Below are positions 1 through 64,000 of a stretch of 64,000 nucleotides of DNA, in pieces. The stretch is from Dactylococcopsis salina PCC 8305. GTDB taxonomy: Bacteria > Cyanobacteriota > Cyanobacteriia > Cyanobacteriales > Rubidibacteraceae. Made by a program: the position numbers and the translations under genes. The notes below the pieces were generated by a model, which had not been told where the DNA came from, did not search any database, and saw only the letters and a list, made by a program, of their open reading frames with translations. The stretch's first letter is position 1; each line of letters begins with the position of its first letter. The stretch covers positions 2,935,840 to 2,999,839 of the forward strand of contig NC_019780.1 of assembly GCF_000317615.1 (NCBI RefSeq). Reading direction: 5' to 3'.

Positions 1-698
1 GATCGCGCTTCCATTCCAGCAAACCACTGTTTTAGGTGAGGATTTTCTTCTCGTAGGGAATACCCTTTATAGTAGAAAAGGCTGGCGTTCATGCGTTCTA
101 AAAAGGGCGTAAATAGCACATCCACAATGCTAAAGTTGTCTAAAAAATAAGCTCCTGGTGTCTCACTGAGAGCAGTTTCTACCTTCTCCGTTACATCTAA
201 AAATTGCTTGCGGTTTTTTTCTTCTTGTCTGCTCGATCGCGCCCCTGAACAAAGCCACATACACCAAGCGCGAAACAATTGTCGTTCTAACTTTTTCAGA
301 GGGATAACTTTCGAGTCTTTCATGCTATAACCTAGCACACCGAAAGCATCTTCGAGGGCGATTAAAATATCATTACTTTCGGTTAGTAAACGACCATCTA
401 ACTCTAACGCGGGTAACATCCCAGAAGGAACAATACGCTTATACCAACGTTCTTTTTCCCCATAGCAAAACATACTTACTTTTTCGATGCGATAGGGAAT
501 TTGTTTCTCTTCTAACCATAGCCAAACTTTTTGACAGTAGGGACACCAAGCGTGATGATCTCGATATAAAGTAACTCTCACCTCTGATTCATTTTGACCA
601 AATAAACGCAAACGGGAATGAGAATTGGTGTTTCCGTTAACTCGATCGAGGTTAAAGTTTGTTTTCGTTTTTAATTCTTCCCAACTTAGCGGTTTCAT
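1..698 (-). CDS. Glutathione S-transferase family protein (partial)
   Basis: The minus-strand frame opens at an ATG at 698 and runs off the window's left edge, so the C-terminus is missing. The N-terminal half is thioredoxin-like: after about 40 residues comes [24 protein letters not shown], with a glutaredoxin-style CPYC motif, then [14 protein letters not shown] (the cis-Pro region of GST folds) and [12 protein letters not shown]. The all-helical C-terminal part follows ([19 protein letters not shown]). This is the architecture of cyanobacterial GST-like proteins; CPYC suggests thiol-disulfide or glutathionyl chemistry, but the substrate is unknown. The start is chosen because it is the first ATG of the conserved frame. 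Confidence 0.82.
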
Positions 699-703
699 TT
701 TCG

Positions 704-757
704 GTGTTATTTGTTATTTGTTATTCGTTATTTGTTATTTGTTATTTGTTATTTGTA
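704..757. repeat. Heptamer tandem repeat (TTATTTG)
   Basis: About seven copies of a TTATTTG heptamer, one variant (TTATTCG), lie directly upstream of the GST-like gene. Such heptamers are common intergenic simple repeats in cyanobacteria; no coding potential is assigned. Confidence 0.85.
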
Positions 758-783
758 AAAAGTTAATGAACCGTTCCCCCCGA

Positions 784-1395
784 TCATCGGGGGGTTACCT
801 GAGAATCCTTAATTAACAAAGCAGGAGGATGTCCAGCACTCGCATAAGTTAACCCTTGTGTTTTTGTGTTATAAATTCCATACCAAATTGTAAAATAATC
901 TTCATCGGTTTCGCTAAGAAAGACTCGATTTAATTCCCTTAAAATGGTCTGGGGTTGATAGAAATCAACATTTTTTAGAGGAGATAACTGACAAGAGAGA
1001 GTTGTATTATCCAGTTTCGATCGAAGCAAAGTTAACACAGAAACTGATAACAATGCTGGACGAACGCCATGTTCGGCAACATCAAGTAAATAAATGACTA
1101 AATGTTCGTTATCTAAACAATAGTAATCAAAGGCATCTCCTCCTAACGCTAAAGAGGGAATAAACTCCTGTTCAATTTGAATTTTAGAAGTTTGAATGGG
1201 GAGAGGAAGCAACGATCGAACATAGTCTGCTGCTGCTTTTAATTCCGCTTCCAAAACCTCCTTTTTACGTTGTAATTCTCTTTCGGCGCGACTGGCTTCG
1301 AGAAGACGACGGAGGCGACGCATTAAGACTGGAGCATGAATCGGTTTTGTGATCTAATCCGTTGCACCAGCTTGATTAGGCGCGATCGACCGATT
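784..1395 (-). pseudogene. Remnant of a response-regulator / PP2C (RsbU-SpoIIE type) phosphatase
   Basis: The longest open part (1323 to 784) encodes a coiled coil (RRLRRLLEASRAERELQRKKEVLEAELKAAADYV) and most of a SpoIIE-type PP2C domain: LPLPIQTSKIQIEQEFIPSLALGGDAFDYY, VIYLLDVAEHGVRPALLSV, YGIYNTKTQGLTYASAGHPPALLI. The metal-binding aspartates of GGDAFDYY and LLDVAEHG are present. Upstream in the same frame the end of a receiver domain is readable (AGATD, stop, ITKPIHAPVLMRRLRR); an in-frame TAG at about 1358 interrupts it and the rest of the receiver is absent. The PP2C domain also stops early at 784, next to a C-rich hairpin. I read it as a gene truncated at both ends that once encoded a receiver-PP2C anti-sigma pathway regulator. 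Confidence 0.75.
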
Positions 1396-1400
1396 CCTTA

Positions 1401-1616
1401 TCATCGAGCTTCTAGTTGATCCAAGCGTAACCACATCCCAGGGGTTGCGACATAAAACTTAACAAAAGCATAATCCCCCTCAGTTTCTAAAACCTCTCCC
1501 TTGCTTTCAAATAAGTAACTGGGAAAACGATTATCGCTTGCCATTGCTTCTAAGCTATTTTCTAGTTTTTCACGGACAACACGCACCAAAGACCCTTTTT
1601 TAACTTTTCCAGCCAT
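1401..1616 (-). CDS. ndhO: NAD(P)H-quinone oxidoreductase subunit O
   Basis: A 71-residue protein matching NdhO, a small cyanobacteria/plant-specific subunit of the NDH-1 complex on the thylakoid membrane, involved in cyclic electron flow and respiration. Seen: [23 protein letters not shown] near the N-terminus, then [21 protein letters not shown] and the terminal WLRLDQLEA block, all typical of the family; the length is normal. It is transcribed alone, diverging from the sugar-nucleotide fusion gene. The broken RsbU-like gene lies immediately downstream. Confidence 0.93.
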
Positions 1617-1894
1617 AGTTTCTATCTTTTCTATAATCTAAATGAATAACAATTAAGCATTACAACAATTCTTTAACCAATTGTGCCATAGATGTTGTTC
1701 ATCGGTTGCGAAAGTTAAGATCGTTTCATGTCATTTGGTTTGATAAAACATCTAATCAAAGGAAGATGAGGAATTTAATAAAAGCAAGATATTATTTTTA
1801 AGCTGATTAGAAGAGTCAACATAAGGGAGGGGAGACAAAACCGAGTCAGTCTCCATACCTTAAATTTTTGTTTTCGTAATCTCAAGGAGGTTTT
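1617..1894. promoter_or_regulatory. Divergent intergenic region, ndhO / nucleotidyltransferase fusion
   Basis: 278 AT-rich bases that must hold the divergent promoters. A clear Shine-Dalgarno AAGGAGG lies at 1884-1890, four bases before the ATG at 1895. No promoter boxes or operators were recognised with confidence. Confidence 0.5.
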
Positions 1895-4423
1895 ATGCGT
1901 GCAGTGCTAATGGCTGGAGGTTCGGGAACCCGACTACGACCCCTAACTTGCGACCTGCCGAAACCAATGGTACCGGTTCTCAACCGTCCGATGGCAGAAC
2001 ATATTATCAATTTACTCAAACGCCACGATATTCGCGAAATTATCGCAACTTTACACTATCTTCCCGATGTGATGCGAGATTATTTTGGTGATGGTAGTGA
2101 GTTTGGGGTACAGATGAAATATGCGGTTGAGGAAGATCAACCCCTGGGAACAGCAGGCTGTGTTAAAAATGTCGAAGAATTATTAGATGATACCTTTTTA
2201 GTGATTAGCGGCGATAGTATGACTGATTTTGATCTTTCCGCCGCGATCGAGTTTCATAAACAAAAACAATCAAAAGCAACGTTAGTTTTAGCCAGAGTCC
2301 CCAACCCAGTCGAGTTTGGGGTGGTGATTACGGATCAAGACCATCAGATTAAACGCTTTTTAGAAAAACCTTCCAGTAGTGAAATTTTTTCGGACACGGT
2401 GAATACAGGAACTTATATCCTTGAACCAGAAGTCTTAAGATATCTCCCTGATCAAGAAGAATGCGATTTTTCTAAAGACTTATTTCCCTTACTTTTAGAA
2501 AAGGGTGAACCCATGTATGGCTATGTCTCTGAGGAATATTGGTGCGATGTTGGTCATTTAGAAGCCTATCGAGAATCTCAATATGATGCACTTCATGGCA
2601 AGGTAAAAATTGATTTTGCTTATGAAGAACAATCCCCTGGGATTTGGATCGGGGAAAATAGCTCGATCGATCCTAGTGCGAATATTGAAGCCCCCGTTTT
2701 AATTGGCAATAACTGTCGCATTGGCGCAAGAGTAAATATTGAAGCGGGAACAGTAATCGGCGATAATGTCACCATTGGCGCGGAAGCTGACCTGAAAAGC
2801 CCAATTATCTGGAATGGGGTGATTATTGGCGAACAGGCACACATCTGGGCTTGTTCCATTTCTAGAGGGGTACGGGTCGATCGACGCGCCCATATTCAAG
2901 AAGGAGTCACTCTCGGTGCTTTATGTACCGTAGGCGAAGAGGCGCAAATTAGTCAGGGCGTAAGAGTTTGGCCCAGTAAACAGATTGAATCTGGGGCAAC
3001 ATTAAACATTAACCTGATTTGGGGCAACATGGCGCAGCGCAATCTTTTTGGACAGCAGGGAGTAACTGGTATTGCTAATATTGACATCACTCCTGAATTT
3101 GCTGTTAAGTTAGGTGCTGCCTATGGCTCAACTCTCAAACTGGGATCAACAGTGAGCATTTCCCGTGATCAACGTAGTGTCTCTCGCATGGTGAGTCGTT
3201 CTTTCGTCGCTGGCTTAATGTCAACTGGGGTAAATGTGCAGAATCTAGACGCGACAGCACTGCCGATTACTCGCACCACAATTCCGACGCTTTCTGTTGT
3301 CGGCGGGATTCATGTGCGATTACATCCCACCCGCCATGATCATCTCCTGATTGAATTTATTGATGAACAAGGGATTAATATCTCGAAGGCGAAAGAGAAG
3401 AAAATTGAGGGATCATACTTTAAGGAAGACTTACGACGGGCTCAAATTCCAGAAATTGGAGAAGTATTTTATCCCGCACAGGTATTAGATGCTTATAGTC
3501 ATAGTTTTGAAAATCACCTGAATATAGAAGCCGTTAACAACAGTCGCGCGAAAGTAGTGATCGATTATGCTTATGCGGTTTCTGGTGCGGTGTTACCTCT
3601 CTTATTAGGGAAGTTTGGCTGTGATGCGGTGGTTTTAAATGCGAGTTTAAGTCAAACTGCTCTGTCCAATGAAGAACGAGAAACTTTGCTCAATGAGTTG
3701 GGTCAAGTGGTAGAAGCCTTAAAAGCTAATATGGGCGTACAGGTTGCTGCCAATGGAGAGCAGTTAATCCTTGTGGATGAGGCGGGTTTACCGATTCGGG
3801 GTGAGATTCTCACCGCACTAATGGTTAACATGATGATGACCGCTCATCCTCGTAGCACGGTTGTTGTTCCCGTTCATGCCTCTAGCGCAGTGGAACAAAT
3901 TGCTCGTCGTCACGATGGTAACGTGATTCGTACTAAAGCAAGTCCGACGGCTCTCATGGAAGCCAGTCAACAAGACCCAAATGTTGTTTTAGGGGGAAGT
4001 GGTGAAACTGGCTTTATTTTCCCAGAATTACATCCTGGTTTTGATGCCATGTTCTGCATTGCGAAACTGATTGAAATGTTGACGGTGCAAGAACGTTCCC
4101 TCGCTGAAATTCGGACAGAATTACCTCGTGTTTGCCATAAATCTTATACCATGCGCTGTCCCTGGACGGTGAAGGGAGCGTTAATGCGTTATCTGGTGGA
4201 AACTCATCCGTCGGATGAATTAGAGTTGATTGATGGGGTGAAAGTGATTGATCCGAAAACGGATAATTGGGTTCTCGTGTTACCAGATGCGGGTGAACCG
4301 TTGGTTCATATTTTTGCTAACGGCGACGATCGCGCTTGGGTTGATAACGCCTTACGAGAGTATCGTCAACGAGTGCAAGATTTCATTGATCAAGAACAGG
4401 GAGTAGAAGCGGTTAACGCCTAG
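1895..4423 (+). CDS. Mannose-1-phosphate guanylyltransferase / phosphomannomutase-like fusion
   Basis: 842 residues, the cyanobacterial fusion of a sugar-nucleotide pyrophosphorylase with a phosphohexomutase. Residues 1-235: NTP-transferase with the signature MAGGSGTRLRPLTCDLPKPMVPV and the partner motif FLEKP. Residues 250-380: left-handed beta-helix hexapeptides (IGENSSIDPSANIEAPVLIG, IGDNVTIGAEADLKSPIIWNGVIIG). Residues 385-842: phosphoglucomutase/phosphomannomutase domains (GSTVSISRDQRSVSRMVSRSF, TARPTLSVVGGIHVRLHPTRHD region, GSGETGFIFP). The usual active-site serine loop TASHNP is not evident; the equivalent area reads GIHVRLHPTRHDH, so mutase activity is uncertain. It likely supplies GDP-mannose or a related sugar nucleotide for polysaccharide synthesis. 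AAGGAGG four bases upstream supports this start. Confidence 0.88.
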   Translation: MRAVLMAGGSGTRLRPLTCDLPKPMVPVLNRPMAEHIINLLKRHDIREIIATLHYLPDVMRDYFGDGSEFGVQMKYAVEEDQPLGTAGCVKNVEELLDDTFLVISGDSMTDFDLSAAIEFHKQKQSKATLVLARVPNPVEFGVVITDQDHQIKRFLEKPSSSEIFSDTVNTGTYILEPEVLRYLPDQEECDFSKDLFPLLLEKGEPMYGYVSEEYWCDVGHLEAYRESQYDALHGKVKIDFAYEEQSPGIWIGENSSIDPSANIEAPVLIGNNCRIGARVNIEAGTVIGDNVTIGAEADLKSPIIWNGVIIGEQAHIWACSISRGVRVDRRAHIQEGVTLGALCTVGEEAQISQGVRVWPSKQIESGATLNINLIWGNMAQRNLFGQQGVTGIANIDITPEFAVKLGAAYGSTLKLGSTVSISRDQRSVSRMVSRSFVAGLMSTGVNVQNLDATALPITRTTIPTLSVVGGIHVRLHPTRHDHLLIEFIDEQGINISKAKEKKIEGSYFKEDLRRAQIPEIGEVFYPAQVLDAYSHSFENHLNIEAVNNSRAKVVIDYAYAVSGAVLPLLLGKFGCDAVVLNASLSQTALSNEERETLLNELGQVVEALKANMGVQVAANGEQLILVDEAGLPIRGEILTALMVNMMMTAHPRSTVVVPVHASSAVEQIARRHDGNVIRTKASPTALMEASQQDPNVVLGGSGETGFIFPELHPGFDAMFCIAKLIEMLTVQERSLAEIRTELPRVCHKSYTMRCPWTVKGALMRYLVETHPSDELELIDGVKVIDPKTDNWVLVLPDAGEPLVHIFANGDDRAWVDNALREYRQRVQDFIDQEQGVEAVNA

Positions 4424-4439
4424 TTACCGAGATCAAAAA

Positions 4440-4461
4440 GTCCCCCTTTAACAGGGGGATG
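4440..4461 (+). terminator. Possible terminator hairpin after the fusion gene
   Basis: TCCCCC and GGGGGA arms around a short TTTAACA loop, 17 bases after the stop codon. No long T-run follows, so it may act as an mRNA-end hairpin or be one of the local C-rich repeats. Confidence 0.4.
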
Positions 4462-4559
4462 TGGGAAATTTAAAGATGAGATTAAAGTTGAACTCTCCAC
4501 GAATTAAAATCGCGTGGATTCCAATCGAAACAACTCAATGAATTAAAATCACAAATCGA

Positions 4560-4850
4560 GTGTTAGAAAGGAGTCTCCCGAAGGAGTGGCACGCTCAAAT
4601 ATGCCCTAAAGACCTCGGCTAAACAAAAGTTTAGCTGTATCTCTACTTCTAGATTACTTGCAAGTTACTTTCATACTGCCGAGCAAGACTCCGTTGTTTA
4701 AGTATTAACAAGGTTTTTTAATGAACCTGACGGGTTTTTCACCATCTTTGGGTTTCGTACATTATAGCAGACACAGAAGACTAAAGTCTTTGTTCGCCAT
4801 TCATCCATCCGTTTCAAACGGATAGCTTTCTGACTGTTTTATTGTAAGGA
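4560..4850. mobile_element. Possible IS200/IS605-type end or relic (no transposase)
   Basis: A non-coding stretch with several compact hairpins: GCTAAAC-AAAA-GTTTAGC (about 4618-4637), AAGACT-AA-AGTCTT (about 4768-4782), and ATCCGTTT-C-AAACGGAT (about 4806-4823). The last is bracketed by CGCCATTCATC and TTTCTGAC. This CCATTCATC / hairpin / TTCTG layout resembles right ends of cyanobacterial IS200/IS605 elements, which can also carry guide-RNA-like sequence. No tnpA or tnpB reading frame remains. The assignment rests on remembered family appearance only. Confidence 0.3.
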
Positions 4851-4856
4851 ATCACC

Positions 4857-4979
4857 TTAACTGTTTTGGTTATTAAGAAAGTCCTGCGCTTGTCTAATTG
4901 CTACAGCACCGATATTGAATAAAGCCCAACTTGCAGCTAGTAACACAGGAGCAAGCACGATTACGATTCGCCAATCCAT
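4857..4979 (-). CDS. psbY: Photosystem II protein Y
   Basis: A 40-residue single-pass thylakoid membrane protein, shorter than most gene finders report. It begins [20 protein letters not shown], the conserved N-terminus and transmembrane helix of PsbY, and continues [19 protein letters not shown]. PsbY is a peripheral low-molecular-weight subunit of photosystem II near cytochrome b559. The length agrees with cyanobacterial PsbY. It stands alone between the IS-like relic and the 58-bp repeat array, pointing away from the array. Confidence 0.9.
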
Positions 4980-5079
4980 AACTTATCTTTACCTCTCGCT
5001 TTAAACATCTTTTTATGATTCTTCTATCTACCATAATAACTGACAAGGGCAAGATTTTCGCAAAGAATTACAGAAATTC

Positions 5080-6090
5080 AGCTGTAGGTTGGGTGAAGGA
5101 CACGAAACCCAACATAAACCCAAAACAATCACTAAACTCGATCGAGGTGACGAAATCTCACATTAATTGGAATGGTGTTGGGTTACGCGGTCACTTCACC
5201 CAACCTACGATTGACTCACATTAATTGGAATGGTGTTGGGTTACGCGGTCACTTCACCCAACCTACGATTGACTCACATCAGTTGGAATAGTGTTGGGTT
5301 ACGCGGTAGCTTCACCCAACCTACGATTGACTCACATTAATTGGAATAGTGTTGGGTTACGCGGTCACTTCACCCAACCTACGATTGACTCACATTAATT
5401 GGAATGGTGTTGGGTTACGCGGTAGCTTCACCCAACCTACGATTGACTCACATTAATTGGAATGGTGTTGGGTTACGCGGTCACTTCACCCAACCTACGA
5501 TTGACTCACATTAATTGGAATAGTGTTGGGTTACGCGGTCACTTCACCCAACCTACGATTGACTCACATTAATTGGAATAGTGTTGGGTTACGCGGTAGC
5601 TTCACCCAACCTACGATTGACTCACATTAATTGGAATGGTGTTGGGTTACGCGGTAGCTTCACCCAACCTACGATTGACTCACATTAATTGGAATGGTGT
5701 TGGGTTACGCGGTCACTTCACCCAACCTACGATTGACTCACATTAATTGGAATAGTGTTGGGTTACGCGGTCACTTCACCCAACCTACGATTGACTCACA
5801 TTAATTGGAATGGTGTTGGGTTACGCGGTCACTTCACCCAACCTACGATTGACTCACATTAATTGGAATGGTGTTGGGTTACGCGGTCACTTCACCCAAC
5901 CTACGATTGACTCACATTAATTGGAATAGTGTTGGGTTACGCGGTAGCTTCACCCAACCTACGATTGACTCACATCAGTTGGAATGGTGTTGGGTTACGC
6001 GGTCACTTCACCCAACCTACGATTGACTCACATTAATTGGAATGGTGTTGGGTTACGCGGTCACTTCACCCAACCTACGATTTGCTACGA
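5080..6090. repeat. 58-bp tandem repeat array (about 16 copies)
   Basis: A regular array with a 58-bp period from about 5158 to 6083, preceded by one diverged partial copy. Each unit carries GTTGGGTTACGCGG and CACCCAACCTACG arms, an imperfect inverted repeat (TTGGGT/ACCCAA), plus a linker GATTGACTCACATTAATTG. Variants alternate at three places: GGTCACTT or GGTAGCTT, GGAATGG or GGAATAG, CATTAA or CATCAG. There are no unique spacers, so it is not a CRISPR array. The last unit touches the 3' end of the S9 peptidase gene and supplies its stop region. Confidence 0.95.
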
Positions 6091-6094
6091 TTTG

Positions 6095-7996
6095 CTAACT
6101 GACAATGCCAGAATGTCCTTCAATTTCCCCAATTTCCTCAGCACGTCCGTTGAGGTATTCCGCTAAGAAATTCTCAACGATCGCGTAGAAGTGCATTCGG
6201 TTCTCTGGACGAGCAAAACCATGTCCTTCGTCGGTATAAAGCGCATATTGAACGGGTTTCCCTTTTTCTCGCATTTCAGCGACAATTTGCTCACTTTCAG
6301 CTTGTTTAACGCGAGGATCATTTGCTCCTTGACCAATCAGTAAAGGCTTCTTAATTCTATCTGCGAAGAAAAGCGGCGATCGCGCTTTTAAAAACTCCTC
6401 TTCTGTTTCAATATCTCCCACGCGATGAGCAAACATCGACATCATCGGCTTCCAGTAAGGGGGAACACTGTTAATGAGGGTAACGAGGTTAGAGGGTCCA
6501 ACAATATCCACACCACAAGCAAACACATCGGGAGTAAAGGTTAATCCCGCTAAGGTGGCGTAACCGCCATAAGAACCGCCCATAATCGCGATTCGATCGG
6601 GGTCAGAAATTCCCTGTGCTTTCAGCCATTCCACTGCATCAACCAGATCATCGTGCATCGCTGCGCCCCATTCACGGTTTCCAGCATTGAGGAAATCTTT
6701 TCCGTAGCCAGTTGACCCTCGGAAATTCACCTGTAACACGGCATAACCTCGGTTTGCCAGCCATTGCACTGCGGGATTATATCCCCAAGTATCTCGCGCC
6801 CAGGGACCGCCATGAACATATAAAACTGTCGGTAACTGTTTCGCTTCCACGCCCACAGGAGTGGTCAGATAACCATGAATCGTCAACCCATCTCGTGCTT
6901 GATAGGAAGTGGGTTGCATTTTTGCCAGAGGGAGGTCTTCTAATTCAGGTTGGTTGGTGAACAAGAATTCAGCGTTTTGAGTATCACGATGATAGTGATA
7001 ATAATAAACGGGACCATCATCAGTGAGATAAGCAACTAACCAATTTTTATCCGCTAAATCACGGCTGGCGATGCCAAATTCTCCGTCTCGCAGTTGACGC
7101 AGTACCTCAAAATCTTTGGCAATGGCTTCATCTAACACTTGCCATTCTTCCTTATCTTTATAGAAAGAAACCGCTTCAATATGGCGTTTAGTGGGATGAA
7201 TTAACACATCTCCCACATCATACTGGTCATCCGCAGCAATGACCGTTTCTTCTCGACTGTCGAGGTTGAGAGAGAGCAAGCGTTGAGCATTGGCTTCATG
7301 TGAGCCGACGATATAAAGGGTTTTTCCGTCTTTAGAGAAGCTGAGCGCTCCTCCTTCGTCATCTGCACTCCAATGACGCAACGTTTCCCAATCTTGGTCA
7401 GGGGTTTCCCGATAAAGTAAATCTGATCCACCGTCGGGAGTGGCGGCGACGGCGGCGCGAATTGTAAATTGTGCGTCTGCTGTCCAACTGACGATGTTTC
7501 CAGGGTTGTCGCTGTCAAATTCCACTGCACCGTTATTGAGATTGATCCGATAAACGTCGAACTTTTGGGGATTGTTCAAGTTTAAACCGACTAATACTTG
7601 GTCTGGGGTTTCTGGATCAAGATCGATCAGTTGCGCTTTCACCCCTTGAAATGGCGTTAAGTCGCGGACGATATTCTTTTCGAGATCAACGGCGTAGAGG
7701 TGGAAGTTTTCATCGCCATCAGAATCTTGAAGATAAATCAGTTGGTCGGGTTTGTATGTCCAAAAATAGGCACGGATTCCCCGTTTTTTGTCTGCGGTGA
7801 CTTGTCTATCATCGGTTTGCCCGATCGTTCGCACCCATACTTGTAACACATCTTTCTCATCTGGGGCGATATAAGCCAGGTATTTGGCATCGGGAGAAAG
7901 ACGCGGACGAGCGCGTTTTGGATTACCAAACAGAAGAGAACGAGGAATCAGTGGGGGTAATTGGGTTTGAGTGGAAGGAGTTGTTGTTGCTGTCAT
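6095..7996 (-). CDS. S9 family prolyl oligopeptidase-type peptidase
   Basis: 633 residues: an N-terminal beta-propeller (about 20-370, with KYLAYIAPDEKDVLQVWVRT and YIVGSHEANAQRLLSLNL) followed by an alpha/beta-hydrolase catalytic domain. Catalytic residues are recognisable: Ser475 in MGGSYGGYATL, Asp560 in GANDPRVKQ, His592 in DEGHGFARPENR. The oxyanion-side motif LYVHGGPWARDTWGYNP is present. The family cleaves short peptides or N-terminal acylated residues; this looks like a cytoplasmic S9C-type acylaminoacyl/dipeptidyl peptidase with no signal peptide. The last few codons lie at the edge of the 58-bp repeat array, so the extreme C-terminus may have been altered by it. Confidence 0.9.
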   Translation of the reverse strand: MTATTTPSTQTQLPPLIPRSLLFGNPKRARPRLSPDAKYLAYIAPDEKDVLQVWVRTIGQTDDRQVTADKKRGIRAYFWTYKPDQLIYLQDSDGDENFHLYAVDLEKNIVRDLTPFQGVKAQLIDLDPETPDQVLVGLNLNNPQKFDVYRINLNNGAVEFDSDNPGNIVSWTADAQFTIRAAVAATPDGGSDLLYRETPDQDWETLRHWSADDEGGALSFSKDGKTLYIVGSHEANAQRLLSLNLDSREETVIAADDQYDVGDVLIHPTKRHIEAVSFYKDKEEWQVLDEAIAKDFEVLRQLRDGEFGIASRDLADKNWLVAYLTDDGPVYYYHYHRDTQNAEFLFTNQPELEDLPLAKMQPTSYQARDGLTIHGYLTTPVGVEAKQLPTVLYVHGGPWARDTWGYNPAVQWLANRGYAVLQVNFRGSTGYGKDFLNAGNREWGAAMHDDLVDAVEWLKAQGISDPDRIAIMGGSYGGYATLAGLTFTPDVFACGVDIVGPSNLVTLINSVPPYWKPMMSMFAHRVGDIETEEEFLKARSPLFFADRIKKPLLIGQGANDPRVKQAESEQIVAEMREKGKPVQYALYTDEGHGFARPENRMHFYAIVENFLAEYLNGRAEEIGEIEGHSGIVS

Positions 7997-8060
7997 AAAA
8001 CTTTACAAGACGACTTCTCTATCTTAACGCTACAATGTTACTACCCAATTTTAAAAAACA

Positions 8061-8528
8061 ATGCTGACTCAATCAGTGCAACAATTAAAAAGACTTTATG
8101 AAGAAGACTTTGTTCTCTGGTTAGAACAAACAACAGCGTTACTTCGCCAAGGAGAGTTAAATGATCTTGACTGGGAACATCTTTTAGAGGAATTAGAATC
8201 ATTGGGAAATGAACAGAGACGCAAGGTAGAAAGTTATTTATTGCGCCTGTTAATTCATCTTTTGTTATATCAATACTGGTTAACAGAAAAAGCGTGGTGC
8301 GCCAAAGGATGGGAAAGAGAAATCGACAATTTTAGAATTGAGTTAGAGTCTTTATTGGAATCAAAAACTCTCTATTGTCACGGTTTAAAAAAGTTAGAAC
8401 CAATTTATGAGAAAGCTCGACTGAAAGCGATCCAAAAGTCTAAATTATCTTCGGAAACCTTTCCAAAAACTTGTCCTTTTACTATGAAACAGTTATTAGA
8501 TTTTGGATTTTTACCTGAATCATACTAG
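8061..8528 (+). CDS. DUF29 family protein
   Basis: 155 residues with the DUF29 pattern: LYEEDFVLWLEQTTALLRQGELNDLDWEHLLEELESLGNEQRRKVESYLLRLLIHLL. This is a helical family greatly expanded in cyanobacteria and of unknown function. Length is typical. It stands alone, divergent from the S9 peptidase with only 64 bases between the starts. Confidence 0.88.
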   Translation: MLTQSVQQLKRLYEEDFVLWLEQTTALLRQGELNDLDWEHLLEELESLGNEQRRKVESYLLRLLIHLLLYQYWLTEKAWCAKGWEREIDNFRIELESLLESKTLYCHGLKKLEPIYEKARLKAIQKSKLSSETFPKTCPFTMKQLLDFGFLPESY

Positions 8529-8837
8529 GTTCAGGTAATTGCTCATAATTGATGTTGGGTTATCAATAAATATTCCTCGATTCCTACAATCTCTTGATGT
8601 TGGGTTATCTACAATCTCTTGATGTTGGGTTATCACCCAACCTACTTGCTGCTTGCTCAGAATTGGTGTTGGGTTATCACCCAACCTACTTGCTTATAAT
8701 TCTCAATTAAAATTGGACAGGATAGATGTTTGCTCACAGAGTCCCATCTGTACTCAGAGCTAGATGGTGCCGGGAAAAAATTTTGCCGTCTGGTTTTATT
8801 ATAACACATAAGGACTGAATCGACTAGTAAAGATGAT
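8529..8837. repeat. Dispersed TTGGGTT-type repeats
   Basis: No gene seen. The first 170 bases hold four copies of GATGTTGGGTTATC, the last with its CACCCAACCTAC partner arm. This is the inverted orientation of the AACCCAACACCAATTATAAG-type repeat found at 16 kb, 31.5 kb and 52 kb. The remainder contains a TATAAT-like hexamer on the minus strand near 8800, not assigned to a transcript. Confidence 0.75.
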
Positions 8838-9422
8838 TTAGAGATGATTTTGAAGAATCCAATGGACGGCATCTAGCAAATGTTTTGCGGTGTAATCAGG
8901 GATGGTGTGATGCTGATAATCTCCCTGAGAAACGGCTTTACCGTAACCGGTTTGAACTAAAATTCCTTTGGCACCAGCGTTATGAGCAAGATCGATGTCA
9001 GTGGCTTTGTCACCGATAACAAAACTGGCTTTCAAGCCTAAGTCATATCTCCAAGCGGCGGTAATCAACATTCCTGTATTGGGTTTGCGCCAGGCACTCC
9101 AAGCGGTAAACTTGGGGTTGGTGCCGCCTGCTTGAGGACTCAGATAAGGACAATAATAAACCGCGTCTAAGGTGGCGTTTGCTTCTGTTTCTAATAACTG
9201 CTGCAAACGTTCATGGAGTGCTTCTACATGGTCGAGGGAATAATAACCTCTTGCCGGTCCGGACTGATTAGACACCAGACAACAGAACAGATGATGATCG
9301 TTGAGAAGACGCACGGCTTGCGCTGCGCCTGGGATGAGATGTAAATCTTCGATCTGATGGAGATAGCCCGCTTCTTGGTTCAAAACCCCATCACGATCGA
9401 GGAAAACTGCTGGTTTAGCCAC
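8838..9422 (-). CDS. gmhB: D-glycero-D-manno-heptose 1,7-bisphosphate phosphatase-like HAD enzyme
   Basis: 194 residues, HAD subfamily IIIA. The catalytic pair is Asp9 and Asp11 in PAVFLDRDGVLNQE; later motifs are CLVSNQSGPARGYYS, WRKPNTGMLITAA and VIGDKATDIDLAHNAGAKGILVQTGYG. GmhB removes the C7 phosphate of heptose bisphosphate in ADP-heptose synthesis. The usual zinc loop (Cys-x-His, then two further Cys) is only partly kept: CPYLSPQAGGTNPKFTAWSAWRKP has one Cys and no His, suggesting a zinc-free variant. It overlaps the heptosyltransferase-like gene by 8 bases, so the two are co-transcribed; this supports the assignment. Confidence 0.82.
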   Translation of the reverse strand: MAKPAVFLDRDGVLNQEAGYLHQIEDLHLIPGAAQAVRLLNDHHLFCCLVSNQSGPARGYYSLDHVEALHERLQQLLETEANATLDAVYYCPYLSPQAGGTNPKFTAWSAWRKPNTGMLITAAWRYDLGLKASFVIGDKATDIDLAHNAGAKGILVQTGYGKAVSQGDYQHHTIPDYTAKHLLDAVHWILQNHL

Positions 9423-10377
9423 GCCAAATTTTTTCTAAGACAGAATTAACTTCAATGTCGGCGATCGCGCCTGTAGGAGATTTTACCCCAAGACAAGCCT
9501 TATTTTCGGGAGGCAATAATTTTTTCGAGTCAGTGGGACCAAAAAGGGCGATCGTATAAGTACCAACGGCGATCGCGAGGTGCATTGGTGCGCTGTCGGT
9601 ACATAACATTAAACTCCCTCCTGCAATCATTGGCGCCAGTTTACCGATATCAGGGGGAGAAGTGATTTTTAAGTTGGGATTCCCTTCTAATAGTTGTTCC
9701 ACCCATTGTTCATCTTCGGGACCTTGGAGAAGCACGATCGGTAAATCTGGCTGTTTGCTTTGAAAATCAGCAATAATTTCTTGCCACTTGCTAACTGGAT
9801 AAACCTTATCTATCCCTTTTTCTTGGGCGAGTTGACTTGAACCACCATGAATCACAATATAGTTACCATCTTGAATAGAGAGACGTTTCTGTTCTTGTTC
9901 TCCCCATTGAATATCGCTTTTAGGAACATTCACGCTTAAAGGAGGACAAGGAGTATTAATATTTAACCCTTGTAACAAGTCATGGTACATCTGGGCGGCA
10001 TATTGTTCGGTTTTGAGGGGAACGGTTTGGGAAAAGAAGAAAGAGGGGGAAGTTTCATACCCCACTCGTAGCGGAATCCCGTTTAACCAAAGGAGAAAGC
10101 CTACTGTCCAACGACGACCGAGGGTTAGGGCGACTTCATACTCTCGATCGCGGATAATACCTAATAGATTGAGATAATCGGCGAGACTGTTACGATTTTT
10201 GTAATCAAACAGTAGGACTTCATCAACATGAGAACAAACCCGATAAGCTGATTTAGAGCGAGGTTCAACCAAAACATCTATTTTGGCTTCTGGGTAGGTG
10301 TTTTTCAAGTCAGCGAGGGTGGGAAAAAATAAGATTTGATCCCCAATTCCGCCAGGGATAAGAGTTAGAATACGCAT
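9415..10377 (-). CDS. Glycosyltransferase family 9 (heptosyltransferase-like)
   Basis: 320 residues with the GT9 layout of ADP-heptose:LPS heptosyltransferases. The N-terminus MRILTLIPGGIGDQILFFPTLADLKNTYPEAKIDVLVEP carries the acceptor-side GGIGD motif. The donor-binding half shows IVIHGGSS, VLLQGPEDEQW and LCTDSAPMHLAIAVGTYTIALFGPTDSKKLLPP. It lies upstream of, and overlaps, the gmhB-like gene. Together they probably contribute a heptose or similar sugar to surface glycans. The acceptor cannot be named from sequence. Confidence 0.87.
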   Translation of the reverse strand: MRILTLIPGGIGDQILFFPTLADLKNTYPEAKIDVLVEPRSKSAYRVCSHVDEVLLFDYKNRNSLADYLNLLGIIRDREYEVALTLGRRWTVGFLLWLNGIPLRVGYETSPSFFFSQTVPLKTEQYAAQMYHDLLQGLNINTPCPPLSVNVPKSDIQWGEQEQKRLSIQDGNYIVIHGGSSQLAQEKGIDKVYPVSKWQEIIADFQSKQPDLPIVLLQGPEDEQWVEQLLEGNPNLKITSPPDIGKLAPMIAGGSLMLCTDSAPMHLAIAVGTYTIALFGPTDSKKLLPPENKACLGVKSPTGAIADIEVNSVLEKIWRG

Positions 10378-10472
10378 AATCGTGGCTGTTTCCTTCTGTT
10401 ATTGCAATCAAGTTAATTTTAACTGCGAGAGAGGCAATAAACAGAAATCTCCCTTTGATCTTGAAGGTGAAA

Positions 10473-10928
10473 CTAATTTAACCCGATTCCGCGTGCCATC
10501 AGAGAAGCAAGTAGAGGAATACTGCTAAACCCAAGCAATTCGAGATTGATAATCCAGTTGATTAACTTAACACGAAAGGGATTGAGTTTCGGGGGAATAT
10601 TTTGTCGTAAGTTTCCGATCCAGAGAAGAAAGGAAATCGTTGGGTAAAGTGATATGGAAGCCACGATGAAGAAGAGAATGATTTTCGCCCAAAATACGGG
10701 ATTTTCGGTGTAAAACTCAGTGCCTTTGCCAAAATAGAGCAAACGTAACACTCCTGTTGCTAGAATCGCCGTCGCGGCTGTTCCATAAATGCCATCAGCA
10801 ATCAGAATCTTCCAACCTTCTGTGATGGTTAATTCTGATTTTACAGTTTGACGTTCCACAATTAGGGAAGCCAGAATCAAACCAAAACTAAGATAATGAA
10901 TATAAGCAACGATCGCGCTGTCCCACAT
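10473..10928 (-). CDS. DUF2214 family membrane protein
   Basis: 151 residues with four hydrophobic segments (about 5-25, 45-65, 80-105, 125-148). Features typical of the DUF2214 family include AIVAYIHYLSFGLILASLIVERQTVK at the N-terminus, LIADGIYGTAATAILATGVLRLLYFGKG in the middle and ENPVFWAKIILFFIVASISLYPTI later. Function unknown; plasma or thylakoid membrane. It could be transcribed on its own: about 95 bases separate it from the GT9 gene downstream. Confidence 0.8.
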   Translation of the reverse strand: MWDSAIVAYIHYLSFGLILASLIVERQTVKSELTITEGWKILIADGIYGTAATAILATGVLRLLYFGKGTEFYTENPVFWAKIILFFIVASISLYPTISFLLWIGNLRQNIPPKLNPFRVKLINWIINLELLGFSSIPLLASLMARGIGLN

Positions 10929-11067
10929 GATATTTTTTCTCTAATGTCTTCGCTTCTTAATATAACTTACAACTCATATAATTATACTATTGCGAAAGGT
11001 TGATGATATGATATGGGTCTGATTCTAGAAATAATTGAAAGTAGGTTGAGAAAGAATCGAACTTAAT

Positions 11068-12474
11068 ATGATGCAATCTCGGCGATGGAAAAAGTTATTT
11101 ATTTTTAATTTAAGGTGGCGTGGTGGAATAATTATCGCACTTCCTGTGGTGTGTTTGGTGACAGCGATTTTAATGATTGCTGGGTTACGTTTACAAACGA
11201 TCGAAGCTCGCAATCAAGAACAAAAAACCCGAAAAATTTTAGAAACAACGAATGATTTATTATTTGCGTTACAAAAAGCAGAAGCCGAAGTGCGTGGTTA
11301 TAGTTTAACGGAAAATGATAAGTTTCTCAGGAATTACCAAGAGGTACAAAAGACGATCAACCAAGAATATGATCAACTGCAAATGTTAGTTAAAAATACG
11401 TCTCAGGAAGAGAAAGAAGTGGTGGCAAAAATTGAACAGTTAGCGAGGCGACAAAATCAGCAATTAGAGCAAATGATTAAGTTAGTGAGAGAGGAGGAAA
11501 CGTTTCCACCGCAAGTAAACTTTACGAATGAGAATTTATTAAGGAGTGAGCAACAATTTCAATCTTTAGAGAGGGCGATCGAAGCGTTTATCGAACAACA
11601 AGAAACCTCACAACAGCAACTAGAATTAATCGTTCAAAGCTGGGCAAATCGAACTACGCAAGTGCAATGGATTGCGCTAATTGTTGGTTTAGGAGCAACC
11701 ATAGGAGGGATTTATTTGTTTATTAATTTAGAGCGTCAAGTTTCCCAATATACCGATCGAATCGAAGAAAGTAATGCTTATCTTGCGCGTACCAGTCGAA
11801 CGTTAGAAAAACGAAATCAAGAGTTAGATCAATTTGCGTATATTGTCTCCCATGACTTAAAAGCACCTTTACGAGCCATTGCAAATCTTTCCAGTTGGAT
11901 TGAAGAAGATATTGGGGAAAATTTAGACACTGACACTCAATATCAAATGGATTTATTAAGAAAAAGAGTACATCGCATGGAAGCGTTTATTAATGGGATT
12001 TTAGAATATTCTCGTGTGGGAAGAGTGCGATCGGAACGAGAAACCATTAACGTAGAAAACTTATTAAAAGAAATTATTAATTCCCTAGAGATTCCTGAAG
12101 AATTTACCGTAGAAATTGGGTCAAATATGCCCACCATAACGACAGAAACCTTACCCTTACAGCAAGTCTTTACCAACTTAATTACTAATGCAATTAAACA
12201 TCACGATCGAGCAGATGGGAAAGTTTCAATAACTGTTAAGGAACAAGAAAACGCCTATGAATTTACCGTTACGGATGATGGTACTGGCATTGATCCAAAA
12301 TTCCATGAGAAAATATTTATCATATTTCAAACCTTACAAGCTAGAGATACGGTAGAAAATACAGGAGTGGGATTAGCAATTATCAAAAAAATCATGGACG
12401 ATAAAGGAGAAAAAATCACAGTAGAATCCGAACCAGGAAAAGGAACGAGTTTTCATTTTACTTGGTCTAAATAG
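11068..12474 (+). CDS. CHASE3-domain sensor histidine kinase
   Basis: 468 residues. Transmembrane helices at about 15-40 (GGIIIALPVVCLVTAILMIAGL) and 200-222 (IALIVGLGATIGGIYLFI) flank a helical CHASE3-type periplasmic sensor with KAEAEVRGYSLTEN. The cytoplasmic part has a coiled coil, HisKA with phospho-acceptor His262 in IVSHDLKAPLRAIANLSSWIEED, and HATPase_c (NLITNAIKHH, VTDDGTGIDPKFHEKIF, TGVGLAI). HisKA of this form usually pairs with Rcp1-type receivers, and one is encoded 340 bases downstream. The stop codon TAG coincides with the first base of a short mobile element, so the original C-terminus may have been slightly different. Start at the first of two adjacent ATGs. Confidence 0.92.
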   Translation: MMQSRRWKKLFIFNLRWRGGIIIALPVVCLVTAILMIAGLRLQTIEARNQEQKTRKILETTNDLLFALQKAEAEVRGYSLTENDKFLRNYQEVQKTINQEYDQLQMLVKNTSQEEKEVVAKIEQLARRQNQQLEQMIKLVREEETFPPQVNFTNENLLRSEQQFQSLERAIEAFIEQQETSQQQLELIVQSWANRTTQVQWIALIVGLGATIGGIYLFINLERQVSQYTDRIEESNAYLARTSRTLEKRNQELDQFAYIVSHDLKAPLRAIANLSSWIEEDIGENLDTDTQYQMDLLRKRVHRMEAFINGILEYSRVGRVRSERETINVENLLKEIINSLEIPEEFTVEIGSNMPTITTETLPLQQVFTNLITNAIKHHDRADGKVSITVKEQENAYEFTVTDDGTGIDPKFHEKIFIIFQTLQARDTVENTGVGLAIIKKIMDDKGEKITVESEPGKGTSFHFTWSK

Positions 12475-12720
12475 GGTTTGCTGAAAAAGTTCATGTTTTC
12501 GGTGTAGTAAGGCAAAAGGCAAGTTGCCTTAGGCAAGAGGCAAGAGGCAAAAGGCAAAAGGCAAAAGGCAAGAGGTAAGAGGTAAGAGGTAAGAAGTAAG
12601 ATTTCAATTTTTTGATGCAGGGTGCGTGACGATTGAGAGTTCAATTCCCTTGCACTTTTTCAAAGAATTAAAAGCCTTAAAAGCTGATTGGATAAAGGTT
12701 TTAGGTTTATTCAGGAGGCA
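12474..12720. mobile_element. Non-autonomous element, GGGTTTGCTGAA family, copy 1
   Basis: Left end GGGTTTGCTGAAAAAGT; right end reads, on the minus strand, GTGCCTCCTGAATAAACC. A CTAAAT(A) sequence sits on both sides (about 12468-12473 and 12721-12726), consistent with a target-site duplication. The interior contains heptamer-like GGCAAAAG / GGCAAGA / GGTAAGA repeats (12512-12600). The right about 110 bases are clearly similar, in reverse orientation, to 59633-59770 and to 33150-33228. No transposase. Confidence 0.7.
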
Positions 12721-12818
12721 CTAAATCAAAAATCAGTAGTGAGGAAGAGACCAGTCTTTAATTGTTAAGACAATTTTTGTTATAATAATTGATTGGAACG
12801 TTAATTCTGGCAACCAAA

Positions 12819-13268
12819 ATGTCAAAAAAGCAATTAAATATATTATTAGTGGAAGATGACGAAGTTGATAGAATGACGGTGAAACGAGCTTTCAAAAAAA
12901 ATAATCTTCTCCAAGATCATCAATTATTTATAGCGCGAGATGGTCTGGAGGCTTTAAGTTTATTAAAAGGAGAAAGTGCGGAAAAACTGCCTTTCCATAA
13001 TCGTTTGGTACTGTTAGATTTAAATATGCCGAAAATGGGAGGGATTGAATTTTTGCAAGCACTACGGAAAGATACATCATTGAAAGCAACCTCTGTCATT
13101 ATCCTGACGACATCAGATGAGGATCGAGATAAAGTAGAAGCATATAAATTTAATGTTGCGGGTTATATCCTCAAACCAGTCACATTTGATAAGTTTGTGG
13201 AAACAATCGCAGTCATTGATGATTATTGGCAAATTTGCCAACTACCAACAATTTACCCTGATCCCTAG
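12819..13268 (+). CDS. Rcp1-like response regulator (receiver only)
   Basis: 149 residues from the ATG at 12819 (an in-frame TTG at 12789 would add 10 poorly conserved residues). A single receiver domain: ILLVEDDEVDRMTVKRAF with the acidic pair, phospho-acceptor Asp in LVLLDLNMPKMGGIEFL, Thr/Ser switch in IILTTSDEDRDKVEAY, and Lys in AGYILKPVTFDKF. This is the Rcp1/CheY-like class that accepts phosphate from phytochrome-type and CHASE3 kinases in cyanobacteria. The stop codon overlaps the GTG start of the hybrid kinase by one base, so they are translated together. Confidence 0.92.
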   Translation: MSKKQLNILLVEDDEVDRMTVKRAFKKNNLLQDHQLFIARDGLEALSLLKGESAEKLPFHNRLVLLDLNMPKMGGIEFLQALRKDTSLKATSVIILTTSDEDRDKVEAYKFNVAGYILKPVTFDKFVETIAVIDDYWQICQLPTIYPDP

Positions 13269-16018
13269 TGGCGATGGTAAAAATTTTATTAGTAGAAGAT
13301 GATAAAGTCGATCGTATGGCAATCCGTCGCGCCCTGAAAAAGGGTGTGGAAGGGGAGATCACGGTTGTTTTTGCCGAAAATTGTGCCAGTACAATTGAGC
13401 ATTTAGAAACGGATCAAGACATTGAATGCGTCTTTTTAGACTATCGGCTGCCAGATGGAGATGGGTTAAGTTTAATTCAAGAAATCAGGGAAAAGTATAG
13501 TAAACTACCGTTGGTGGTGTTAACGGGGCAGGGAGATCACCAAGTAGCGGTGGATTTAATGAAAGCTGGCGCGATCGATTATTTATCGAAAAGTGAGATT
13601 TCCCCAGAAAACCTATCCCAAAGTTTACACCGAGCGATTCGGGTTTATCGAGCGGAAAAAGAAGCAGAAGCCGCCAATCGTCGTCTCAGGGAAAGTGAAG
13701 AAAGATATCGCCTAGTTTTAGAAGGATCAAACGAGGGAATTTGGGATTGGAACGTTGAATCACAAGTCGTTTACTGCAACGATCGACTTTTAGAGATGAT
13801 CGGATTACCTTCAGGACAGCGAGAACTTGAGAAAGACCAATTCTATCAACAAATTCACCCGAACGATCGAGAAGAAGTCAAAACCAACATTCAAAACTGC
13901 ATTATCGGTAAAACCCATCAGCTAGAAATCGAATTTCGGGTGCGTCATAGTTCGGGAGAATATCGTTATTGTATTGCGAGGGGAAAAGCACAAACCACTT
14001 ATCGCGGAGAAGCGCGTCGTTTGTCTGGGGTTTTAATTGATATCACAGAACGGAAACGGAATGAGGTGCGGAGTCAGTTTCTAGCAGAAGCGAGTCAACT
14101 GCTGTCTTCCTCGTTGGATTATCGCACCACTTTAGAAAATTTAGCCCGATTAGCCGTGCCGCGTCTTGCGGACTGGTGCGCCATTGATATTGTTGAACCA
14201 GAAGGGGTTTATGGCAGTCCACCGAGTTTAAGACGGATTGCTGTTGCTCATGTTAACCCGAAAAAAGCGAAATTAGTTTGGGAGTTACAACGCTATTTAA
14301 ATCAGGAAGAGGCGAAACATCATTGCGGCGGGTTTGTTTTACGCAGTCATACCTCTGATGCGTGTTTTTATGTTAATGCGGGAAAAGATCACGCGATCGC
14401 GGTAGATCAGGAACATCTAGAGGTTTTAGGGGAGTTGGCTTGTCGATCTTATATTTGTGTTCCTTTAGCGGTGGGAGAAGAGATTTTAGGAACACTGTTA
14501 TTTGCAACCAGTGAGTCAGGGCGACATTATACGCAAGCTGATCTTAACCTTGCCGAGGACTTGGCACAACGGGCGACGTTGGCGATCGAGAATGCTAGGC
14601 TTTATCAAGAAGCGCAAGAGGCGACGAATAATTTACGAACCACATTTCGGATTTTACAAGAACAAGAACAACAATTACGCACGCTACAACAATTAACCAA
14701 TTTATTAAATCAACGGCTGAGTAATTTACAAGAATTATTAAAAGTGATGGCGCACGCCACTTATAAAACCATTGGACAAGCGGAAGTGTGCTTAATTGCG
14801 TTATATGATACCCAAGAGGAAATCATGTTAAATGTGTCCGCAGGAGAACAGACGGATCAACTGGATTATAGACAGGTTTTTTCCTTGAAAAATGGTGTCT
14901 TAAAGGATGTTTTTCTCACGGGGAAAGCACAGTTTTATGAAAATAAAGAGGAGATTCAAAACTTACCGAAGTTTCTTTATGGTGTTGCGATTAAGTCTGC
15001 TAATTCAGGACAGTTAGGGATTTTAGCAGTGGGAAGTTGGGGAGAAAAAGTAACCGATCAGTTTCAAACTGAATTTAAAGCTGAGGATCAAAATTTATTA
15101 AAAGCAGTGGGAGAACAAGCCGCGATCGCGATCGAAAATGCAAGATTAATTAATAGTTTAGAACAAGGAGAAAAACGGCTCGAAACGCAAAATAAAATCC
15201 TAGCCGAACAAAACAAAGAACTCGAAAAACAACAAAGACATATTAAATTACAAAACGTCAAACTCTTAGAAGCAGCGCAATTAAAATCGCAATTTATCGC
15301 CACAATGTCTCACGAATTGCGAACGCCAATGAACGCAATTATTGGATTTTCCCAGTTATTATTACGACAAGCAAAAGAGAGCTTAAAATCGAATCATGCT
15401 CAAATGTTAGAGCGAATTTTAAGTAATGGCAAGACCTTACTTAATTTAATCAATGACATTCTAGACTTATCAAAAATGGAAGCAGGGCGTTTAGAATTAC
15501 GTCCAGAAAAATGCAATCTCAAAGTAGTTGTTTCCAACACAGTAGAAGAACTAAGATCATTAGCAGAAGAAAAAGAAATTAATTTAAGTTTCATCTCTGA
15601 AATAAAAAATCCCTATGTTACGAATGACAGTAACCGTATTCGTCAAGTTATTGTTAACTTACTGTCCAACGCAATTAAATTTACAGAAGCTGGTTCAGTA
15701 ACGGTTACTATAAGCGAATTAGAAGAAGATTGGGTTAAAATTATTGTCCGAGACACAGGAATTGGCATGACTCAAGAACAAAAGGAACAAATTTTTGAAG
15801 CATTTCGACAAGTAGATCAAAGTTTAACCCGAAAGTATCAAGGGACAGGTTTAGGGTTAGCAATTACCGACTCTTTAATTGAACTAATGGGAGGCAGAAT
15901 TGAGGTGCAAAGTATTATTAATCAAGGGTCTTGTTTTGAAATTACGATCCCGCGTCATGTAGAAGAAAATGAAAACGCTTCCCCTTCAGCGCCTTCTCAC
16001 CCGAATCAACTTTATTAA
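13268..16018 (+). CDS. Hybrid sensor histidine kinase (REC-PAS-GAF-GAF-HisKA-HATPase)
   Basis: 916 residues from GTG 13268 (or 914 from ATG 13274). Order: N-terminal receiver (about 4-120, KILLVEDDKVDRMAIRRAL, CVFLDYRLPDGDG), PAS with PAC (about 140-270, RYRLVLEGSNEGIWDWN, GVLIDITERKR), GAF1 (about 285-450), GAF2 (about 490-645), coiled coil (about 645-675), HisKA with His682 in TMSHELRTPMNAIIGFSQLLL, and HATPase_c (NLLSNAIKFTEAG, VRDTGIGMTQEQKEQIFEAF, GTGLGLAI). A soluble phosphorelay node: the receiver probably takes input and the kinase acts on a downstream regulator. The GAF domains lack an evident bilin-binding Cys, so the ligand is unknown. Confidence 0.92.
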   Translation: MAMVKILLVEDDKVDRMAIRRALKKGVEGEITVVFAENCASTIEHLETDQDIECVFLDYRLPDGDGLSLIQEIREKYSKLPLVVLTGQGDHQVAVDLMKAGAIDYLSKSEISPENLSQSLHRAIRVYRAEKEAEAANRRLRESEERYRLVLEGSNEGIWDWNVESQVVYCNDRLLEMIGLPSGQRELEKDQFYQQIHPNDREEVKTNIQNCIIGKTHQLEIEFRVRHSSGEYRYCIARGKAQTTYRGEARRLSGVLIDITERKRNEVRSQFLAEASQLLSSSLDYRTTLENLARLAVPRLADWCAIDIVEPEGVYGSPPSLRRIAVAHVNPKKAKLVWELQRYLNQEEAKHHCGGFVLRSHTSDACFYVNAGKDHAIAVDQEHLEVLGELACRSYICVPLAVGEEILGTLLFATSESGRHYTQADLNLAEDLAQRATLAIENARLYQEAQEATNNLRTTFRILQEQEQQLRTLQQLTNLLNQRLSNLQELLKVMAHATYKTIGQAEVCLIALYDTQEEIMLNVSAGEQTDQLDYRQVFSLKNGVLKDVFLTGKAQFYENKEEIQNLPKFLYGVAIKSANSGQLGILAVGSWGEKVTDQFQTEFKAEDQNLLKAVGEQAAIAIENARLINSLEQGEKRLETQNKILAEQNKELEKQQRHIKLQNVKLLEAAQLKSQFIATMSHELRTPMNAIIGFSQLLLRQAKESLKSNHAQMLERILSNGKTLLNLINDILDLSKMEAGRLELRPEKCNLKVVVSNTVEELRSLAEEKEINLSFISEIKNPYVTNDSNRIRQVIVNLLSNAIKFTEAGSVTVTISELEEDWVKIIVRDTGIGMTQEQKEQIFEAFRQVDQSLTRKYQGTGLGLAITDSLIELMGGRIEVQSIINQGSCFEITIPRHVEENENASPSAPSHPNQLY

Positions 16019-16710
16019 CTCTAAAGTAGGTTGGGTAAAGCAAAAAGTAGGTTGGGTGAAGCGAAGCGAAACCCAACACCAATTATCAGAAACCCAACAC
16101 CAATTATAAGCAATTACCTAAACCCAATATTACCCTTCACCCCACCGACATTTAGGTGTTAGGTTGCGTTTCTCTTCACACCAGCGACATTTAGGTGTTG
16201 GGTTGCGTTACCTTCACCCCACCTACATTCAGGTGTTGGGTTGCGTTACCTTCACCCAACCTACATTCAGGTGTTGGGTTGCGTTACCTTCACCCCACCT
16301 ACATTTAGATGTTGGGTTGCGTTACCTTCACCCAACCTACATTTAGATGTTGGGTTGCGTTTCTCTTCACACCACCGACATTCAGATGTTGGGTTGCGTT
16401 TCTCTCCACACCAGCGACATTTAGATGTTGGGTTGCGTTATACCATGTTGGAAAAGTCAAGTTGCATTAAAGCCCCCCAAACCCCCCAAGTCTGGGGGGC
16501 TTAAAGAGTCGATACTGTAGCGCCAGTTTTTCAAAATGGTATTACCTTCACACCAGCGACATTTAGATGTTGGGTTGCGTTACCTTCACCCAACCGACAT
16601 TTAGATGTTGGGTTGCGTTTCTCTCCACCCCACCGACATTCAGGTGTTGGGTTACGTTACCTTCACCCCACCGACATTCAGGTGTTGGGTTGCGTTACCC
16701 TTCACCCAAC
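16019..16710. repeat. 38-bp tandem TTGGGTTGCGTT repeats
   Basis: No gene. From 16021 to 16130 two copies of the AGTAGGTTGGGT...AACCCAACACCAATTATA dispersed repeat. From about 16140 to 16705 some 13 copies of a 38-39-bp unit, ACATTTAGATGTTGGGTTGCGTTACCTTCACCC-like in short arms, with A/G and T/C variants. A 101-bp element (16441-16541) is inserted in one unit. Confidence 0.9.
16441..16541. mobile_element. Non-autonomous element, TACCAT family, copy 1
   Basis: 101 bp beginning TACCATGTTGGAAA and ending TTTTTCAAAATGGTA, terminal inverted repeats TACCATNTTG. TTA flanks both ends (16438-16440, 16542-16544); removing the element and one TTA restores the repeat unit GGGTTGCGTTACCTTC exactly, which proves insertion. 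The centre holds a CCCCCC...GGGGGG hairpin. Confidence 0.85.
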
Positions 16711-17844
16711 CTACTGCTTGGTTAAGGTTTCTAGAAATTTGAGATAAGAATTAGAAAACTGTTGTGAATTGAACCTTGTTGCGTGGTGATAGATGGTTTC
16801 TGGAATGAATTGATCACTTTTTGCTTCAAATGTCTCCACTGCTTCCACTAACGCATCGGGAGTTTGAGGGGAAAAGAGTAAACCAGTGGCGTGATGAGGA
16901 TAGTCTCTTAAATCTTTCACAGTTTCTTTTGCCCCTCCTGCATTATACGCAATAACGGGTGTTCCGCAGGCTTGGGCTTCGACTAAGGCGATACCAAAGT
17001 CTTCACAAGCCGCATAAACAAAGGCTTTGGCTTGGGCTAAATAACTCTCAACCACAGCGTTCGGTTGCGTCCCTAATAATTGTATATTCGATCGAGCCTG
17101 TTTTCTCAACTCTTCCCACTGCGAACCATTACCAATAATTACTAAAGGACGTTGTAAGCGGTTAAACGCCTCAACAATTAAGGTAATTTGTTTATAACTC
17201 ACCAACCGAGAAACAGTGACATAAAACTCTTCCTTCTTCTCCTGATAGGAAAACCGTTCCACATTCACTGGCGGATAGATCACCTCGGCGGAACGACGAT
17301 AACAGCGCCAAATGCGTTTCGCGGTGTGATGAGAGTTCGCGAGAAAATAATCCACTCGGTTGGCACTAATTACATCCCATTGTCTCAATTGATGCAAAAT
17401 ATAGCGAGTGAGGATACCGTTAACCCCTTTTCCCATGTTGCTTTGTTTGAGATATTCAAAGGTTAATTCCCACGCATAACGCATGGGAGTATGACAGTAA
17501 CAAATATGAACTTGATGGGGGGATGTAATCACGCCTTTCGCTACCGCGTGAGAAGAGGAGAGGATAATCTCGTAATCACGGAGATCAAGTTGTTCAATGG
17601 CGAAAGGAAGCAACGGAAGATATTTTTGGACTCCGTTTCTCGCAAAGGGGAAGTGTTGGAGAAACGTTGTCCCAATTTTACGCCCATAGAGATAACTTTC
17701 GGGGTTGGTGGATTCAAAATCAATGAGAGAATAAACATCAGCGCTGATGTGTTGGAGAATTTCTTTCACCACTAATTCTGACCCCCCTGTCGCTTTTGGG
17801 GTTAACCATTCATGGACAAGGGCGTATTGAGGAGATGAGGACAT
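16711..17844 (-). CDS. Glycosyltransferase family 4
   Basis: 377 residues with a GT-B fold of the GT4 class. N-terminal: ALVHEWLTPKATGGSELVVKEIL (the GG acceptor loop) and HICYCHTPMRYAWEL. C-terminal donor-binding part: FYVTVSRLVSYKQITLIVEAFNRL, LVIIGNGSQWEEL and the E-x7-E motif EDFGIALVEAQACGTPVIAYNAGGAKETV. It transfers a nucleotide-activated sugar, probably in surface polysaccharide or lipid glycosylation; the sugar is not predictable. Eleven bases downstream of queF on the same strand, possibly co-transcribed. The gene ends inside the repeat array. Confidence 0.9.
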   Translation of the reverse strand: MSSSPQYALVHEWLTPKATGGSELVVKEILQHISADVYSLIDFESTNPESYLYGRKIGTTFLQHFPFARNGVQKYLPLLPFAIEQLDLRDYEIILSSSHAVAKGVITSPHQVHICYCHTPMRYAWELTFEYLKQSNMGKGVNGILTRYILHQLRQWDVISANRVDYFLANSHHTAKRIWRCYRRSAEVIYPPVNVERFSYQEKKEEFYVTVSRLVSYKQITLIVEAFNRLQRPLVIIGNGSQWEELRKQARSNIQLLGTQPNAVVESYLAQAKAFVYAACEDFGIALVEAQACGTPVIAYNAGGAKETVKDLRDYPHHATGLLFSPQTPDALVEAVETFEAKSDQFIPETIYHHATRFNSQQFSNSYLKFLETLTKQ

Positions 17845-17854
17845 TATTTTCAGC

Positions 17855-18259
17855 TTAAACGCGAGGTTGTTGGTGGTGTACTTCCACGACAGTATGAACG
17901 TTTCCTCTGGGGGAAAAGTCTCCTGTTACGGTCACTTCCAATGGGTTACACGCACTAACAAAGTCGTCTAATATCTGATTCACTGCTTCTTCGTGAGAAA
18001 TATATCGATCGCGGTAACTGTTAATATAAAGTTTAATCGCTTTCAGTTCAACGATACGCTGATCTGGCATATATCTGATTTTAATCGTAGCGAAATCGGG
18101 ATAACCAGAAAAAGGACATTTACAGGTAAATTCTGGGAGACTAATATCAACGTTATAGCGTCGTCCAGGACGAGGGTTGGGAAAGGTGGTTAATTCTCCT
18201 TCGACAATTTCTCGTTCTCCATATTTCAGGTTTTGGGTGCTAGTTGTATTCTCTGCCAT
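17855..18259 (-). CDS. queF: NADPH-dependent 7-cyano-7-deazaguanine reductase
   Basis: 134 residues, the short unimodular QueF of the tunnel-fold superfamily. It reduces preQ0 to preQ1 in queuosine tRNA modification. Seen: the covalent-thioimide Cys region PEFTCKCPFSGYPDFATIKI, the substrate-binding ELKAIKLYINSYRDRYISHEEAVNQI (the SLK/E-type QueF motif) and PRGNVHTVVEVHH at the end. Cytoplasmic. The 102-bp element just upstream does not enter the coding sequence. Confidence 0.95.
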   Translation of the reverse strand: MAENTTSTQNLKYGEREIVEGELTTFPNPRPGRRYNVDISLPEFTCKCPFSGYPDFATIKIRYMPDQRIVELKAIKLYINSYRDRYISHEEAVNQILDDFVSACNPLEVTVTGDFSPRGNVHTVVEVHHQQPRV

Positions 18260-18304
18260 CTTCGTTACAGTAAGGTTAGTTAGGTCTTTATTCTATCAAA
18301 GTTA

Positions 18305-18406
18305 TACCATTTCGATAAACTGGTGCTACATAACGATCCCCCCAACCCCCCTTATCAAGGGGGGCTAAGGGGGGATCAACTGTAACTTTACTTTTTAGAA
18401 ATGGTA
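18305..18406. mobile_element. Non-autonomous element, TACCAT family, copy 2
   Basis: 102 bp from TACCATTTCGATAAA to TTAGAAATGGTA, flanked by TTA on both sides (18302-18304 and 18407-18409). Same terminal inverted repeats and same central C6/G6 hairpin design as 16441-16541. Its right end contributes an ATG (18401) in frame with the downstream gene. Confidence 0.85.
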
Positions 18407-18424
18407 TTAGAAACAATCTTCGCC

Positions 18425-19906
18425 ATGAGTCAACAAAAATCTTGGGAAATTACTCGTTTTCTTAAAACTTTAACTTACTTTGATGTCATTCCATTTTTAA
18501 ACAATATTCCTGTAATAAAAGAAATGATTTTAGGTCAAGAATCGATCGCGCAACCGTCTTTTTCTCCCCAAAAAGGAACAATTTTAGTCGCTGGTGCAAC
18601 GGGTGGCGTGGGAAAAAGAGTCGTCCAACGATTACAACAGCAAAATTATTCGGTAAGAGTCTTAGTCAGAAGCATCGATCGATCTCGTTCCATTGTAGGA
18701 GAAAACCTTGATTTTTACGAGGGAGACATCACCATTTCTGACAGTTTAAAACCTGAATTAATGAAGAATGTCACTGGAATCATCTGTTGTACAGGAACTC
18801 GTATTCAACCCGTAGAAGGAGATACAGAAAACCGTGAAAAATATTATCAAGGGGTCAAATTTTACGAACCCGAAGTCGCAGAATCAACCCCAGAAGCAGT
18901 GGAATATAAAGGGATTAAAAACTTAGTCCAACTTGCTTATCAGGAAATGCAAGACTCGTCTTATTTACCCATTTTCAACTTCCGAAATGCAACGGAAGAA
19001 ATCAAATCAATTTGGGGGGCTTTAGATGATGTTGTTATGGGAGGCGTAAGCGAAAGTGGCTTTTATTTAGATCATCAAAAAGCAGTCTTTTCGGGAAATG
19101 TCTCCACTGAAAACAATGGTGGTTTTGCCTCAGTTCGCACGAAAAACTTTGAGTCTCCATTAAATTTATCTGGCTATCAAGGGATTTATTTACGAGTTAA
19201 AGGAGATGGCAATCGTTATAAATTCTTTTTACGCTGTGATAGTAGTTGGGATGGAATTGGCTATGCTTATTCCTTTGATACTCAGAAAGATGTTTGGTTA
19301 GATATTTATGTTCCTTTTGCGGAATTAACGCCTGTTTTCCGTGCTAAAACCATGAATGACGCACCGCCATTAGATGCTAGTCAAATTAATTCGATGCAAT
19401 TAATGCTGAGTAAATTTGAATATGATAAACAATTGAATCCTTATTTTAATCCTGGACAATTCCGCTTAGAAGTTGAGGAAATTAAAGCCTACCGTGAGGG
19501 AAAAACGCCTCAATTTATTATGATTAGTTCTGCTGGTGTCACGCGACCTGGACGAACTGATCTTGATCTAAGTCAAGAACCACCCGCCGTTCAAATGAAT
19601 GAACAATTGGGAGGACTTTTAACGTGGAAATTAGCAGGGGAAAATAGTATTCGAGAAAGTGGATTACGTTATACAATTATTCGTCCTTGCGCGTTAACGG
19701 AAGAAACAGAAAAGGAAGGTTTATATTTTGAACAAGGGGACACTCTAAAAGGTCAAGTCAGCAGAGAAACCATTGCTGATTTATGTTTATTACTTTTAAA
19801 AACACCAGAAGCAGTAAACAAAACCTTTGAGGCGGCTAAAAGTTCTGAGTTTAATTCTCCTGAAATGTGGCGACAAAAATTATCACAGTTAACAACAGAT
19901 TCTTGA
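18425..19906 (+). CDS. NAD(P)-binding / CIA30-family fusion protein
   Basis: 493 residues from ATG 18425 (MSQQKSWEITRF); an in-frame ATG at 18401 lies inside the adjoining mobile element and is probably not the original start. Residues about 55-190: atypical SDR with GTILVAGATGGVGKRVVQRLQQQ, an NAD(P)-binding glycine-rich loop. Residues about 195-375: CIA30-like (complex I intermediate-associated protein 30) jelly-roll with WGALDDVVMGGVSESGF and FFLRCDSSWDGIGY. The rest returns to the SDR (MISSAGVTRPGR, LRYTIIRPCALTEE). Such fusions are conserved in cyanobacteria and plants; role suspected in thylakoid complex assembly but not established. Confidence 0.85.
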   Translation: MSQQKSWEITRFLKTLTYFDVIPFLNNIPVIKEMILGQESIAQPSFSPQKGTILVAGATGGVGKRVVQRLQQQNYSVRVLVRSIDRSRSIVGENLDFYEGDITISDSLKPELMKNVTGIICCTGTRIQPVEGDTENREKYYQGVKFYEPEVAESTPEAVEYKGIKNLVQLAYQEMQDSSYLPIFNFRNATEEIKSIWGALDDVVMGGVSESGFYLDHQKAVFSGNVSTENNGGFASVRTKNFESPLNLSGYQGIYLRVKGDGNRYKFFLRCDSSWDGIGYAYSFDTQKDVWLDIYVPFAELTPVFRAKTMNDAPPLDASQINSMQLMLSKFEYDKQLNPYFNPGQFRLEVEEIKAYREGKTPQFIMISSAGVTRPGRTDLDLSQEPPAVQMNEQLGGLLTWKLAGENSIRESGLRYTIIRPCALTEETEKEGLYFEQGDTLKGQVSRETIADLCLLLLKTPEAVNKTFEAAKSSEFNSPEMWRQKLSQLTTDS

Positions 19907-19915
19907 TTATAAGAT

Positions 19916-20011
19916 CATAGTAGGGTTTGCCTTGCGTAGGGTGGGCATTGCCCACCCTACAGTTCCCCCAATATTGGGGGTTAGGGGGCAATGTTGCTTT
20001 GATCTTGGGGG
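19916..20011. repeat. Intergenic hairpin repeats
   Basis: GTAGGGTGGGC-ATT-GCCCACCCTAC (19936-19961) forms a strong hairpin, followed by a CCCCCAATATTGGGGG hairpin. It lies between convergent genes and could end transcription from both sides; there is no T-run. Confidence 0.55.
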
Positions 20012-21547
20012 TTACGGGGCAAGGATACGCGATAATTGTAAAAGGGGAACGTCTGGAATTTCCTCAATTTTTACAGGATATCGATCGAGAATCGCTTTTT
20101 TAAGATCAGGGGAAGGATAAAATAGAAAGATAGTATCAAAGGCTAAAATATCGTTTAATTCTGTGGCTTCAGTTACTAACTTAAATCTGGTTTCTGGTTT
20201 AACGAGATACGCAAGGGATATAATATTTCCTAAGTTGTTTCCGCCAGCATTACTAATCACTAAAACGTCTGAACTCTGATTAATCACTTTTGCCGCTTGT
20301 GGGTTACTGTAACTTATTCCTTTATTCCACCAAACTTCTGCTTGGGAAATCTGCCAACAGGAAATCAATCCGAGGCTTAAAATAATAACGAGTAAAACTT
20401 GCCAAACTCTCTGTTTTAATTTCTGGCTGAATAAATACCCAAGGGTTACTTGTGCTGCAATTAAACTCGGTATAAAGTAGCGAGTCTGAACTGATCTTTG
20501 TCCCCCGAAAATTAAGTCTGGTAATATCAAGGATAAACTGGGGATGATGAATAAGCATAGCAAAAATAAAAAGCGCGATCGAGTGCTGGTCTGTTTTAAA
20601 AACCAAAAGCCGTAAGCAATTAAAATCAAAATTAACGGTGGGATAAGATAACTGTAGGGGTGATCAATACTGAAACCCAAATCAATTAATAAACTACTAA
20701 AATGTAGTCCCCAGATTTTCACTAAAAAAGAATAGGGTGCGTCTTCTGTTGTCCAACCAGTTTTCGATCGCAACTGAGAATAATTATTAATAATAATCAG
20801 CAACCAGGGAGAAAACGCGATCGCGCTGCTGAACATCACTAAAAAATAATTGCGAATCGTGCGACTAGAAAGCCGTTTCTCCTGTAAGACTAAATAAACC
20901 CCTTGAGTGAAAGCTACTAAAGAAGATAATAAGCTAGTGTAAAAATTAAGCACCGTTATTGTGCCATAAATTAACCAATATTGCCATTGTTTTTTCTGAA
21001 CAACTTGCCAAAAACTCCACAGCCATAAAAGAGTTGTTAATGTCCAAAAACTATAAGGTCTCGCTTCTTGAGCATAAAGCAAATGAAAGGGAGAAACTGC
21101 TAATAATAAAATAGAGGTTATCGCAACAGAATGAGATTGAAATACTGCATAACAAAACAGGTATAAAGCAGGGAAAATGAAATAACTAAACACCACTGAA
21201 AGACTGCGTATCGTTGCGATCGAGCTACCAAACCAATCTTGCCAAACTCGCACTAAAACGTAGTAAATTGGCGGATGTTCGGGATGAGTCATCAAAGATT
21301 CTAAAGTGTCATCGAATGGTTTTTCTGGCGTTACTTTTTGATACTTAAGTAACTGAGAAGGAGTCATAATTTCACCTGTAAAGACTTCTTCAACAACCGT
21401 TTCTCCGATATAACCAGCACTGCGAAGAGCCGTAAATACTTCATCATGCCAATAAACTTTCTGATCTAAAGCAAACCCACGTAAAAAAATTCCATATAGT
21501 AAAAACAAAATCAATAATAGACCTAAAACAGTAGATTGCTTACCCAT
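20012..21547 (-). CDS. Family 39-type membrane glycosyltransferase
   Basis: 511 residues with about 11 transmembrane segments. After the first helix comes DQKVYWHDEVFTALRSAGY; the Asp-Glu pair in the first loop is the catalytic signature of ArnT/PMT-like GT39 enzymes, which use polyprenyl-phosphate sugars. SLMTHPEHPPIYYVLVRVWQDWFGSS in the first large loop also fits. A soluble C-terminal tail follows the last helix. It probably glycosylates a lipid or protein on the outer face of the plasma membrane. Its start faces the Pho-box-bearing intergenic region; whether the box affects it too is unknown. Confidence 0.83.
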   Translation of the reverse strand: MGKQSTVLGLLLILFLLYGIFLRGFALDQKVYWHDEVFTALRSAGYIGETVVEEVFTGEIMTPSQLLKYQKVTPEKPFDDTLESLMTHPEHPPIYYVLVRVWQDWFGSSIATIRSLSVVFSYFIFPALYLFCYAVFQSHSVAITSILLLAVSPFHLLYAQEARPYSFWTLTTLLWLWSFWQVVQKKQWQYWLIYGTITVLNFYTSLLSSLVAFTQGVYLVLQEKRLSSRTIRNYFLVMFSSAIAFSPWLLIIINNYSQLRSKTGWTTEDAPYSFLVKIWGLHFSSLLIDLGFSIDHPYSYLIPPLILILIAYGFWFLKQTSTRSRFLFLLCLFIIPSLSLILPDLIFGGQRSVQTRYFIPSLIAAQVTLGYLFSQKLKQRVWQVLLVIILSLGLISCWQISQAEVWWNKGISYSNPQAAKVINQSSDVLVISNAGGNNLGNIISLAYLVKPETRFKLVTEATELNDILAFDTIFLFYPSPDLKKAILDRYPVKIEEIPDVPLLQLSRILAP

Positions 21548-21573
21548 AAATATCTAAGTTTTCCCCCAAACCA

Positions 21574-21614
21574 ATTAACTAAAAATTAATCTAAAAATAA
21601 CCTGATCTTAACCA
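21574..21614 (+). promoter_or_regulatory. Four-unit Pho box (SphR/PhoB-type operator)
   Basis: Four 8-bp units with exact 3-bp spacers, hence an 11-bp period: ATTAACTA at 21574, ATTAATCT at 21585, AATAACCT at 21596, CTTAACCA at 21607. The published cyanobacterial Pho-box consensus is tandem PyTTAAPyPy(T/A) units with 3-bp spacing. The box is about 195 bases upstream of the giant phosphohydrolase gene and 27 bases from the divergent GT39 start. Binding is inferred, not shown. Confidence 0.75.
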
Positions 21615-21809
21615 AATAAGTACAACAATTTAAGAAAGACTGTGATAAGTTGATTGGGGATGAAAAAAGTGTAATAAATTCACCCTAATCTAACTTTTTA
21701 GCTTTTTAGATTCCTCTTAATTATCCTTGACAAATCCCACAAGGTATGAATCGAAGAGTGTAGAAAGAAAGCGTCAAGAAGTAGATACCTAACTTAAGGA
21801 GGTTTTTTA

Positions 21810-24800
21810 ATGGCGAATCTCAATGAGATTGTGATTAGCACGCCAAGTGCAGACTTTGAGTTTGTAGAGATTATCGGTGATGCAGGAGAAGATATTTCTA
21901 ACCTGTCATTGTTGGAAATAACAAACACAGGTGCAATTGATGATGTAATTTCTTTTGCAGAACAAAGTTTGGGTGATGACGGGTTTTTTCTCGCATCTAG
22001 CCCAGCAGCAGAAGCACAGTATGGTGTGACAGGCGACCTGCAAATTGCGGACAATACCTTTACGAATAGCACTAGCACTTATTTATTAGTCGAAAACTTT
22101 ACAGGTGCATCTGGAGACGATTTAGACACCGAGGATGATGGAACATTAGATGATCCTACGCCTTGGAGCGCGATCGTGGATCAGATTGCATTTATAGAAA
22201 ATGATGGGGAAACCACCTACGGAACTCCTGCTTTTGGGCCAACAGAAGATGGCTTTCTGCCAGTGGGTGCATTTCGTGACGAAAATGGAGACTTCCAAAC
22301 CTATGTGTTTGACACGGTAGGAGACGAAGCCACTCCCGAAGGTGAACCCCTACAAGCAACCACAGTCTCCATTATGGAGATTCAAGGAGAAGGTCACACT
22401 TCCCCCTTAGAAGGTCAGTTAGTCAGTACCACCGGAGTTGTCACTGCGGTTGATAGCAATGGCTTCTATTTCCAAGACCCCACAGGAGATGATAATGTTG
22501 CCACCTCTGACGCGCTGTTTGTCTTCACAGGAGGTGAACCCACTGTTTCCGTTGGTAACAGCATTACCGTTGAAGGAACAGTCAGCGAGTTTTTCCCAGG
22601 AGGAGAAGGAACTGGAAACCTCTCTACGACTCAACTTTCAGGGGCAACCGTAACGGTTGATGAACCCTCAGTTGATCTTCCGAGTGCAACAATTATCGGT
22701 GAAGGTGGACGCATTCCCCCAAGTGAAAATATTGATGATGATGCGTTTGCTGAATTTAATCCCACAGAAGCGGGAATTGATTTCTTTGAGTCTTTAGAAG
22801 GAATGCTCGTGACAGCACAAGAAGCGCTTGCTGTCGCGCCGACTAATCGTTTTGGGGAAATCTTTACAGTCACTGATAACGGTGCAAATGCGACAGTAAT
22901 CAGCGATCGCGGCACCTTAAACATTAGTCCCGACGACTTTAACCCCGAAAAAGTCCAAATTAATTCTAGAAGCGGGATTCTGCCCGATTTTGACTTTCCA
23001 GACGTTAACGTTGGTGCTTCTTTAGGAGATGTCACTGGTGTTATCGGTTATAGCTTTGGCAACTTTGAAGTGTATCCCACTGAGCCTTTTGCAGTTACTG
23101 AGTCCACATTAGAAGCAGAAACCACTAATATCACCAGTGGGGAAGAGCGACTCACTTTTGCCAGTTACAATGTCCTGAACCTCGATCCAGTGGTGGAAGA
23201 TGTTAATTCGATCGATCCCACTGAAGATGATCCAGAAGGGGAGATTGATGATGATCTCGGAAACGGTCGCTTTACCGCCATTTCTGAACAAATCGTCAAT
23301 AACTTAAATGCCCCTGATATCATTGCCTTACAGGAAATTCAAGACAATGACGGGGCGGAACTAACTGATGTAGGAGATGCCGATGTCACCTTACAAACCT
23401 TAGTGGATTCGATCGCGGAAGCAGGTGGCCCCACCTACGAATTTATCGACACCCCTGGCATTGTTCCCGCCTTTATTGATGAAGACGGTGATCTGGTTCG
23501 TCCTACAGGCGGGCAACCGGGCGGAAATATTCGTAACGCCTTCTTATACAACAGCGATCGCGTTGATTTAGTAGAAGAGTCAGTACAACCTTTAACTGAT
23601 CCGCAAGATCAAGCCACCAACCCTGATAATCCCTTCTTTGGGGGACGGATTCCTCTTGCAGCCACCTTTGAATTTAGCGGCGAGGAAATCACCCTCGTTA
23701 ACAACCATCTCTCCTCAAAAGGCGGCAGTTCACCGATTTTAGGCGTAGAACAACCTTTTGAAGAACGCCAAGAAGAGGTGGAAGTTAACGGTTCTCTCGA
23801 TGAACGTACTGTTCAAGCCAACGCAGTCAATGACTTTATTAACAACATTCTTACCGACGATCCCAACGCTAACGTTGTCGCTCTCGGTGACTTCAACGAA
23901 TTTGAGTTTGTTTCCCCAGTGGAAACCATCCTTGGCGAAAATCTAACCAACCTTACCGACACCATTGGTGAAAATGAGCGTTACAGCTTCATTTTTCAAG
24001 GTAACTCTCAATCTTTGGATCATATTCTCGTTAGTAATAATTTGGCAGCACAATCAGAGTTTGACATTGCTCATACTAATGCCGAGTTTGCCGAACCAGC
24101 TAGCGACCATGAACCACTTTTAGCCAGTGTAAACCTTACGAGCAATACTGAAAATATGGCAATTAATCTCAATCCGATCGGAACATTTACAACGGGTGTT
24201 TTTGATGAAGGAGCAGCGGAAATTGTTGCTTACGATGCGGGAACCGAACGCTTATTCGTAATCAATTCGAATGCGGTAACTGTTGACATCCTTGATGTTA
24301 GCGACCCCACCAACCCAACTTTAGTTAGTCAAATTGATGCCACTGAGTTTGGCGATGGTGCAAACAGTCTCGCTGTTCAAGATGGCGTTGTTGCTGTTGC
24401 CATTGAAGCTGATACAGTGGATGGGAATGGTCAAGTGGTCTTCTTTGATACCGATGGCAATGTCCAAAACAGTGTCGAAGTTGGTATCTTACCAGATATG
24501 GTGACGTTTAGCCCTGATGGCACTAAAGTTTTAGTGGCAAACGAAGGTCAACCCAATGAGGAATATACCGTTGATCCAGAAGGTTCAGTAAGCATCATCG
24601 ACATTTCGGGTGGCGTGGAAAACCTCACTCAAGAGAATGTCACCAATGCTGGCTTTACCGCCTTCAACGATCAGCAAGTAGCTCTGGAAAATCGTGGCTT
24701 ACGCATCTTTGGCCCCAATGCAACGGTTGCTCAAGACGTAGAACCCGAATATATCACGGTTAATGCTGACAGTACCACTGCTTATGTTTCTCTCCAAGAA

Positions 24801-27800
24801 AACAATGCCTTTGCAGTTGTTGATCTCGAAAGTGCGGAAGTTTTAGATATTCTTCCCCTCGGTTTCAAAGACCACAGCAAAGGTTTACCCACCCTAGAAG
24901 AGTTCGACTTGAACGATGATATCGCGTCTCAGTTCTTACAAACTCCTGATGGTACTTCTGAGATTCCTCTCGGTGGACTCTCTGGTTTATTCTTTGAAGG
25001 CGAAGCAGACAACGGTAACTTCCAATTTATCACCCACCCCGATCGCGGCCCCGATTTAGGTAGCCGTGACACAGACGGAGACGGTGAAAATGATGTTCGT
25101 ACCTTTGAACTGCCAGACTTCCAACCCAGTCTCTATCGCTTTGAACTCAACCCAGAAAACGGAGACATTACCTTTACTGAAACCATTGGCTTAACTCGCG
25201 CTGATGGCACTCCTCTGACTGGCTTACCTAACTTAGCGGGAGATGATAGTGGTCGTCAAGGGGAAAATGCTGACGGCGAACTGCTCGACTTTGATCCCTT
25301 TGGTGCTGATATGGAAGGCGTGGTTGTTGCTGAAGATGGCACATTCTGGACAGTGGATGAATATCGTCCTTCTATCTATCACTTTGAAGCAGATGGCACG
25401 TTGATCGATCGATATGTTCCCACAGGAACCGATCCTGATACCACCGATGACGTAACCTTTGGCAGTGAAACCCTCCCTGAAGCCTACCTTAGCGCACGGG
25501 ATAATCGCGGATTTGAAGCGATCGCGCAAGACCCCGAAAGCGGTACGGTTTACGCCTTCATTCAAACCCCACTTGGTAACGATGGCACAGGAGAATTTAA
25601 CCGCGACGTTTCTGATAACTCCCAAGTCATCCGTATTTTAGGCATTAATCCCACAGACGGCACCCCCGTTGAAGAATACGTCTATCTCCTCGAAAAACCA
25701 GCATTCAGCGAAGGTAACATCGACAAAATCGGGGCAGCCACCTACACAGGTGAAGGTAAATTCACTGTCATTGAGCGTGACTCTGGCACAGAATCCACCA
25801 GTAACAAAGTTGTTTATGAAATCAACCTTTCTGGTGCAACCAACCTTTTAGCCGAAGATGCTCCCAGTCTCGACGGAACAACCTTAGAGCAACTCAGTGG
25901 TGATGAATTAGCAGAAGCTGGCATTCGCGCCGTCAGTAAAACCGAAGTCACCAACCTACCCTCTTTAGGTTTCCTACCCAGCGACAAACCCGAAGGAATT
26001 GCTCAACTTCCCGATGGTTCGCTTGCTGTCATCAACGACAACGACTTTGAACCCGAAAACAAAGACACCAGCCTCGGTATTATCTCCTTCGATCAGAGTA
26101 ACGAACTGGATGCCAGTGATGAAGACGGCATTAACTTCCAGAATATCCCCTCTTTTGGAATGTTACAGCCAGACTCCATTGATAGCTTTGAAGCCAATGG
26201 ACAAACCTTTATTCTCACCGCCAACGAAGGGGATGCACGGGACTATGCTGGCTTCAGCGAAGAAGTTAACCTTGATGACTTATTTGCCGATGGTACGCCC
26301 ATCACAGCAACCTTAAGCGGTGATCAACAAGTGCCAGCCGTCACGACTGATGCAAGCGGAACCGCTACCATGCGTCTCAATGAAGCAGGAGATGCTCTTG
26401 ATTACGAAGTTACTGTTACAGGTTTAGACTTTGGCGGTTTTGGTGACATTGAAACCCAAACCGATGACACAGGCGATGATGTAGTGGGAATGCACATCCA
26501 TAATGCCGCACGCGGTGAAAATGGCGGCGTGGTCTTTGGTGTGATCAGTCCTGCTCAAGATGATGACGATCGCGCGTTCACCCTCAATGACGATGGTTCT
26601 GTCACTATCACAGGGACTTGGGACAGTGACGATGCTGATGGCAGTCTCAGCAACTTTGTCGAAGACATTAACAGCGCTGACTTTGAACAAGACCTCGATC
26701 TTTATTGGAATATCCATACCGAGGAATTTGGCTCTGGGGAAATTCGCGGTCAGTTAGTACGAGGAGAACAAGAAGACTTCCTCGACCTCAACGATGATAA
26801 CGAACCAGATACATCTACCACTGAACTCGCCTCTGGAGAAACCATTGCTGATCTTCTAGCGGAAGACCGTTTAGGAGAACTAGACTTTACCAGCGTCACT
26901 GGTGACATTGATGGCGATGGCTTAATCGAGCAACTCCATAACTACGGCGGTCGTTCCTTCTCTATCTTTGATGAGTTCGGTAACTTAGTCTTTGATAGCG
27001 GTGATCAATTTGAAAAAATTATCGCTCAACAAATTGAAGATGGTATTCTACCGCAAGAAGCGTTCAATAACGACAACGACGAAAACGACTTCGACTCTCG
27101 CAGCGATGCCAAAGGCCCCGAACCCGAAGCGATTACAGTGGGTGAAGTTGACGGCACGCCTTACGCCTTCATTGGTTTAGAGCGCGTTGGCGGAATCATG
27201 GTCTATAACGTCTCTAATCCCACTGAGCCTGAGTTTGTTCAATATATCAACAACCGCGACTTCTCCGTTCAATTTGATACGGATGCAGAAGGCGATCCCA
27301 GTCCCACGCAAGAGCAACTCGCTCAAGCAGGTGACTTAGGACCCGAAGGCTTCAAGTTCATTCCTGCTGAAGAAAGTCCCAATGGTGAGCCTTTATTAGC
27401 TGTGGGTAACGAAGTCAGTGGCACAACCACAGTTTACAGCGTTGCTGAGATGGTGGAAGAACCAGAAGTTCCTGAAGCAACCAACGAATTAGAACTGTCT
27501 GTAGCAGGTACATTTACAACTGGTATCTTTGATGAAGGAGCAGCGGAAATCGTTGCTTACGATGCGGGAACGGAACAATTATTTGTTATCAACTCTGATG
27601 CCACCACAGTTGATATCCTTGATGTCAGTGATCCCACCAACCCCAGTCGTGTTTCTCAAATTGATGCCACTCAGTTTGGTGATGGTGCAAACAGTGTCGC
27701 TGTTCAAGATGGCGTTGTTGCTGTCGCCATTGAAGGAGAAGCCGTTGACGAACGAGGACAAGTGGTTTTCTTAGACACTGATGGCAACGAGCTTGCCAGT

Positions 27801-30800
27801 GTCCAAGCCGGTTTCCTTCCTGATTTTGTCACCTTTACCCCTGATGGCTCGAAAGTCTTAGTGGCAAACGAAGGCGAACCCAACGAAGCATATACCGTTG
27901 ACCCCGAAGGCTCTGTGAGCATCATTGACATTTCTGGCGAGGTAGAAAACCTCACTCAAGACAATGTCACCGAAGCTGGATTCACCGAGTTTAATGACCA
28001 ACAAGCAGAACTCGAAGACAACGGCGTTCGCATCTTTGGCCCTGAAGCCAGCGTTGCTGAGGACTTAGAACCCGAATCCGTAGCCGTTAGCCCTGATAGC
28101 AGCACCGCTTACGTTGCTCTACAGGAAAATAACGCCCTAGCAGTGGTTGACCTTGAAAACAGTGAAGTCACCGATATTTTTGCTCTCGGTTTCAAAGACC
28201 ACAGCCTGCCTGAAAACGCTCTCGATGCCAGCAATGACGATGGTCTGAATATCCAAACCATTCCTTCTTTCGGAATGCTTCAACCCGATGCCATTGATGT
28301 GTTTGAAGTGGATGGGGAAAACTTCATCATTACTCCCAACGAAGGAGATGGTCGTGATTATGATGGCTTCAGCGAAGAAGCGAATCTTGATGACTTACTG
28401 GCAGACGGGTTGCTTGACCTTAATGATGATAATGAGCCAGATACTTCCACTACTGAACTTGCTTCAGGAGAAACCATCGAAGAACTGCTTGCTGATGACC
28501 GACTCGGCAAACTCGACTTCACCAGTGCCACTGGTGACAATGATGATGATGGCTTAATTGAGCAACTGCATAACTTTGGCGGTCGTTCCTTCTCCATCTT
28601 TAATGAATCTGGCGAACTCGTTTTTGATAGCGGAGATGACTTTGAGCGCATTACTGCCGAGTTAATTCCAGATAATTTCAACTCTAATAATGACGAAAAT
28701 GATTCCTTTGATTCTCGTAGCGATAACAAAGGACCCGAACCAGAAGCGGTTGTTACTGGCGAAGTCAATGGTGATCTGTTTGCGTTTATTGGCTTAGAAC
28801 GGGTTGGCGGTATTATGGTGTATAACATCAATAATCCCAGCGAACCTGAGTTTGTCCAATATCTCAACAATCGTGACTTTGAGGTAGAAGCTCAACTCGA
28901 AGATGGTAGCACGAATCCTGATGTGGAGGATTTGGGACCCGAAGGATTAGAATTTATTCCTGCTGAAGATAGCCCCAGTGGTGAGCCTTTATTAGCTGTG
29001 GGTAACGAAGTCAGTGGCACAACCACAGTTTACAATGTTGATCTTCCTCAAGAAGAAGGATTTACCTTAGAACTATTGCACGCCGCCGACCAAGAAGGCG
29101 GTATTGCGGCGGTTAGCGATGCGCCACGCTTCTCGGCGGTGCTGAATGCTTTACGGGATGAAGATTTAGGGGCTGATGGTGAAGCAGACAATACCCTTAC
29201 TCTTTCTTCTGGTGATGCTTTCATTCCAGGGGTGTTCTATCAAGGTTCAGAAGGCGCATTTGGTAGCCCTGGCATTGGTGATATTCAGATTCAAAATGAG
29301 TTAGGCTTCCAGGCGATCGCGTTCGGTAATCATGAGTTTGACTTTGGTACAGAAGTCTTAGCGAATCTGATTGATGGTTCTGCTGAAGGAGAGATTCTTG
29401 GTTCTGACTTTACGGGTGCTAATTTCCCTTACCTTTCTACCAACCTTAACTTCTCTGGTGATGAAAACCTCGCCCCTCTGGAAGTGGAAGGCGGTCAAGC
29501 CCCCCAACCGAACTCGGTTACTTCTTCGACGGTCATCGATGTGAACGGTGAAGAAATTGGCGTTGTTGGCGCAACCACTCCCACCTTAGCCAGCATCTCC
29601 TCCCCTGACGGTGTTACGGCTTCTCCCAGTCCCTTCGATAGTTCTCCCACGAGCGACCAATTGGATGCTTTAGCAGCAGAAATTCAAACCGAAGTGGATG
29701 CGCTGTTGGATGCGAATCAAGATATGAACAAGGTGGTCTTGTTAGCGCATATGCAGCAAATCAGTATTGAGCAAGAACTGGCTCAACGCTTAGAAAATGT
29801 TGACATTATCGTCGGTGGTGGTTCTAATACCCGCCTCTTTGACGAAAACGATCGAGTCCGTGATGGTGACAGTGACCAAGGCGACTATCCCCAATTCTTT
29901 ACCAATGCGGGCGGCACACAAACGGCTTTAGTTAACACTGATGGCAGTTACAAATATGTCGGTCGTTTAGTCCTCGACTTTGATAGCGAAGGGAACATCA
30001 TTCCAGACAGCTACGATGCAGACGTTTCCGGTGCGTTTGCAACGGATGCTCAAGGTGTGGCTGATCTCAATGCTGAGGATTTAGTTGATCCAGAAGTCCA
30101 AGAAATCGCCGACGCGATCGAGCAAGAAATCATTGCCGCCGAGTCCAATGTGTTTGGTCTCTCTGATGTCTTCCTCAATGGCAATCGCTCTGGCGGTCCC
30201 TTAGACGGGGTTCGCACCCAAGAAACCAACCTCGGTAACTTGACTGCGGATGCAAACTTAGCAGCAGCGCAGGAAGCCGATGAAGAGGTGGTTCTTTCCT
30301 TGAAAAACGGTGGCGGTATTCGCGCTTCCATTGGCGAACTTATCGTTCCTCCTGGCGGCTCGGAAGCAGTACGCAACCCGAACCAAGAACTGGTTGACAG
30401 CGAAGGCAATCTCATTAAACCCGAAGGTGGCATCAGCGAAGTTGACATTGATAATGCCTTATCCTTCAACAATGATCTAGCACTGCTGACTCTCACTAAA
30501 GAGGAAATTGTTGATCTCCTTGAACACGGAGTTAGTGCAATTCCTGAAGTTGACGGTCAGTTCCCGCAAATTGGTGGGGCTGAGTTCTCCTTCGACCCAG
30601 AATTACCAGCCGGCGATCGCATTGTCGAAGCAAGCATTGTGGATGATGATGGCAACACAGTTGCTGAGTTAGTTTCCGAGGGCGAAATTGCTGGCGATGC
30701 AACCGAAACCTTCCGCGTTGTCACTCTCGGTTTCCTTGCTCGTCCTCGTTTTGACGCTGAAGGTAACTTCACAGGTGGCGGTGACGGCTATCCCTTCCCT

Positions 30801-31283
30801 AACCTCAATACTGATCCACGAGAAGGGGAATTTGAAGACCCCAATGTTACTGCCCAACTCGGTGATCCAGACGTGATCGATCGCGTTGACTTCACTATCT
30901 TAAGTGAAGAAGGAACCCGAACCGGTGCAGCGCAGTTTAAGGATGATGGCACAGAACAAGATGCTCTTGCAGAATACTTAGCCGCCAACTTCCCCGCCGA
31001 TGACGATCCCAATACTCCTGTCTTCTCTCAAGAAGATACTCCAGCTACGGAAGATACGCGCATTGTTAACCTTGCCTTAGACGATGAACCTACAGAATTA
31101 GCTTCTGACTTTAACGGCGATGATATCGTTAACTTGGATGACCTTGGCATCTTTGCTGCTGCCTTTGGTGCAACCGAGGAAGATGATGACTTCAATGCCA
31201 GTGCTGATTTAACTGGCGATGGATTAGTCAACCTTGACGATCTTGGCATCTTTGCCTCTGAGTTTGGTTTAACTCTCGGTTAA
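21810..31283 (+). CDS. Giant multidomain exoenzyme: nuclease, phytase-like, 5'-nucleotidase, dockerin
   Basis: 3157 residues; SD AAGGAGG at 21796-21802. Domain order (approximate residues): lamin-tail-like 1-180; OB-fold 185-430; endonuclease/exonuclease/phosphatase 445-776 with Glu509 (ALQEIQDND), His633 (NNHLSS), Asp694/Asn696 (LGDFNEF), Asp766/His767 (SDHEPL); choice-of-anchor I beta-propeller 790-1886, interrupted by a phytase-like esterase domain (about 1023-1428) and a CHRD domain (about 1496-1656); a second, uninterrupted anchor I copy 1897-2409; metallophosphatase/5'-nucleotidase 2414-3060 (SSGDAFIPG, FGNHEFDFG, LKNGGGIRAS); dockerin type I 3100-3157 (two DFNGDDIVNLDDLG-like Ca-binding loops). 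In the nucleotidase the usual GHTH motif reads GGGSNT. No signal peptide is visible, suggesting type I or other non-Sec export. Strongly acidic. Expected role: releasing phosphate from extracellular DNA, organic phosphates and nucleotides, in keeping with the Pho box. Confidence 0.88.
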   Translation: MANLNEIVISTPSADFEFVEIIGDAGEDISNLSLLEITNTGAIDDVISFAEQSLGDDGFFLASSPAAEAQYGVTGDLQIADNTFTNSTSTYLLVENFTGASGDDLDTEDDGTLDDPTPWSAIVDQIAFIENDGETTYGTPAFGPTEDGFLPVGAFRDENGDFQTYVFDTVGDEATPEGEPLQATTVSIMEIQGEGHTSPLEGQLVSTTGVVTAVDSNGFYFQDPTGDDNVATSDALFVFTGGEPTVSVGNSITVEGTVSEFFPGGEGTGNLSTTQLSGATVTVDEPSVDLPSATIIGEGGRIPPSENIDDDAFAEFNPTEAGIDFFESLEGMLVTAQEALAVAPTNRFGEIFTVTDNGANATVISDRGTLNISPDDFNPEKVQINSRSGILPDFDFPDVNVGASLGDVTGVIGYSFGNFEVYPTEPFAVTESTLEAETTNITSGEERLTFASYNVLNLDPVVEDVNSIDPTEDDPEGEIDDDLGNGRFTAISEQIVNNLNAPDIIALQEIQDNDGAELTDVGDADVTLQTLVDSIAEAGGPTYEFIDTPGIVPAFIDEDGDLVRPTGGQPGGNIRNAFLYNSDRVDLVEESVQPLTDPQDQATNPDNPFFGGRIPLAATFEFSGEEITLVNNHLSSKGGSSPILGVEQPFEERQEEVEVNGSLDERTVQANAVNDFINNILTDDPNANVVALGDFNEFEFVSPVETILGENLTNLTDTIGENERYSFIFQGNSQSLDHILVSNNLAAQSEFDIAHTNAEFAEPASDHEPLLASVNLTSNTENMAINLNPIGTFTTGVFDEGAAEIVAYDAGTERLFVINSNAVTVDILDVSDPTNPTLVSQIDATEFGDGANSLAVQDGVVAVAIEADTVDGNGQVVFFDTDGNVQNSVEVGILPDMVTFSPDGTKVLVANEGQPNEEYTVDPEGSVSIIDISGGVENLTQENVTNAGFTAFNDQQVALENRGLRIFGPNATVAQDVEPEYITVNADSTTAYVSLQENNAFAVVDLESAEVLDILPLGFKDHSKGLPTLEEFDLNDDIASQFLQTPDGTSEIPLGGLSGLFFEGEADNGNFQFITHPDRGPDLGSRDTDGDGENDVRTFELPDFQPSLYRFELNPENGDITFTETIGLTRADGTPLTGLPNLAGDDSGRQGENADGELLDFDPFGADMEGVVVAEDGTFWTVDEYRPSIYHFEADGTLIDRYVPTGTDPDTTDDVTFGSETLPEAYLSARDNRGFEAIAQDPESGTVYAFIQTPLGNDGTGEFNRDVSDNSQVIRILGINPTDGTPVEEYVYLLEKPAFSEGNIDKIGAATYTGEGKFTVIERDSGTESTSNKVVYEINLSGATNLLAEDAPSLDGTTLEQLSGDELAEAGIRAVSKTEVTNLPSLGFLPSDKPEGIAQLPDGSLAVINDNDFEPENKDTSLGIISFDQSNELDASDEDGINFQNIPSFGMLQPDSIDSFEANGQTFILTANEGDARDYAGFSEEVNLDDLFADGTPITATLSGDQQVPAVTTDASGTATMRLNEAGDALDYEVTVTGLDFGGFGDIETQTDDTGDDVVGMHIHNAARGENGGVVFGVISPAQDDDDRAFTLNDDGSVTITGTWDSDDADGSLSNFVEDINSADFEQDLDLYWNIHTEEFGSGEIRGQLVRGEQEDFLDLNDDNEPDTSTTELASGETIADLLAEDRLGELDFTSVTGDIDGDGLIEQLHNYGGRSFSIFDEFGNLVFDSGDQFEKIIAQQIEDGILPQEAFNNDNDENDFDSRSDAKGPEPEAITVGEVDGTPYAFIGLERVGGIMVYNVSNPTEPEFVQYINNRDFSVQFDTDAEGDPSPTQEQLAQAGDLGPEGFKFIPAEESPNGEPLLAVGNEVSGTTTVYSVAEMVEEPEVPEATNELELSVAGTFTTGIFDEGAAEIVAYDAGTEQLFVINSDATTVDILDVSDPTNPSRVSQIDATQFGDGANSVAVQDGVVAVAIEGEAVDERGQVVFLDTDGNELASVQAGFLPDFVTFTPDGSKVLVANEGEPNEAYTVDPEGSVSIIDISGEVENLTQDNVTEAGFTEFNDQQAELEDNGVRIFGPEASVAEDLEPESVAVSPDSSTAYVALQENNALAVVDLENSEVTDIFALGFKDHSLPENALDASNDDGLNIQTIPSFGMLQPDAIDVFEVDGENFIITPNEGDGRDYDGFSEEANLDDLLADGLLDLNDDNEPDTSTTELASGETIEELLADDRLGKLDFTSATGDNDDDGLIEQLHNFGGRSFSIFNESGELVFDSGDDFERITAELIPDNFNSNNDENDSFDSRSDNKGPEPEAVVTGEVNGDLFAFIGLERVGGIMVYNINNPSEPEFVQYLNNRDFEVEAQLEDGSTNPDVEDLGPEGLEFIPAEDSPSGEPLLAVGNEVSGTTTVYNVDLPQEEGFTLELLHAADQEGGIAAVSDAPRFSAVLNALRDEDLGADGEADNTLTLSSGDAFIPGVFYQGSEGAFGSPGIGDIQIQNELGFQAIAFGNHEFDFGTEVLANLIDGSAEGEILGSDFTGANFPYLSTNLNFSGDENLAPLEVEGGQAPQPNSVTSSTVIDVNGEEIGVVGATTPTLASISSPDGVTASPSPFDSSPTSDQLDALAAEIQTEVDALLDANQDMNKVVLLAHMQQISIEQELAQRLENVDIIVGGGSNTRLFDENDRVRDGDSDQGDYPQFFTNAGGTQTALVNTDGSYKYVGRLVLDFDSEGNIIPDSYDADVSGAFATDAQGVADLNAEDLVDPEVQEIADAIEQEIIAAESNVFGLSDVFLNGNRSGGPLDGVRTQETNLGNLTADANLAAAQEADEEVVLSLKNGGGIRASIGELIVPPGGSEAVRNPNQELVDSEGNLIKPEGGISEVDIDNALSFNNDLALLTLTKEEIVDLLEHGVSAIPEVDGQFPQIGGAEFSFDPELPAGDRIVEASIVDDDGNTVAELVSEGEIAGDATETFRVVTLGFLARPRFDAEGNFTGGGDGYPFPNLNTDPREGEFEDPNVTAQLGDPDVIDRVDFTILSEEGTRTGAAQFKDDGTEQDALAEYLAANFPADDDPNTPVFSQEDTPATEDTRIVNLALDDEPTELASDFNGDDIVNLDDLGIFAAAFGATEEDDDFNASADLTGDGLVNLDDLGIFASEFGLTLG

Positions 31284-31318
31284 ATTTTCCTGATCATTAA
31301 TTTTTGAATTTGCATCTT

Positions 31319-31346
31319 TCCCCCCTCATTTTTGAGGGGGTTTTTA
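31319..31346 (+). terminator. Rho-independent terminator of the giant gene
   Basis: CCCCCTCA-TTTT-TGAGGGGG stem-loop followed directly by TTTTT, 36 bases after the stop codon. Confidence 0.88.
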
Positions 31347-31377
31347 ATTATCTTGTTGACAGCTTGACAGTTTGATT

Positions 31378-31418
31378 CTAAACCAAAAATTAACCGAATC
31401 TTTACTATTTTTTTATCA
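31378..31418 (+). promoter_or_regulatory. Degenerate Pho-box-like repeats
   Basis: Four 8-mers on an 11-bp period: CTAAACCA (31378), ATTAACCG (31389), CTTTACTA (31400), TTTTATCA (31411). The first two fit the cyanobacterial Pho-box consensus well; the last two are weak. It lies about 400 bases upstream of the RTX/dockerin gene, with a repeat element in between. Confidence 0.4.
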
Positions 31419-31813
31419 AATTTCTCCGCACAGTGTGTTTTTGTCACATCCCTATGAAATTATAGTGATTCCAAATAAAAAACAGCAGATCATATCAGGT
31501 TCGCTCAATCAATGATAAAAAGTAGGTTGGGTAGAGACGTTCCATGGAACGTCTCCACACGAAACCCAACACCATTATAAGCAATTACCCGAACCCAATA
31601 TCAAAGGTAGTGGGAGCATCTTGCTCCCTAGTAGCAGCCAAGATGGCTGCACTACGGAATTGAATTGGAACGACTATAAGTTTGATATACAAGGAGTTTT
31701 TGAAGATAAAGAACTAGAATTAGAAAAAATTATGGGAAAATAGCGTTGGCTAAACAGCAATCTAACGATAAACTTAAAACTAGATTTCATATCTAATCAT
31801 GGAGTAAAAAACA
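31419..31813. repeat. Repeat-bearing intergenic region
   Basis: Contains the dispersed repeat that starts TCAGGTTCGCTCAATCAATG and carries AGGTTGGGT, a perfect palindrome GAGACGTTCCATGGAACGTCTC, and AACCCAACACC...ATTATAAGCAATTACC (31498-31602); the same element recurs at 51866-52105. Then a second hairpin repeat GGGAGCATCTTGCTCCC and AGCCAAGATGGCTGC (31612-31655). A 20-codon reading frame ending at 31742 (ELELEKIMGK, stop) may be a gene scrap, not identified. Confidence 0.7.
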
Positions 31814-32926
31814 ATGGCAGAGTTATTTGTTACCAGTAATGGTGAAACTTTAGACGGCACAAACGAAAATGATATTTTAGAAGCAACAGGCTTTAGTGGG
31901 ACAATTCTCAATGGTTTAGAAGGAAATGACGAACTCTTTGCGGGAACTGATGGGACTCTCAACGGCGGTGTCGGCGATGATATCTTAGATGCAACTGTTG
32001 GTGGCGGTGGCAATACTCTAAACGGTGAAGGGGGAAACGATACGCTTTTCGGTAAAGAGAGTGATATCCTTGATGCTGGAGAAGGGACAGACCGCTTATT
32101 TACCGATGGGGCTGGCGACAATACTTATACTGGAGGTGCTGGATCAGATCAATTCTGGTTAGCAGCATCGGACATTCCCAACATTCCTAATAGAGTCACT
32201 GATTTTAGTCAGGGCGAAGATGTTTTGGGTATTGGTGGCTTAGATGGTACGGTTGATAGCTTTGCGGATGTTACTGTTACTGAAGCTGGTGGCAATACTA
32301 CCGTTGCGATCGAAAATGGGGATACTCCTTTAGCTACTTTAGAGGGCTTTACAGGAGAACTAACCGCTGATGATTTCGCGATTGTTAGTGCTGATGAACC
32401 CCCTGTTGATGAAGCTCCGACGGTGGAAGAGGCTACCTTTGAGGTAGAAGAAGAAAGTGCTGTCGGAACGGAAGTTGGTACAGTAACAGCGACTGATGCT
32501 GAAGGAGATGATTTAACTTTCGCTATCAGTGGTGATTTAGATGTGGATGGTGATGGTGAAGCTGCCTTCGCGATCGATCAGACTGGATTAATTACTGTTA
32601 ATGATAGTGATGACATTGATTTTGAAACTCAACAGAGTTTTGATTTTGAAGTCACCGCAGAGGATACCAACGGTAATATCGGTACGGGAAATGTCACTGT
32701 TGATTTAATCAATGATCCTGCTGATGATCCTGAACCTGGAGAGTTACAATCCGATTTTAACGGCGATGGTCTTGTTAACTTAAATGACCTTGGTGTATTT
32801 GCAGCTGCATTTGGCACCAGTGATGGCGATGATAACTTTAATGCTAGCGCTGATCTCACAGGAGACGGTTTAGTTAATTTGAATGACCTTGGCATTTTTG
32901 CTTCCGAATTTGGTGCTTCTGCTTAA
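31814..32926 (+). CDS. RTX / cadherin-like / dockerin exoprotein
   Basis: 370 residues, acidic, no signal peptide. Residues about 15-120: hemolysin-type calcium-binding repeats (LNGLEGNDELFAG, LNGEGGNDTLFG, GGAGSDQFWL). Residues about 125-195: RTX-trailing region (FSQGEDVLGIGG). Residues about 200-310: one cadherin-like repeat (VEEESAVGTEVGTVTATDAEGDDLTFAISG, IDFETQQSFDFEVTAEDTNGN). Residues about 315-370: dockerin type I with two Ca loops almost identical to those ending the giant protein (DFNGDGLVNLNDLG, ASADLTGDGLVNLNDLG). RTX repeats suggest type I secretion and Ca-dependent folding. No catalytic domain is seen; it may be a structural or adhesive partner of the giant enzyme, which is inference from the shared module and adjacency. 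Confidence 0.8.
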   Translation: MAELFVTSNGETLDGTNENDILEATGFSGTILNGLEGNDELFAGTDGTLNGGVGDDILDATVGGGGNTLNGEGGNDTLFGKESDILDAGEGTDRLFTDGAGDNTYTGGAGSDQFWLAASDIPNIPNRVTDFSQGEDVLGIGGLDGTVDSFADVTVTEAGGNTTVAIENGDTPLATLEGFTGELTADDFAIVSADEPPVDEAPTVEEATFEVEEESAVGTEVGTVTATDAEGDDLTFAISGDLDVDGDGEAAFAIDQTGLITVNDSDDIDFETQQSFDFEVTAEDTNGNIGTGNVTVDLINDPADDPEPGELQSDFNGDGLVNLNDLGVFAAAFGTSDGDDNFNASADLTGDGLVNLNDLGIFASEFGASA

Positions 32927-32939
32927 GGTTTGAGGTGAT

Positions 32940-32964
32940 ATCCCCCAAAATCGGGGGATTTCCA
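32940..32964 (+). terminator. Hairpin after the dockerin gene
   Basis: ATCCCCC-AAAAT-CGGGGGAT stem-loop 14 bases after the stop codon, followed by TTTCC. Probable terminator or mRNA-end hairpin. Confidence 0.55.
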
Positions 32965-32970
32965 TTAATT

Positions 32971-33228
32971 GCTGAGTGAACACAGTTATAGTCATTATTT
33001 CTGCTTACGTTTATCGGGGAGGGGAACGGGGAACAGAGAGGAAGACAAGGAAGACAAGGGAGACAAGGGAGACAAGGAAGACAAGGGAGACAAGGGAGAC
33101 AAGGGAGACAAGGGAGCAATTTTTCTTCCCCATCTCCCCCATCTCCCATTTCACCGAGCGCTTTTTTTAGGAGTTAAGAGCCTTAAAAGCATAAGGTACG
33201 AGAGTTTTAGCTTTATTGACTCAAGCCC
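32971..33228. mobile_element. Non-autonomous element, GGGTTTGCTGAA family, diverged copy
   Basis: The right 80 bases (33150-33228), read on the minus strand, begin GGGCTTGAGTCAATAAAG and include TTTTAAGGCTCTTAAC, matching the conserved end of 59633-59906 and 12474-12720. The proposed left end, GCTGAGTGAAC at 32971, is weak and lacks GGG. TTAATT occurs beside both ends. The interior is a GGAGACAAG nonamer array (33040-33115). Confidence 0.5.
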
Positions 33229-33308
33229 TAATTAATTGGTTTTGGGAACAAGAGAGCGCGATCGAGAGTCAGGGATAACTTAAATCGAAACGGTGAGGAG
33301 ACAAATTT

Positions 33309-35198
33309 ATGTGTGGAATCGTTGGTTATATTGGCACACAAATCGCCCCAGACATCTTAATTTCAGGTTTAGAAAAGCTCGAATATCGCGGTTACGACTC
33401 CGCAGGCCTTGCGACGATTTTTGAAGATGAATTGCATTGTGTTCGCGCTAAGGGGAAACTCCATAATCTTCGCGCCAAAATTGAACAAAACCATCATCCC
33501 GCACAAATTGGCATTGGACACACGCGCTGGGCGACTCATGGTAAACCAGAAGAACATAACGCCCATCCTCACCTCGATATGGCAAGACGAGTGGCGGTGG
33601 TGCAAAATGGCATCATTGAGAATTATCGGGAATTACGAGAGGACTTGAAAACAAAAGGACATGAGTTTGTTTCTGATACCGATACGGAAGTGATCCCTCA
33701 TCTGATTGCAGAACTGTTAACGACGACTTCCGAAAGTGATTCACCACTTTTAGAAGCCGTACAAAAGGCAGTACAACGCCTCCGAGGAGCTTATGCGATC
33801 GCGGTGATTTGTGCGGATTATCCTGATGAAATGGTGATTGCACGGGAACAAGCGCCTCTCGTCATTGGCTTTGGACAAGGGGAATTTTTCTGCGCTTCTG
33901 ATACACCGGCTCTCATTGCCCACACTCGCGCGGTTTTACCCCTAGAAAATGGAGAAATCGCTAAGTTAACCCCCCTTGGTGTGGAAGTTTATAATCAAAG
34001 CGGCGATCGCGTCAAGAAAACCCCTCGCACCCTCGACTGGAATCCTGTTGTAGTAGAAAAACAAGGGTTTCGTCATTTTATGCTCAAAGAAATCTACGAG
34101 CAGCCTGGGGTGGTTCGCACCTGCTTAGAGGCGTATCTCGATCAAGACTGGCACGCGGGGCAAAACTCGGAAACCTCACCGATTCACCTGAATTTATCCC
34201 CTACCCTCACCGAAAACTTAGAAAATATTCAAATCCTAGCCTGTGGCACCAGTTGGCACGCCGCTTTAGTGGGAAAATACCTCTTAGAGCAATTAGTGGG
34301 GATTCCCACCAGTGTCCAGTATGCGTCAGAATTTCGTTACGCACCAGCACCGATTACTCCCCATACTCTCACCATTGGCGTGACTCAATCTGGAGAAACC
34401 GCCGATACTCTCGCCGCCTTAGACTTAGAAAAACGTCGTCGCGGTAACTTAGAAACGAAGTTTCAGCCTCATTTATTGGGAATTACGAATCGCCCCGAAA
34501 GCACCCTTGGGCAAATGGTTGATGAGGTGATTGACACCCACGCGGGGATTGAAATCGGAGTGGCTGCCACCAAAACCTTTATTGCTCAATTGATTGGCTT
34601 TTATTGTTTATCCTTAGATTTAGCTTATCAACGGAAAACCCTCTCCGAAGAACGCATTGAGGAAATTTTAGACAACTTGCGTTATCTTCCCGCACAAATT
34701 GAACTGATTTTAGAAAGTCAAGAACGCTATATTGAAGAACTAGCTCACGATTTTGCTGAGACTCAAGACTTTATTTTTGTGGGACGTGGGATTAATTTTC
34801 CCATTGCGTTAGAAGGGGCTTTAAAACTCAAAGAAATCAGCTACATTCACGCCGAGGGCTACCCAGCTGGAGAAATGAAACATGGACCGATCGCGCTCTT
34901 AGATAATAAAGTTCCTGTCGTTTCGATCGCAATGCCAGGCTGCGTTTACGAGAAAGTATTATCTAATGCTCAAGAAGCAAAAGCAAGAGATGCGCGTTTA
35001 ATTGGTGTCACCGCCATGAATGACACCGAAGCCAACGATACCTTTGATAACTTGTTACCTGTTCCCGAAGTTGAGGAACTAATTTCGCCGTTAGTGACTG
35101 TGATTCCCTTACAACTGCTTTCTTATCACATTGCAGCTCGACGTGGTTTAGACGTGGATCAACCTCGTAACTTAGCCAAATCAGTTACAGTCGAATGA
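33309..35198 (+). CDS. glmS: Glutamine--fructose-6-phosphate aminotransferase (isomerizing)
   Basis: 629 residues. It makes glucosamine-6-phosphate from fructose-6-phosphate and glutamine, the first step towards UDP-GlcNAc for peptidoglycan and LPS. N-terminal glutamine amidotransferase with nucleophile Cys2 (MCGIVGYIG) and GHTRWATHGKP; two SIS domains follow (ILACGTSWHAALVGKYLLE, GVTQSGETADTLAAL, FVGRGINFPIALEGALKLKEISYIHAEGYPAGEMKHGP). It ends in the standard RNLAKSVTVE tail. GAGGAG about ten bases upstream supports the start. Full length and intact; a second scrap of a glmS-like 3' end lies at 36044. Confidence 0.96.
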   Translation: MCGIVGYIGTQIAPDILISGLEKLEYRGYDSAGLATIFEDELHCVRAKGKLHNLRAKIEQNHHPAQIGIGHTRWATHGKPEEHNAHPHLDMARRVAVVQNGIIENYRELREDLKTKGHEFVSDTDTEVIPHLIAELLTTTSESDSPLLEAVQKAVQRLRGAYAIAVICADYPDEMVIAREQAPLVIGFGQGEFFCASDTPALIAHTRAVLPLENGEIAKLTPLGVEVYNQSGDRVKKTPRTLDWNPVVVEKQGFRHFMLKEIYEQPGVVRTCLEAYLDQDWHAGQNSETSPIHLNLSPTLTENLENIQILACGTSWHAALVGKYLLEQLVGIPTSVQYASEFRYAPAPITPHTLTIGVTQSGETADTLAALDLEKRRRGNLETKFQPHLLGITNRPESTLGQMVDEVIDTHAGIEIGVAATKTFIAQLIGFYCLSLDLAYQRKTLSEERIEEILDNLRYLPAQIELILESQERYIEELAHDFAETQDFIFVGRGINFPIALEGALKLKEISYIHAEGYPAGEMKHGPIALLDNKVPVVSIAMPGCVYEKVLSNAQEAKARDARLIGVTAMNDTEANDTFDNLLPVPEVEELISPLVTVIPLQLLSYHIAARRGLDVDQPRNLAKSVTVE

Positions 35199-35266
35199 CG
35201 AAAGTCAATTAAATCGATTTCAACGATCGCGCTACCCTTGCAAAGTGCCATTGTAATCTGCGACTT

Positions 35267-35605
35267 ATGGAAGCTCAAGAAAAGACCATTCTCACTTATG
35301 TTAGAGCGAATGGCAGCATACCTTTTAATGAGTGGCTAAACTCCCTCAAAGATAGAAAAACTCGCGCTATCATTCGTGCAAGAATCAACCGTGTTCGATT
35401 GGGAAACTTGGGGGATTGTAAATCTGTCGGGGAGGGAGTAACTGAACTTAGAATAAGATTTGGTGCTGGTTATCGGGTTTATTTTGGGCAAGAAGGAGAC
35501 ACAATCATCATTTTGTTGTCAGGTGGTGATAAAAGCAGTCAAGATCAAGATATCGAACAAGCAAAGCAATACTGGAAAGATTACAAAAGACGTGGCAATG
35601 AGTAG
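35267..35605 (+). CDS. RelE/ParE-family addiction-module toxin
   Basis: 112 residues of the COG3657 killer-protein type: FNEWLNSLKDRKTRAIIRARINRVRLGNLGDCKSVGEGVTELRIRFGAGYRVYF and ending IEQAKQYWKDYK. The fold is RelE-like, expected to inhibit translation. Its stop overlaps the ATG of the antitoxin gene (ATGAGTAG). The antitoxin is broken by a 105-bp insertion, so either this toxin is attenuated or it is controlled elsewhere. It opens the eroded island downstream of glmS. Confidence 0.85.
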   Translation: MEAQEKTILTYVRANGSIPFNEWLNSLKDRKTRAIIRARINRVRLGNLGDCKSVGEGVTELRIRFGAGYRVYFGQEGDTIIILLSGGDKSSQDQDIEQAKQYWKDYKRRGNE

Positions 35606-35991
35606 AACAAGAAGTTACAAAGAGGATTTGCTAGAAGCGTTGAGCGATCCCATTGAAGCGAGAGAATATCTTAACGCTGCTTTGGAAGATGAGAATCCTG
35701 AAGTGTTTTTACTTGCCTTGAGAGATGTTGTGGAAGCTATAGCGCTACGCGCTAGGCAAAAGGCAAGAGGCAAGTTGCCTTAGTAAGGTATAGGTGAGTT
35801 TCAACATTTTGGAATGTCCTAACCTAATTTTGTAGCGCTATAACAGCCAAACCCAACATTATTCGACGAAGCTCTACGGCTCGGTGTCTGACCTAAGCGC
35901 TACCCTTGAAAAAGGCAATTCTGACCTTGATCGCGTTCGCAGTCTCCTCAATCAAATCGGGTTTAAGTTAGCTGTTGAAGTGAATCAGTAA
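35598..35991 (+). pseudogene. Antitoxin of the addiction module, interrupted by a MITE
   Basis: The 5' part reads MSRTRSYKEDLLEALSDP and EAREYLNAALEDENPEVFLLALRDVVEA, the N-terminus of the COG3636 antidote family. At 35738 a 105-bp element begins and the frame ends at 35783. Beyond the element the C-terminus of the same family resumes (EKGNSDLDRVRSLLNQIGFKLAVEV, stop at 35991). The middle HTH segment is missing, so a deletion or rearrangement accompanied the insertion. A truncated 61-residue product would lack the DNA-binding part. Confidence 0.75.
35738..35842. mobile_element. Non-autonomous element, TATAGCGCTA family, copy 1
   Basis: 105 bp with perfect 10-bp inverted ends TATAGCGCTA / TAGCGCTATA. 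Interior: GGCAAAAGGCAAGAGGCAAG heptamer-like stretch, then AGGTGAGTTTCAACATTTTG and GAATGTCCTAACCTAATTTTG. The same sequence occurs in opposite orientation at 40568-40680. Inserted in the antitoxin gene. Confidence 0.8.
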
Positions 35992-36110
35992 GATAATTGA
36001 TCGCACTTTCTCTCAAAAGTAGCCCGCTCTCATAGTATCTGGTGATAATCATCGTAACTTAGCAAAATCTGTGACTCTTGAGTAATTCATCGCTCATTTG
36101 AAATCACGAA
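35992..36110. other. Intergenic scrap with a glmS-like 3' end (36044-36085)
   Basis: Codons at 36044-36085 read DNHRNLAKSVTLE then stop, matching the RNLAKSVTVE terminus of glmS with different codons at several places. No other glmS sequence surrounds it. It probably marks an old duplication or the original junction into which the island was placed. Confidence 0.6.
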
Positions 36111-36114
36111 AAAG

Positions 36115-36335
36115 GAAGGGTAAACGCTGTTAATCCGAGATAGGCTTCTGTTTTTCCGCCTCCTGTCGGGAAGAAGAGTAAATCGACTACTTCGCGTTCG
36201 CTGTGGGTTGGATCAACAATTCCTCGCAGATTGGTCAGAATAAAGGCAAGTTGGAACGGTCGCCAGCGCGGGGGTTTGATGTCTTCATCAGGGTTTTTGT
36301 CTGTGTTGTGGGTGAGTCGCTGACGCAGCGATCGC
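36115..36335 (-). pseudogene. drmA: drmA fragment (DISARM helicase, Walker A region)
   Basis: A 70-codon minus-strand piece encodes [49 protein letters not shown]. The phosphate-binding [14 protein letters not shown] and the preceding [19 protein letters not shown] block are characteristic of DrmA, the helicase of DISARM defence systems. Everything before and after is missing, out of a protein normally over 1000 residues. It follows the drmD and drmMI remnants in the canonical class 1 order. Confidence 0.75.
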
Positions 36336-36440
36336 GCTTTAACTGAAAAAGATGCCCTTGCTGAAGAAATCGCGGGTCGTTCCTTTAGTCGGGAAGAACG
36401 CTTTAAGCTAGAGATGGAAGAAAATGCAAATCAATAAAAA
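36336..36440 (+). other. Unidentified 34-codon gene scrap
   Basis: An open plus-strand piece reads [33 protein letters not shown] then stop at 36437. It has no start of its own and is helical in character. It precedes the truncated PIN gene and could be the tail of its lost antitoxin; not recognised. Confidence 0.3.
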
Positions 36441-36484
36441 AGAAATTAGCAATAACATTTTAAAATTGTGAATGGGTAGTCTCG

Positions 36485-36781
36485 TTAGAGATATTGCAAG
36501 AATATCAGAAAGTTTTAAATCGAAAAAAATTGAAAATTGATCAAAAAAGGAGAAGTCATTTTTTATATTTAGTCCAACAATTAACAACCTTAGTGGAAGT
36601 GAATATAGAAGTGAATTTTCCAAGAGATCAAAAAGATGCGAAATTTTTAGCCTGTGCTATAGCTTCACAAGCAGATTTTTTAATCACAGGGGATCATGAT
36701 TTTGGAGAAGTGATTGATTTAGGAAAAACTAAAATTTGCTCTGTATCACAGTTTTTACCATTGGTACAACCACAGGGATAA
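36485..36781 (+). pseudogene. PIN-domain toxin, N-terminally truncated
   Basis: The frame encodes about 95 residues equivalent to the C-terminal two thirds of COG1569-type PIN ribonuclease toxins: EYQKVLNRKKLKIDQKRRSHFLYLVQQL, NFPRDQKDAKFLACAIASQADFLITGDHDF and KTKICSVSQFL. The acidic residues of DAKFLACA and TGDHDF are kept, but the N-terminal DTN(V/I) catalytic segment is absent. Likely inactive. Confidence 0.75.
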
Positions 36782-36813
36782 TGTAGGTTGACATCGCTAT
36801 TTTTATTCTCCCA

Positions 36814-37386
36814 TTAGTTTTCTGGATTTGAGCTTTTTAAGAATAGTGAGGCTTGTGCATTAGTTACTAAAACTCGATCGCAGTGCGCGATCGCATTATA
36901 CAAGTTTTTTGCAGTTGAGCCATATTGCCACCAATATTCTCTCCGCCTTTTTTGTGTTGAATTGTTTAATTTAAGTTTATCTCTCTCTGGCTTAACTTTC
37001 TCCTCAACAATCGCCATTAAATCAGGATATTCTCTCGCCTCCTCCTCACTCATCTCACCAAAATTAATCACATAGCGATGATAAGCATGAGTGGGACTAC
37101 TATTCACTTCCTGACCGCCAATATAAGGAAAAATGCACTCTTGATTCTTCGGATTTTCCTCAATTAAGCGGTGCATTTCTGCGATCGACGTTGCATCAGA
37201 ACTGGTATCATCAAAGGTAAACCCCATCCCTAAAACAATACCACCCTGAAAACTTTTTCCTTCATTGGCTAATAATTGATGGGGGTCATCATTTCCCCCT
37301 TTATCCACCAGAAATGCGGTAATTTGTTCAACGGGTTTTCCATCCAAGAGAATGGGAACATTGGGCGGTAATAATTCTTTGGTCAT
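36814..37386 (-). pseudogene. drmMI: drmMI fragment, C-terminal (DISARM methyltransferase)
   Basis: 190 codons from a chance ATG: LLPPNVPILLDGKPVEQITAFLVDKGG, ANEGKSFQGGIVLGMGFTFDDT, CIFPYIGGQEVNSSPTHAYHRYVINFGEMSEEEAREYPDLM and KRRREYWWQYGS. This is the target-recognition / C-terminal part of large Eco57I-type adenine methyltransferases such as DrmMI. The last segment (CDRVLVTN) breaks off at about 36840. It is separated from the N-terminal drmMI fragment by an inserted UPF0175/DUF3368 module. Confidence 0.72.
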
Positions 37387-37417
37387 AACTCACCTGCTTC
37401 TTTAAGAGCTAAATTAA

Positions 37418-37624
37418 TTACATTTTTTCTTTACTTAACCATTTTGCTTTCTGAAATTCAGATACTGCAAAATCTTGTTTTCCGCCCTTCAAAATTTCTT
37501 CACAAACCGCTAACGGGACAACCACTTTCTCGTAAAGAGAGTCTAAAATATCCAAACTTCCTAATGCTGCAATTAATGCAATCAAGGGTGAAGTATTGAT
37601 AACAATAACTGGAGAATTAGGCAT
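37418..37624 (-). pseudogene. DUF3368 (PIN-like) toxin, truncated
   Basis: 68 residues: VIVINTSPLIALIAALGSLDILDSLYEKVVVPLAVCEEIL is the N-terminus of DUF3368 proteins, PIN-like toxins normally about 150-160 residues. The frame ends soon after at KWLSKEKM. A few codons of the family's C-terminus may follow in another frame (NLALKEAGEL). It overlaps the UPF0175 gene by 8 bases, the usual antitoxin-toxin arrangement. Confidence 0.7.
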
Positions 37625-37880
37625 TTTCTATATCAGACATCAGTTCAGCATCAGGGAGATCAATCATGGGGACACCATAATCAGCTAACTTAAGAAGAAA
37701 AGTAACGCGATCAACTCCAACTAACATTGCAGCCATTCCTGATGATAACCGTTTGAGTTCAAAAAGTTTCACCGCCATCGCCCATTTTGCTTCTGTTTCA
37801 AAAACCGCAGCCATTCCTGGCCATTTATAGCGTCGTTTGGCGTTGTAAATTATTCCGCCATTATTACAATAAGCCAACAA
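37617..37880 (-). CDS. UPF0175-family antitoxin, N-terminus fused to a drmMI scrap
   Basis: 87 residues. The C-terminal 60 (WAMAVKLFELKRLSSGMAAMLVGVDRVTFLLKLADYGVPMIDLPDAEL) match UPF0175 antitoxins with their HTH-like helix. The N-terminal 25 (NNGGIIYNAKRRYKWPGMAAV) instead resemble the SRKWPGxAxLEVA segment of DISARM-type methyltransferases. The hybrid seems to result from insertion of the TA pair into drmMI. It may still be translated, from a start inside former drmMI sequence. Confidence 0.55.
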   Translation of the reverse strand: MLAYCNNGGIIYNAKRRYKWPGMAAVFETEAKWAMAVKLFELKRLSSGMAAMLVGVDRVTFLLKLADYGVPMIDLPDAELMSDIENA

Positions 37881-38618
37881 GGGAGTCTCCGCACTTTAAC
37901 GCATGGTCTAGGAAGGTAAAGGGGCGATCGCGCGATAAAGTAAACAGCCAGAGAGAGAGTTTCGCCAAGTTCACCGCAAAGCGAGTGCGTAATTCTGGGG
38001 TTTCCCCAGAATGTAAGACGCACTCAAGACAGGGATTTTTATCCACCCCATAAATACATGGTTGCGCTACCATGCGTCTAGCGATGACAACAGGTTCTTC
38101 CGTATCAGGGGAAATTGCGTCGTTTCGTTCCCATGCTTCTACAAGGCGATCGGCAATTTGACGACAAGCCTCAACTAAAAACGCCCCGCTTCCCATTGCT
38201 AAATCGCATACTTTTAAGTTTAATAGTTGTTCCGGTGTCGGTTGACTTCCCAACTGTTGGAAGATGGGTTGAAGCGTGGTATCAACGACAGGCGCAGTTA
38301 AACTGCGGGGGGTATAATGAGAACCCGATCTGCGCCGTTCTTCTGTCGGTTGGAAATACAGCGCTCCTGCTGGTAAAGTGTTGGGAGTACGCTTAGAAAT
38401 CTTTGTTCCTAAGGCTGCGATGATTTCTTCGAGGGTTCAAAATCAGCAGTTGGGAGGGATGAGAGGAGTTGTTGATATTCTATGGCGCGATCGCGATCGA
38501 GATAAACCCCCTGATTCACCAACGCGGGAGGAGATACTACCAACCCCACAGGTTGCAAAAATCCCAACCATTCCCGATGCTGATGAATATATTTCAAGGT
38601 TTCGTAGTCAAAGCCCAC
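37801..38618 (-). pseudogene. drmMI: drmMI fragment, N-terminal part with frameshifts
   Basis: Starts at GTG 38618 behind GGAGG: VGFDYETLKYIHQHREWLGFLQPVGLVVSPPALVNQG. Near 38418 a frameshift moves to IIAALGTKISKRTPNTLPAGALYFQPTEERRRSGSHYTPRSLTAPVV, then PTPEQLLNLKVCDLAMGSGAFLVEACRQIADRLVEAW (the AdoMet-binding D-x-AMGSGAFL motif) and YGVDKNPCLE. After LKCGDSLVGLL the frame stops at 37864 and jumps to GGIIYNAKRRYKWPG; the catalytic NPPF/Y region is deleted. The family is the Eco57I-type N6-adenine methyltransferase of class 1 DISARM. Confidence 0.78.
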
Positions 38619-38678
38619 CGTTCCACACCTCCAATTTATTCAGTTTAATATAATATTAAGTTGAGTTTTCTTGACTGG

Positions 38679-39686
38679 TCACTGTGTTAGAGACGGTAAT
38701 GGCAACTCAACTTGACTGGCAATTTTCTCGGCTAATTCTTTAAAGTCAAAATAGACATTTCTGACCGCCGATAAATGAGCGCCAATTGCCCCATCTGCTG
38801 GTTTTAAGTGAAAAATTGGTTTATGAGATTCTTGTGCCATTTGCCTTAAACTTTGATAATGTTTAATTAACGCTAAACGGTTGGGGTCACTGGCGACATC
38901 AAACACTTGAGTTTGTGGATTTTGTAAAACTTTATCTTGATAAATAATGGGGATTCGTTCTATCCATCTTTGAAAGGCTTTGACAGGTCGATCAAATCTT
39001 ACGCCATGTTGGAGAATAATATAACCAATGGCTTCCATTCTTCCTTGAGGTAACTCCAAATCATTCGCAGGATTTTTTTCGATTCTTGCTTCCCATTCTT
39101 TCCGCCAACGAGCAACAGTGGGACCGAGATTTTTCAAGCCTTGTAAGGAGAATAAATCAGGAGAAAGGGGAACAATAATATAGTCAGCAGCGATTAAAGC
39201 AGCCCGATTAATTGCACCTAAGTTCGGTCCTAAATCCACTAAAACAAGGTCAGCAGAAGACTGATTGGCAGCGCGATCGAGTAATCGCCAAAAAGCAGAA
39301 ATCACCCGAAATGCTCTTTCTTTCCCATCTAAACAATCGTGCCATTGAGAAGATAATTCATCTTCAAAACCCGAAAGTTGTAAATCGCCAATAAACAGAC
39401 TTAAACCGTCTTCAATTCTCTCTAACTCTGGCATTGCAATATCACCAATTCCTTTTAATAACGGCTGAACACAGCGAAAAATTGTGTTATAGCTATTGTT
39501 TCCTTCCCAGACTTCTTCTAAACGATCCTCATCAATAAAAGCTGCGGTTAAATTGGCTTGTGGGTCTAAATCAGCAGCGATTACATTTAATCCTAAATCA
39601 AAATACATCCAAGCAAGGTGATAAACTAAAGATGTTTTTCCGACTCCTCCTTTATTATTAAAAAAGGCAATGATTGGCGGTTTCAT
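38679..39686 (-). CDS. ParA-family ATPase (intact, within the DISARM island)
   Basis: 335 residues. Deviant Walker A FFNNKGGVGKTSLVYHLAW at residues 8-20, Walker A' VLVDLGPNLGAINRAAL and LIAADYIIVPLSPDLFSLQGLKNL. The C-terminal 130 residues (QHGVRFDRPVKAFQRWIERIPIIYQDKVL) are longer than in plain ParA/Soj. The start ATG overlaps the stop of the upstream AlbA_2 remnant (ATGA), so the two formed an operon. No parB or plasmid replication gene is near. It is the only full-length gene among the DISARM remnants; role unknown, possibly an accessory of the defence locus rather than a partition protein. Confidence 0.85.
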   Translation of the reverse strand: MKPPIIAFFNNKGGVGKTSLVYHLAWMYFDLGLNVIAADLDPQANLTAAFIDEDRLEEVWEGNNSYNTIFRCVQPLLKGIGDIAMPELERIEDGLSLFIGDLQLSGFEDELSSQWHDCLDGKERAFRVISAFWRLLDRAANQSSADLVLVDLGPNLGAINRAALIAADYIIVPLSPDLFSLQGLKNLGPTVARWRKEWEARIEKNPANDLELPQGRMEAIGYIILQHGVRFDRPVKAFQRWIERIPIIYQDKVLQNPQTQVFDVASDPNRLALIKHYQSLRQMAQESHKPIFHLKPADGAIGAHLSAVRNVYFDFKELAEKIASQVELPLPSLTQ

Positions 39687-40015
39687 TTGGTTCTCCTAAC
39701 GATCGCTAAAAAGTTCGCTTCTTCAATCTGAAATTCTGCTGCGGGATTACCGTTCTTTTCTAGTTGTTTTTGCGCCGTAGCAATTCCAATCCCAAACCGT
39801 TGAACATAGCCTAGGTTTTTCATTGCTTCTGCTAAATGCGGATTACGATAATCAGTGACTCCTTTGCCAAAATTTTCGCGGTTTCTGGGGTTGCGATCGC
39901 GCGTGTGGGTCCAACCCGAATGTACGTCCGTCCCTCAAACCGCACGGGAGGCGCGTAAGAGGGCTGTACAACCCTCTAAAACATATTTATCCACCTGTAG
40001 TTCTTGTTCATCCAT
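39683..40015 (-). pseudogene. AlbA_2 / HATPase_c_4 ATP-binding protein, internally deleted and frameshifted
   Basis: Starts MDEQELQVDKYVLEGCTALL, then shifts frame to PPVRFEGRTYIRVGPTRAIATPE, the C-terminal strand of the AlbA_2 (Schlafen-like) domain. A further shift leads to GVTDYRNPHLAEAMKNLGYVQRFGIGIATAQKQLEKNGNPAAEF, the signature end of the divergent HATPase_c_4 domain. Several hundred codons between these parts are missing. Family members are AlbA_2-plus-ATPase regulators often found in defence islands. Confidence 0.72.
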
Positions 40016-40044
40016 AATTTGGTTCTCTTCAAACTCTCTCTATG

Positions 40045-42076
40045 TTAGCTACTCATTGGCCAAAGATAGACTAACCCTACAGGTTCTAAACGACGGGCTT
40101 TTACTTCATAATTCTCCCGAATGCGCTGCGGTTCTGATTCTAATTCTTACAGGACGCACCTCTGTTTCTTTGCGCCATTCCCAAACTTTTTGTTTCCGTG
40201 GACGTGGCGGACGCAGGGTATCGAGAGTATTTCCCCAACTGGGGTCATTGGTGAGGGTTTCTAGGTTGGGGATTTCCCATATTCCTTCCTCATTTTTGGA
40301 TTGGAGAGGAGAAGCCCCCAACAATTCCAAACTCGCGGAAAGGGCTTCCCGAAAAGCGCGATCGTCTAATCTTAACCACTGCTGGGACTGACTTAACATC
40401 TGCTGTAAGGTTTCTTCTTGTTGTCGCAGTTGACGGATTTCAGGGCGGATTGTCTCCAATTCTTCCCGTATCGCCCCCTGTCGGTTGCTGGTGCTTTCAT
40501 CTGCTCGATCGGCGGTTTCAATTCCTGAAATGAGGATTTGTTCCGCTTCCGATTCAATCCCGTCGTCTATAGCGCTACAAAATCAGGTTAGGACATTCCA
40601 AAATGTTGAAACTCACCTATAACTTACTTTTGCCTTTTGCCTTTTGCCTTTTGCCTCTTGCAACCGCGCGTAGCGCTATAACAACGGGTTCCCGTTGCAG
40701 TTTGCGATCGATGCGTCCGTTCCGTTGTTCCATCCGACTGGGATGCCAAGGTATATCAAAATGGAATAAGTCAGCGCAGTAATTCTGTAAGTTTACCCCT
40801 TCTCTTGCTGCATCAGTAGCAATGAGAATCCTTAGAGGATGGTCTTTCGGGTTAGTATTAAAAGCCCGTTTAATGGCTTCTCGGCGTTCGTCTCCCATTC
40901 CTCCTGTAAAGCAGTCGATGCGTTCGTCTTCTTGTTCACTACCTGCGTTTGCGAAGCATGGACGGAGTCCAATCGCGTCTCGGAGTTGCTGTTGTAAGTA
41001 GCGTTTCGTATCTGTGTATTCAGTGAAAATTAGCACGCGACGATCGCGCCATTTTGCCCCTGGTTTCCCGAGATCGGGACAAAGGTTGTTCCGCAGCCAC
41101 TCTAATAAAGCCTTGACCTTAGAATCAGGTTCATAACGGAAATTTTGAGCAATTTCGCTCATGCGGTCTAATAATTCCCGTTCTTGGGGGCTAATTTCTC
41201 CTCTGCTGGCTGCGGTGGCTGCACTCATCTGGGTGTTTTCTTCGCTTTCGATTTCCGCTTCGGGAAGTTCAGCGCGATCGTCATCTGCACTGGGAGATTC
41301 GACCAGTAAGGCATAATTCTGGGAAGTTTGAGCGTTTTTCTCCTCTTGGCGGTTTAGGGCTTGTTTATGGACTTGTAGCGTTCTTGCAAAGGCTTCAATA
41401 GAAGACAGCAAGCGTTTCTGGAGAGAGGTCACCACTAGCATTCCCGCTTGGCGCTTGGATTTCGATTCCCCTTGCAACCGCGCTTGTCGGCAAAGACGAT
41501 ATTCTTGTAAGAGTCGAGAAAGTTCTAATTCGGGGGCATTTTCGGGCAGGTTTTTAATGGCGACGGGAATGACTTCACGCTTAGGAAAATCACTGTCACT
41601 GATTTCCCGAATGTCTTGCTTTAAGCGCCTTACCATCACCGAGTCGAGAAGCTGTCGGCTTTTGACAGGAACACCACGACAAAACTGTTAGGGGCAGCAT
41701 AGGCTTCTTCCCGAATCAAAGCATGAGAAATGATAAAGCGGGTGTGAGTTGTCCAAGGATTGATACTATAGCCTCGTTCCCGTCGTTTTTGGATAATGAA
41801 AGCGCGATCGAAAATGGTAAAGGTTAGCCCAAAACGATTTTCCATCTCCTCTTGCCACTGTCGCACCATCGAAGGGGGACAGGCAATGACAACCCGTTGC
41901 AGTCTTTGCCGTAACAGCATTTCTCGCAGAATTAAGCCTGCTTCAATGGTTTTCCCTAATCCCACATCGTCCGCGATAAAGATTCCCACACGGGGCATTT
42001 GCAGGGCTTTTCGTAAGGGTTCTAACTGGTAGGCTTTAATTTGAATCCCAGCGCGATCGGGGGCTTGGTTCAACAT
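40045..42076 (-). pseudogene. drmD: drmD remnant (DISARM SNF2-like helicase)
   Basis: Read 42076 downwards: AGIQIKAYQLEPLRKALQMPRVGIFIADDVGLGKTIEAGLILREML (Walker A) and RVVIACPPSMVRQWQEEM. At about 41680 a deletion removes the DEAH-containing middle and shifts frame to FCRGVPVKSRQLLDSVMVRRLKQDIRE. The C-terminal helicase lobe is good (VLIFTEYTDTKRYLQQQL, ATDAAREGVNLQNYCADLFHFDIPWHPSRMEQRNGRIDR). At 40680 the frame enters a 113-bp element. Beyond it the DrmD tail continues (FREALSASLELLGASPL, PSWGNTLDTLRPPRPRKQKVWEWRKE) and, after another frameshift, RIRENYEVKARRLEPVGLVYLWPMSS with stop at 40045. Confidence 0.8.
40568..40680. mobile_element. Non-autonomous element, TATAGCGCTA family, copy 2
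   Basis: 113 bp, ends TATAGCGCTA / TAGCGCTATA, opposite orientation to 35738-35842. CAAAATCAGGTTAGGACATTC and AACTCACCTATA correspond to the other copy; the heptamer stretch (TTTTGCC units) differs in number. Inserted in drmD. Confidence 0.82.
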
Positions 42077-42285
42077 TTTCGATCAGGTATTGTCGCGACC
42101 TGACTTACGCGATGTTTCCTACGGAAACCTGAGAAGCGATCGCGCCTGTTGGGAGAGATTTCGCTGTCATTTTCTGATCACTATTGGTTTAAGGAGGCAA
42201 ATGGAATTACAGGTGCAGATCATTGATCGGGTTAGTTATGAAATTAATCCGATTTTTTTATTGAATGCGGTGAGTTAAGGAATAA
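42077..42285 (+). other. Island edge; 25-codon ORF with strong SD (42201-42278)
   Basis: AAGGAGG at 42190-42196 precedes ATG 42201: MELQVQIIDRVSYEINPIFL and a stop after 25 codons. A good ribosome site on so short a frame suggests the start of a truncated gene at the right edge of the eroded island. Not recognised. The rest (42077-42200) shows only HIP1 motifs. Confidence 0.35.
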
Positions 42286-42831
42286 CTAATAATTAATTAT
42301 TCGTTTTTTCATTGCTTGTGCGGGATTTCCCCCATAAATGGTCATTGCGTCTAAAGATTTTCCTGTTACTGATCCTAATCCTAAAACTGCTCCTTTTTTA
42401 ACGGTAACGCCAGGTCCGATCACCGATCGAGCGGCGATCCAACTTCCTTCTTCGATCGTAATCGGTTCAGTAATTAATTTAAAATTCGGATCAGTCCAAC
42501 TATGATTTCCCGTACATAAATACACCCCTTGTGATAAACAAACATGGCTTTCGATCGTCACTTGTGCTAAATTATCAATCCCAAGATTTTCCCCTAACCA
42601 AACATAATCTCCCACCGATAATCGCCAGGGAAACTTAATCAAAACTCCAGGTTTAATCCGTACTCCCTCGCCAATTTTTGCCCCAAATAAGCGCAATAAA
42701 AAGACTTTGAAACTAGAAACAGGAAGCCAATAACTTCGCACGAATGGACATCCGATAAAATACCAAAACAGTTGTTTAATAAAGGAAGCACCTGGACTGT
42801 AATCGCCGATCGTGTAATGATTTAGATACAT
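42286..42831 (-). CDS. WcaF-like LbH acetyltransferase
   Basis: 181 residues of the colanic-acid-type WcaF acyltransferase family. SFIKQLFWYFIGCPFVRSYWLPVSSFKVFLLRLFGAKIGEGVRIKPG is the family's N-terminus, followed by left-handed beta-helix hexapeptides (VGDYVWLGENLGIDNLAQVTIES) and the catalytic His region YLCTGNHSWTDPNFKLIT; then GSWIAARSVIGPGVTVKKGAVLGLGSV. It O-acetylates a sugar in exopolysaccharide or a glycolipid. Length is normal. It begins right beside the 48-bp repeat array. Confidence 0.85.
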   Translation of the reverse strand: MYLNHYTIGDYSPGASFIKQLFWYFIGCPFVRSYWLPVSSFKVFLLRLFGAKIGEGVRIKPGVLIKFPWRLSVGDYVWLGENLGIDNLAQVTIESHVCLSQGVYLCTGNHSWTDPNFKLITEPITIEEGSWIAARSVIGPGVTVKKGAVLGLGSVTGKSLDAMTIYGGNPAQAMKKRIINY

Positions 42832-42837
42832 TATTGG

Positions 42838-43327
42838 TTATTGGTTATTGGTGATAACTCCCCCAAAATTGGGGGTGGGGGGCTGACGATCTCTATTGGT
42901 GATAACTCCCCCAAGATTGGGGGTGGGGGGCTGACGATCTCTATTGATGATAACTCCCCCAAGATTGGGGGTGGGGGGCTGACGATCTCTATTGGTGATA
43001 ACTCCCCCAAGATTGGGGGTGGGGGGCTGACGATCTCTATTGGTGATAACTCCCCCAAGATTGGGGGTGGGGGGCTGACGATCTCTATTGGTGATAACTC
43101 CCCCAAGATTGGGGGTGGGGGGCTGACGATCTCTATTGATGATAACTCCCCCAAGATTGGGGGTGGGGGGCTGACGATCTCTATTGATGATAACTCCCCC
43201 AAAATTGGGGGTGGGGGGCTGACGATCTCTATTGATGATAACTCCCCCAAGATTGGGGGTGGGGGGCTGACGATCTCTATTGGTGATAACTCCCCCCAAG
43301 ATTGGGGGTGGGGGGCTGACGATCTCT
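42838..43327. repeat. 48-bp tandem repeat array (about 10 copies)
   Basis: Period 48 from about 42848 to 43325. Each unit has GATAACTCCCCCAAGATTGG, a CCCCC/GGGGG hairpin, GGGGGCTGACGATCT and CTATTGGTGAT or CTATTGATGAT. Because 48 is divisible by 3 there are long open frames on both strands, which I treat as artefacts. The array separates two genes transcribed in the same direction. Confidence 0.95.
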
Positions 43328-45406
43328 TTACTTCAGATCAGAAATTGCCTGTTTTGCCATCCCTGCGATCGCCTGATCGGTGGCTTTTGGCAGATGATAA
43401 TAATTGCCTCCTGCGGTTTTTGCTAACTCTTTCGCAAAGCCTGTGGAAACAAACTTATTCTCCGTATCAATCACTAACAATTTCACACCCAAAGCGCGAA
43501 TTTTGCCAGCAATTTCTAACAATTCCTCCTTAATATTCGGTTTTTCTTCTGGTAACGGTTCACCGAGCGATCGCGCTAAGGGAATGTTCCCCCGTCCATC
43601 GGTAATGGCGACTAAAATCACTTGACCGACATCACCTGACATTTGAGCATTCATCCCGACATGAACCGCTTGCGTTAAACCGTGCGCCAAAGGAGAACCA
43701 CCGCCACAAGGCAGCTTTTCGAGGCGATTTCGCGCCATTGAAATCGATCGAGTCGGGGGTAATAACACCTCTGCTTGTTCCCCTCGGAAAGGAATTAACG
43801 CCACCTGGTCGCGATTTTCGTAGGCTTCTGTAAGCAACTGTAAAACCGCCCCTTTTGCGGACTGCATTCGATTTAAAGCCATTGATCCCGACGCATCCAC
43901 CAGAAACACCACCAACGCACCAGCTTTCCGCGCCAGCCGTTTGGAACGCATATCCGACTGTTCCACAATCACCCGTCTGCCTGGATTACGCAAACGACGT
44001 GATTTCTGATAGGGAGCAGCCGCCCTTAAAGTGGCATCTACGGCGATGCGTTTCACCTTTCCTTTAGGAAGCATCGGCTTCACATAGCGTCCCCGTTCAT
44101 CAGAGAAAATTAAGCCACGACTTCCAGAGGTTCCCTGTTGTTTCGCCATCTGGGAAAAATAGAGAACCGTCGGGTCCATAATCACCCCTTCCGCATCAAA
44201 AACAAACTCCTCTGGAATTTGTGGCGCTTCCTGTTCCTCATCCTCTTCTCCCTCATCATCTTGGGGAGACTCCTCTTGTTGATCTTCGGGGGGTTGTTCG
44301 GGTTCGGGTTGATCCTCTGGGGAATTGTCTCCCTGCGGTTGTTCTTGATCTTCGGGTTGATCTTCCTCTTGGTTTTCTGGAGGCGGGGGTGGCGGTTGTT
44401 GTTCTTCTGGGGGGCTTTGAGCAACGGTCGATCGAGGAACAATCACCAATTCTACGGCTCGACGTAAATCATCTCCTGTGACTTGATTCCGTCCATCAAG
44501 GGCGGCGGCGGCTTTAGCGACTCTCACCGCAAACAATTCCGCGCGATGTCCTTGTACCACACCACGCACGGCTTCCTCAACTAAATAATTAATTTGTTCT
44601 GGGGCAATGGTCACTTCTTTTAACCATTCCCGTGCGAGAATAATATCGGTGCGGAGTCCTTCTAAATCCTCCTCATACTGACCAAGAAAATCCTTTTGGG
44701 AATTAGCGAAATTAGTGGCTTGTTCTACCGCTTGGACTCGTTGGTCTAACGCTAACACCCCATCCGCAGACAGGGTAATTGCAATCCGATCTAATAAATG
44801 TTCTCGTAGCGGTTTTTCTTCGGGATTATAAGTGGTAATGAGAAGCGGTTGACAGGGATGTTGAAAACTAATTCCTTCCCTCTCGATGATGTTACGCCCT
44901 TCTGTTAATACTGATAACAATTGGTTCGCGATCTGATCATCAAGCAGATTAACTTCATCAATATAAAGAACACCGCGATGCGCTTTCGCAAGGAGTCCAG
45001 GTTGGAACACGGTTTTTCCTTCCTTAACGGACTTTTCTACATCCACCGAACCCAGTAAACGGTCTTCTGTCACTCCCAGAGGAATTTGCACAAAGGGAGC
45101 GCGAATCACTTGTGTTGGGATGTCTGTGGTGTCGCCATATTCCGTGAAAGTTTCATCGTCCCATTCTTCAGGATTTTTCGGATCACAGTTGGCGATCGAA
45201 TCTTGTACAATCTCGATCGGGGGTAACAAAGAATGAATCGCCCGCGCCATCACCGATTTAGCTGTGCCGCGTTTGCCAGAGATCGCAATCCCACCGAGTT
45301 TGGGATCAACAGCACCGAGAAGCAGCGCCAGTTTAATTGCTTCTTGTCCGACAACGGCGGTGAGGGGAAAATTAAGGTTGGTTGGAGAAGTTGTTAGTGT
45401 AGTCAT
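43328..45406 (-). CDS. chlD: Magnesium chelatase ATPase subunit D
   Basis: 692 residues. With ChlI and ChlH it inserts Mg2+ into protoporphyrin IX, the first committed step to chlorophyll. Residues about 1-330: AAA+ domain ([49 protein letters not shown]). Residues about 335-390: Pro/Glu/Gln-rich acidic linker typical of ChlD. Residues about 480-692: von Willebrand A domain with [20 protein letters not shown] and [10 protein letters not shown]. The Walker A-like loop reads GKRGTAKS. The last codons abut the 48-bp array. Length is normal. Confidence 0.94.
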
Positions 45407-45675
45407 ACTCCCTATTCTGGCAAATTTTACCTAGTTTGTTAAGTGCAGATGACTGGACAACTTTAGAAGTCTTCCCGTGATTGTTTGTCAGGTATCAACT
45501 CATGATCTACTGTTTCATTATGAATGAAATCAAGGGATGTAGGGAGATGGGGGAGACAAGGGAGACAAGGGAGACAAGGGAGATGGGGGAGACAAGGGAG
45601 ATGGGGGAGATTAAAAAGTCCCCCAGAATTGGGGGATTTAGGGGGCAAGTTTGGGGGAATTAAGTCGGCTGCTGA
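45407..45675. repeat. Nonamer GGAGACAAG / GGAGATGGG tandem repeats
   Basis: No gene. 45540-45612 holds about eight 9-mers of GGAGACAAG with GGAGATGGG variants, followed by a CCCCCAGAATTGGGGG hairpin (45622-45637). The same nonamer lies inside the element at 32971-33228, but the conserved element ends are not seen here. Confidence 0.8.
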
Positions 45676-46173
45676 TTATTGGATCATGCTGCGTAACATC
45701 CAAGCGGTTTTTTCGTGAGTCCGCATCCGTTCGGTGATGAGATCGGCTGTGGCTTCGTCGTTAGCACGTTCTGCCGCTGGAAACGCTGCACGAGCAGTTC
45801 TGACAACGGCTTCGTTAGCTTCCACCAGTAATCTTACCATCTCACTGGCTTCGGGAACGTCACGGGTTTCTGGAACAGTGGAGAGTTCTGCAAATTGGCT
45901 ATAGCTACCAGGAGCAACGGCGCCGAGGGTACGGATACGCTCTGCTACGTCATCCACTGCGGTTGCTAATTCGACATATTGTTCCTCAAACATTTGGTGT
46001 AAGGAATGGAACATGGGACCGGTAACGTTCCAGTGGAAGTAGTGAGTTTTGAGATAAAGGCTATAAGTGTCGGCTAAGAGGCGAGAAAGTCCTTCTGCAA
46101 TCGCTTGCCGATCGCTTTCTTCAATACCAATATTAACGGGTGCTGAGGTGTTTTTGGGTTCTGCGGTTTGCAT
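45676..46173 (-). CDS. dps: Dps-family ferritin-like protein
   Basis: 165 residues. Stores iron and protects DNA from oxidative damage. The intersubunit ferroxidase site is in LKTHYFHWNVTGPMFHSLHQMFEEQYVELATAVDDVAERIRTLG (His, Asp/Glu ligands). GIEESDRQAIAEGLSRLLADTYSLYL at the N-terminus and ANDEATADLITERMRTHEKTAWMLRSMI at the C-terminus are typical. An AGGAG sits just before the ATG. It is adjacent to sulfiredoxin on the same strand, which suggests shared peroxide response. Confidence 0.92.
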   Translation of the reverse strand: MQTAEPKNTSAPVNIGIEESDRQAIAEGLSRLLADTYSLYLKTHYFHWNVTGPMFHSLHQMFEEQYVELATAVDDVAERIRTLGAVAPGSYSQFAELSTVPETRDVPEASEMVRLLVEANEAVVRTARAAFPAAERANDEATADLITERMRTHEKTAWMLRSMIQ

Positions 46174-46308
46174 TCTTATGATCTCCTAATCGTTAATGGG
46201 TTTCGTTTTGTTTCTGACTGATCTACTTTAATTCAATCCTATGATCACTTATTAATCATTGAATCGTCCGTCGGGTTGAAGTCTTGCTCTTTCTTCAGAA
46301 TCAGGACT

Positions 46309-46569
46309 TTAGGCGAGATGTTTTTCTAAGACAGCACGAGGGGCGCGACGCACTCGACATTTAATGGTTTCTTTTCCCAAACGCTGATGGGCTTCGTAGC
46401 GATGACAGCCAGAAAATCCGTAATATTTGCCATCGACTTCTAAAACCTCGATCGGTTCGTGTAATCCTTCCGCTTCGATCGAATCCATTAATGCTTTTAC
46501 TTGATCTGGATCATTTTGTCGCGGTAAGGGACGACGAATTGCCCTGACTGGGATGTCTTTGACTTCCAT
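46309..46569 (-). CDS. srx: Sulfiredoxin
   Basis: 86 residues with a ParB-like fold. It uses ATP to repair overoxidised 2-Cys peroxiredoxin. The active-site motif YYGFSGCHRYEAHQRLG contains the catalytic Cys within FSGCHR, which distinguishes it from ParB proteins; IPVRAIRRPLPRQNDPDQVKALMDSI is the N-terminal half. It lies 136 bases upstream of dps in the same direction. Confidence 0.93.
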   Translation of the reverse strand: MEVKDIPVRAIRRPLPRQNDPDQVKALMDSIEAEGLHEPIEVLEVDGKYYGFSGCHRYEAHQRLGKETIKCRVRRAPRAVLEKHLA

Positions 46570-46619
46570 TTCTGGTTAATCCCCCTGCTTAATCTCTTTT
46601 CTTAATCATAATCGTTATG

Positions 46620-46758
46620 AGTTTGTTTTGCAACCCGTAGGTTGGGTGAAATGAAATGTAACCCAACAGAATTGGTCATTCGTCACTGGTCATTCGTCAT
46701 TAGACAAAGGACAACAATGTAGGTTGGGTGAAATGCAATGTAACCCAACACCCAGCAA
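46620..46758. repeat. TAGGTTGGGTGAAAT dispersed repeats
   Basis: Two copies of GTAGGTTGGGTGAAATG...TGTAACCCAACA (46637-46665 and 46722-46751), each an inverted-repeat unit, separated by TTCGTCACTGGTCATTCGTCA short repeats. Confidence 0.75.
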
Positions 46759-47607
46759 TCACTGTAAAAACTGGGCATGATGCTGTAGATGGTCGCGGAT
46801 AAAACTAGCAACAAAAAAATAGCTATGATCATAACCGTCTTGATATCTTAGAGTTAAGGATTGTCCGACAGTTTCACAAGCCTCAGCGAATCGATCGGGC
46901 AATAATTGCTGTTGACGGAGAAACTGATCTTCTGTCCCTTGGTCAATAAGAATCGGTTTATCAAGCCAAGTTTTTTGTTTCACCAACTCTGTCGCATCAT
47001 AGGCATTCCAAAGCGTTTGATCTGATCCTAAATAATGACCTAAAGCCTTTCTCCCCCAGACACACTGTTTCAGCGCTGCGATCGGGGCAAAAGCAGACAC
47101 AGAAAGATAGTGATGCGGATTTCTTAAGGCACAAATTAACGCCCCATGTCCTCCCATCGAGTGACCAAAAATCCCGCGTCTTCCTGCAATGACTGGAAAT
47201 TCAGTTTCGATTAACTGTGGCAACTCTTCCACAACATAACTATACATTTGATAATGAGCCTGCCAGGGAGACTGGGTAGCATCCACATAAAACCCAGCCC
47301 CACTACCGAGATCATAATCCGTATCCTCTTCTGGGATACCCGTTTGACGAGGGCTAGTATCGGGGGCAATAATGGCAATTCCTAACTCTGCTGCTTCTCG
47401 CTGTACTCCTGATTTAACGGTAAAATTATCTTCACTGCAAGTTAAACCAGAAAGAAAGTACAACACGGGAACAGGGGAAATGTTTGCTTGTGGGGGCAAA
47501 AACACAGAAAAGCGCATCGGTGCGTTACAAGCTGAGGAAGAATGTTGGTAGTAACTAACGCTGCCACCAAAACAGCGATGTTGAGCATTTAAGGTAAGTT
47601 TCGACAT
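46759..47607 (-). CDS. fghA: S-formylglutathione hydrolase
   Basis: 282 residues, esterase D family, alpha/beta hydrolase. It hydrolyses S-formylglutathione to formate and glutathione, the second step of glutathione-dependent formaldehyde oxidation. Nucleophile Ser in GRRGIFGHSMGGHGALICAL; oxyanion and family motif VPVLYFLSGLTCSEDNFTVKSGVQREAAELGIAIIAPDTSPRQT; His in YQDGYDHSYFFVASFI. It is next to the matching dehydrogenase on the same strand, 160 bases away. Confidence 0.94.
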   Translation of the reverse strand: MSKLTLNAQHRCFGGSVSYYQHSSSACNAPMRFSVFLPPQANISPVPVLYFLSGLTCSEDNFTVKSGVQREAAELGIAIIAPDTSPRQTGIPEEDTDYDLGSGAGFYVDATQSPWQAHYQMYSYVVEELPQLIETEFPVIAGRRGIFGHSMGGHGALICALRNPHHYLSVSAFAPIAALKQCVWGRKALGHYLGSDQTLWNAYDATELVKQKTWLDKPILIDQGTEDQFLRQQQLLPDRFAEACETVGQSLTLRYQDGYDHSYFFVASFIRDHLQHHAQFLQ

Positions 47608-47767
47608 ATTTGTTATTGGTTATTTGGTAACTGATGATTGTTGGGTTTAGTTTCCTTCAGTTTCCCCCCCAATCATCGGGGGGTTAGGTTTTACCCTGAG
47701 CTTGTCGAAGGGGGGGATTTTACAGACCAATCAGTGTTGGGTTTCGTCTTCTCCACCCAACCTACGG
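47608..47767. repeat. Intergenic repeats incl. CCTGAGCTTGTCGAAGG
   Basis: CCCCCCAATCATCGGGGGG hairpin, then ACCCTGAGCTTGTCGAAGGG (47693-47712), a repeat core seen in many unrelated bacterial genomes, then TGTTGGGTTTCG...CACCCAACCTACG (47734-47766). Confidence 0.7.
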
Positions 47768-48910
<1,143 letters not shown>

Positions 48911-50176
48911 CTAAACGACATTTCGCACACGATGCCCAATATCACGGCGATAATAACATCCTGAAAACTGAATCTGCTCGATCGCGCTATAAGCGCAGGC
49001 TGCTGCTTGTTCAAAATCATCTCCTAAACCTGTCACACCTAACACTCTTCCCCCACTCGTCACCAGTTTTCCTTCGTGATCTAAACGAGTTCCCCCATGG
49101 AAAACTAACGCTTCGGGAGATTCTGTAATCCCTGTAATTGCTTTTCCTTTTTCATAAGTTCCCGGATATCCCTGCGAGGCGGCAACCACACACAGGGCTT
49201 TTTTCCGCGACCAGATCAACGGCGGGAGTTGATCTAAACGTTTTTCTAAACAAGCCAGAATGATTCGATCGAGCGGCGTTTCCAATAGCGGTAAAATGGC
49301 TTGGGTTTCAGGATCACCAAACCGACAATTAAACTCTAAAACCTTGATTTCCCCTTGAGGGGTAATCATTAATCCCGCATACAGCACCCCTTGATAATCA
49401 ATTCCTCGTTCTCGCAAACCATCAATTGTGGGCTGTAATACTGTTTCTATCACCTGTGTCATTAGGGTGGGATTCATCAAGGGCGCAGGGGCGTAAACCC
49501 CCATTCCTCCTGTATTTGCCCCTGTATCCCCTTCTCCAATGCGTTTATGATCTTGTGCTGGCAGTAACGGACGCACTGTTATCCCATCCGTAACCGCTAA
49601 AACGGAAATTTCTTCTCCCGTTAAACATTCTTCCACCACGACTTGTTCGGTTTCTGCTGTAAATAAAGCATCGATCGCGCGGTTAGCCTCTTCTCTGGTG
49701 GCGGCGACTGTCACCCCTTTTCCAGCAGCTAATCCATCGGCTTTGACGACGATCGGGGCGGTTTGTTCGCTAACATAGGCTTTAGCATCAGTCGCATCAG
49801 TAAAGGTTTCTCCTGTTGCGGTGGGAATCCCTAACTCCAGCATTAATGCTTTTGCCCACCATTTACTCGCTTCAATTTGCGCCCCTGCTTGTCTTGGACC
49901 AAAAACCGCGATCGAGGCTTCTTGTAATGTATCACGAATCCCCTTCGCCAGAGGGACTTCCGGACCGACAATCACAAAGGAAACAGCGTTTTCTTGCGCG
50001 TAGTTAGTAATCGCAACAAAATCCTCTTCCGTTGCGGGTAGATTGTAACAGTTGGGAAGTAAAGCCGTTCCCCCATTTCCAGGTACGCAGAAAACTTTTT
50101 CCACATTTGGAGATTGTAGTAATTTCCAGGCGAGAGTGTGTTCTCTTCCCCCACTCCCAACAACTAAAACGTTCAT
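48911..50176 (-). CDS. purD: Phosphoribosylamine--glycine ligase
   Basis: 421 residues from ATG 50176 (MNVLVVGSGGREHTLAWKL); an upstream in-frame ATG at 50203 adds nine unconserved residues. ATP-grasp enzyme of purine synthesis. Seen: YAQENAVSFVIVGPEVPLAKGI, VVKADGLAAGKGVTVA (ATP-binding), EECLTGEEISVLAV, TGGMGVYAPAPL and LEFNCRFGDPETQAILPLL with metal ligands. GHRVRNVV closes the protein. Diverges from the DUF3531 gene. Confidence 0.95.
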   Translation of the reverse strand: MNVLVVGSGGREHTLAWKLLQSPNVEKVFCVPGNGGTALLPNCYNLPATEEDFVAITNYAQENAVSFVIVGPEVPLAKGIRDTLQEASIAVFGPRQAGAQIEASKWWAKALMLELGIPTATGETFTDATDAKAYVSEQTAPIVVKADGLAAGKGVTVAATREEANRAIDALFTAETEQVVVEECLTGEEISVLAVTDGITVRPLLPAQDHKRIGEGDTGANTGGMGVYAPAPLMNPTLMTQVIETVLQPTIDGLRERGIDYQGVLYAGLMITPQGEIKVLEFNCRFGDPETQAILPLLETPLDRIILACLEKRLDQLPPLIWSRKKALCVVAASQGYPGTYEKGKAITGITESPEALVFHGGTRLDHEGKLVTSGGRVLGVTGLGDDFEQAAACAYSAIEQIQFSGCYYRRDIGHRVRNVV

Positions 50177-50328
50177 CACAGATTGATTTAGATGAGACAA
50201 CAAAGGATTATTGTCTCACTTTTTGCCGCTTATTTTTTAATTTTCTGGAAGAAGGTCTTTGATCAAAGATACAATCTTAGAATCCGTGCAGGTTCATTTT
50301 CACAACGTAATTGCGAATCAATAGTTTT

Positions 50329-50775
50329 ATGCAGATTAAGTTTCGAGAGTTTAACCCGTTTGATGTTTGGATTTGGCTAGAATTTGATCATGTTCCTTCA
50401 ATTACTGAACGCCAGTATGTCGAGGAGTTATTTAATTCTTGGTTTTATTTGGGAAAACTTGGCGGTTTTAATGCTGAAAATTTCCAAGTGATGGAAACTG
50501 GTGTTGATATTAATTATATGGAATATGATCTCGATCGAGCGAGTAATTCACTATTATCAGTAATGCACAATATGAGCGAATTTGAATATAAAGAAACTTG
50601 GGGACGCTGTTGGTTTGATTTAGGAACAAGTGATCCAGTAGCACTGGATATTTTACTAAATTCTTTACAACAATTAAGCCAAGATTTTCTCAATATTCAA
50701 CAAGTGATTATTGGGGGCGAAAATGAAGATTGGAAAATTAACGAGAAAAATCAAGAACGATTTTATCAGAATTAA
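50329..50775 (+). CDS. DUF3531 family protein
   Basis: 148 residues from ATG 50329 (MQIKFREFNPFDVWIWLEFD). Conserved in cyanobacteria and plastids; EELFNSWFYLGKLGGFNAENFQV, METGVDINYMEYDLDRA, WGRCWFDLGTSDPVALDIL and QQVIIGGENEDWKI match the DUF3531 family. Function unknown. The last 80 bases are duplicated directly downstream (50818-50900). Confidence 0.85.
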   Translation: MQIKFREFNPFDVWIWLEFDHVPSITERQYVEELFNSWFYLGKLGGFNAENFQVMETGVDINYMEYDLDRASNSLLSVMHNMSEFEYKETWGRCWFDLGTSDPVALDILLNSLQQLSQDFLNIQQVIIGGENEDWKINEKNQERFYQN

Positions 50776-50905
50776 AATTGATGATTGCCCCCTAACCCCA
50801 ACTTTTTTGGAACAACATTGGGGCGAAAATGAAGATTGGAAAATTAACTAGATAAAATCAAGAACGATTTTATCAGAATTAAAATTGATGATTGCCCCCT
50901 AACCC
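50713..50905. repeat. Direct duplication of the DUF3531 gene's 3' end
   Basis: GGGCGAAAATGAAGATTGGA...TTTATCAGAATTAAAATTGA...GATTGCCCCCTAACC occurs at about 50715-50803 and again at about 50821-50908 with a few substitutions. The second copy carries a stop (AACTAG) where the gene has AACGAG. Confidence 0.85.
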
Positions 50906-50938
50906 CCAACTTTGGGGGAACTACAGTCGAAAGAAAGG

Positions 50939-51790
50939 TTAATCTACTGTTAAAACATCATAATTACCAAAAATCTTTAAAACTTCTGTATATTGCGGTA
51001 AATCTTCTAGTGCTGCGTGAACATCAGTTTGGGTGGCATTTCCTTCAATATCAATAAAGAACAGATATTCTCCTAACGATCGTTTTGTGGGGCGCGATTC
51101 AATGCGAGTTAAATTAATTTCGCGTTGTGCAAAAACTGATAAAGGGCGCACTAAAGCCCCAGGTTGATTTGCTGGTGTGGTGAAACCTAACGAGATATAT
51201 TTTCCGTTGGTGGCTGCGTCTAAACCGACAACCCAAAAACGAGTGCAATTGTCGGGATAATCATTGAGAGAAGGAATTAGAATCGGTAAGTTGTATAATT
51301 GGGAAGCGCGGGAGGATGCGATCGCGCCAACGGTTTTATTTTCAGGGTCTTGATTTAAATCTCGTAATGCTTCTACCGTAGAGGAAGTGGGAATCAGTTG
51401 TACTTGCGGCAGAAATTTTTGTAGAGCCTTTTGACATTGCGCCAGCGCTTGGGGATGGGAGTAAACAGTTTTAATCTCTTCTAATTTCGTTCCACGAGAG
51501 AGAAGGGAGTGAGTAATGGGAAGGACTAAGGCCTTTTGAATTTGTAGAGTTTCCAGTTCCCATAGGGTATCAAGGGTGATGGTAACACTTCCTTCTGTGG
51601 AGTTTTCCACTGGTACAACGGCAAAATCAGCTTCTTGTTTCGCTACCGCTTGTAGGGTTTGAGCAATACTAGGATAAGGACATAAAAGAGAATCTTGTCC
51701 TTGAGTTTCTTTTAACCATTGAGTATAGGCGAGGGTTGCGGTTTCCGTATGAGTGCCAGTTGGACCTAAATGGGCGATCGAAAATCTCAT
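50939..51790 (-). CDS. pheA: Prephenate dehydratase
   Basis: 283 residues from ATG 51790 (MRFSIAHLGPTGTHTETA); the upstream in-frame ATG at 51811 lacks support. Converts prephenate to phenylpyruvate for phenylalanine synthesis. Catalytic domain: FAVVPVENSTEGSVTITLDTL, GAIASSRASQLYNLPIL and NCTRFWVVG with the catalytic Thr. C-terminal ACT regulatory domain about 200-283: PGALVRPLSVFAQREINLTRIESRPTKRSLGEYLFFIDIEG, where the ESRP motif binds Phe for feedback control. Confidence 0.94.
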   Translation of the reverse strand: MRFSIAHLGPTGTHTETATLAYTQWLKETQGQDSLLCPYPSIAQTLQAVAKQEADFAVVPVENSTEGSVTITLDTLWELETLQIQKALVLPITHSLLSRGTKLEEIKTVYSHPQALAQCQKALQKFLPQVQLIPTSSTVEALRDLNQDPENKTVGAIASSRASQLYNLPILIPSLNDYPDNCTRFWVVGLDAATNGKYISLGFTTPANQPGALVRPLSVFAQREINLTRIESRPTKRSLGEYLFFIDIEGNATQTDVHAALEDLPQYTEVLKIFGNYDVLTVD

Positions 51791-51865
51791 ATAGCAGGGG
51801 ATAATGATCAATAGTCGATTATAGCAAGCGTATATTAGTTGTCAATTTTTTCGCCCTTTAATATC

Positions 51866-52105
51866 AGGTTCGCTCGATCGATGACAAAAAGTAGGTTGGG
51901 TGGAGTTTACGAAACCCAACACCAATTAGTCATTAGGTAGAGACGTTCCATGGAACGTCTCCACGCCAAACCCAACACTAATTATAAGTAGATCAAAAGT
52001 AGGTTGGGTGCAGCCAGCGCCAAACCCAACACTAATTATAAGTAGATCAAAAGTAGGTTGGGTGCAGCCAGCGCCAAACCCAACACTAATTATAAGCAAT
52101 TACCC
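51866..52105. repeat. Dispersed TCAGGTTCGCTCGATCGATG repeat with 54-bp reiteration
   Basis: Same element as 31498-31602: TCAGGTTCGCTCGATCGATG start, AAGTAGGTTGGGT arms, GAGACGTTCCATGGAACGTCTC palindrome (51944-51963 region), AACCCAACACTAATTATAAG. A 54-bp AGTAGGTTGGGTGCAGCCAG unit is repeated twice, and the end is TATAAGCAATTACC. Confidence 0.85.
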
Positions 52106-52111
52106 TAACTT

Positions 52112-52395
52112 GATATAACCCCCAAGTTTGGGGGAATTATCAGGGAATTTTGCCCCCTAACCCCCAAGTTTGGGGGAATTGTCAGGGAATTTTGCCCCCT
52201 AACCCCCAAGTTTGGGGGAATTATCAGGGAATTTTGCCCCCTAACCCCCAAGTTTGGGGGAATTATCAGGGAATTTTGCCCCCTAACCCCCAAGTTTGGG
52301 GGAATTATCAGGGAATTTTGCCCCCTAACCCCCAAGTTTGGGGGAATTGTCAGGGAATTTTGCCCCCTAACCCCCAAGTTTGGGGGAATTAACTA
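52112..52395. repeat. 42-bp tandem repeat array (about 7 copies)
   Basis: Period 42: GAATTTTGCCCCCTAACC, CCCAAGTTTGGGGG hairpin, AATTATCAGG or AATTGTCAGG. Since 42 is a multiple of 3 it stays open in frames on both strands; these frames are artefacts. Confidence 0.95.
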
Positions 52396-52437
52396 AACTT
52401 TTTTTGATTACGTTCGATCGAAATTAGGAAGAGGAAA

Positions 52438-53664
52438 ATGAATTTTCGAGGTCATATTTTTTATCCTCAGCATAATCTTTTTTATCAGTTGGTGTTTCTT
52501 TTCGCTTAAGTTAATAAGCGATTTCAAACCGTTTACAATTTTATTCTAAAAATAATCTGGAATGAGCTAATTTCAGGGAAAAAGATAGAAAGTGAAGCGG
52601 TCAGTTTAGTTTTTTTTGTAATTTTTTGTGTGTTATCTTTCATCGTTTTTTATTTACAAGACTATCGACAAATTATAATTTTGTTTTTCTTAATCCTCTG
52701 GTATATTGACGGCGCGATCGCGCACCGATATTACCGTCAATTCAAAAATAAGTTTCCGATTTCTCTAGAAAGTGATAGGAAACAGTTAATCATCAAAAAC
52801 AATTTCGCTGCTGATCAAGTCATTGAATCTCAAGTTGATATAGACGCAGTGAGATCAGTTTCAATCCGACCAAAGTTTTTGTATAGTAAAGGATTTAAAC
52901 AAAACATTGGGACAGTATGGCAAGTAATTCTTAATATAAATAATGGCAGAGAATTATTAGTCGATGAACAATTTAAGTCCGATCGCGCTGTGAATCGAGC
53001 TTTTCAACAAGCAAAATTAATTACTTCACAGTTAGAAATTCCGATGATTTTTAATTATAGTGAAGGCAACTGTACTGATGCCAGTCAACCCCTTACTTTC
53101 GATGATAAATTTTATGTCGATCGACTTCAAATTAATCGAAAACCGAATAGAGTTCATATTTATTTAAAGTGGAAACTAACAGATACTTGGCAATTTTTAG
53201 GAGAAGTAATTGCTCAAGCAGGTTTTTTATTATTTGTTATCATCAGCACTGGTTTTATGGTTAAATTTGGGAGCTTTTTACAGGAGATTTACCAATTTTA
53301 CTGGCAAAAAGATTTTAATTTTGATTTAAAAAACTTACTGATATTTCAGCAGCAAGCGGACTATTTTATTATATTATTTGCAATTACAATTATTTTGATT
53401 GAAGGCATCCGCAAAAGTCAAACACAACATATTTATATTGAGAAAAATATCTTAAGATATAAGATTAATCGTTTAGAAAAAGCGAGATTAAATTTAACTC
53501 AATTAGAAGCAATATTGTTTCTTCCTGTTCCTACTCCCATGGTGCTAGTTTTAACAGAAAATGAAGCAATGACAATCAATCATTTACCGAGTCTAGACAC
53601 TTATAGGGAAATGGTAGAGAAAATCGAAGCGGCAATCACTATCTCCCCTAATAACACACATTAG
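52438..53664 (+). CDS. Unknown membrane protein with possible nonsense codon near the start
   Basis: Continuous from GTG 52630 (344 residues), but that GTG has no ribosome site. An in-frame ATG at 52438 behind AGGAAGAGG opens MNFRGHIFYPQHNLFYQLVF, hits TAA at 52507, then continues open (VNKRFQTVYNFILKIIWNEL, ISGKKIESEAVSLVFFVIF) into the main frame. Either the gene has a nonsense mutation at codon 24 or it starts at a non-standard codon. Predicted: two N-terminal helices (about 52600-52730), a soluble part of about 170 residues, two more helices (VIAQAGFLLFVIISTGFMV, FIILFAITIILIEGI) and a C-terminal soluble tail. Lone gene; no family recognised. Confidence 0.55.
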
Positions 53665-53743
53665 TTCTATGACAACACACTAACTTCGTATTTTAATTTG
53701 GTCATATTTTTGGCTCATTAGACTACCCTTTAAACTATCAAAT

Positions 53744-54898
53744 CTAAAGAAGATACTGTGCTAATTGTTCATCAGTGGGAACATCACTAGGTAAAAAAGT
53801 TTTCAAATCTTCTTTAGATGGATTCGTTAATTGCGCTAAACGATTACACTGAATCGCAACACAGCGATCAAAAATGTTTCTCACGAATCTACCATTGCCA
53901 AGATCGCCAATTTGAGACTCAAATTCTTTAACTAACACCTGTACTCGATTCAAAGTGTTTTCTGATAACAGATACTCTTGTTGTTCACACATCACTTTGA
54001 AGATTTCTGCTAATTCCAAACTAGAGTAATCTTCAAAATGGATCGATCGAGCAAATCTAGATTTTAGTCCTGGGTTGGAATTAATAAAACGAGACATTTC
54101 CCCTTTATATCCAGCAACAATCACCACTAAATCCTCTCTATGTTCCTCCATCATTTTCAAGAGAGTATTAATTGCTTCTTGTCCAAACATATCACTGCGT
54201 CCTTCTGGAACAAGAGAATACGCCTCATCAATAAAAAGAACACCGCCTAAAGCCGCTTCCACTGCTTGTGTTGTTTTCGGTGCTGTCTGTCCTAAATATC
54301 CTGCAACTAACGCCGTCCGATCGACTTCAGTAAAATGACCTTTTGACAACACACCAAGATGATTGTATATCTCGCCTAAAATCCTAGCTACAGTGGTCTT
54401 ACCCGTACCAGGGTTACCTGTAAAAACTAAATGTCTCGTAATTGCAGGAGCTTTCATCCCTGCTTCAGCTTGCATTTTAGCGACTTTGGTAATGTTCACT
54501 AATTCTTGAACAGTTGATTTAACTTTACCTAATCCAATTAGAGAATGAAGTTTCTCTAAAGACTTCTCTAGGGAGTTCTGCACATCAGAAGTCACTGGGA
54601 CTGATTTTTGAGTCTCAACAGTCTCAATCGTCTTAACAGGTGGCTGTTTATTCATTGTTTGAAAGGCTTCTTTTGCCCATTCACTTCCTATTACCTGAAG
54701 ATCACTCCCTAAGAAACTACGGGCTGCTTTGATGGCAGCTTCTTTTGATGGAGCTTCAGCAAAAAATAAGCAATCAGTGGATAACTGCTTTTTCGGATTT
54801 TCTAAAAAAGCATAAGCCTCGTCAAGAGTATTCCAAGCTACCCATAGCCAAGAGCTACCACACTCACAAAAGCTAACCACACGGGAATCCCATCGCAT
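53744..54898 (-). CDS. CbbX/SpoVK-like AAA+ ATPase
   Basis: 384 residues. Residues about 1-75 form an uncharacterised N-terminal domain with SFCECGSSWLWVAWNTLDEAYAFL. Residues about 110-384 are an AAA+ domain of the CbbX/EccA class: LHSLIGLGKVKSTVQELVNI, VFTGNPGTGKTTVARILGEIY (Walker A), GVLFIDEAYSLVPEG (Walker B), GYKGEMSRFINSNPGLKSRFAR (sensor 1 and Arg finger). CbbX is a red-type Rubisco activase, but cyanobacteria carry green-type Rubisco and no rbc gene is nearby, so a protein-remodelling role of another kind is likely. Stands at the head of the TA-rich region. Confidence 0.82.
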   Translation of the reverse strand: MRWDSRVVSFCECGSSWLWVAWNTLDEAYAFLENPKKQLSTDCLFFAEAPSKEAAIKAARSFLGSDLQVIGSEWAKEAFQTMNKQPPVKTIETVETQKSVPVTSDVQNSLEKSLEKLHSLIGLGKVKSTVQELVNITKVAKMQAEAGMKAPAITRHLVFTGNPGTGKTTVARILGEIYNHLGVLSKGHFTEVDRTALVAGYLGQTAPKTTQAVEAALGGVLFIDEAYSLVPEGRSDMFGQEAINTLLKMMEEHREDLVVIVAGYKGEMSRFINSNPGLKSRFARSIHFEDYSSLELAEIFKVMCEQQEYLLSENTLNRVQVLVKEFESQIGDLGNGRFVRNIFDRCVAIQCNRLAQLTNPSKEDLKTFLPSDVPTDEQLAQYLL

Positions 54899-54974
54899 CT
54901 TTTACCTCACTCACACAAAAAAACTTACTCAGATTTTAATCTAGGGTAACATAGGGTGTCCACTGTCCTTGATT

Positions 54975-55231
54975 GAAACTTGGGGGGGGGTGGGGCATTC
55001 TGAAGAAATCAATCAATACATTGAGCGTAACCGTATTTCAGATGAACTAATTGATCCGTTGGTGAGAGATTTGTGAGCAATTTTTTGATTAGTTTATACT
55101 TAGATGAAGATGTTCATGTTTTAGTAGCGGATTTGCTTCAAGCAAGAGGCTTTGATGTCATTACTGCAAGGGATGCGGGACAACAAACAGTGTCTAAAAA
55201 CGATAAACTTCTCGCCGATGACCAATTTTGA
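54975..55231 (+). pseudogene. DUF433 antitoxin tail and truncated DUF5615 toxin
   Basis: Up to TGA 55076 the frame reads SEEINQYIERNRISDELIDPLVRDL, probably the C-terminus of a DUF433-type antitoxin. GTG 55073 overlaps and opens NFLISLYLDEDVHVLVADLLQARGFDVITARDAGQQTVSKN, the N-terminal catalytic part of a DUF5615 PIN-like toxin. It then runs into antisense relE sequence and stops at 55231, about half the usual length. Confidence 0.65.
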
Positions 55232-55457
55232 TAACTAATATAACAAGTTCTCGATCGCGAATTTCGTACAAAACCCGATACATTCCGACTCGAATACGGT
55301 AAGCATCTTCCCCTTTACCTTGAAGTTTCTCAACACCCGAAGGACAAGGTTCTTGGGCTAGAGCATCAATTTTGTCGCTAATTCGTTTCTGATCCTATCG
55401 AGAAAGCCGTTTCAGGTTTTTCTCAGCCCGACGGGAGAACTCAATTTGATAGCTCAT
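55194..55457 (-). pseudogene. RelE-family toxin with nonsense codon (copy 1)
   Basis: MSYQIEFSRRAEKNLKRLSR, then TAG at codon 21, then DQKRISDKIDALAQEPCPSG, EDAYRIRVGMYRVLYEIRDRELVILVIKIGHRREVYRF. The paralogue at 59872 has CAG (Gln) at that codon. Unlike the paralogue, this copy keeps the native family C-terminus (VIKIGHRREVYR). The start overlaps the antitoxin stop by 4 bases. Likely silenced. Confidence 0.85.
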
Positions 55458-55678
55458 AGCCCTAAGTTGGCTTTAACAGTTTCCCAAGGAATTGTACCTT
55501 CTTCCTGAATCTCTTGTTTTACCGCTTCCATCTCCGCAACATCTTGCTCATCTTCCCAGCGCTGATAATCTTCAAGGAGTTCGAGAGCGTGTTCTATCAC
55601 TTCACTGGGGGATTGTCCTTGATACTCTACAATTTTATGAAGACGTTCTTCCGCTTTGGCAGTTAGAGAAATTTCCAT
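55454..55678 (-). CDS. RelB-like antitoxin (copy 1)
   Basis: 74 residues from ATG 55678 (MEISLTAKAEERLHKIVEYQ), preceded by AGGAA. Pattern QSPSEVIEHALELLEDYQRWEDEQDVAEMEAVKQEIQEEGTIPWETVKANLGL; the N-terminal ribbon-helix-helix-like part binds DNA and the C-terminus the toxin. Nearly identical to 60126-60350, so the two modules arose by recent duplication. Its toxin partner is nonsense-mutated. Confidence 0.8.
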   Translation of the reverse strand: MEISLTAKAEERLHKIVEYQGQSPSEVIEHALELLEDYQRWEDEQDVAEMEAVKQEIQEEGTIPWETVKANLGL

Positions 55679-55851
55679 GTTCCTATTACTCTGTAAGTTA
55701 CAGTTGATAGCGGGCGAGCGCAGGTGCATCTCCTAAATTTGACTCCAATTCTATCTTAATAAGCGTGAATGTGAAGCTCGAAATCGGGGACGCGATGCCT
55801 TTGGCTCGGTCTCCGACCTACGCGCCTTCTAGAGCAGTATTTCATCAATCA

Positions 55852-56076
55852 TCAAATTTCAGAAACAAATTCGCTGACAGTTAGCCCTGAAGTACGAATC
55901 AAACTACGTAGTGTTCCTTTTGCTACTTCTCTGTGATCAGGAACGGAAAGTGTGGCTAATTCTCCTTCCTTTACTAAAATGATGTGACTTCCGCTTTGGC
56001 GTACTACTTCCCACCCAAAAGACTGAAACACTCGAACCACCTCACGCCCACTAAGTACGGGAAGAGCAGATGCCAC
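55852..56076 (-). CDS. hicA: HicA-family toxin 1
   Basis: 74 residues from GTG 56076, immediately after the HicB stop. VLSGREVVRVFQSFGWEVVRQSGSHIILVKEGELATLSVPDHREVAKGTLRSLIRTSGLTVSEF: the double-stranded-RNA-binding-like fold with catalytic His in QSGSHIIL. A ribosome-dependent or free mRNA interferase. Full length and intact. Confidence 0.9.
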   Translation of the reverse strand: MASALPVLSGREVVRVFQSFGWEVVRQSGSHIILVKEGELATLSVPDHREVAKGTLRSLIRTSGLTVSEFVSEI

Positions 56077-56283
56077 TTAAGCAATTACCTCCACTTGCTG
56101 AGTCTCTATGGTTAGGGGGAAGCCACGTTCAGCACGAACTTGTAAACAAGCAGCGATCGCGTCTTGAATATTCTCTAGGGCTTCTTCTTTAGTGTTACCC
56201 TGACTAACACAGCCTGGAATGCTTGGACATTCCACAATCCAGATTCCATCTTCATCTCGATCAAGGGTGACGTTAAATTTCAT
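56077..56283 (-). CDS. hicB: HicB-family antitoxin 1
   Basis: 68 residues: FNVTLDRDEDGIWIVECPSIPGCVSQGNTKEEALENIQDAIAACL, the partially degraded RNase-H-like HicB fold, with a short C-terminal tail and no separate DNA-binding domain. First gene of the hicB-hicA pair. Confidence 0.9.
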   Translation of the reverse strand: MKFNVTLDRDEDGIWIVECPSIPGCVSQGNTKEEALENIQDAIAACLQVRAERGFPLTIETQQVEVIA

Positions 56284-56441
56284 ATTTCTTCGGTAAGTAA
56301 GTTTGTGACCGCTTTAAGACTATAGTTTTTGTACTTCTTAATCATTTTAGCTAATTGTGATTCAAGAGCGCGTAGGTCGAAGACCGAGCCGAAGGCATCG
56401 CGTTCTCATCAGCCGAAGAATTGAATGAAACAGCGATCAGG

Positions 56442-56639
56442 CTAAAAGGCTTTTGGCAATCCAGCTTGCTTGAGTACCCCATTGGCTGTGTGACGAGATT
56501 TAATTGATTGGTCAACCACAAAATGACATTTAGTAATTGGACTATACCAGATTTCATGGTCTCCTTTGCCACTGCGTTCAAAGTAGCAACCCGCCTCTTT
56601 TAACCTCTTCTTTAATTCAGGAGTAAAAGACTTTGGCAT
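56442..56639 (-). CDS. HicA-like toxin 2
   Basis: 65 residues: FTPELKKRLKEAGCYFERSGKGDHEIWYSPITKCHFVVDQSIKSRHTANGVLKQAGL. HicA/YcfA-like with the catalytic His in GKGDHEIWYS. Starts three bases after the DUF1902 stop. Intact. Confidence 0.85.
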   Translation of the reverse strand: MPKSFTPELKKRLKEAGCYFERSGKGDHEIWYSPITKCHFVVDQSIKSRHTANGVLKQAGLPKAF

Positions 56640-56885
56640 TTATGTCGCGAGTTGAATGGTTTCTTGTCGGTGGCTCGTTATTTCAATTTCAATTTCCCTG
56701 GCTGAGGTATCTTCTATAATACGGTTCAACTGCAATAATTCAGGAACTAGGGTTCTTAGCTTTTGTGTTAATGCTTCTAATGTTTCAGCTTCTGTTGCTA
56801 AACCCGGAACACTTTCACTCTCTGCTACCCAGACTTGAGCTTTTTTGTCCCAAAACGCACTAACTTCGTATTTTAATTGGCTCAT
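56640..56885 (-). CDS. DUF1902-family antitoxin 2
   Basis: 81 residues: YEVSAFWDKKAQVWVAESESVPGLATEAETLEALTQKLRTLVPELLQLN. DUF1902 is a HicB-like antitoxin family usually paired with HicA-like toxins, as here. Confidence 0.85.
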   Translation of the reverse strand: MSQLKYEVSAFWDKKAQVWVAESESVPGLATEAETLEALTQKLRTLVPELLQLNRIIEDTSAREIEIEITSHRQETIQLAT

Positions 56886-57099
56886 ATTTTTCGCTCATTA
56901 GACTACCTTTTAAGATATCAAATCTAAAGATCGCGCTCTTATCGGTCAGAGAATTGAACTAAACAGCGATGCCTTTGGCTCGGTCTCCGACCTACGCACA
57001 TTTTGCTGAGTCTATTGCATTATCACGTTATTTTGATGCGATCGCATTTTTTCAGAAGTTAGAGGTGCGATCACGCAGCACCACGTTTGATGATCGTCA

Positions 57100-57312
57100 T
57101 TAAAGATCATCTGGGGTTAATCCCGTTAATTTGGCAATTCTGGCTAACATTTTCGGACCAATTTCTTCTCCATCATGAAAAGCAAAAACTACATCATTCC
57201 AACCCGATCTTTCTAAGATTTTATGAGAACCTGTTTGGCGTTTGAGTTTCCAACCTATTTTTTTCAGTGCTTTTAAGACTCGTTTTGCTTTAGTAGATGA
57301 CCATTTACTCAT
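57100..57312 (-). CDS. hicA: HicA-family toxin 3
   Basis: 70 residues: KRVLKALKKIGWKLKRQTGSHKILERSGWNDVVFAFHDGEEIGPKMLARIAKLTGLTPDDL, the classic HicA sequence with catalytic His in TGSHKIL. Overlaps the HicB stop by 4 bases (ATGA). Confidence 0.92.
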   Translation of the reverse strand: MSKWSSTKAKRVLKALKKIGWKLKRQTGSHKILERSGWNDVVFAFHDGEEIGPKMLARIAKLTGLTPDDL

Positions 57313-57515
57313 ATAGTAACAAATGATAGACTGAGATTATTTTCTACAAGTTCACTCTCTTCAAGTTGATCGGCTAAAACACGTAAAGCTAGGGCTTGAA
57401 CCTTTAAAATAGCCTCTTCTTGACTATTTCCATAAACTAAAACACCTGGAAGTTCGACAATTTCAGCAATGTAGCGTCCATCTTCTTCTTGTTCTATTTC
57501 AATTTTATAGTTCAT
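57309..57515 (-). CDS. hicB: HicB-family antitoxin 3
   Basis: 68 residues: YKIEIEQEEDGRYIAEIVELPGVLVYGNSQEEAILKVQALALRVLADQLEE, typical HicB. Second complete hicBA pair in 1.6 kb. Confidence 0.92.
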   Translation of the reverse strand: MNYKIEIEQEEDGRYIAEIVELPGVLVYGNSQEEAILKVQALALRVLADQLEESELVENNLSLSFVTI

Positions 57516-57845
57516 TACGGTTAGTCCTTATTATTTAGTCATTAATATTCCTAAAATAACTGAACTTTAAAGCCAATGACAAGGCGACCGTTTTTGGTAA
57601 GGGGTGAAGGTGTGTTCTCTTTTTGTAGGGTTGGAAAGGGGATCATCTGCCAAGAAGCGAATCATCTGAAACTACTGAGAGCGATCGCGCCTCCTCCCCA
57701 CCCGATCGCGCTCTTATCAGTCAGAGAATTGAACCAAACCGCGATGCCTTTGGCTCGGTCTCCGACCTACGCGCCTCCCCCTACCCGATCGCGCTCTTAT
57801 CAGCCAGAGAATTGAACCAAACCGCGATCGCACTCTTGCTCAAGA
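57516..57845. repeat. HIP1-rich 60-bp tandem repeats, cluster A
   Basis: No gene. 57680-57840 carries three units of GCGATCGCGCCTCC / CCCGATCGCGCTCTTATCAG / CAGAGAATTGAACCAAACC. It contains the side repeat GCCTTTGGCTCGGTCTCCGA (57745-57770) that also occurs at 55798, 56380 (inverted) and 56970. Confidence 0.85.
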
Positions 57846-58190
57846 CTAAGTGTTTTCTTCTTTGGAGTCCATCTCTTTGAACTCCAGCCAGAAGAGTAAA
57901 GTATCTTCAACCAGCGACAATTGTTTTGAGTCTAATTCCCCTAATTTCCTAATTAGCTTAGCATGAGGAATGGTAATAAGATTTTGGACATCGAAAGCTC
58001 CAAGTTTCAAAAACCTGACCTTGACAGTTACCTCAAAGCGAGAATTTCTGGGACTCGTTGTGTGAGGAACTAAAGTCGCTAAAGCGCGATCTTCCATTAG
58101 GGCTGGAATACTAATTACTAAACAAGGTCTAACTTTTGCGACATAGCCCAAATCTACCAACCATACCTCACCACGTGCAGGGCTACTCAT
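57846..58190 (-). CDS. MazF/PemK-family toxin
   Basis: 114 residues: ARGEVWLVDLGYVAKVRPCLVIS, ALATLVPHTTSPRNSRFEVTV and FDVQNLITIPHAKLIRKLGELDSKQLSLVEDTL. The MazF SH3-like barrel with Arg and Thr/Ser positions of the RNase site (RPCLVIS, TTSPRNSRFE). Overlaps the upstream antitoxin by 8 bases. Confidence 0.88.
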   Translation of the reverse strand: MSSPARGEVWLVDLGYVAKVRPCLVISIPALMEDRALATLVPHTTSPRNSRFEVTVKVRFLKLGAFDVQNLITIPHAKLIRKLGELDSKQLSLVEDTLLFWLEFKEMDSKEENT

Positions 58191-58374
58191 AATCAGATTC
58201 TTGTTGGTCTAGACTTAAAAAGATTTCCTCAGCACTTAAGACTAAATCTTGATCTTCTAAGGGAGGAAAGTCTGAGTGAACAATCCGCTTTAATATCTCT
58301 AGCGCAACTTTCTGTTGTTCTTTATTAGGTAACTGATCAAAGTTTTGAAGAATGTATTGGGCTAAAGCAGTCAT
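58183..58374 (-). CDS. Antitoxin partner of the MazF-like toxin
   Basis: 63 residues from ATG 58374 (MTALAQYILQNFDQLPNKEQ). An earlier in-frame ATG at 58437 would begin inside HIP1 repeat sequence. Pattern QKVALEILKRIVHSDFPPLEDQDLVLSAEEIFLSLDQQESD is that of small antitoxins preceding MazF-like toxins in cyanobacteria. Confidence 0.78.
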   Translation of the reverse strand: MTALAQYILQNFDQLPNKEQQKVALEILKRIVHSDFPPLEDQDLVLSAEEIFLSLDQQESDYE

Positions 58375-58437
58375 AGATTCCCAGCTAGCTTTTAGATCAA
58401 CAATAGCATATTTGTAGCGCGATCGCGCCCTCATCAC

Positions 58438-58580
58438 TCAGAGAATTAATCCTAGCAGCGATCGCGCCTTCCCCTACTCGATCGCGCTCTCATCAGCCAG
58501 AGAATTGAACCAAACCGCGATCGCGCCTCCTCCCCACTGATCGCGCTCTCATAAGAACAGAATTGAGTTAAACAGTGATT
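58438..58580. repeat. HIP1-rich 60-bp tandem repeats, cluster B
   Basis: Two to three units of the same GCGATCGCGCC...CAGAGAATTGAACC repeat as clusters A, C and D. Confidence 0.85.
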
Positions 58581-58650
58581 AGGTTACGCCTCTGCTTTGA
58601 AACACCTTATTGAGTTTGAGATAACGGTGTTAGGCAGTTGGCCGCTTCGA

Positions 58651-58941
58651 TCACTTGCGGCTTTTCCAATAACCAGGCTCACGACTACAATGCATGACCG
58701 CCAAAATCAAAATGTAGTCTTGCTCAATTGTGTAGAGAACACCATAAGGAAACTTACGCGCCATACACCGCCTAACATCTTCATCAATGGCAACGTAACG
58801 GGTTGGAGAATCCCTGATCCGATAAACTGTATCCTCGATCGCGTTTATGAACGATTGAGCGACCTCAATTTTCTGCTCTGTGTAGTATTGAACTGCTTCA
58901 GCGTACTCACTCAGTGCTTCAGGATGAAATACGCACCTCAT
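58651..58941 (-). CDS. ParE/RelE-family toxin
   Basis: 96 residues: FHPEALSEYAEAVQYYTEQKIEVAQSFINAIEDTVYRIRDSPTRYV, RRCMARKFPYGVLYTIEQDYILILAVMHCSREPGYWKSR. Characteristic of plasmid-stabilisation ParE toxins. Overlaps its antitoxin by 4 bases. Confidence 0.9.
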   Translation of the reverse strand: MRCVFHPEALSEYAEAVQYYTEQKIEVAQSFINAIEDTVYRIRDSPTRYVAIDEDVRRCMARKFPYGVLYTIEQDYILILAVMHCSREPGYWKSRK

Positions 58942-59168
58942 GGCTCAATCAGTCGTCTGACCTGAGCTAGAGCATCTTCACCTGGAATCGGTTGAACAGA
59001 ACCATCTCGCACTTCATCTTGTCGTCGCTTGGCTTCAGTTACCCAAACTGCCTGAATTACTGAGTCGGTATCGAACTCTAAGCTTTCTACTAACTTATCC
59101 GCTAAGAGGGCCCTTGACTCACTAGGCAGAGATAATATTTCCTCAGTCAGTTGCTCAATTGACCGCAT
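58938..59168 (-). CDS. Addiction-module antitoxin (PF09720 type)
   Basis: 76 residues from ATG 59168 (MRSIEQLTEEILSLPSESRA); the ATG at 59186 adds six residues. LLADKLVESLEFDTDSVIQAVWVTEAKRRQDEVRDGSVQPIPGEDALAQVRRLI is the putative addiction-module component family, normally paired with a ParE toxin as seen here. Confidence 0.9.
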   Translation of the reverse strand: MRSIEQLTEEILSLPSESRALLADKLVESLEFDTDSVIQAVWVTEAKRRQDEVRDGSVQPIPGEDALAQVRRLIEP

Positions 59169-59269
59169 AATACTAACCCCTCGCAAAAAGCTACATTTTA
59201 GACAATTGTATCAAAATTTAACGTGAAACGAAGTTTAGGAAGTAGCCGTCTATTAACTTTTAGCTCAAC

Positions 59270-59560
59270 AATAGCATAGTTGTAGCGCGATCGCGCTTTC
59301 CCCTACCCGATCGCGTTCTCATTACTCAGAGAATTGAATAAAACAGCGATCGCGCCTTCCCCTACCCGATCGCGCTCTCATCAGCCAGAGAATTTAATCC
59401 TAAAGCGCGATCGCGCCTCCCCCACCCGATCGCGCTCTCATCAGTCAGAGAATTGAATGAAACAGCGATCGCGCCTTCCCCTACCCGATCGCGTTCTCAT
59501 CAGCCAGAGAATTGATTTAAGCAGCGATTCTCCTCCGAAGACGCTACGTGATCGCGCTCG
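59270..59560. repeat. HIP1-rich 60-bp tandem repeats, cluster C
   Basis: Four to five units of GCGATCGCGCCTTCCCCTAC / CCCGATCGCGCTCTCATCAG / CCAGAGAATTGAA. No gene. Confidence 0.88.
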
Positions 59561-59587
59561 TAAATTCGCTTTAAGCGCACTATCTAA

Positions 59588-59632
59588 GACCGATAAACTT
59601 CTCGCCGATGACCAATTTTGATAACTAATATA
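59588..59632 (-). pseudogene. Detached C-terminus of RelE copy 2
   Basis: CGATAAACTTCTCGCCGATG...CTAATATA equals the 3' end of relE copy 1 (minus-strand VILVIKIGHRREVYR). It was cut off from the rest of relE copy 2 by the element at 59633-59906. Confidence 0.85.
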
Positions 59633-59906
59633 GGGCTTACTGAATAAAACTGAAACCTTTACCCAATGAGGCTTTAAGGCTCTTAACCCCTCAAAAAAGT
59701 GCAAGGAAATTGAACGCTCAATAGTGAAAACCCTGCATCAAAACTTTGAAATCTTACCTCTTACCTCTTACCTCTTGCCTAAGGCAACTTGCCTCTTGCC
59801 GATTGGTGTTGGGTTTCGTAAACTTCACTAGGGCCTACTTGCCTCTTGCCTCTTGCCTCTTGCCTCTTGCCTTACTTAACCAACCAATGGACTTTTTCAG
59901 CAACCC
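59633..59906. mobile_element. Non-autonomous element, GGGTTTGCTGAA family, copy in relE
   Basis: 274 bp from GGGCTTACTGAATAAA to TTTTTCAGCAACCC; terminal inverted repeats GGG(C/T)TT(A/G)CTGAA. Flanked by an 8-bp duplication CTAATATA (59625-59632 and 59907-59914). The equivalent site in relE copy 1 has a single CTAATATA and no element, which proves insertion. Interior holds TTACCTC and TTGCCTC heptamers. Contains no transposase. Confidence 0.9.
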
Positions 59907-60129
59907 CTAATATAACAAGTTCTCGATCGCGAATTTCGTACAAAACCCGATACATTCCGACTCGAATACGGTAAGCATCTTCCCCTCTACCTTGAAGTTT
60001 CTCAACACCCGAAGGACGAGGTTCTTGGGCTAGAGTATCAATTTTGTCGCTAATTCGTTTCTGATCCTGTCGAGAAAGCCGTTTCAAGTTTTTCTCAGCC
60101 CGACGGGAGAACTCAATTTGATAGCTCAT
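59872..60129 (-). CDS. RelE-family toxin, C-terminus replaced by a mobile element (copy 2)
   Basis: 85 residues: MSYQIEFSRRAEKNLKRLSR, QDQKRISDKIDTLAQEPRPSG, EDAYRIRVGMYRVLYEIRDRELVIL, then GVAEKVHWLVK and stop. The last 11 residues are encoded by the terminal inverted repeat of the inserted element, in place of VIKIGHRREVYR, whose codons lie at 59588-59632. The lost Arg/Tyr end often carries RelE active-site residues, so activity is doubtful. Overlaps its antitoxin by 4 bases. Confidence 0.85.
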   Translation of the reverse strand: MSYQIEFSRRAEKNLKRLSRQDQKRISDKIDTLAQEPRPSGVEKLQGRGEDAYRIRVGMYRVLYEIRDRELVILGVAEKVHWLVK

Positions 60130-60350
60130 CTCCCTAAGTTGGCTTTAACCGTTTCCCAAGGAATTGTACCTTCTTCCTGAATCTCTTGTTTTACCGCTTC
60201 CATGTCCGCAACATCTTGCTCGTCTTCCCAGCGCTGATAATCTTCAAGGAGTAATAGAGCGTGTTCTATCACTTCGCTGGGGGATTGCCCTTGATGCTCT
60301 ACAATTTTATGAAGACGTTCTTCCGCTTTGGCAGTTAGAGAAATTTCCAT
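60126..60350 (-). CDS. RelB-like antitoxin (copy 2)
   Basis: 74 residues from ATG 60350 (MEISLTAKAEERLHKIVEHQ), differing from copy 1 (55454-55678) at only a few residues (H for Y, L for E, D for E, R for L at the end). The same AGGAA precedes it. Upstream similarity extends about 50 bases before the start. Confidence 0.82.
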   Translation of the reverse strand: MEISLTAKAEERLHKIVEHQGQSPSEVIEHALLLLEDYQRWEDEQDVADMEAVKQEIQEEGTIPWETVKANLGR

Positions 60351-60449
60351 GTTCCTATTACTCTGTAAGTTACAGTTGATAGCAGGCGATCGCGCAGCGC
60401 GTCTTTTCAATTTGACTCTAATTCTATCTTAATAGGTGTGAAGGGGAAG

Positions 60450-60761
60450 CTCGAAACCGAGAGCGCGATCGCGCCCTCATCACTCAGAGAATTGAACCAA
60501 ACCGCGATCGCGCCTCCCCCCCACCCGATTGCGCCCTGATCACTCAGAGAATTGAACCGAACAGCGATCGCGCCTCCTCCCCACCCGATCGCGCCCTCAT
60601 CACTCAGAAAATTGATTTAAGCAGCGATCGCGCCTCCTCCCCACCCGATCGCGCCCTGATCACTCAGAGAATTGAACTAAGCAGCGATCGCGCTTTCCCT
60701 TACTCGATCACGTTCTCGTCAGCCAGAGAATTGAACCAAACAGCGATCGCACCTTTTTTGA
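60450..60761. repeat. HIP1-rich 60-bp tandem repeats, cluster D
   Basis: Five units of GCGATCGCGCCTCCTCCCCA / CCCGATCGCGCCCTCATCAC / TCAGAGAATTGAACC; the last merges into the 3' end of the next gene. No gene within. Confidence 0.9.
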
Positions 60762-61346
60762 TCAGTCTTCACCTACAGTTATATTATCAGGAATTTGGTG
60801 TTTGTATATACATAAAAAATTTTCTGCGTGCATAGTACCTAATGATTGAATTTCTTTTGGAAATACACTCAGTGGGACAACCTCTCCTCGAATACCTAAC
60901 TTTTTAGCACCCATCGCAGCACCCGCATGTAAATAAACGCAAGAGGGTTTTAGCCCCAACCAAGCACCTAACCGTCGGGCAACATCATATGCAGTGGTTC
61001 GCCCTAATCCATTAATACAACCAACGACAGACTTTATCCAGTCATATAGCGTTTGAAAATCGTTAAGTTCTTTCGGCTGCAACTTGTTTACCAATGTTTT
61101 TTCTAAGCCGTTAGCTGAGTTATGAGCAACACGACATTGATGACCGTGCATTTTCCCATTTGCAAACCTAGATTTCCAAGCTCTTTCAATAGCTTGTTCC
61201 CAATTTAAATCTTTATCACCCCACCATTGGTCTTCAATTTCATAACAATTTCCGAACTCATGAATATATTTATCAACCAATATATTTAAAATTTTGCTCT
61301 CATCACAATATTTTTTGCTTTTACAGCTTTGAACTAATGTATTCAT
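60762..61346 (-). CDS. Unknown protein with helix-hairpin-helix-like segment
   Basis: 194 residues, not recognised. The N-terminal half is helical and Trp-rich (YEIEDQWWGDKDLNWEQAIERAWKSRFANGKMHGHQCRV). A central segment, LYDWIKSVVGCINGLGRTTAYDVARRLGAWLGLKP, resembles a helix-hairpin-helix (GINGLG followed by a helix), and a conserved-looking tail follows: CVYLHAGAAMGAKKLGIRGEVVPLSVFPKEIQSL. HhH motifs bind DNA non-specifically, so a nucleic-acid role is possible but inferred. It sits between TA modules and could be part of the accessory cargo. The frame ends inside the HIP1 repeats. Confidence 0.7.
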   Translation of the reverse strand: MNTLVQSCKSKKYCDESKILNILVDKYIHEFGNCYEIEDQWWGDKDLNWEQAIERAWKSRFANGKMHGHQCRVAHNSANGLEKTLVNKLQPKELNDFQTLYDWIKSVVGCINGLGRTTAYDVARRLGAWLGLKPSCVYLHAGAAMGAKKLGIRGEVVPLSVFPKEIQSLGTMHAENFLCIYKHQIPDNITVGED

Positions 61347-61596
61347 TATTTAAATTGTATAGTTGAGCATTAGACTCTCGGGTATAATCTTAGCTTGAAC
61401 TTTGTTTAAGACTCATTAATCTAGCCGTCTAAGTCAGCATTACTTAAGTTAACTTCACTTACATTTACACATTTCAAATCAGCACCACATTTTGGACAAA
61501 TACACTAATACAACTACCCTAAATTACTCTTAGGGGGTGGGTGGGGGGATTCTTATTAAGATGAAACTGTTAGTATAGCCTATAAGAGTTATATTA
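61347..61596. other. Intergenic region with possible zinc-ribbon scrap
   Basis: On the minus strand about 61505-61421 reads CICPKCGADLKCVNVSEVNLSNADLDG then stop: a CPKCG ribbon and one pentapeptide-like ANL(S)NADL unit, without a start. Probably a gene remnant. A G-rich tract GGGGGTGGGTGGGGGG follows at 61532-61548. Confidence 0.35.
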
Positions 61597-62640
61597 TCAA
61601 AGTTCTCCACTCTTAACCTTGGCAATAAAAAGAGTATTATTAGTGCTATATTTTTCAGCTTTATTAATTAATGATATTGCCTTTTTAAGGTATTCTTTAT
61701 CTTCTAATAATAAAGCTGCATACCCACATCGTAATGCAAAACGATAACTACTTTCAGCTTCAGAAGCAACTTGTGAAGCTGTTGGTACGCTACCAGTCCA
61801 TCTACTGGGTTGACCATTATCATGGTTACTTTTTGTTTCAACAGTCTCTTCAATTTGTGCGGGTGCTACTTCGTCACAGTTATAAATCATGAACTCGCGG
61901 TCAAACCAACTTTTAGACTTGATTGATTCACCTTTTTCCTGTACGAGTTCTGGGATAAAGCTAGGAAGTTGGGCGACAAGAGCCGCATACTCTTTTTCAA
62001 TGGCGGCAAGTTTATCTTTTGCTTGGCTTTTCAGGTTATTGAGGTTTTCATCATTCACAAACGCATATTTATCAGCAAGTTTTATGACCTCCTCATATTG
62101 ACCTTGGTCCATCATTTTGTTGGCAGAGTTAAGTATTTTCTGGCGTTCAGCATTGAATTTATCTGAAAGTTCTTGCTTTTTCCGCAGTTCTTGCTCTTCT
62201 TGTTGAATTTTTTGCTCACGTATAGTTTGCTCTTCCTTTGCTTCAGATTCTTGGGAACCAGCAGTCGTTCTCTGTGAATCACCAGATTCCTGCATCTGAG
62301 ACTCTTGAGTGTTAGTAATTGCTATTTCCAAAGATGCATATACGCCAGTGGCTAGAAACGATAAAACGAGAATAACTAATTTTTTAGCAGTAGGCTGTTT
62401 GGTAAACAAATAACCTAAACCACCATATATCCCAAATAAAACACTTAATACTTCCGGCCAACCCACTCCTTTCCTTTCCTTTCCTTTGTCCAATTGAAAA
62501 CTACGAGAAGCTTTACTATCCTCAGTATTAGAGTTTTCACTTAGCAAATCGGCTTTCATTTGTGAGAATTCTTCTTGTGTAATAGAACCCTCATCAAGCA
62601 TCTGTTTTAGCTCTTTAATTTTATCGAACTTATTACCCAT
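61597..62640 (-). CDS. SHOCT-domain membrane protein with coiled coil
   Basis: 347 residues. Residues 5-33: SHOCT motif (KIKELKQMLDEGSITQEEFSQMKADLL). Residues about 60-110: two transmembrane helices (VLSVLFGIYGGLGYLF, KKLVILVLSFLATGVYASLEI). Residues about 115-170: charged Gln/Glu-rich coiled coil. Residues about 170-240: helical repeat-like region (KMMDQGQYEEVIKLADKYAF). Residues about 290-347: helical C-terminus (SSYRFALRCGYAALLLEDKEYLKKAISLINKAEKYS). SHOCT often mediates oligomerisation of membrane proteins. Family and function unknown; plasma or thylakoid membrane. Confidence 0.72.
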   Translation of the reverse strand: MGNKFDKIKELKQMLDEGSITQEEFSQMKADLLSENSNTEDSKASRSFQLDKGKERKGVGWPEVLSVLFGIYGGLGYLFTKQPTAKKLVILVLSFLATGVYASLEIAITNTQESQMQESGDSQRTTAGSQESEAKEEQTIREQKIQQEEQELRKKQELSDKFNAERQKILNSANKMMDQGQYEEVIKLADKYAFVNDENLNNLKSQAKDKLAAIEKEYAALVAQLPSFIPELVQEKGESIKSKSWFDREFMIYNCDEVAPAQIEETVETKSNHDNGQPSRWTGSVPTASQVASEAESSYRFALRCGYAALLLEDKEYLKKAISLINKAEKYSTNNTLFIAKVKSGEL

Positions 62641-62693
62641 ATTTGTGTTTCCTTCTATTGGACAATACTATTGATGAGCTTGTTATACCCAAA

Positions 62694-62978
62694 CTAATCA
62701 TATATTACTTCACTCAATGCTTCTTGAAGAACTTCATCACTGACCCCATGGTGCTTTAAAGTCTCAACTAAAGCCGAAACCGTATCATTCTCCAAACGTT
62801 CTAAGTCAGCACGCAACCCTTGACCAATGTAAGCACGAGCCAGAGGTTGATAACCTGAAAAGCCCAGAAGAGGGGCAACTCGCTTCAAATCTTCAACCAC
62901 GTCTTCAGGGAGACGCATGGTAATTGTTGTCATCGATCGGTTTTTGTTGAGTCGTTTTTTTAAGGTTTCAATTTTCAT
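62694..62978 (-). CDS. CopG/ribbon-helix-helix antitoxin-like protein
   Basis: 94 residues from ATG 62978, or 79 from ATG 62933 (MTTITMRLPEDVVEDLKRVA). MTTITMRLPEDVVEDLKRVAPLLGFSGYQPLARAYIGQGLRADLERL is ribbon-helix-helix; the tail VSALVETLKHHGVSDEVLQEALSEVIYD would contact a toxin. Five bases separate it from the small gene upstream. Family toxins (BrnT-like) are not found next to it. A fragment of a second copy lies at 63826. Confidence 0.8.
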   Translation of the reverse strand: MKIETLKKRLNKNRSMTTITMRLPEDVVEDLKRVAPLLGFSGYQPLARAYIGQGLRADLERLENDTVSALVETLKHHGVSDEVLQEALSEVIYD

Positions 62979-62982
62979 CAGT

Positions 62983-63150
62983 TCAAGTTTTGCTTAGACT
63001 CTCCTTTGAAGATAAATTGACAACTTCTCTCTTACTCTCACTCTGTTGCTTTTGTAAGTCAGCAAAAATGGCTTTTAAGTCATGATTGAATGACCGAGAG
63101 TATTCTTCACGAATTTTATGAATTTCTTCTACAATTTCATCATGTAACAT
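62983..63150 (-). CDS. Small antitoxin-like protein between the PIN and CopG genes
   Basis: 55 residues, ATG 63150 behind GGAGG: MLHDEIVEEIHKIREEYSRS, FNHDLKAIFADLQKQQSESK, REVVNLSSKE. This matches the pattern of short proteins encoded next to PIN toxins (EIVEEVRxIREEYAxxFNYDLxAIFxDLxxQQ). It starts three bases after the PIN gene stop, so they form a TA pair. Missed by length cut-offs. Confidence 0.8.
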   Translation of the reverse strand: MLHDEIVEEIHKIREEYSRSFNHDLKAIFADLQKQQSESKREVVNLSSKESLSKT

Positions 63151-63152
63151 AA

Positions 63153-63626
63153 TTAGCCTCCAAGTAGTTCATTAGGGGTACAAATAATTGGTAACTCGTA
63201 ACTAAAATAAAAACTAATCTCTGCTAGTTTTTTCTGAATTTGAGCATTAGCAATATGCTTGCAATTCCATGTTAATAGATAATCCATTCGGTGAATAGTC
63301 GCTACTGCAATATGCAAAGCATCAACATCAGCTTTTGCAGGAAGATTGCTACGTTCTAAAAATTGTTCTGCTAAATCAAGTACAGATTGGTTTATTTCTA
63401 GTAAGGGAATACCATTCACCATTTCTAGTCGTCGAGAAGCTATTTCAGCATCTCCTTTTGCAACTTCATTAATAACAGCTTGAGAGATGTACAAATCAAA
63501 GAAACTACGACGAGTTTCCCACCATTCTCGCGTTATTTCAGCATTGGCAACTAAAATTAAATTCCGACTCGGACGAGTAGTGAGATAACCTAAAATACTG
63601 GTTTCAATATAAACCGTTTCACTCAT
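63153..63626 (-). CDS. PIN-domain toxin
   Basis: 157 residues from ATG 63626 (MSETVYIETSILGYLTTRPS); an upstream in-frame start at 63695 adds unconserved residues. PIN ribonuclease pattern: first acidic centre VYIETSILGYL (Glu in place of the usual Asp), then NEVAKGDAEIA, DVDALHIAVATIHRMDYLLTWNCKHIANA with Asp clusters, and LPIICTPNELLG at the end. Paired with the 55-residue gene downstream. Confidence 0.87.
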   Translation of the reverse strand: MSETVYIETSILGYLTTRPSRNLILVANAEITREWWETRRSFFDLYISQAVINEVAKGDAEIASRRLEMVNGIPLLEINQSVLDLAEQFLERSNLPAKADVDALHIAVATIHRMDYLLTWNCKHIANAQIQKKLAEISFYFSYELPIICTPNELLGG

Positions 63627-63825
63627 ATACAGAAAAATTTGTACAATTGAGTTTAGTTGCCTCTTTAGAACCAATATAAGTTTAGCATTGGTCAAGCATC
63701 TTCAGTAATCACTTCATTACCTCCCAAAACAAAAAATTTTGTGCTTCTCGCTAAAATACCAAAAAGGACGAACGTAGAGGAAAAGCAATGGCGCAAAGCG
63801 TGGCAATTTTGGATCGATCGCGCCC

Positions 63826-63916
63826 TCAAACTAATCATGTATCACTTCACTCAATGCTTCTTGGAGAATCTCATCACTGACCCCATGACGCTTCAAACTC
63901 TTAACCCAAGCCAAAC
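63826..63916 (-). pseudogene. Fragment of a second CopG-type antitoxin
   Basis: On the minus strand AWVKSLKRHGVSDEILQEALSEVIHD then stop, matching the C-terminus of the 62694 gene (HGVSDEVLQEALSEVIYD) at both protein and DNA level. No upstream part is present, so it is a duplication scrap. Confidence 0.75.
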
Positions 63917-64000
63917 TTGTTTTAAGATACTATTTATTAGGATTCAATAGCATCATTAGATGGTGGATGCCAACCGCCCTGAATCCACAGACGACGGGCT
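63917..64000. other. Window end
   Basis: No feature recognised in the last 84 bases. Confidence 0.6.

Follow-up and report, generated by a model that had tools for sequence, protein, structure and literature searches.

A probable phosphate-starvation exoenzyme that joins a NucH-like nuclease to an atypical PhoA-type phosphatase in Dactylococcopsis salina

One gene of Dactylococcopsis salina PCC 8305 probably encodes a phosphate-starvation exoenzyme in which a NucH/ExeM-like nuclease is fused to an atypical alkaline phosphatase of the PhoA type, the latter composed of propellers and a 5′-nucleotidase. We base this reading on the sequence of a 64,000-nucleotide stretch of the genome (the window), whose genes, signals and modules are given below in window positions and all lie on the forward strand. 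A preliminary description had proposed that a single secreted chain takes DNA to nucleotides and then to phosphate; this remains the best-supported reading, and it is strengthened by Pho boxes upstream of the gene and by a match to the PhoA of Synechococcus elongatus, whereas the combination is not unique, the unusual nucleotidase motif is no defect, and the dockerin and phytase labels are weak. Two points go beyond that description: by sequence comparison the propeller and nucleotidase modules are cyanobacterial PhoA, and the promoter region supplies evidence of its own.

Results

A single uninterrupted frame

The frame of the fusion (21810–31283), delimited by frame reading and domain searches, encodes 3157 residues from an ATG at 21810 to the stop at 31283, with no internal stop and no obvious Sec signal; direct reading places a Shine-Dalgarno-like AAGGAGG upstream (21796–21802) and a hairpin with a T run, resembling an intrinsic terminator, downstream (31320–31346). 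The 3157-residue chain first reported is therefore borne out. We consider the probability negligible that the chain is an artefact of assembly or annotation uniting two genes: Synechocystis PCC 6803 does have phoA and nucH as two genes within an operon (PMC1906773), but the frame here is uninterrupted in a genome that forms a single contig (3,781,008 bases), an equivalent 3121-aa frame is present in the same-genus genome G005, and a remnant of the fusion persists in the sister genome G001. Nuclease, propeller and nucleotidase of the fusion's types are each confined to this gene; a genome-wide search of the host found no NucH-type nuclease, 5′-nucleotidase or choice-of-anchor-I propeller outside it. 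Domain searches, which the preliminary description had named as a check on its modules, placed the nuclease, phytase-like, CHRD, propeller and 5_nucleotid_C domains above their Pfam cut-offs.

The nuclease and the route of export

Residues 1–180 (21810–22349) have no Pfam match; a homologous module stands ahead of the nuclease in several ExeM-like proteins of alphaproteobacteria and cyanobacteria, and position and resemblance suggest that they are lamin-tail-like (LTD-like). The ExeM/NucH-like EEP nuclease follows at residues 187–775 (22368–24134). It scores 35.4 bits against Exo_endo_phos (PF03372; gathering score 24.5) and aligns over its full length with PDB entries 9sf9 and 9sf8 (E ~1e-77). 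Its catalytic motifs are YN, QEIQDND, NHLSSK, GDFNEFEF and SDHEPL, and YN, E-QDN, NHLSSK, GDFN-FEF and SDH-PL are kept in the alignment, in keeping with the earlier statement that the catalytic residues are present. With the NCBIfam ExeM/NucH model NF033681 the module scores 182.6 bits over 507 of 546 positions, below the cut-off of 300; judged by sequence, it is a NucH-like homologue and not a formal member of that family.

No hydrophobic stretch is visible by eye in the N-terminus (MANLNEIVISTPSADFEF), in line with the reported lack of a Sec signal. A type I exporter is the likeliest exit route, given this N-terminus, the RTX-type and DUF4114 tails of relatives from the same genus or family, the ABC transporter near a related gene of PCC 7002, and HlyD-like proteins in the host genome, whose matches are below the family cut-off. 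Regarding the tails, three related loci (L107, L109 and L110) end in RTX-type sequence, G005 ends in DUF4114 and the fusion ends in a dockerin-like tail. The PCC 7002 gene, on plasmid pAQ7 (L002), is annotated ExeM/NucH, carries a nucleotidase module, and has close to it genes for a peptidylprolyl isomerase and for an ABC transporter with a peptidase domain; this neighbourhood is possibly a dedicated export cluster.

A duplicated propeller with two inserted domains

The choice-of-anchor-I family is recognized with scores that reach the curated cut-offs (PF22494, 816.7 bits; NF038117, 1102 bits), and the propeller is present twice: copy 1, found by Pfam/NCBIfam and copy alignment, spans residues ~781–1890 (24150–27479) and is interrupted twice, and copy 2, found by copy alignment and its beta-propeller fold, spans residues 1895–2410 (27492–29039), of which Pfam and NCBIfam cover 1909–2410. 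The copies are 76% identical over 515 aligned residues, and copy 1 retains 33 of the 34 invariant family residues that were checked. Alignment of the two copies reveals two clean insertions in copy 1: a phytase-like domain (residues 1024–1430; 24879–26099; PF13449, 148.7 bits) between GFKDHS and NELDASDEDG, and a CHRD domain (residues 1496–1656; 26295–26777; PF07452, 94.1 bits) between LFADG and FLDLNDDNEPD, both scores reaching the Pfam gathering thresholds. The phytase-like and CHRD domains are thus insertions into a duplicated propeller, not beads on a string; the two propellers of the preliminary description are confirmed, with the amendment that the first is interrupted.

AlphaFold models were of modest confidence (pLDDT 67.9 for propeller 2 plus nucleotidase, 71.3 for the interrupted propeller 1) and are used here for the folds alone. 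In fold searches the former model confirmed the propeller and 5′-nucleotidase folds, and the latter gave generic multi-propeller matches.

The phytase-like insertion and the propeller duplication may allow a broader set of phosphate esters to be exploited. It is nevertheless improbable that the protein is a broad organic-phosphate scavenger with phytate or other sugar phosphates as its main substrate and DNA a secondary one: the PF13449 domain scores strongly and is a recurrent insertion in choice-of-anchor-I propellers, but "phytase-like" is a Pfam name and no proof of phytase activity, which weakens the earlier "phytase" label, and relatives that carry the nuclease often lack the domain.

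The nucleotidase module and its identity with atypical PhoA

The next module is a 5′-nucleotidase at residues 2412–2990 (29043–30779; PF02872, 60.3 bits, above the Pfam cut-off) that is delimited by alignment with CD73 and the Thermus 5′-nucleotidase (2z1a), with relatives and with S. elongatus PhoA. It has GGGSN at the GGHSN of CD73 and DxE at the DxH of CD73, where we take the position of DxH and the metal-ligand roles to be those of CD73/UshA; in place of the full classical bimetal ligand set of these enzymes (DxH plus GGH) it therefore carries DxE and GGG. The NCBIfam nucleotidase equivalog cut-offs are not reached by the protein, and the two changed ligands leave the metal use and substrate of the module uncertain.

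The changes are not peculiar to this protein. Nearly all of the 38 sequences compared have DxE and [AG]GGS (L122 and L088 are divergent exceptions), and GD, GNHEFD and H are conserved. We therefore reject a degenerate nucleotidase: the GGGSNT motif singled out in the preliminary description is present, but it is a family-wide signature, shared with S. elongatus PhoA, rather than a defect.

The comparison that decides the link between the module pair and PhoA is with a locus (L185) in a genome of 2,696,255 bases. It carries exactly the Pho boxes published for S. elongatus syc0163_d phoA (TTTAACTAtttCATAATCTattCTCAATCT), and the 1355-aa protein behind them contains LLHFSDQEAG, GNHEFD and AGGSNT together with 5′-nucleotidase and choice-of-anchor-I domains. 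On the strength of these Pho boxes, both domains and the DxE and AGGSNT motifs, the sequence identifies the Synechococcus atypical PhoA as the fusion's nucleotidase and propeller modules with their order reversed. In a Synechocystis-like PhoA (L113, 1403 aa), whose Pho boxes are close to those published for sll0654, propeller and nucleotidase stand in the fusion's own order. The fusion itself combines nucleotidase and propeller with DxE and [AG]GGSN, the features by which we define the cyanobacterial atypical PhoA module.

S. elongatus PhoA (syc0163_d) was reported to be an alkaline phosphatase by Ray et al. (1991), as that work is described in papers citing it. This bears on whether the phosphatase half could be catalytically dead, leaving a secreted DNase on a calcium-binding surface scaffold, which we regard as unlikely. 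The two classical histidine ligands are E and G here, and propellers are often binding domains; the same changes, however, occur in nearly all relatives alongside the conserved D, GD, GNHEFD and H, they occur in a PhoA that the literature, so far as the citing papers convey it, treats as an alkaline phosphatase, and the host genome has no other copy of either module.

Pho boxes upstream of the fusion gene

At 21574–21614 we predict four SphR Pho boxes in tandem, each 3 bp from the next (ATTAACTA aaa ATTAATCT aaa AATAACCT gat CTTAACCA); on a matrix that we built from published sites (PMC1906773) the array scores 25.97. This is the top four-box site on both strands of the window, and dinucleotide shuffling of the intergenic region, repeated 2000 times, never reached its score. 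On sequence grounds a gene is assigned to the SphR Pho regulon when three or more 8-bp boxes, in tandem and 3 bp apart, lie upstream of it, and here there are four. Scores of at least 15.3 were found upstream of 14 of 17 relatives' genes, whereas controls had a median of 3.0 and reached 9.7 at the 90th percentile; the difference from AT-rich control ORFs has p = 6e-7, a value that serves only as a guide given the non-independence of the relatives. Across the whole genome a strict Pho-box pattern matched six times, versus four for a reversed control pattern, an excess too small to be informative. A search of the host genome for an individual SphR gave 26 PhoB-like matches, none above the PhoB cut-off.

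The phoA and nucH genes of Synechocystis share an operon that SphR regulates through published Pho boxes (PMC1906773). Given that operon and the Pho boxes of the fusion, the fusion gene looks like phoA and nucH joined under the same kind of promoter.

The dockerin-like tail and the neighbouring gene

The chain ends in a paired calcium-loop tail (residues 3096–3155; 31095–31274) that resembles the dockerin 2y3n_B (phmmer, 6e-7) but scores 15.0 bits against the Pfam dockerin type I cut-off of 22.9. No cohesin above the cut-off was found in the host genome, where the matches were weak and sub-threshold. The dockerin of the preliminary description is thus retained as a resemblance and no further. 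That such a tail recruits the enzyme to a cohesin scaffold, as part of a cellulosome-like phosphatase assembly, is highly improbable: the calcium-loop motif is dockerin-like and recurs in the product of the neighbouring gene and in a further ORF, but neither the tail nor any cohesin passes its cut-off, and relatives have RTX-type or DUF4114 tails instead. We rejected this assembly on the missing cohesin.

The next gene encodes a 370-aa protein (31814–32926) in which sequence and profile comparison show RTX-type repeats and a cadherin domain; its dockerin-like tail and the fusion's are 77% identical. Upstream of this gene lies a second Pho-box array (31378–31418, score 19.64), the second-ranked four-box site of the window, equalled in none of 2000 shuffles and absent from ten shuffled windows; this suggests a second phosphate-regulated extracellular protein. 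A third protein, a 736-aa frame elsewhere in the genome (L128, G000:C1:2119723-2119911), carries the same tail on a domain that by eye looks glycosidase-type. Its presence on three proteins suggests that the tail is a shared C-terminal tag. Between the two neighbouring genes, the intergenic segment 31500–31680 has a palindromic 'gagacgttccatggaacgtctc' core and resembles a small mobile or repeat element.

Fused relatives and module shuffling

The preliminary description knew of no described enzyme with the full combination. We reject the view that it is unique: the same-genus G005/L106 protein (3121 aa) has every catalytic module, namely the same nuclease, a first propeller that is likewise interrupted, a second one and the nucleotidase, and ends in DUF4114, and other relatives shuffle the order. 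G003/L109, also of the genus, has nuclease, propeller and nucleotidase without insertions. At the G001/L107 locus the Pho boxes are intact; of the nuclease, a short initial piece and the final ~55 residues persist in different frames while most of the domain is missing (remnant at L107:6180-6460), and the rest of the fusion follows. Another G001 gene (L108) encodes nuclease plus propeller. Further orders, seen in the loci compared here and not a census, are nuclease-nucleotidase, propeller-nuclease, propeller-nucleotidase-nuclease and nucleotidase-propeller-nuclease, as well as a propeller with phytase-like and CHRD insertions followed by a nucleotidase. Comparison of L106 with the fusion gave only ~40% identity in the nucleotidase and ~74% in the interrupted propeller, hinting at module exchange within the genus. 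The literature that we searched yielded no description of a fused NucH-PhoA protein, which is not proof of absence.

Discussion

Our analysis suggests the following course of events: under low phosphate, SphR would bind the four predicted Pho boxes and switch the gene on; the protein, which has no obvious Sec signal, would be exported, most likely through a type I exporter; outside, the nuclease would break DNA or RNA down to nucleotides; and the PhoA-like part would then free phosphate for uptake, both activities being those expected from homology. The frame, its modules and insertions, the conserved motifs, the recurring Pho boxes and the relatives are read directly from sequence, whereas we infer induction, export, what each module does and any gain from tethering them. 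Two gene products that model cyanobacteria make separately and co-regulate would be united here in a single chain, probably a secreted one, whose promoter carries the same kind of signal, and among relatives these modules are swapped, reordered and lost. With the fusion one can ask directly whether tethering the two steps aids phosphate capture from free DNA.

The cyanobacterial PhoA has an altered, family-wide metal site whose chemistry appears unsettled. The PhoA-aty of dinoflagellates and Emiliania reportedly resembles a portion of the atypical PhoA of cyanobacteria (PMC4548154), and Ca, Mg and Mn, unlike Zn, activate recombinant ACAAP (PMC6723241). We entertain, tentatively and as the less probable case, that the choice-of-anchor-I propeller is itself the catalytic unit of a calcium-dependent alkaline phosphatase (PhoA-aty). 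If it were, the chain would combine a nuclease with two propeller phosphatases and with a nucleotidase whose metal site is altered, and perhaps with a phytase-like site as well. Four or five active sites would then work in series outside the cell, possibly with no need of zinc.

Among known systems, the part that PhoA-aty is reported to share with cyanobacterial PhoA is presumably the propeller. ExeM of Shewanella, a sugar-unspecific endonuclease that requires Ca and Mg or Mn (PMC6085458), shares the LTD, OB-like region and EEP nuclease of the ExeM/NucH family, but differs in its length of 871 aa, its signal peptide and its putative membrane anchor. Fused relatives (G005/L106, 3121 aa; G003/L109; SU3/L075; Rivularia L034; Skermanella L001; Salipiger L040; G117/L119) likewise hold nuclease, propeller and nucleotidase in one chain, but most have another order or fewer modules, G005 alone has CHRD, and the tails of G005 (DUF4114) and G003 (RTX-type) differ from the dockerin-like tail of the fusion. 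The S. elongatus atypical PhoA has the 5′-nucleotidase and choice-of-anchor-I domains, DxE, [AG]GGSN, tandem Pho boxes and no obvious Sec signal; it differs in its length of 1355 aa, in its reversed module order, and in having neither the nuclease, the second propeller nor the phytase-like and CHRD insertions. In the Synechocystis phoA-nucH operon (sll0654-sll0656) SphR co-regulates the same two activities (PMC1906773), there as two proteins and in D. salina as one chain.
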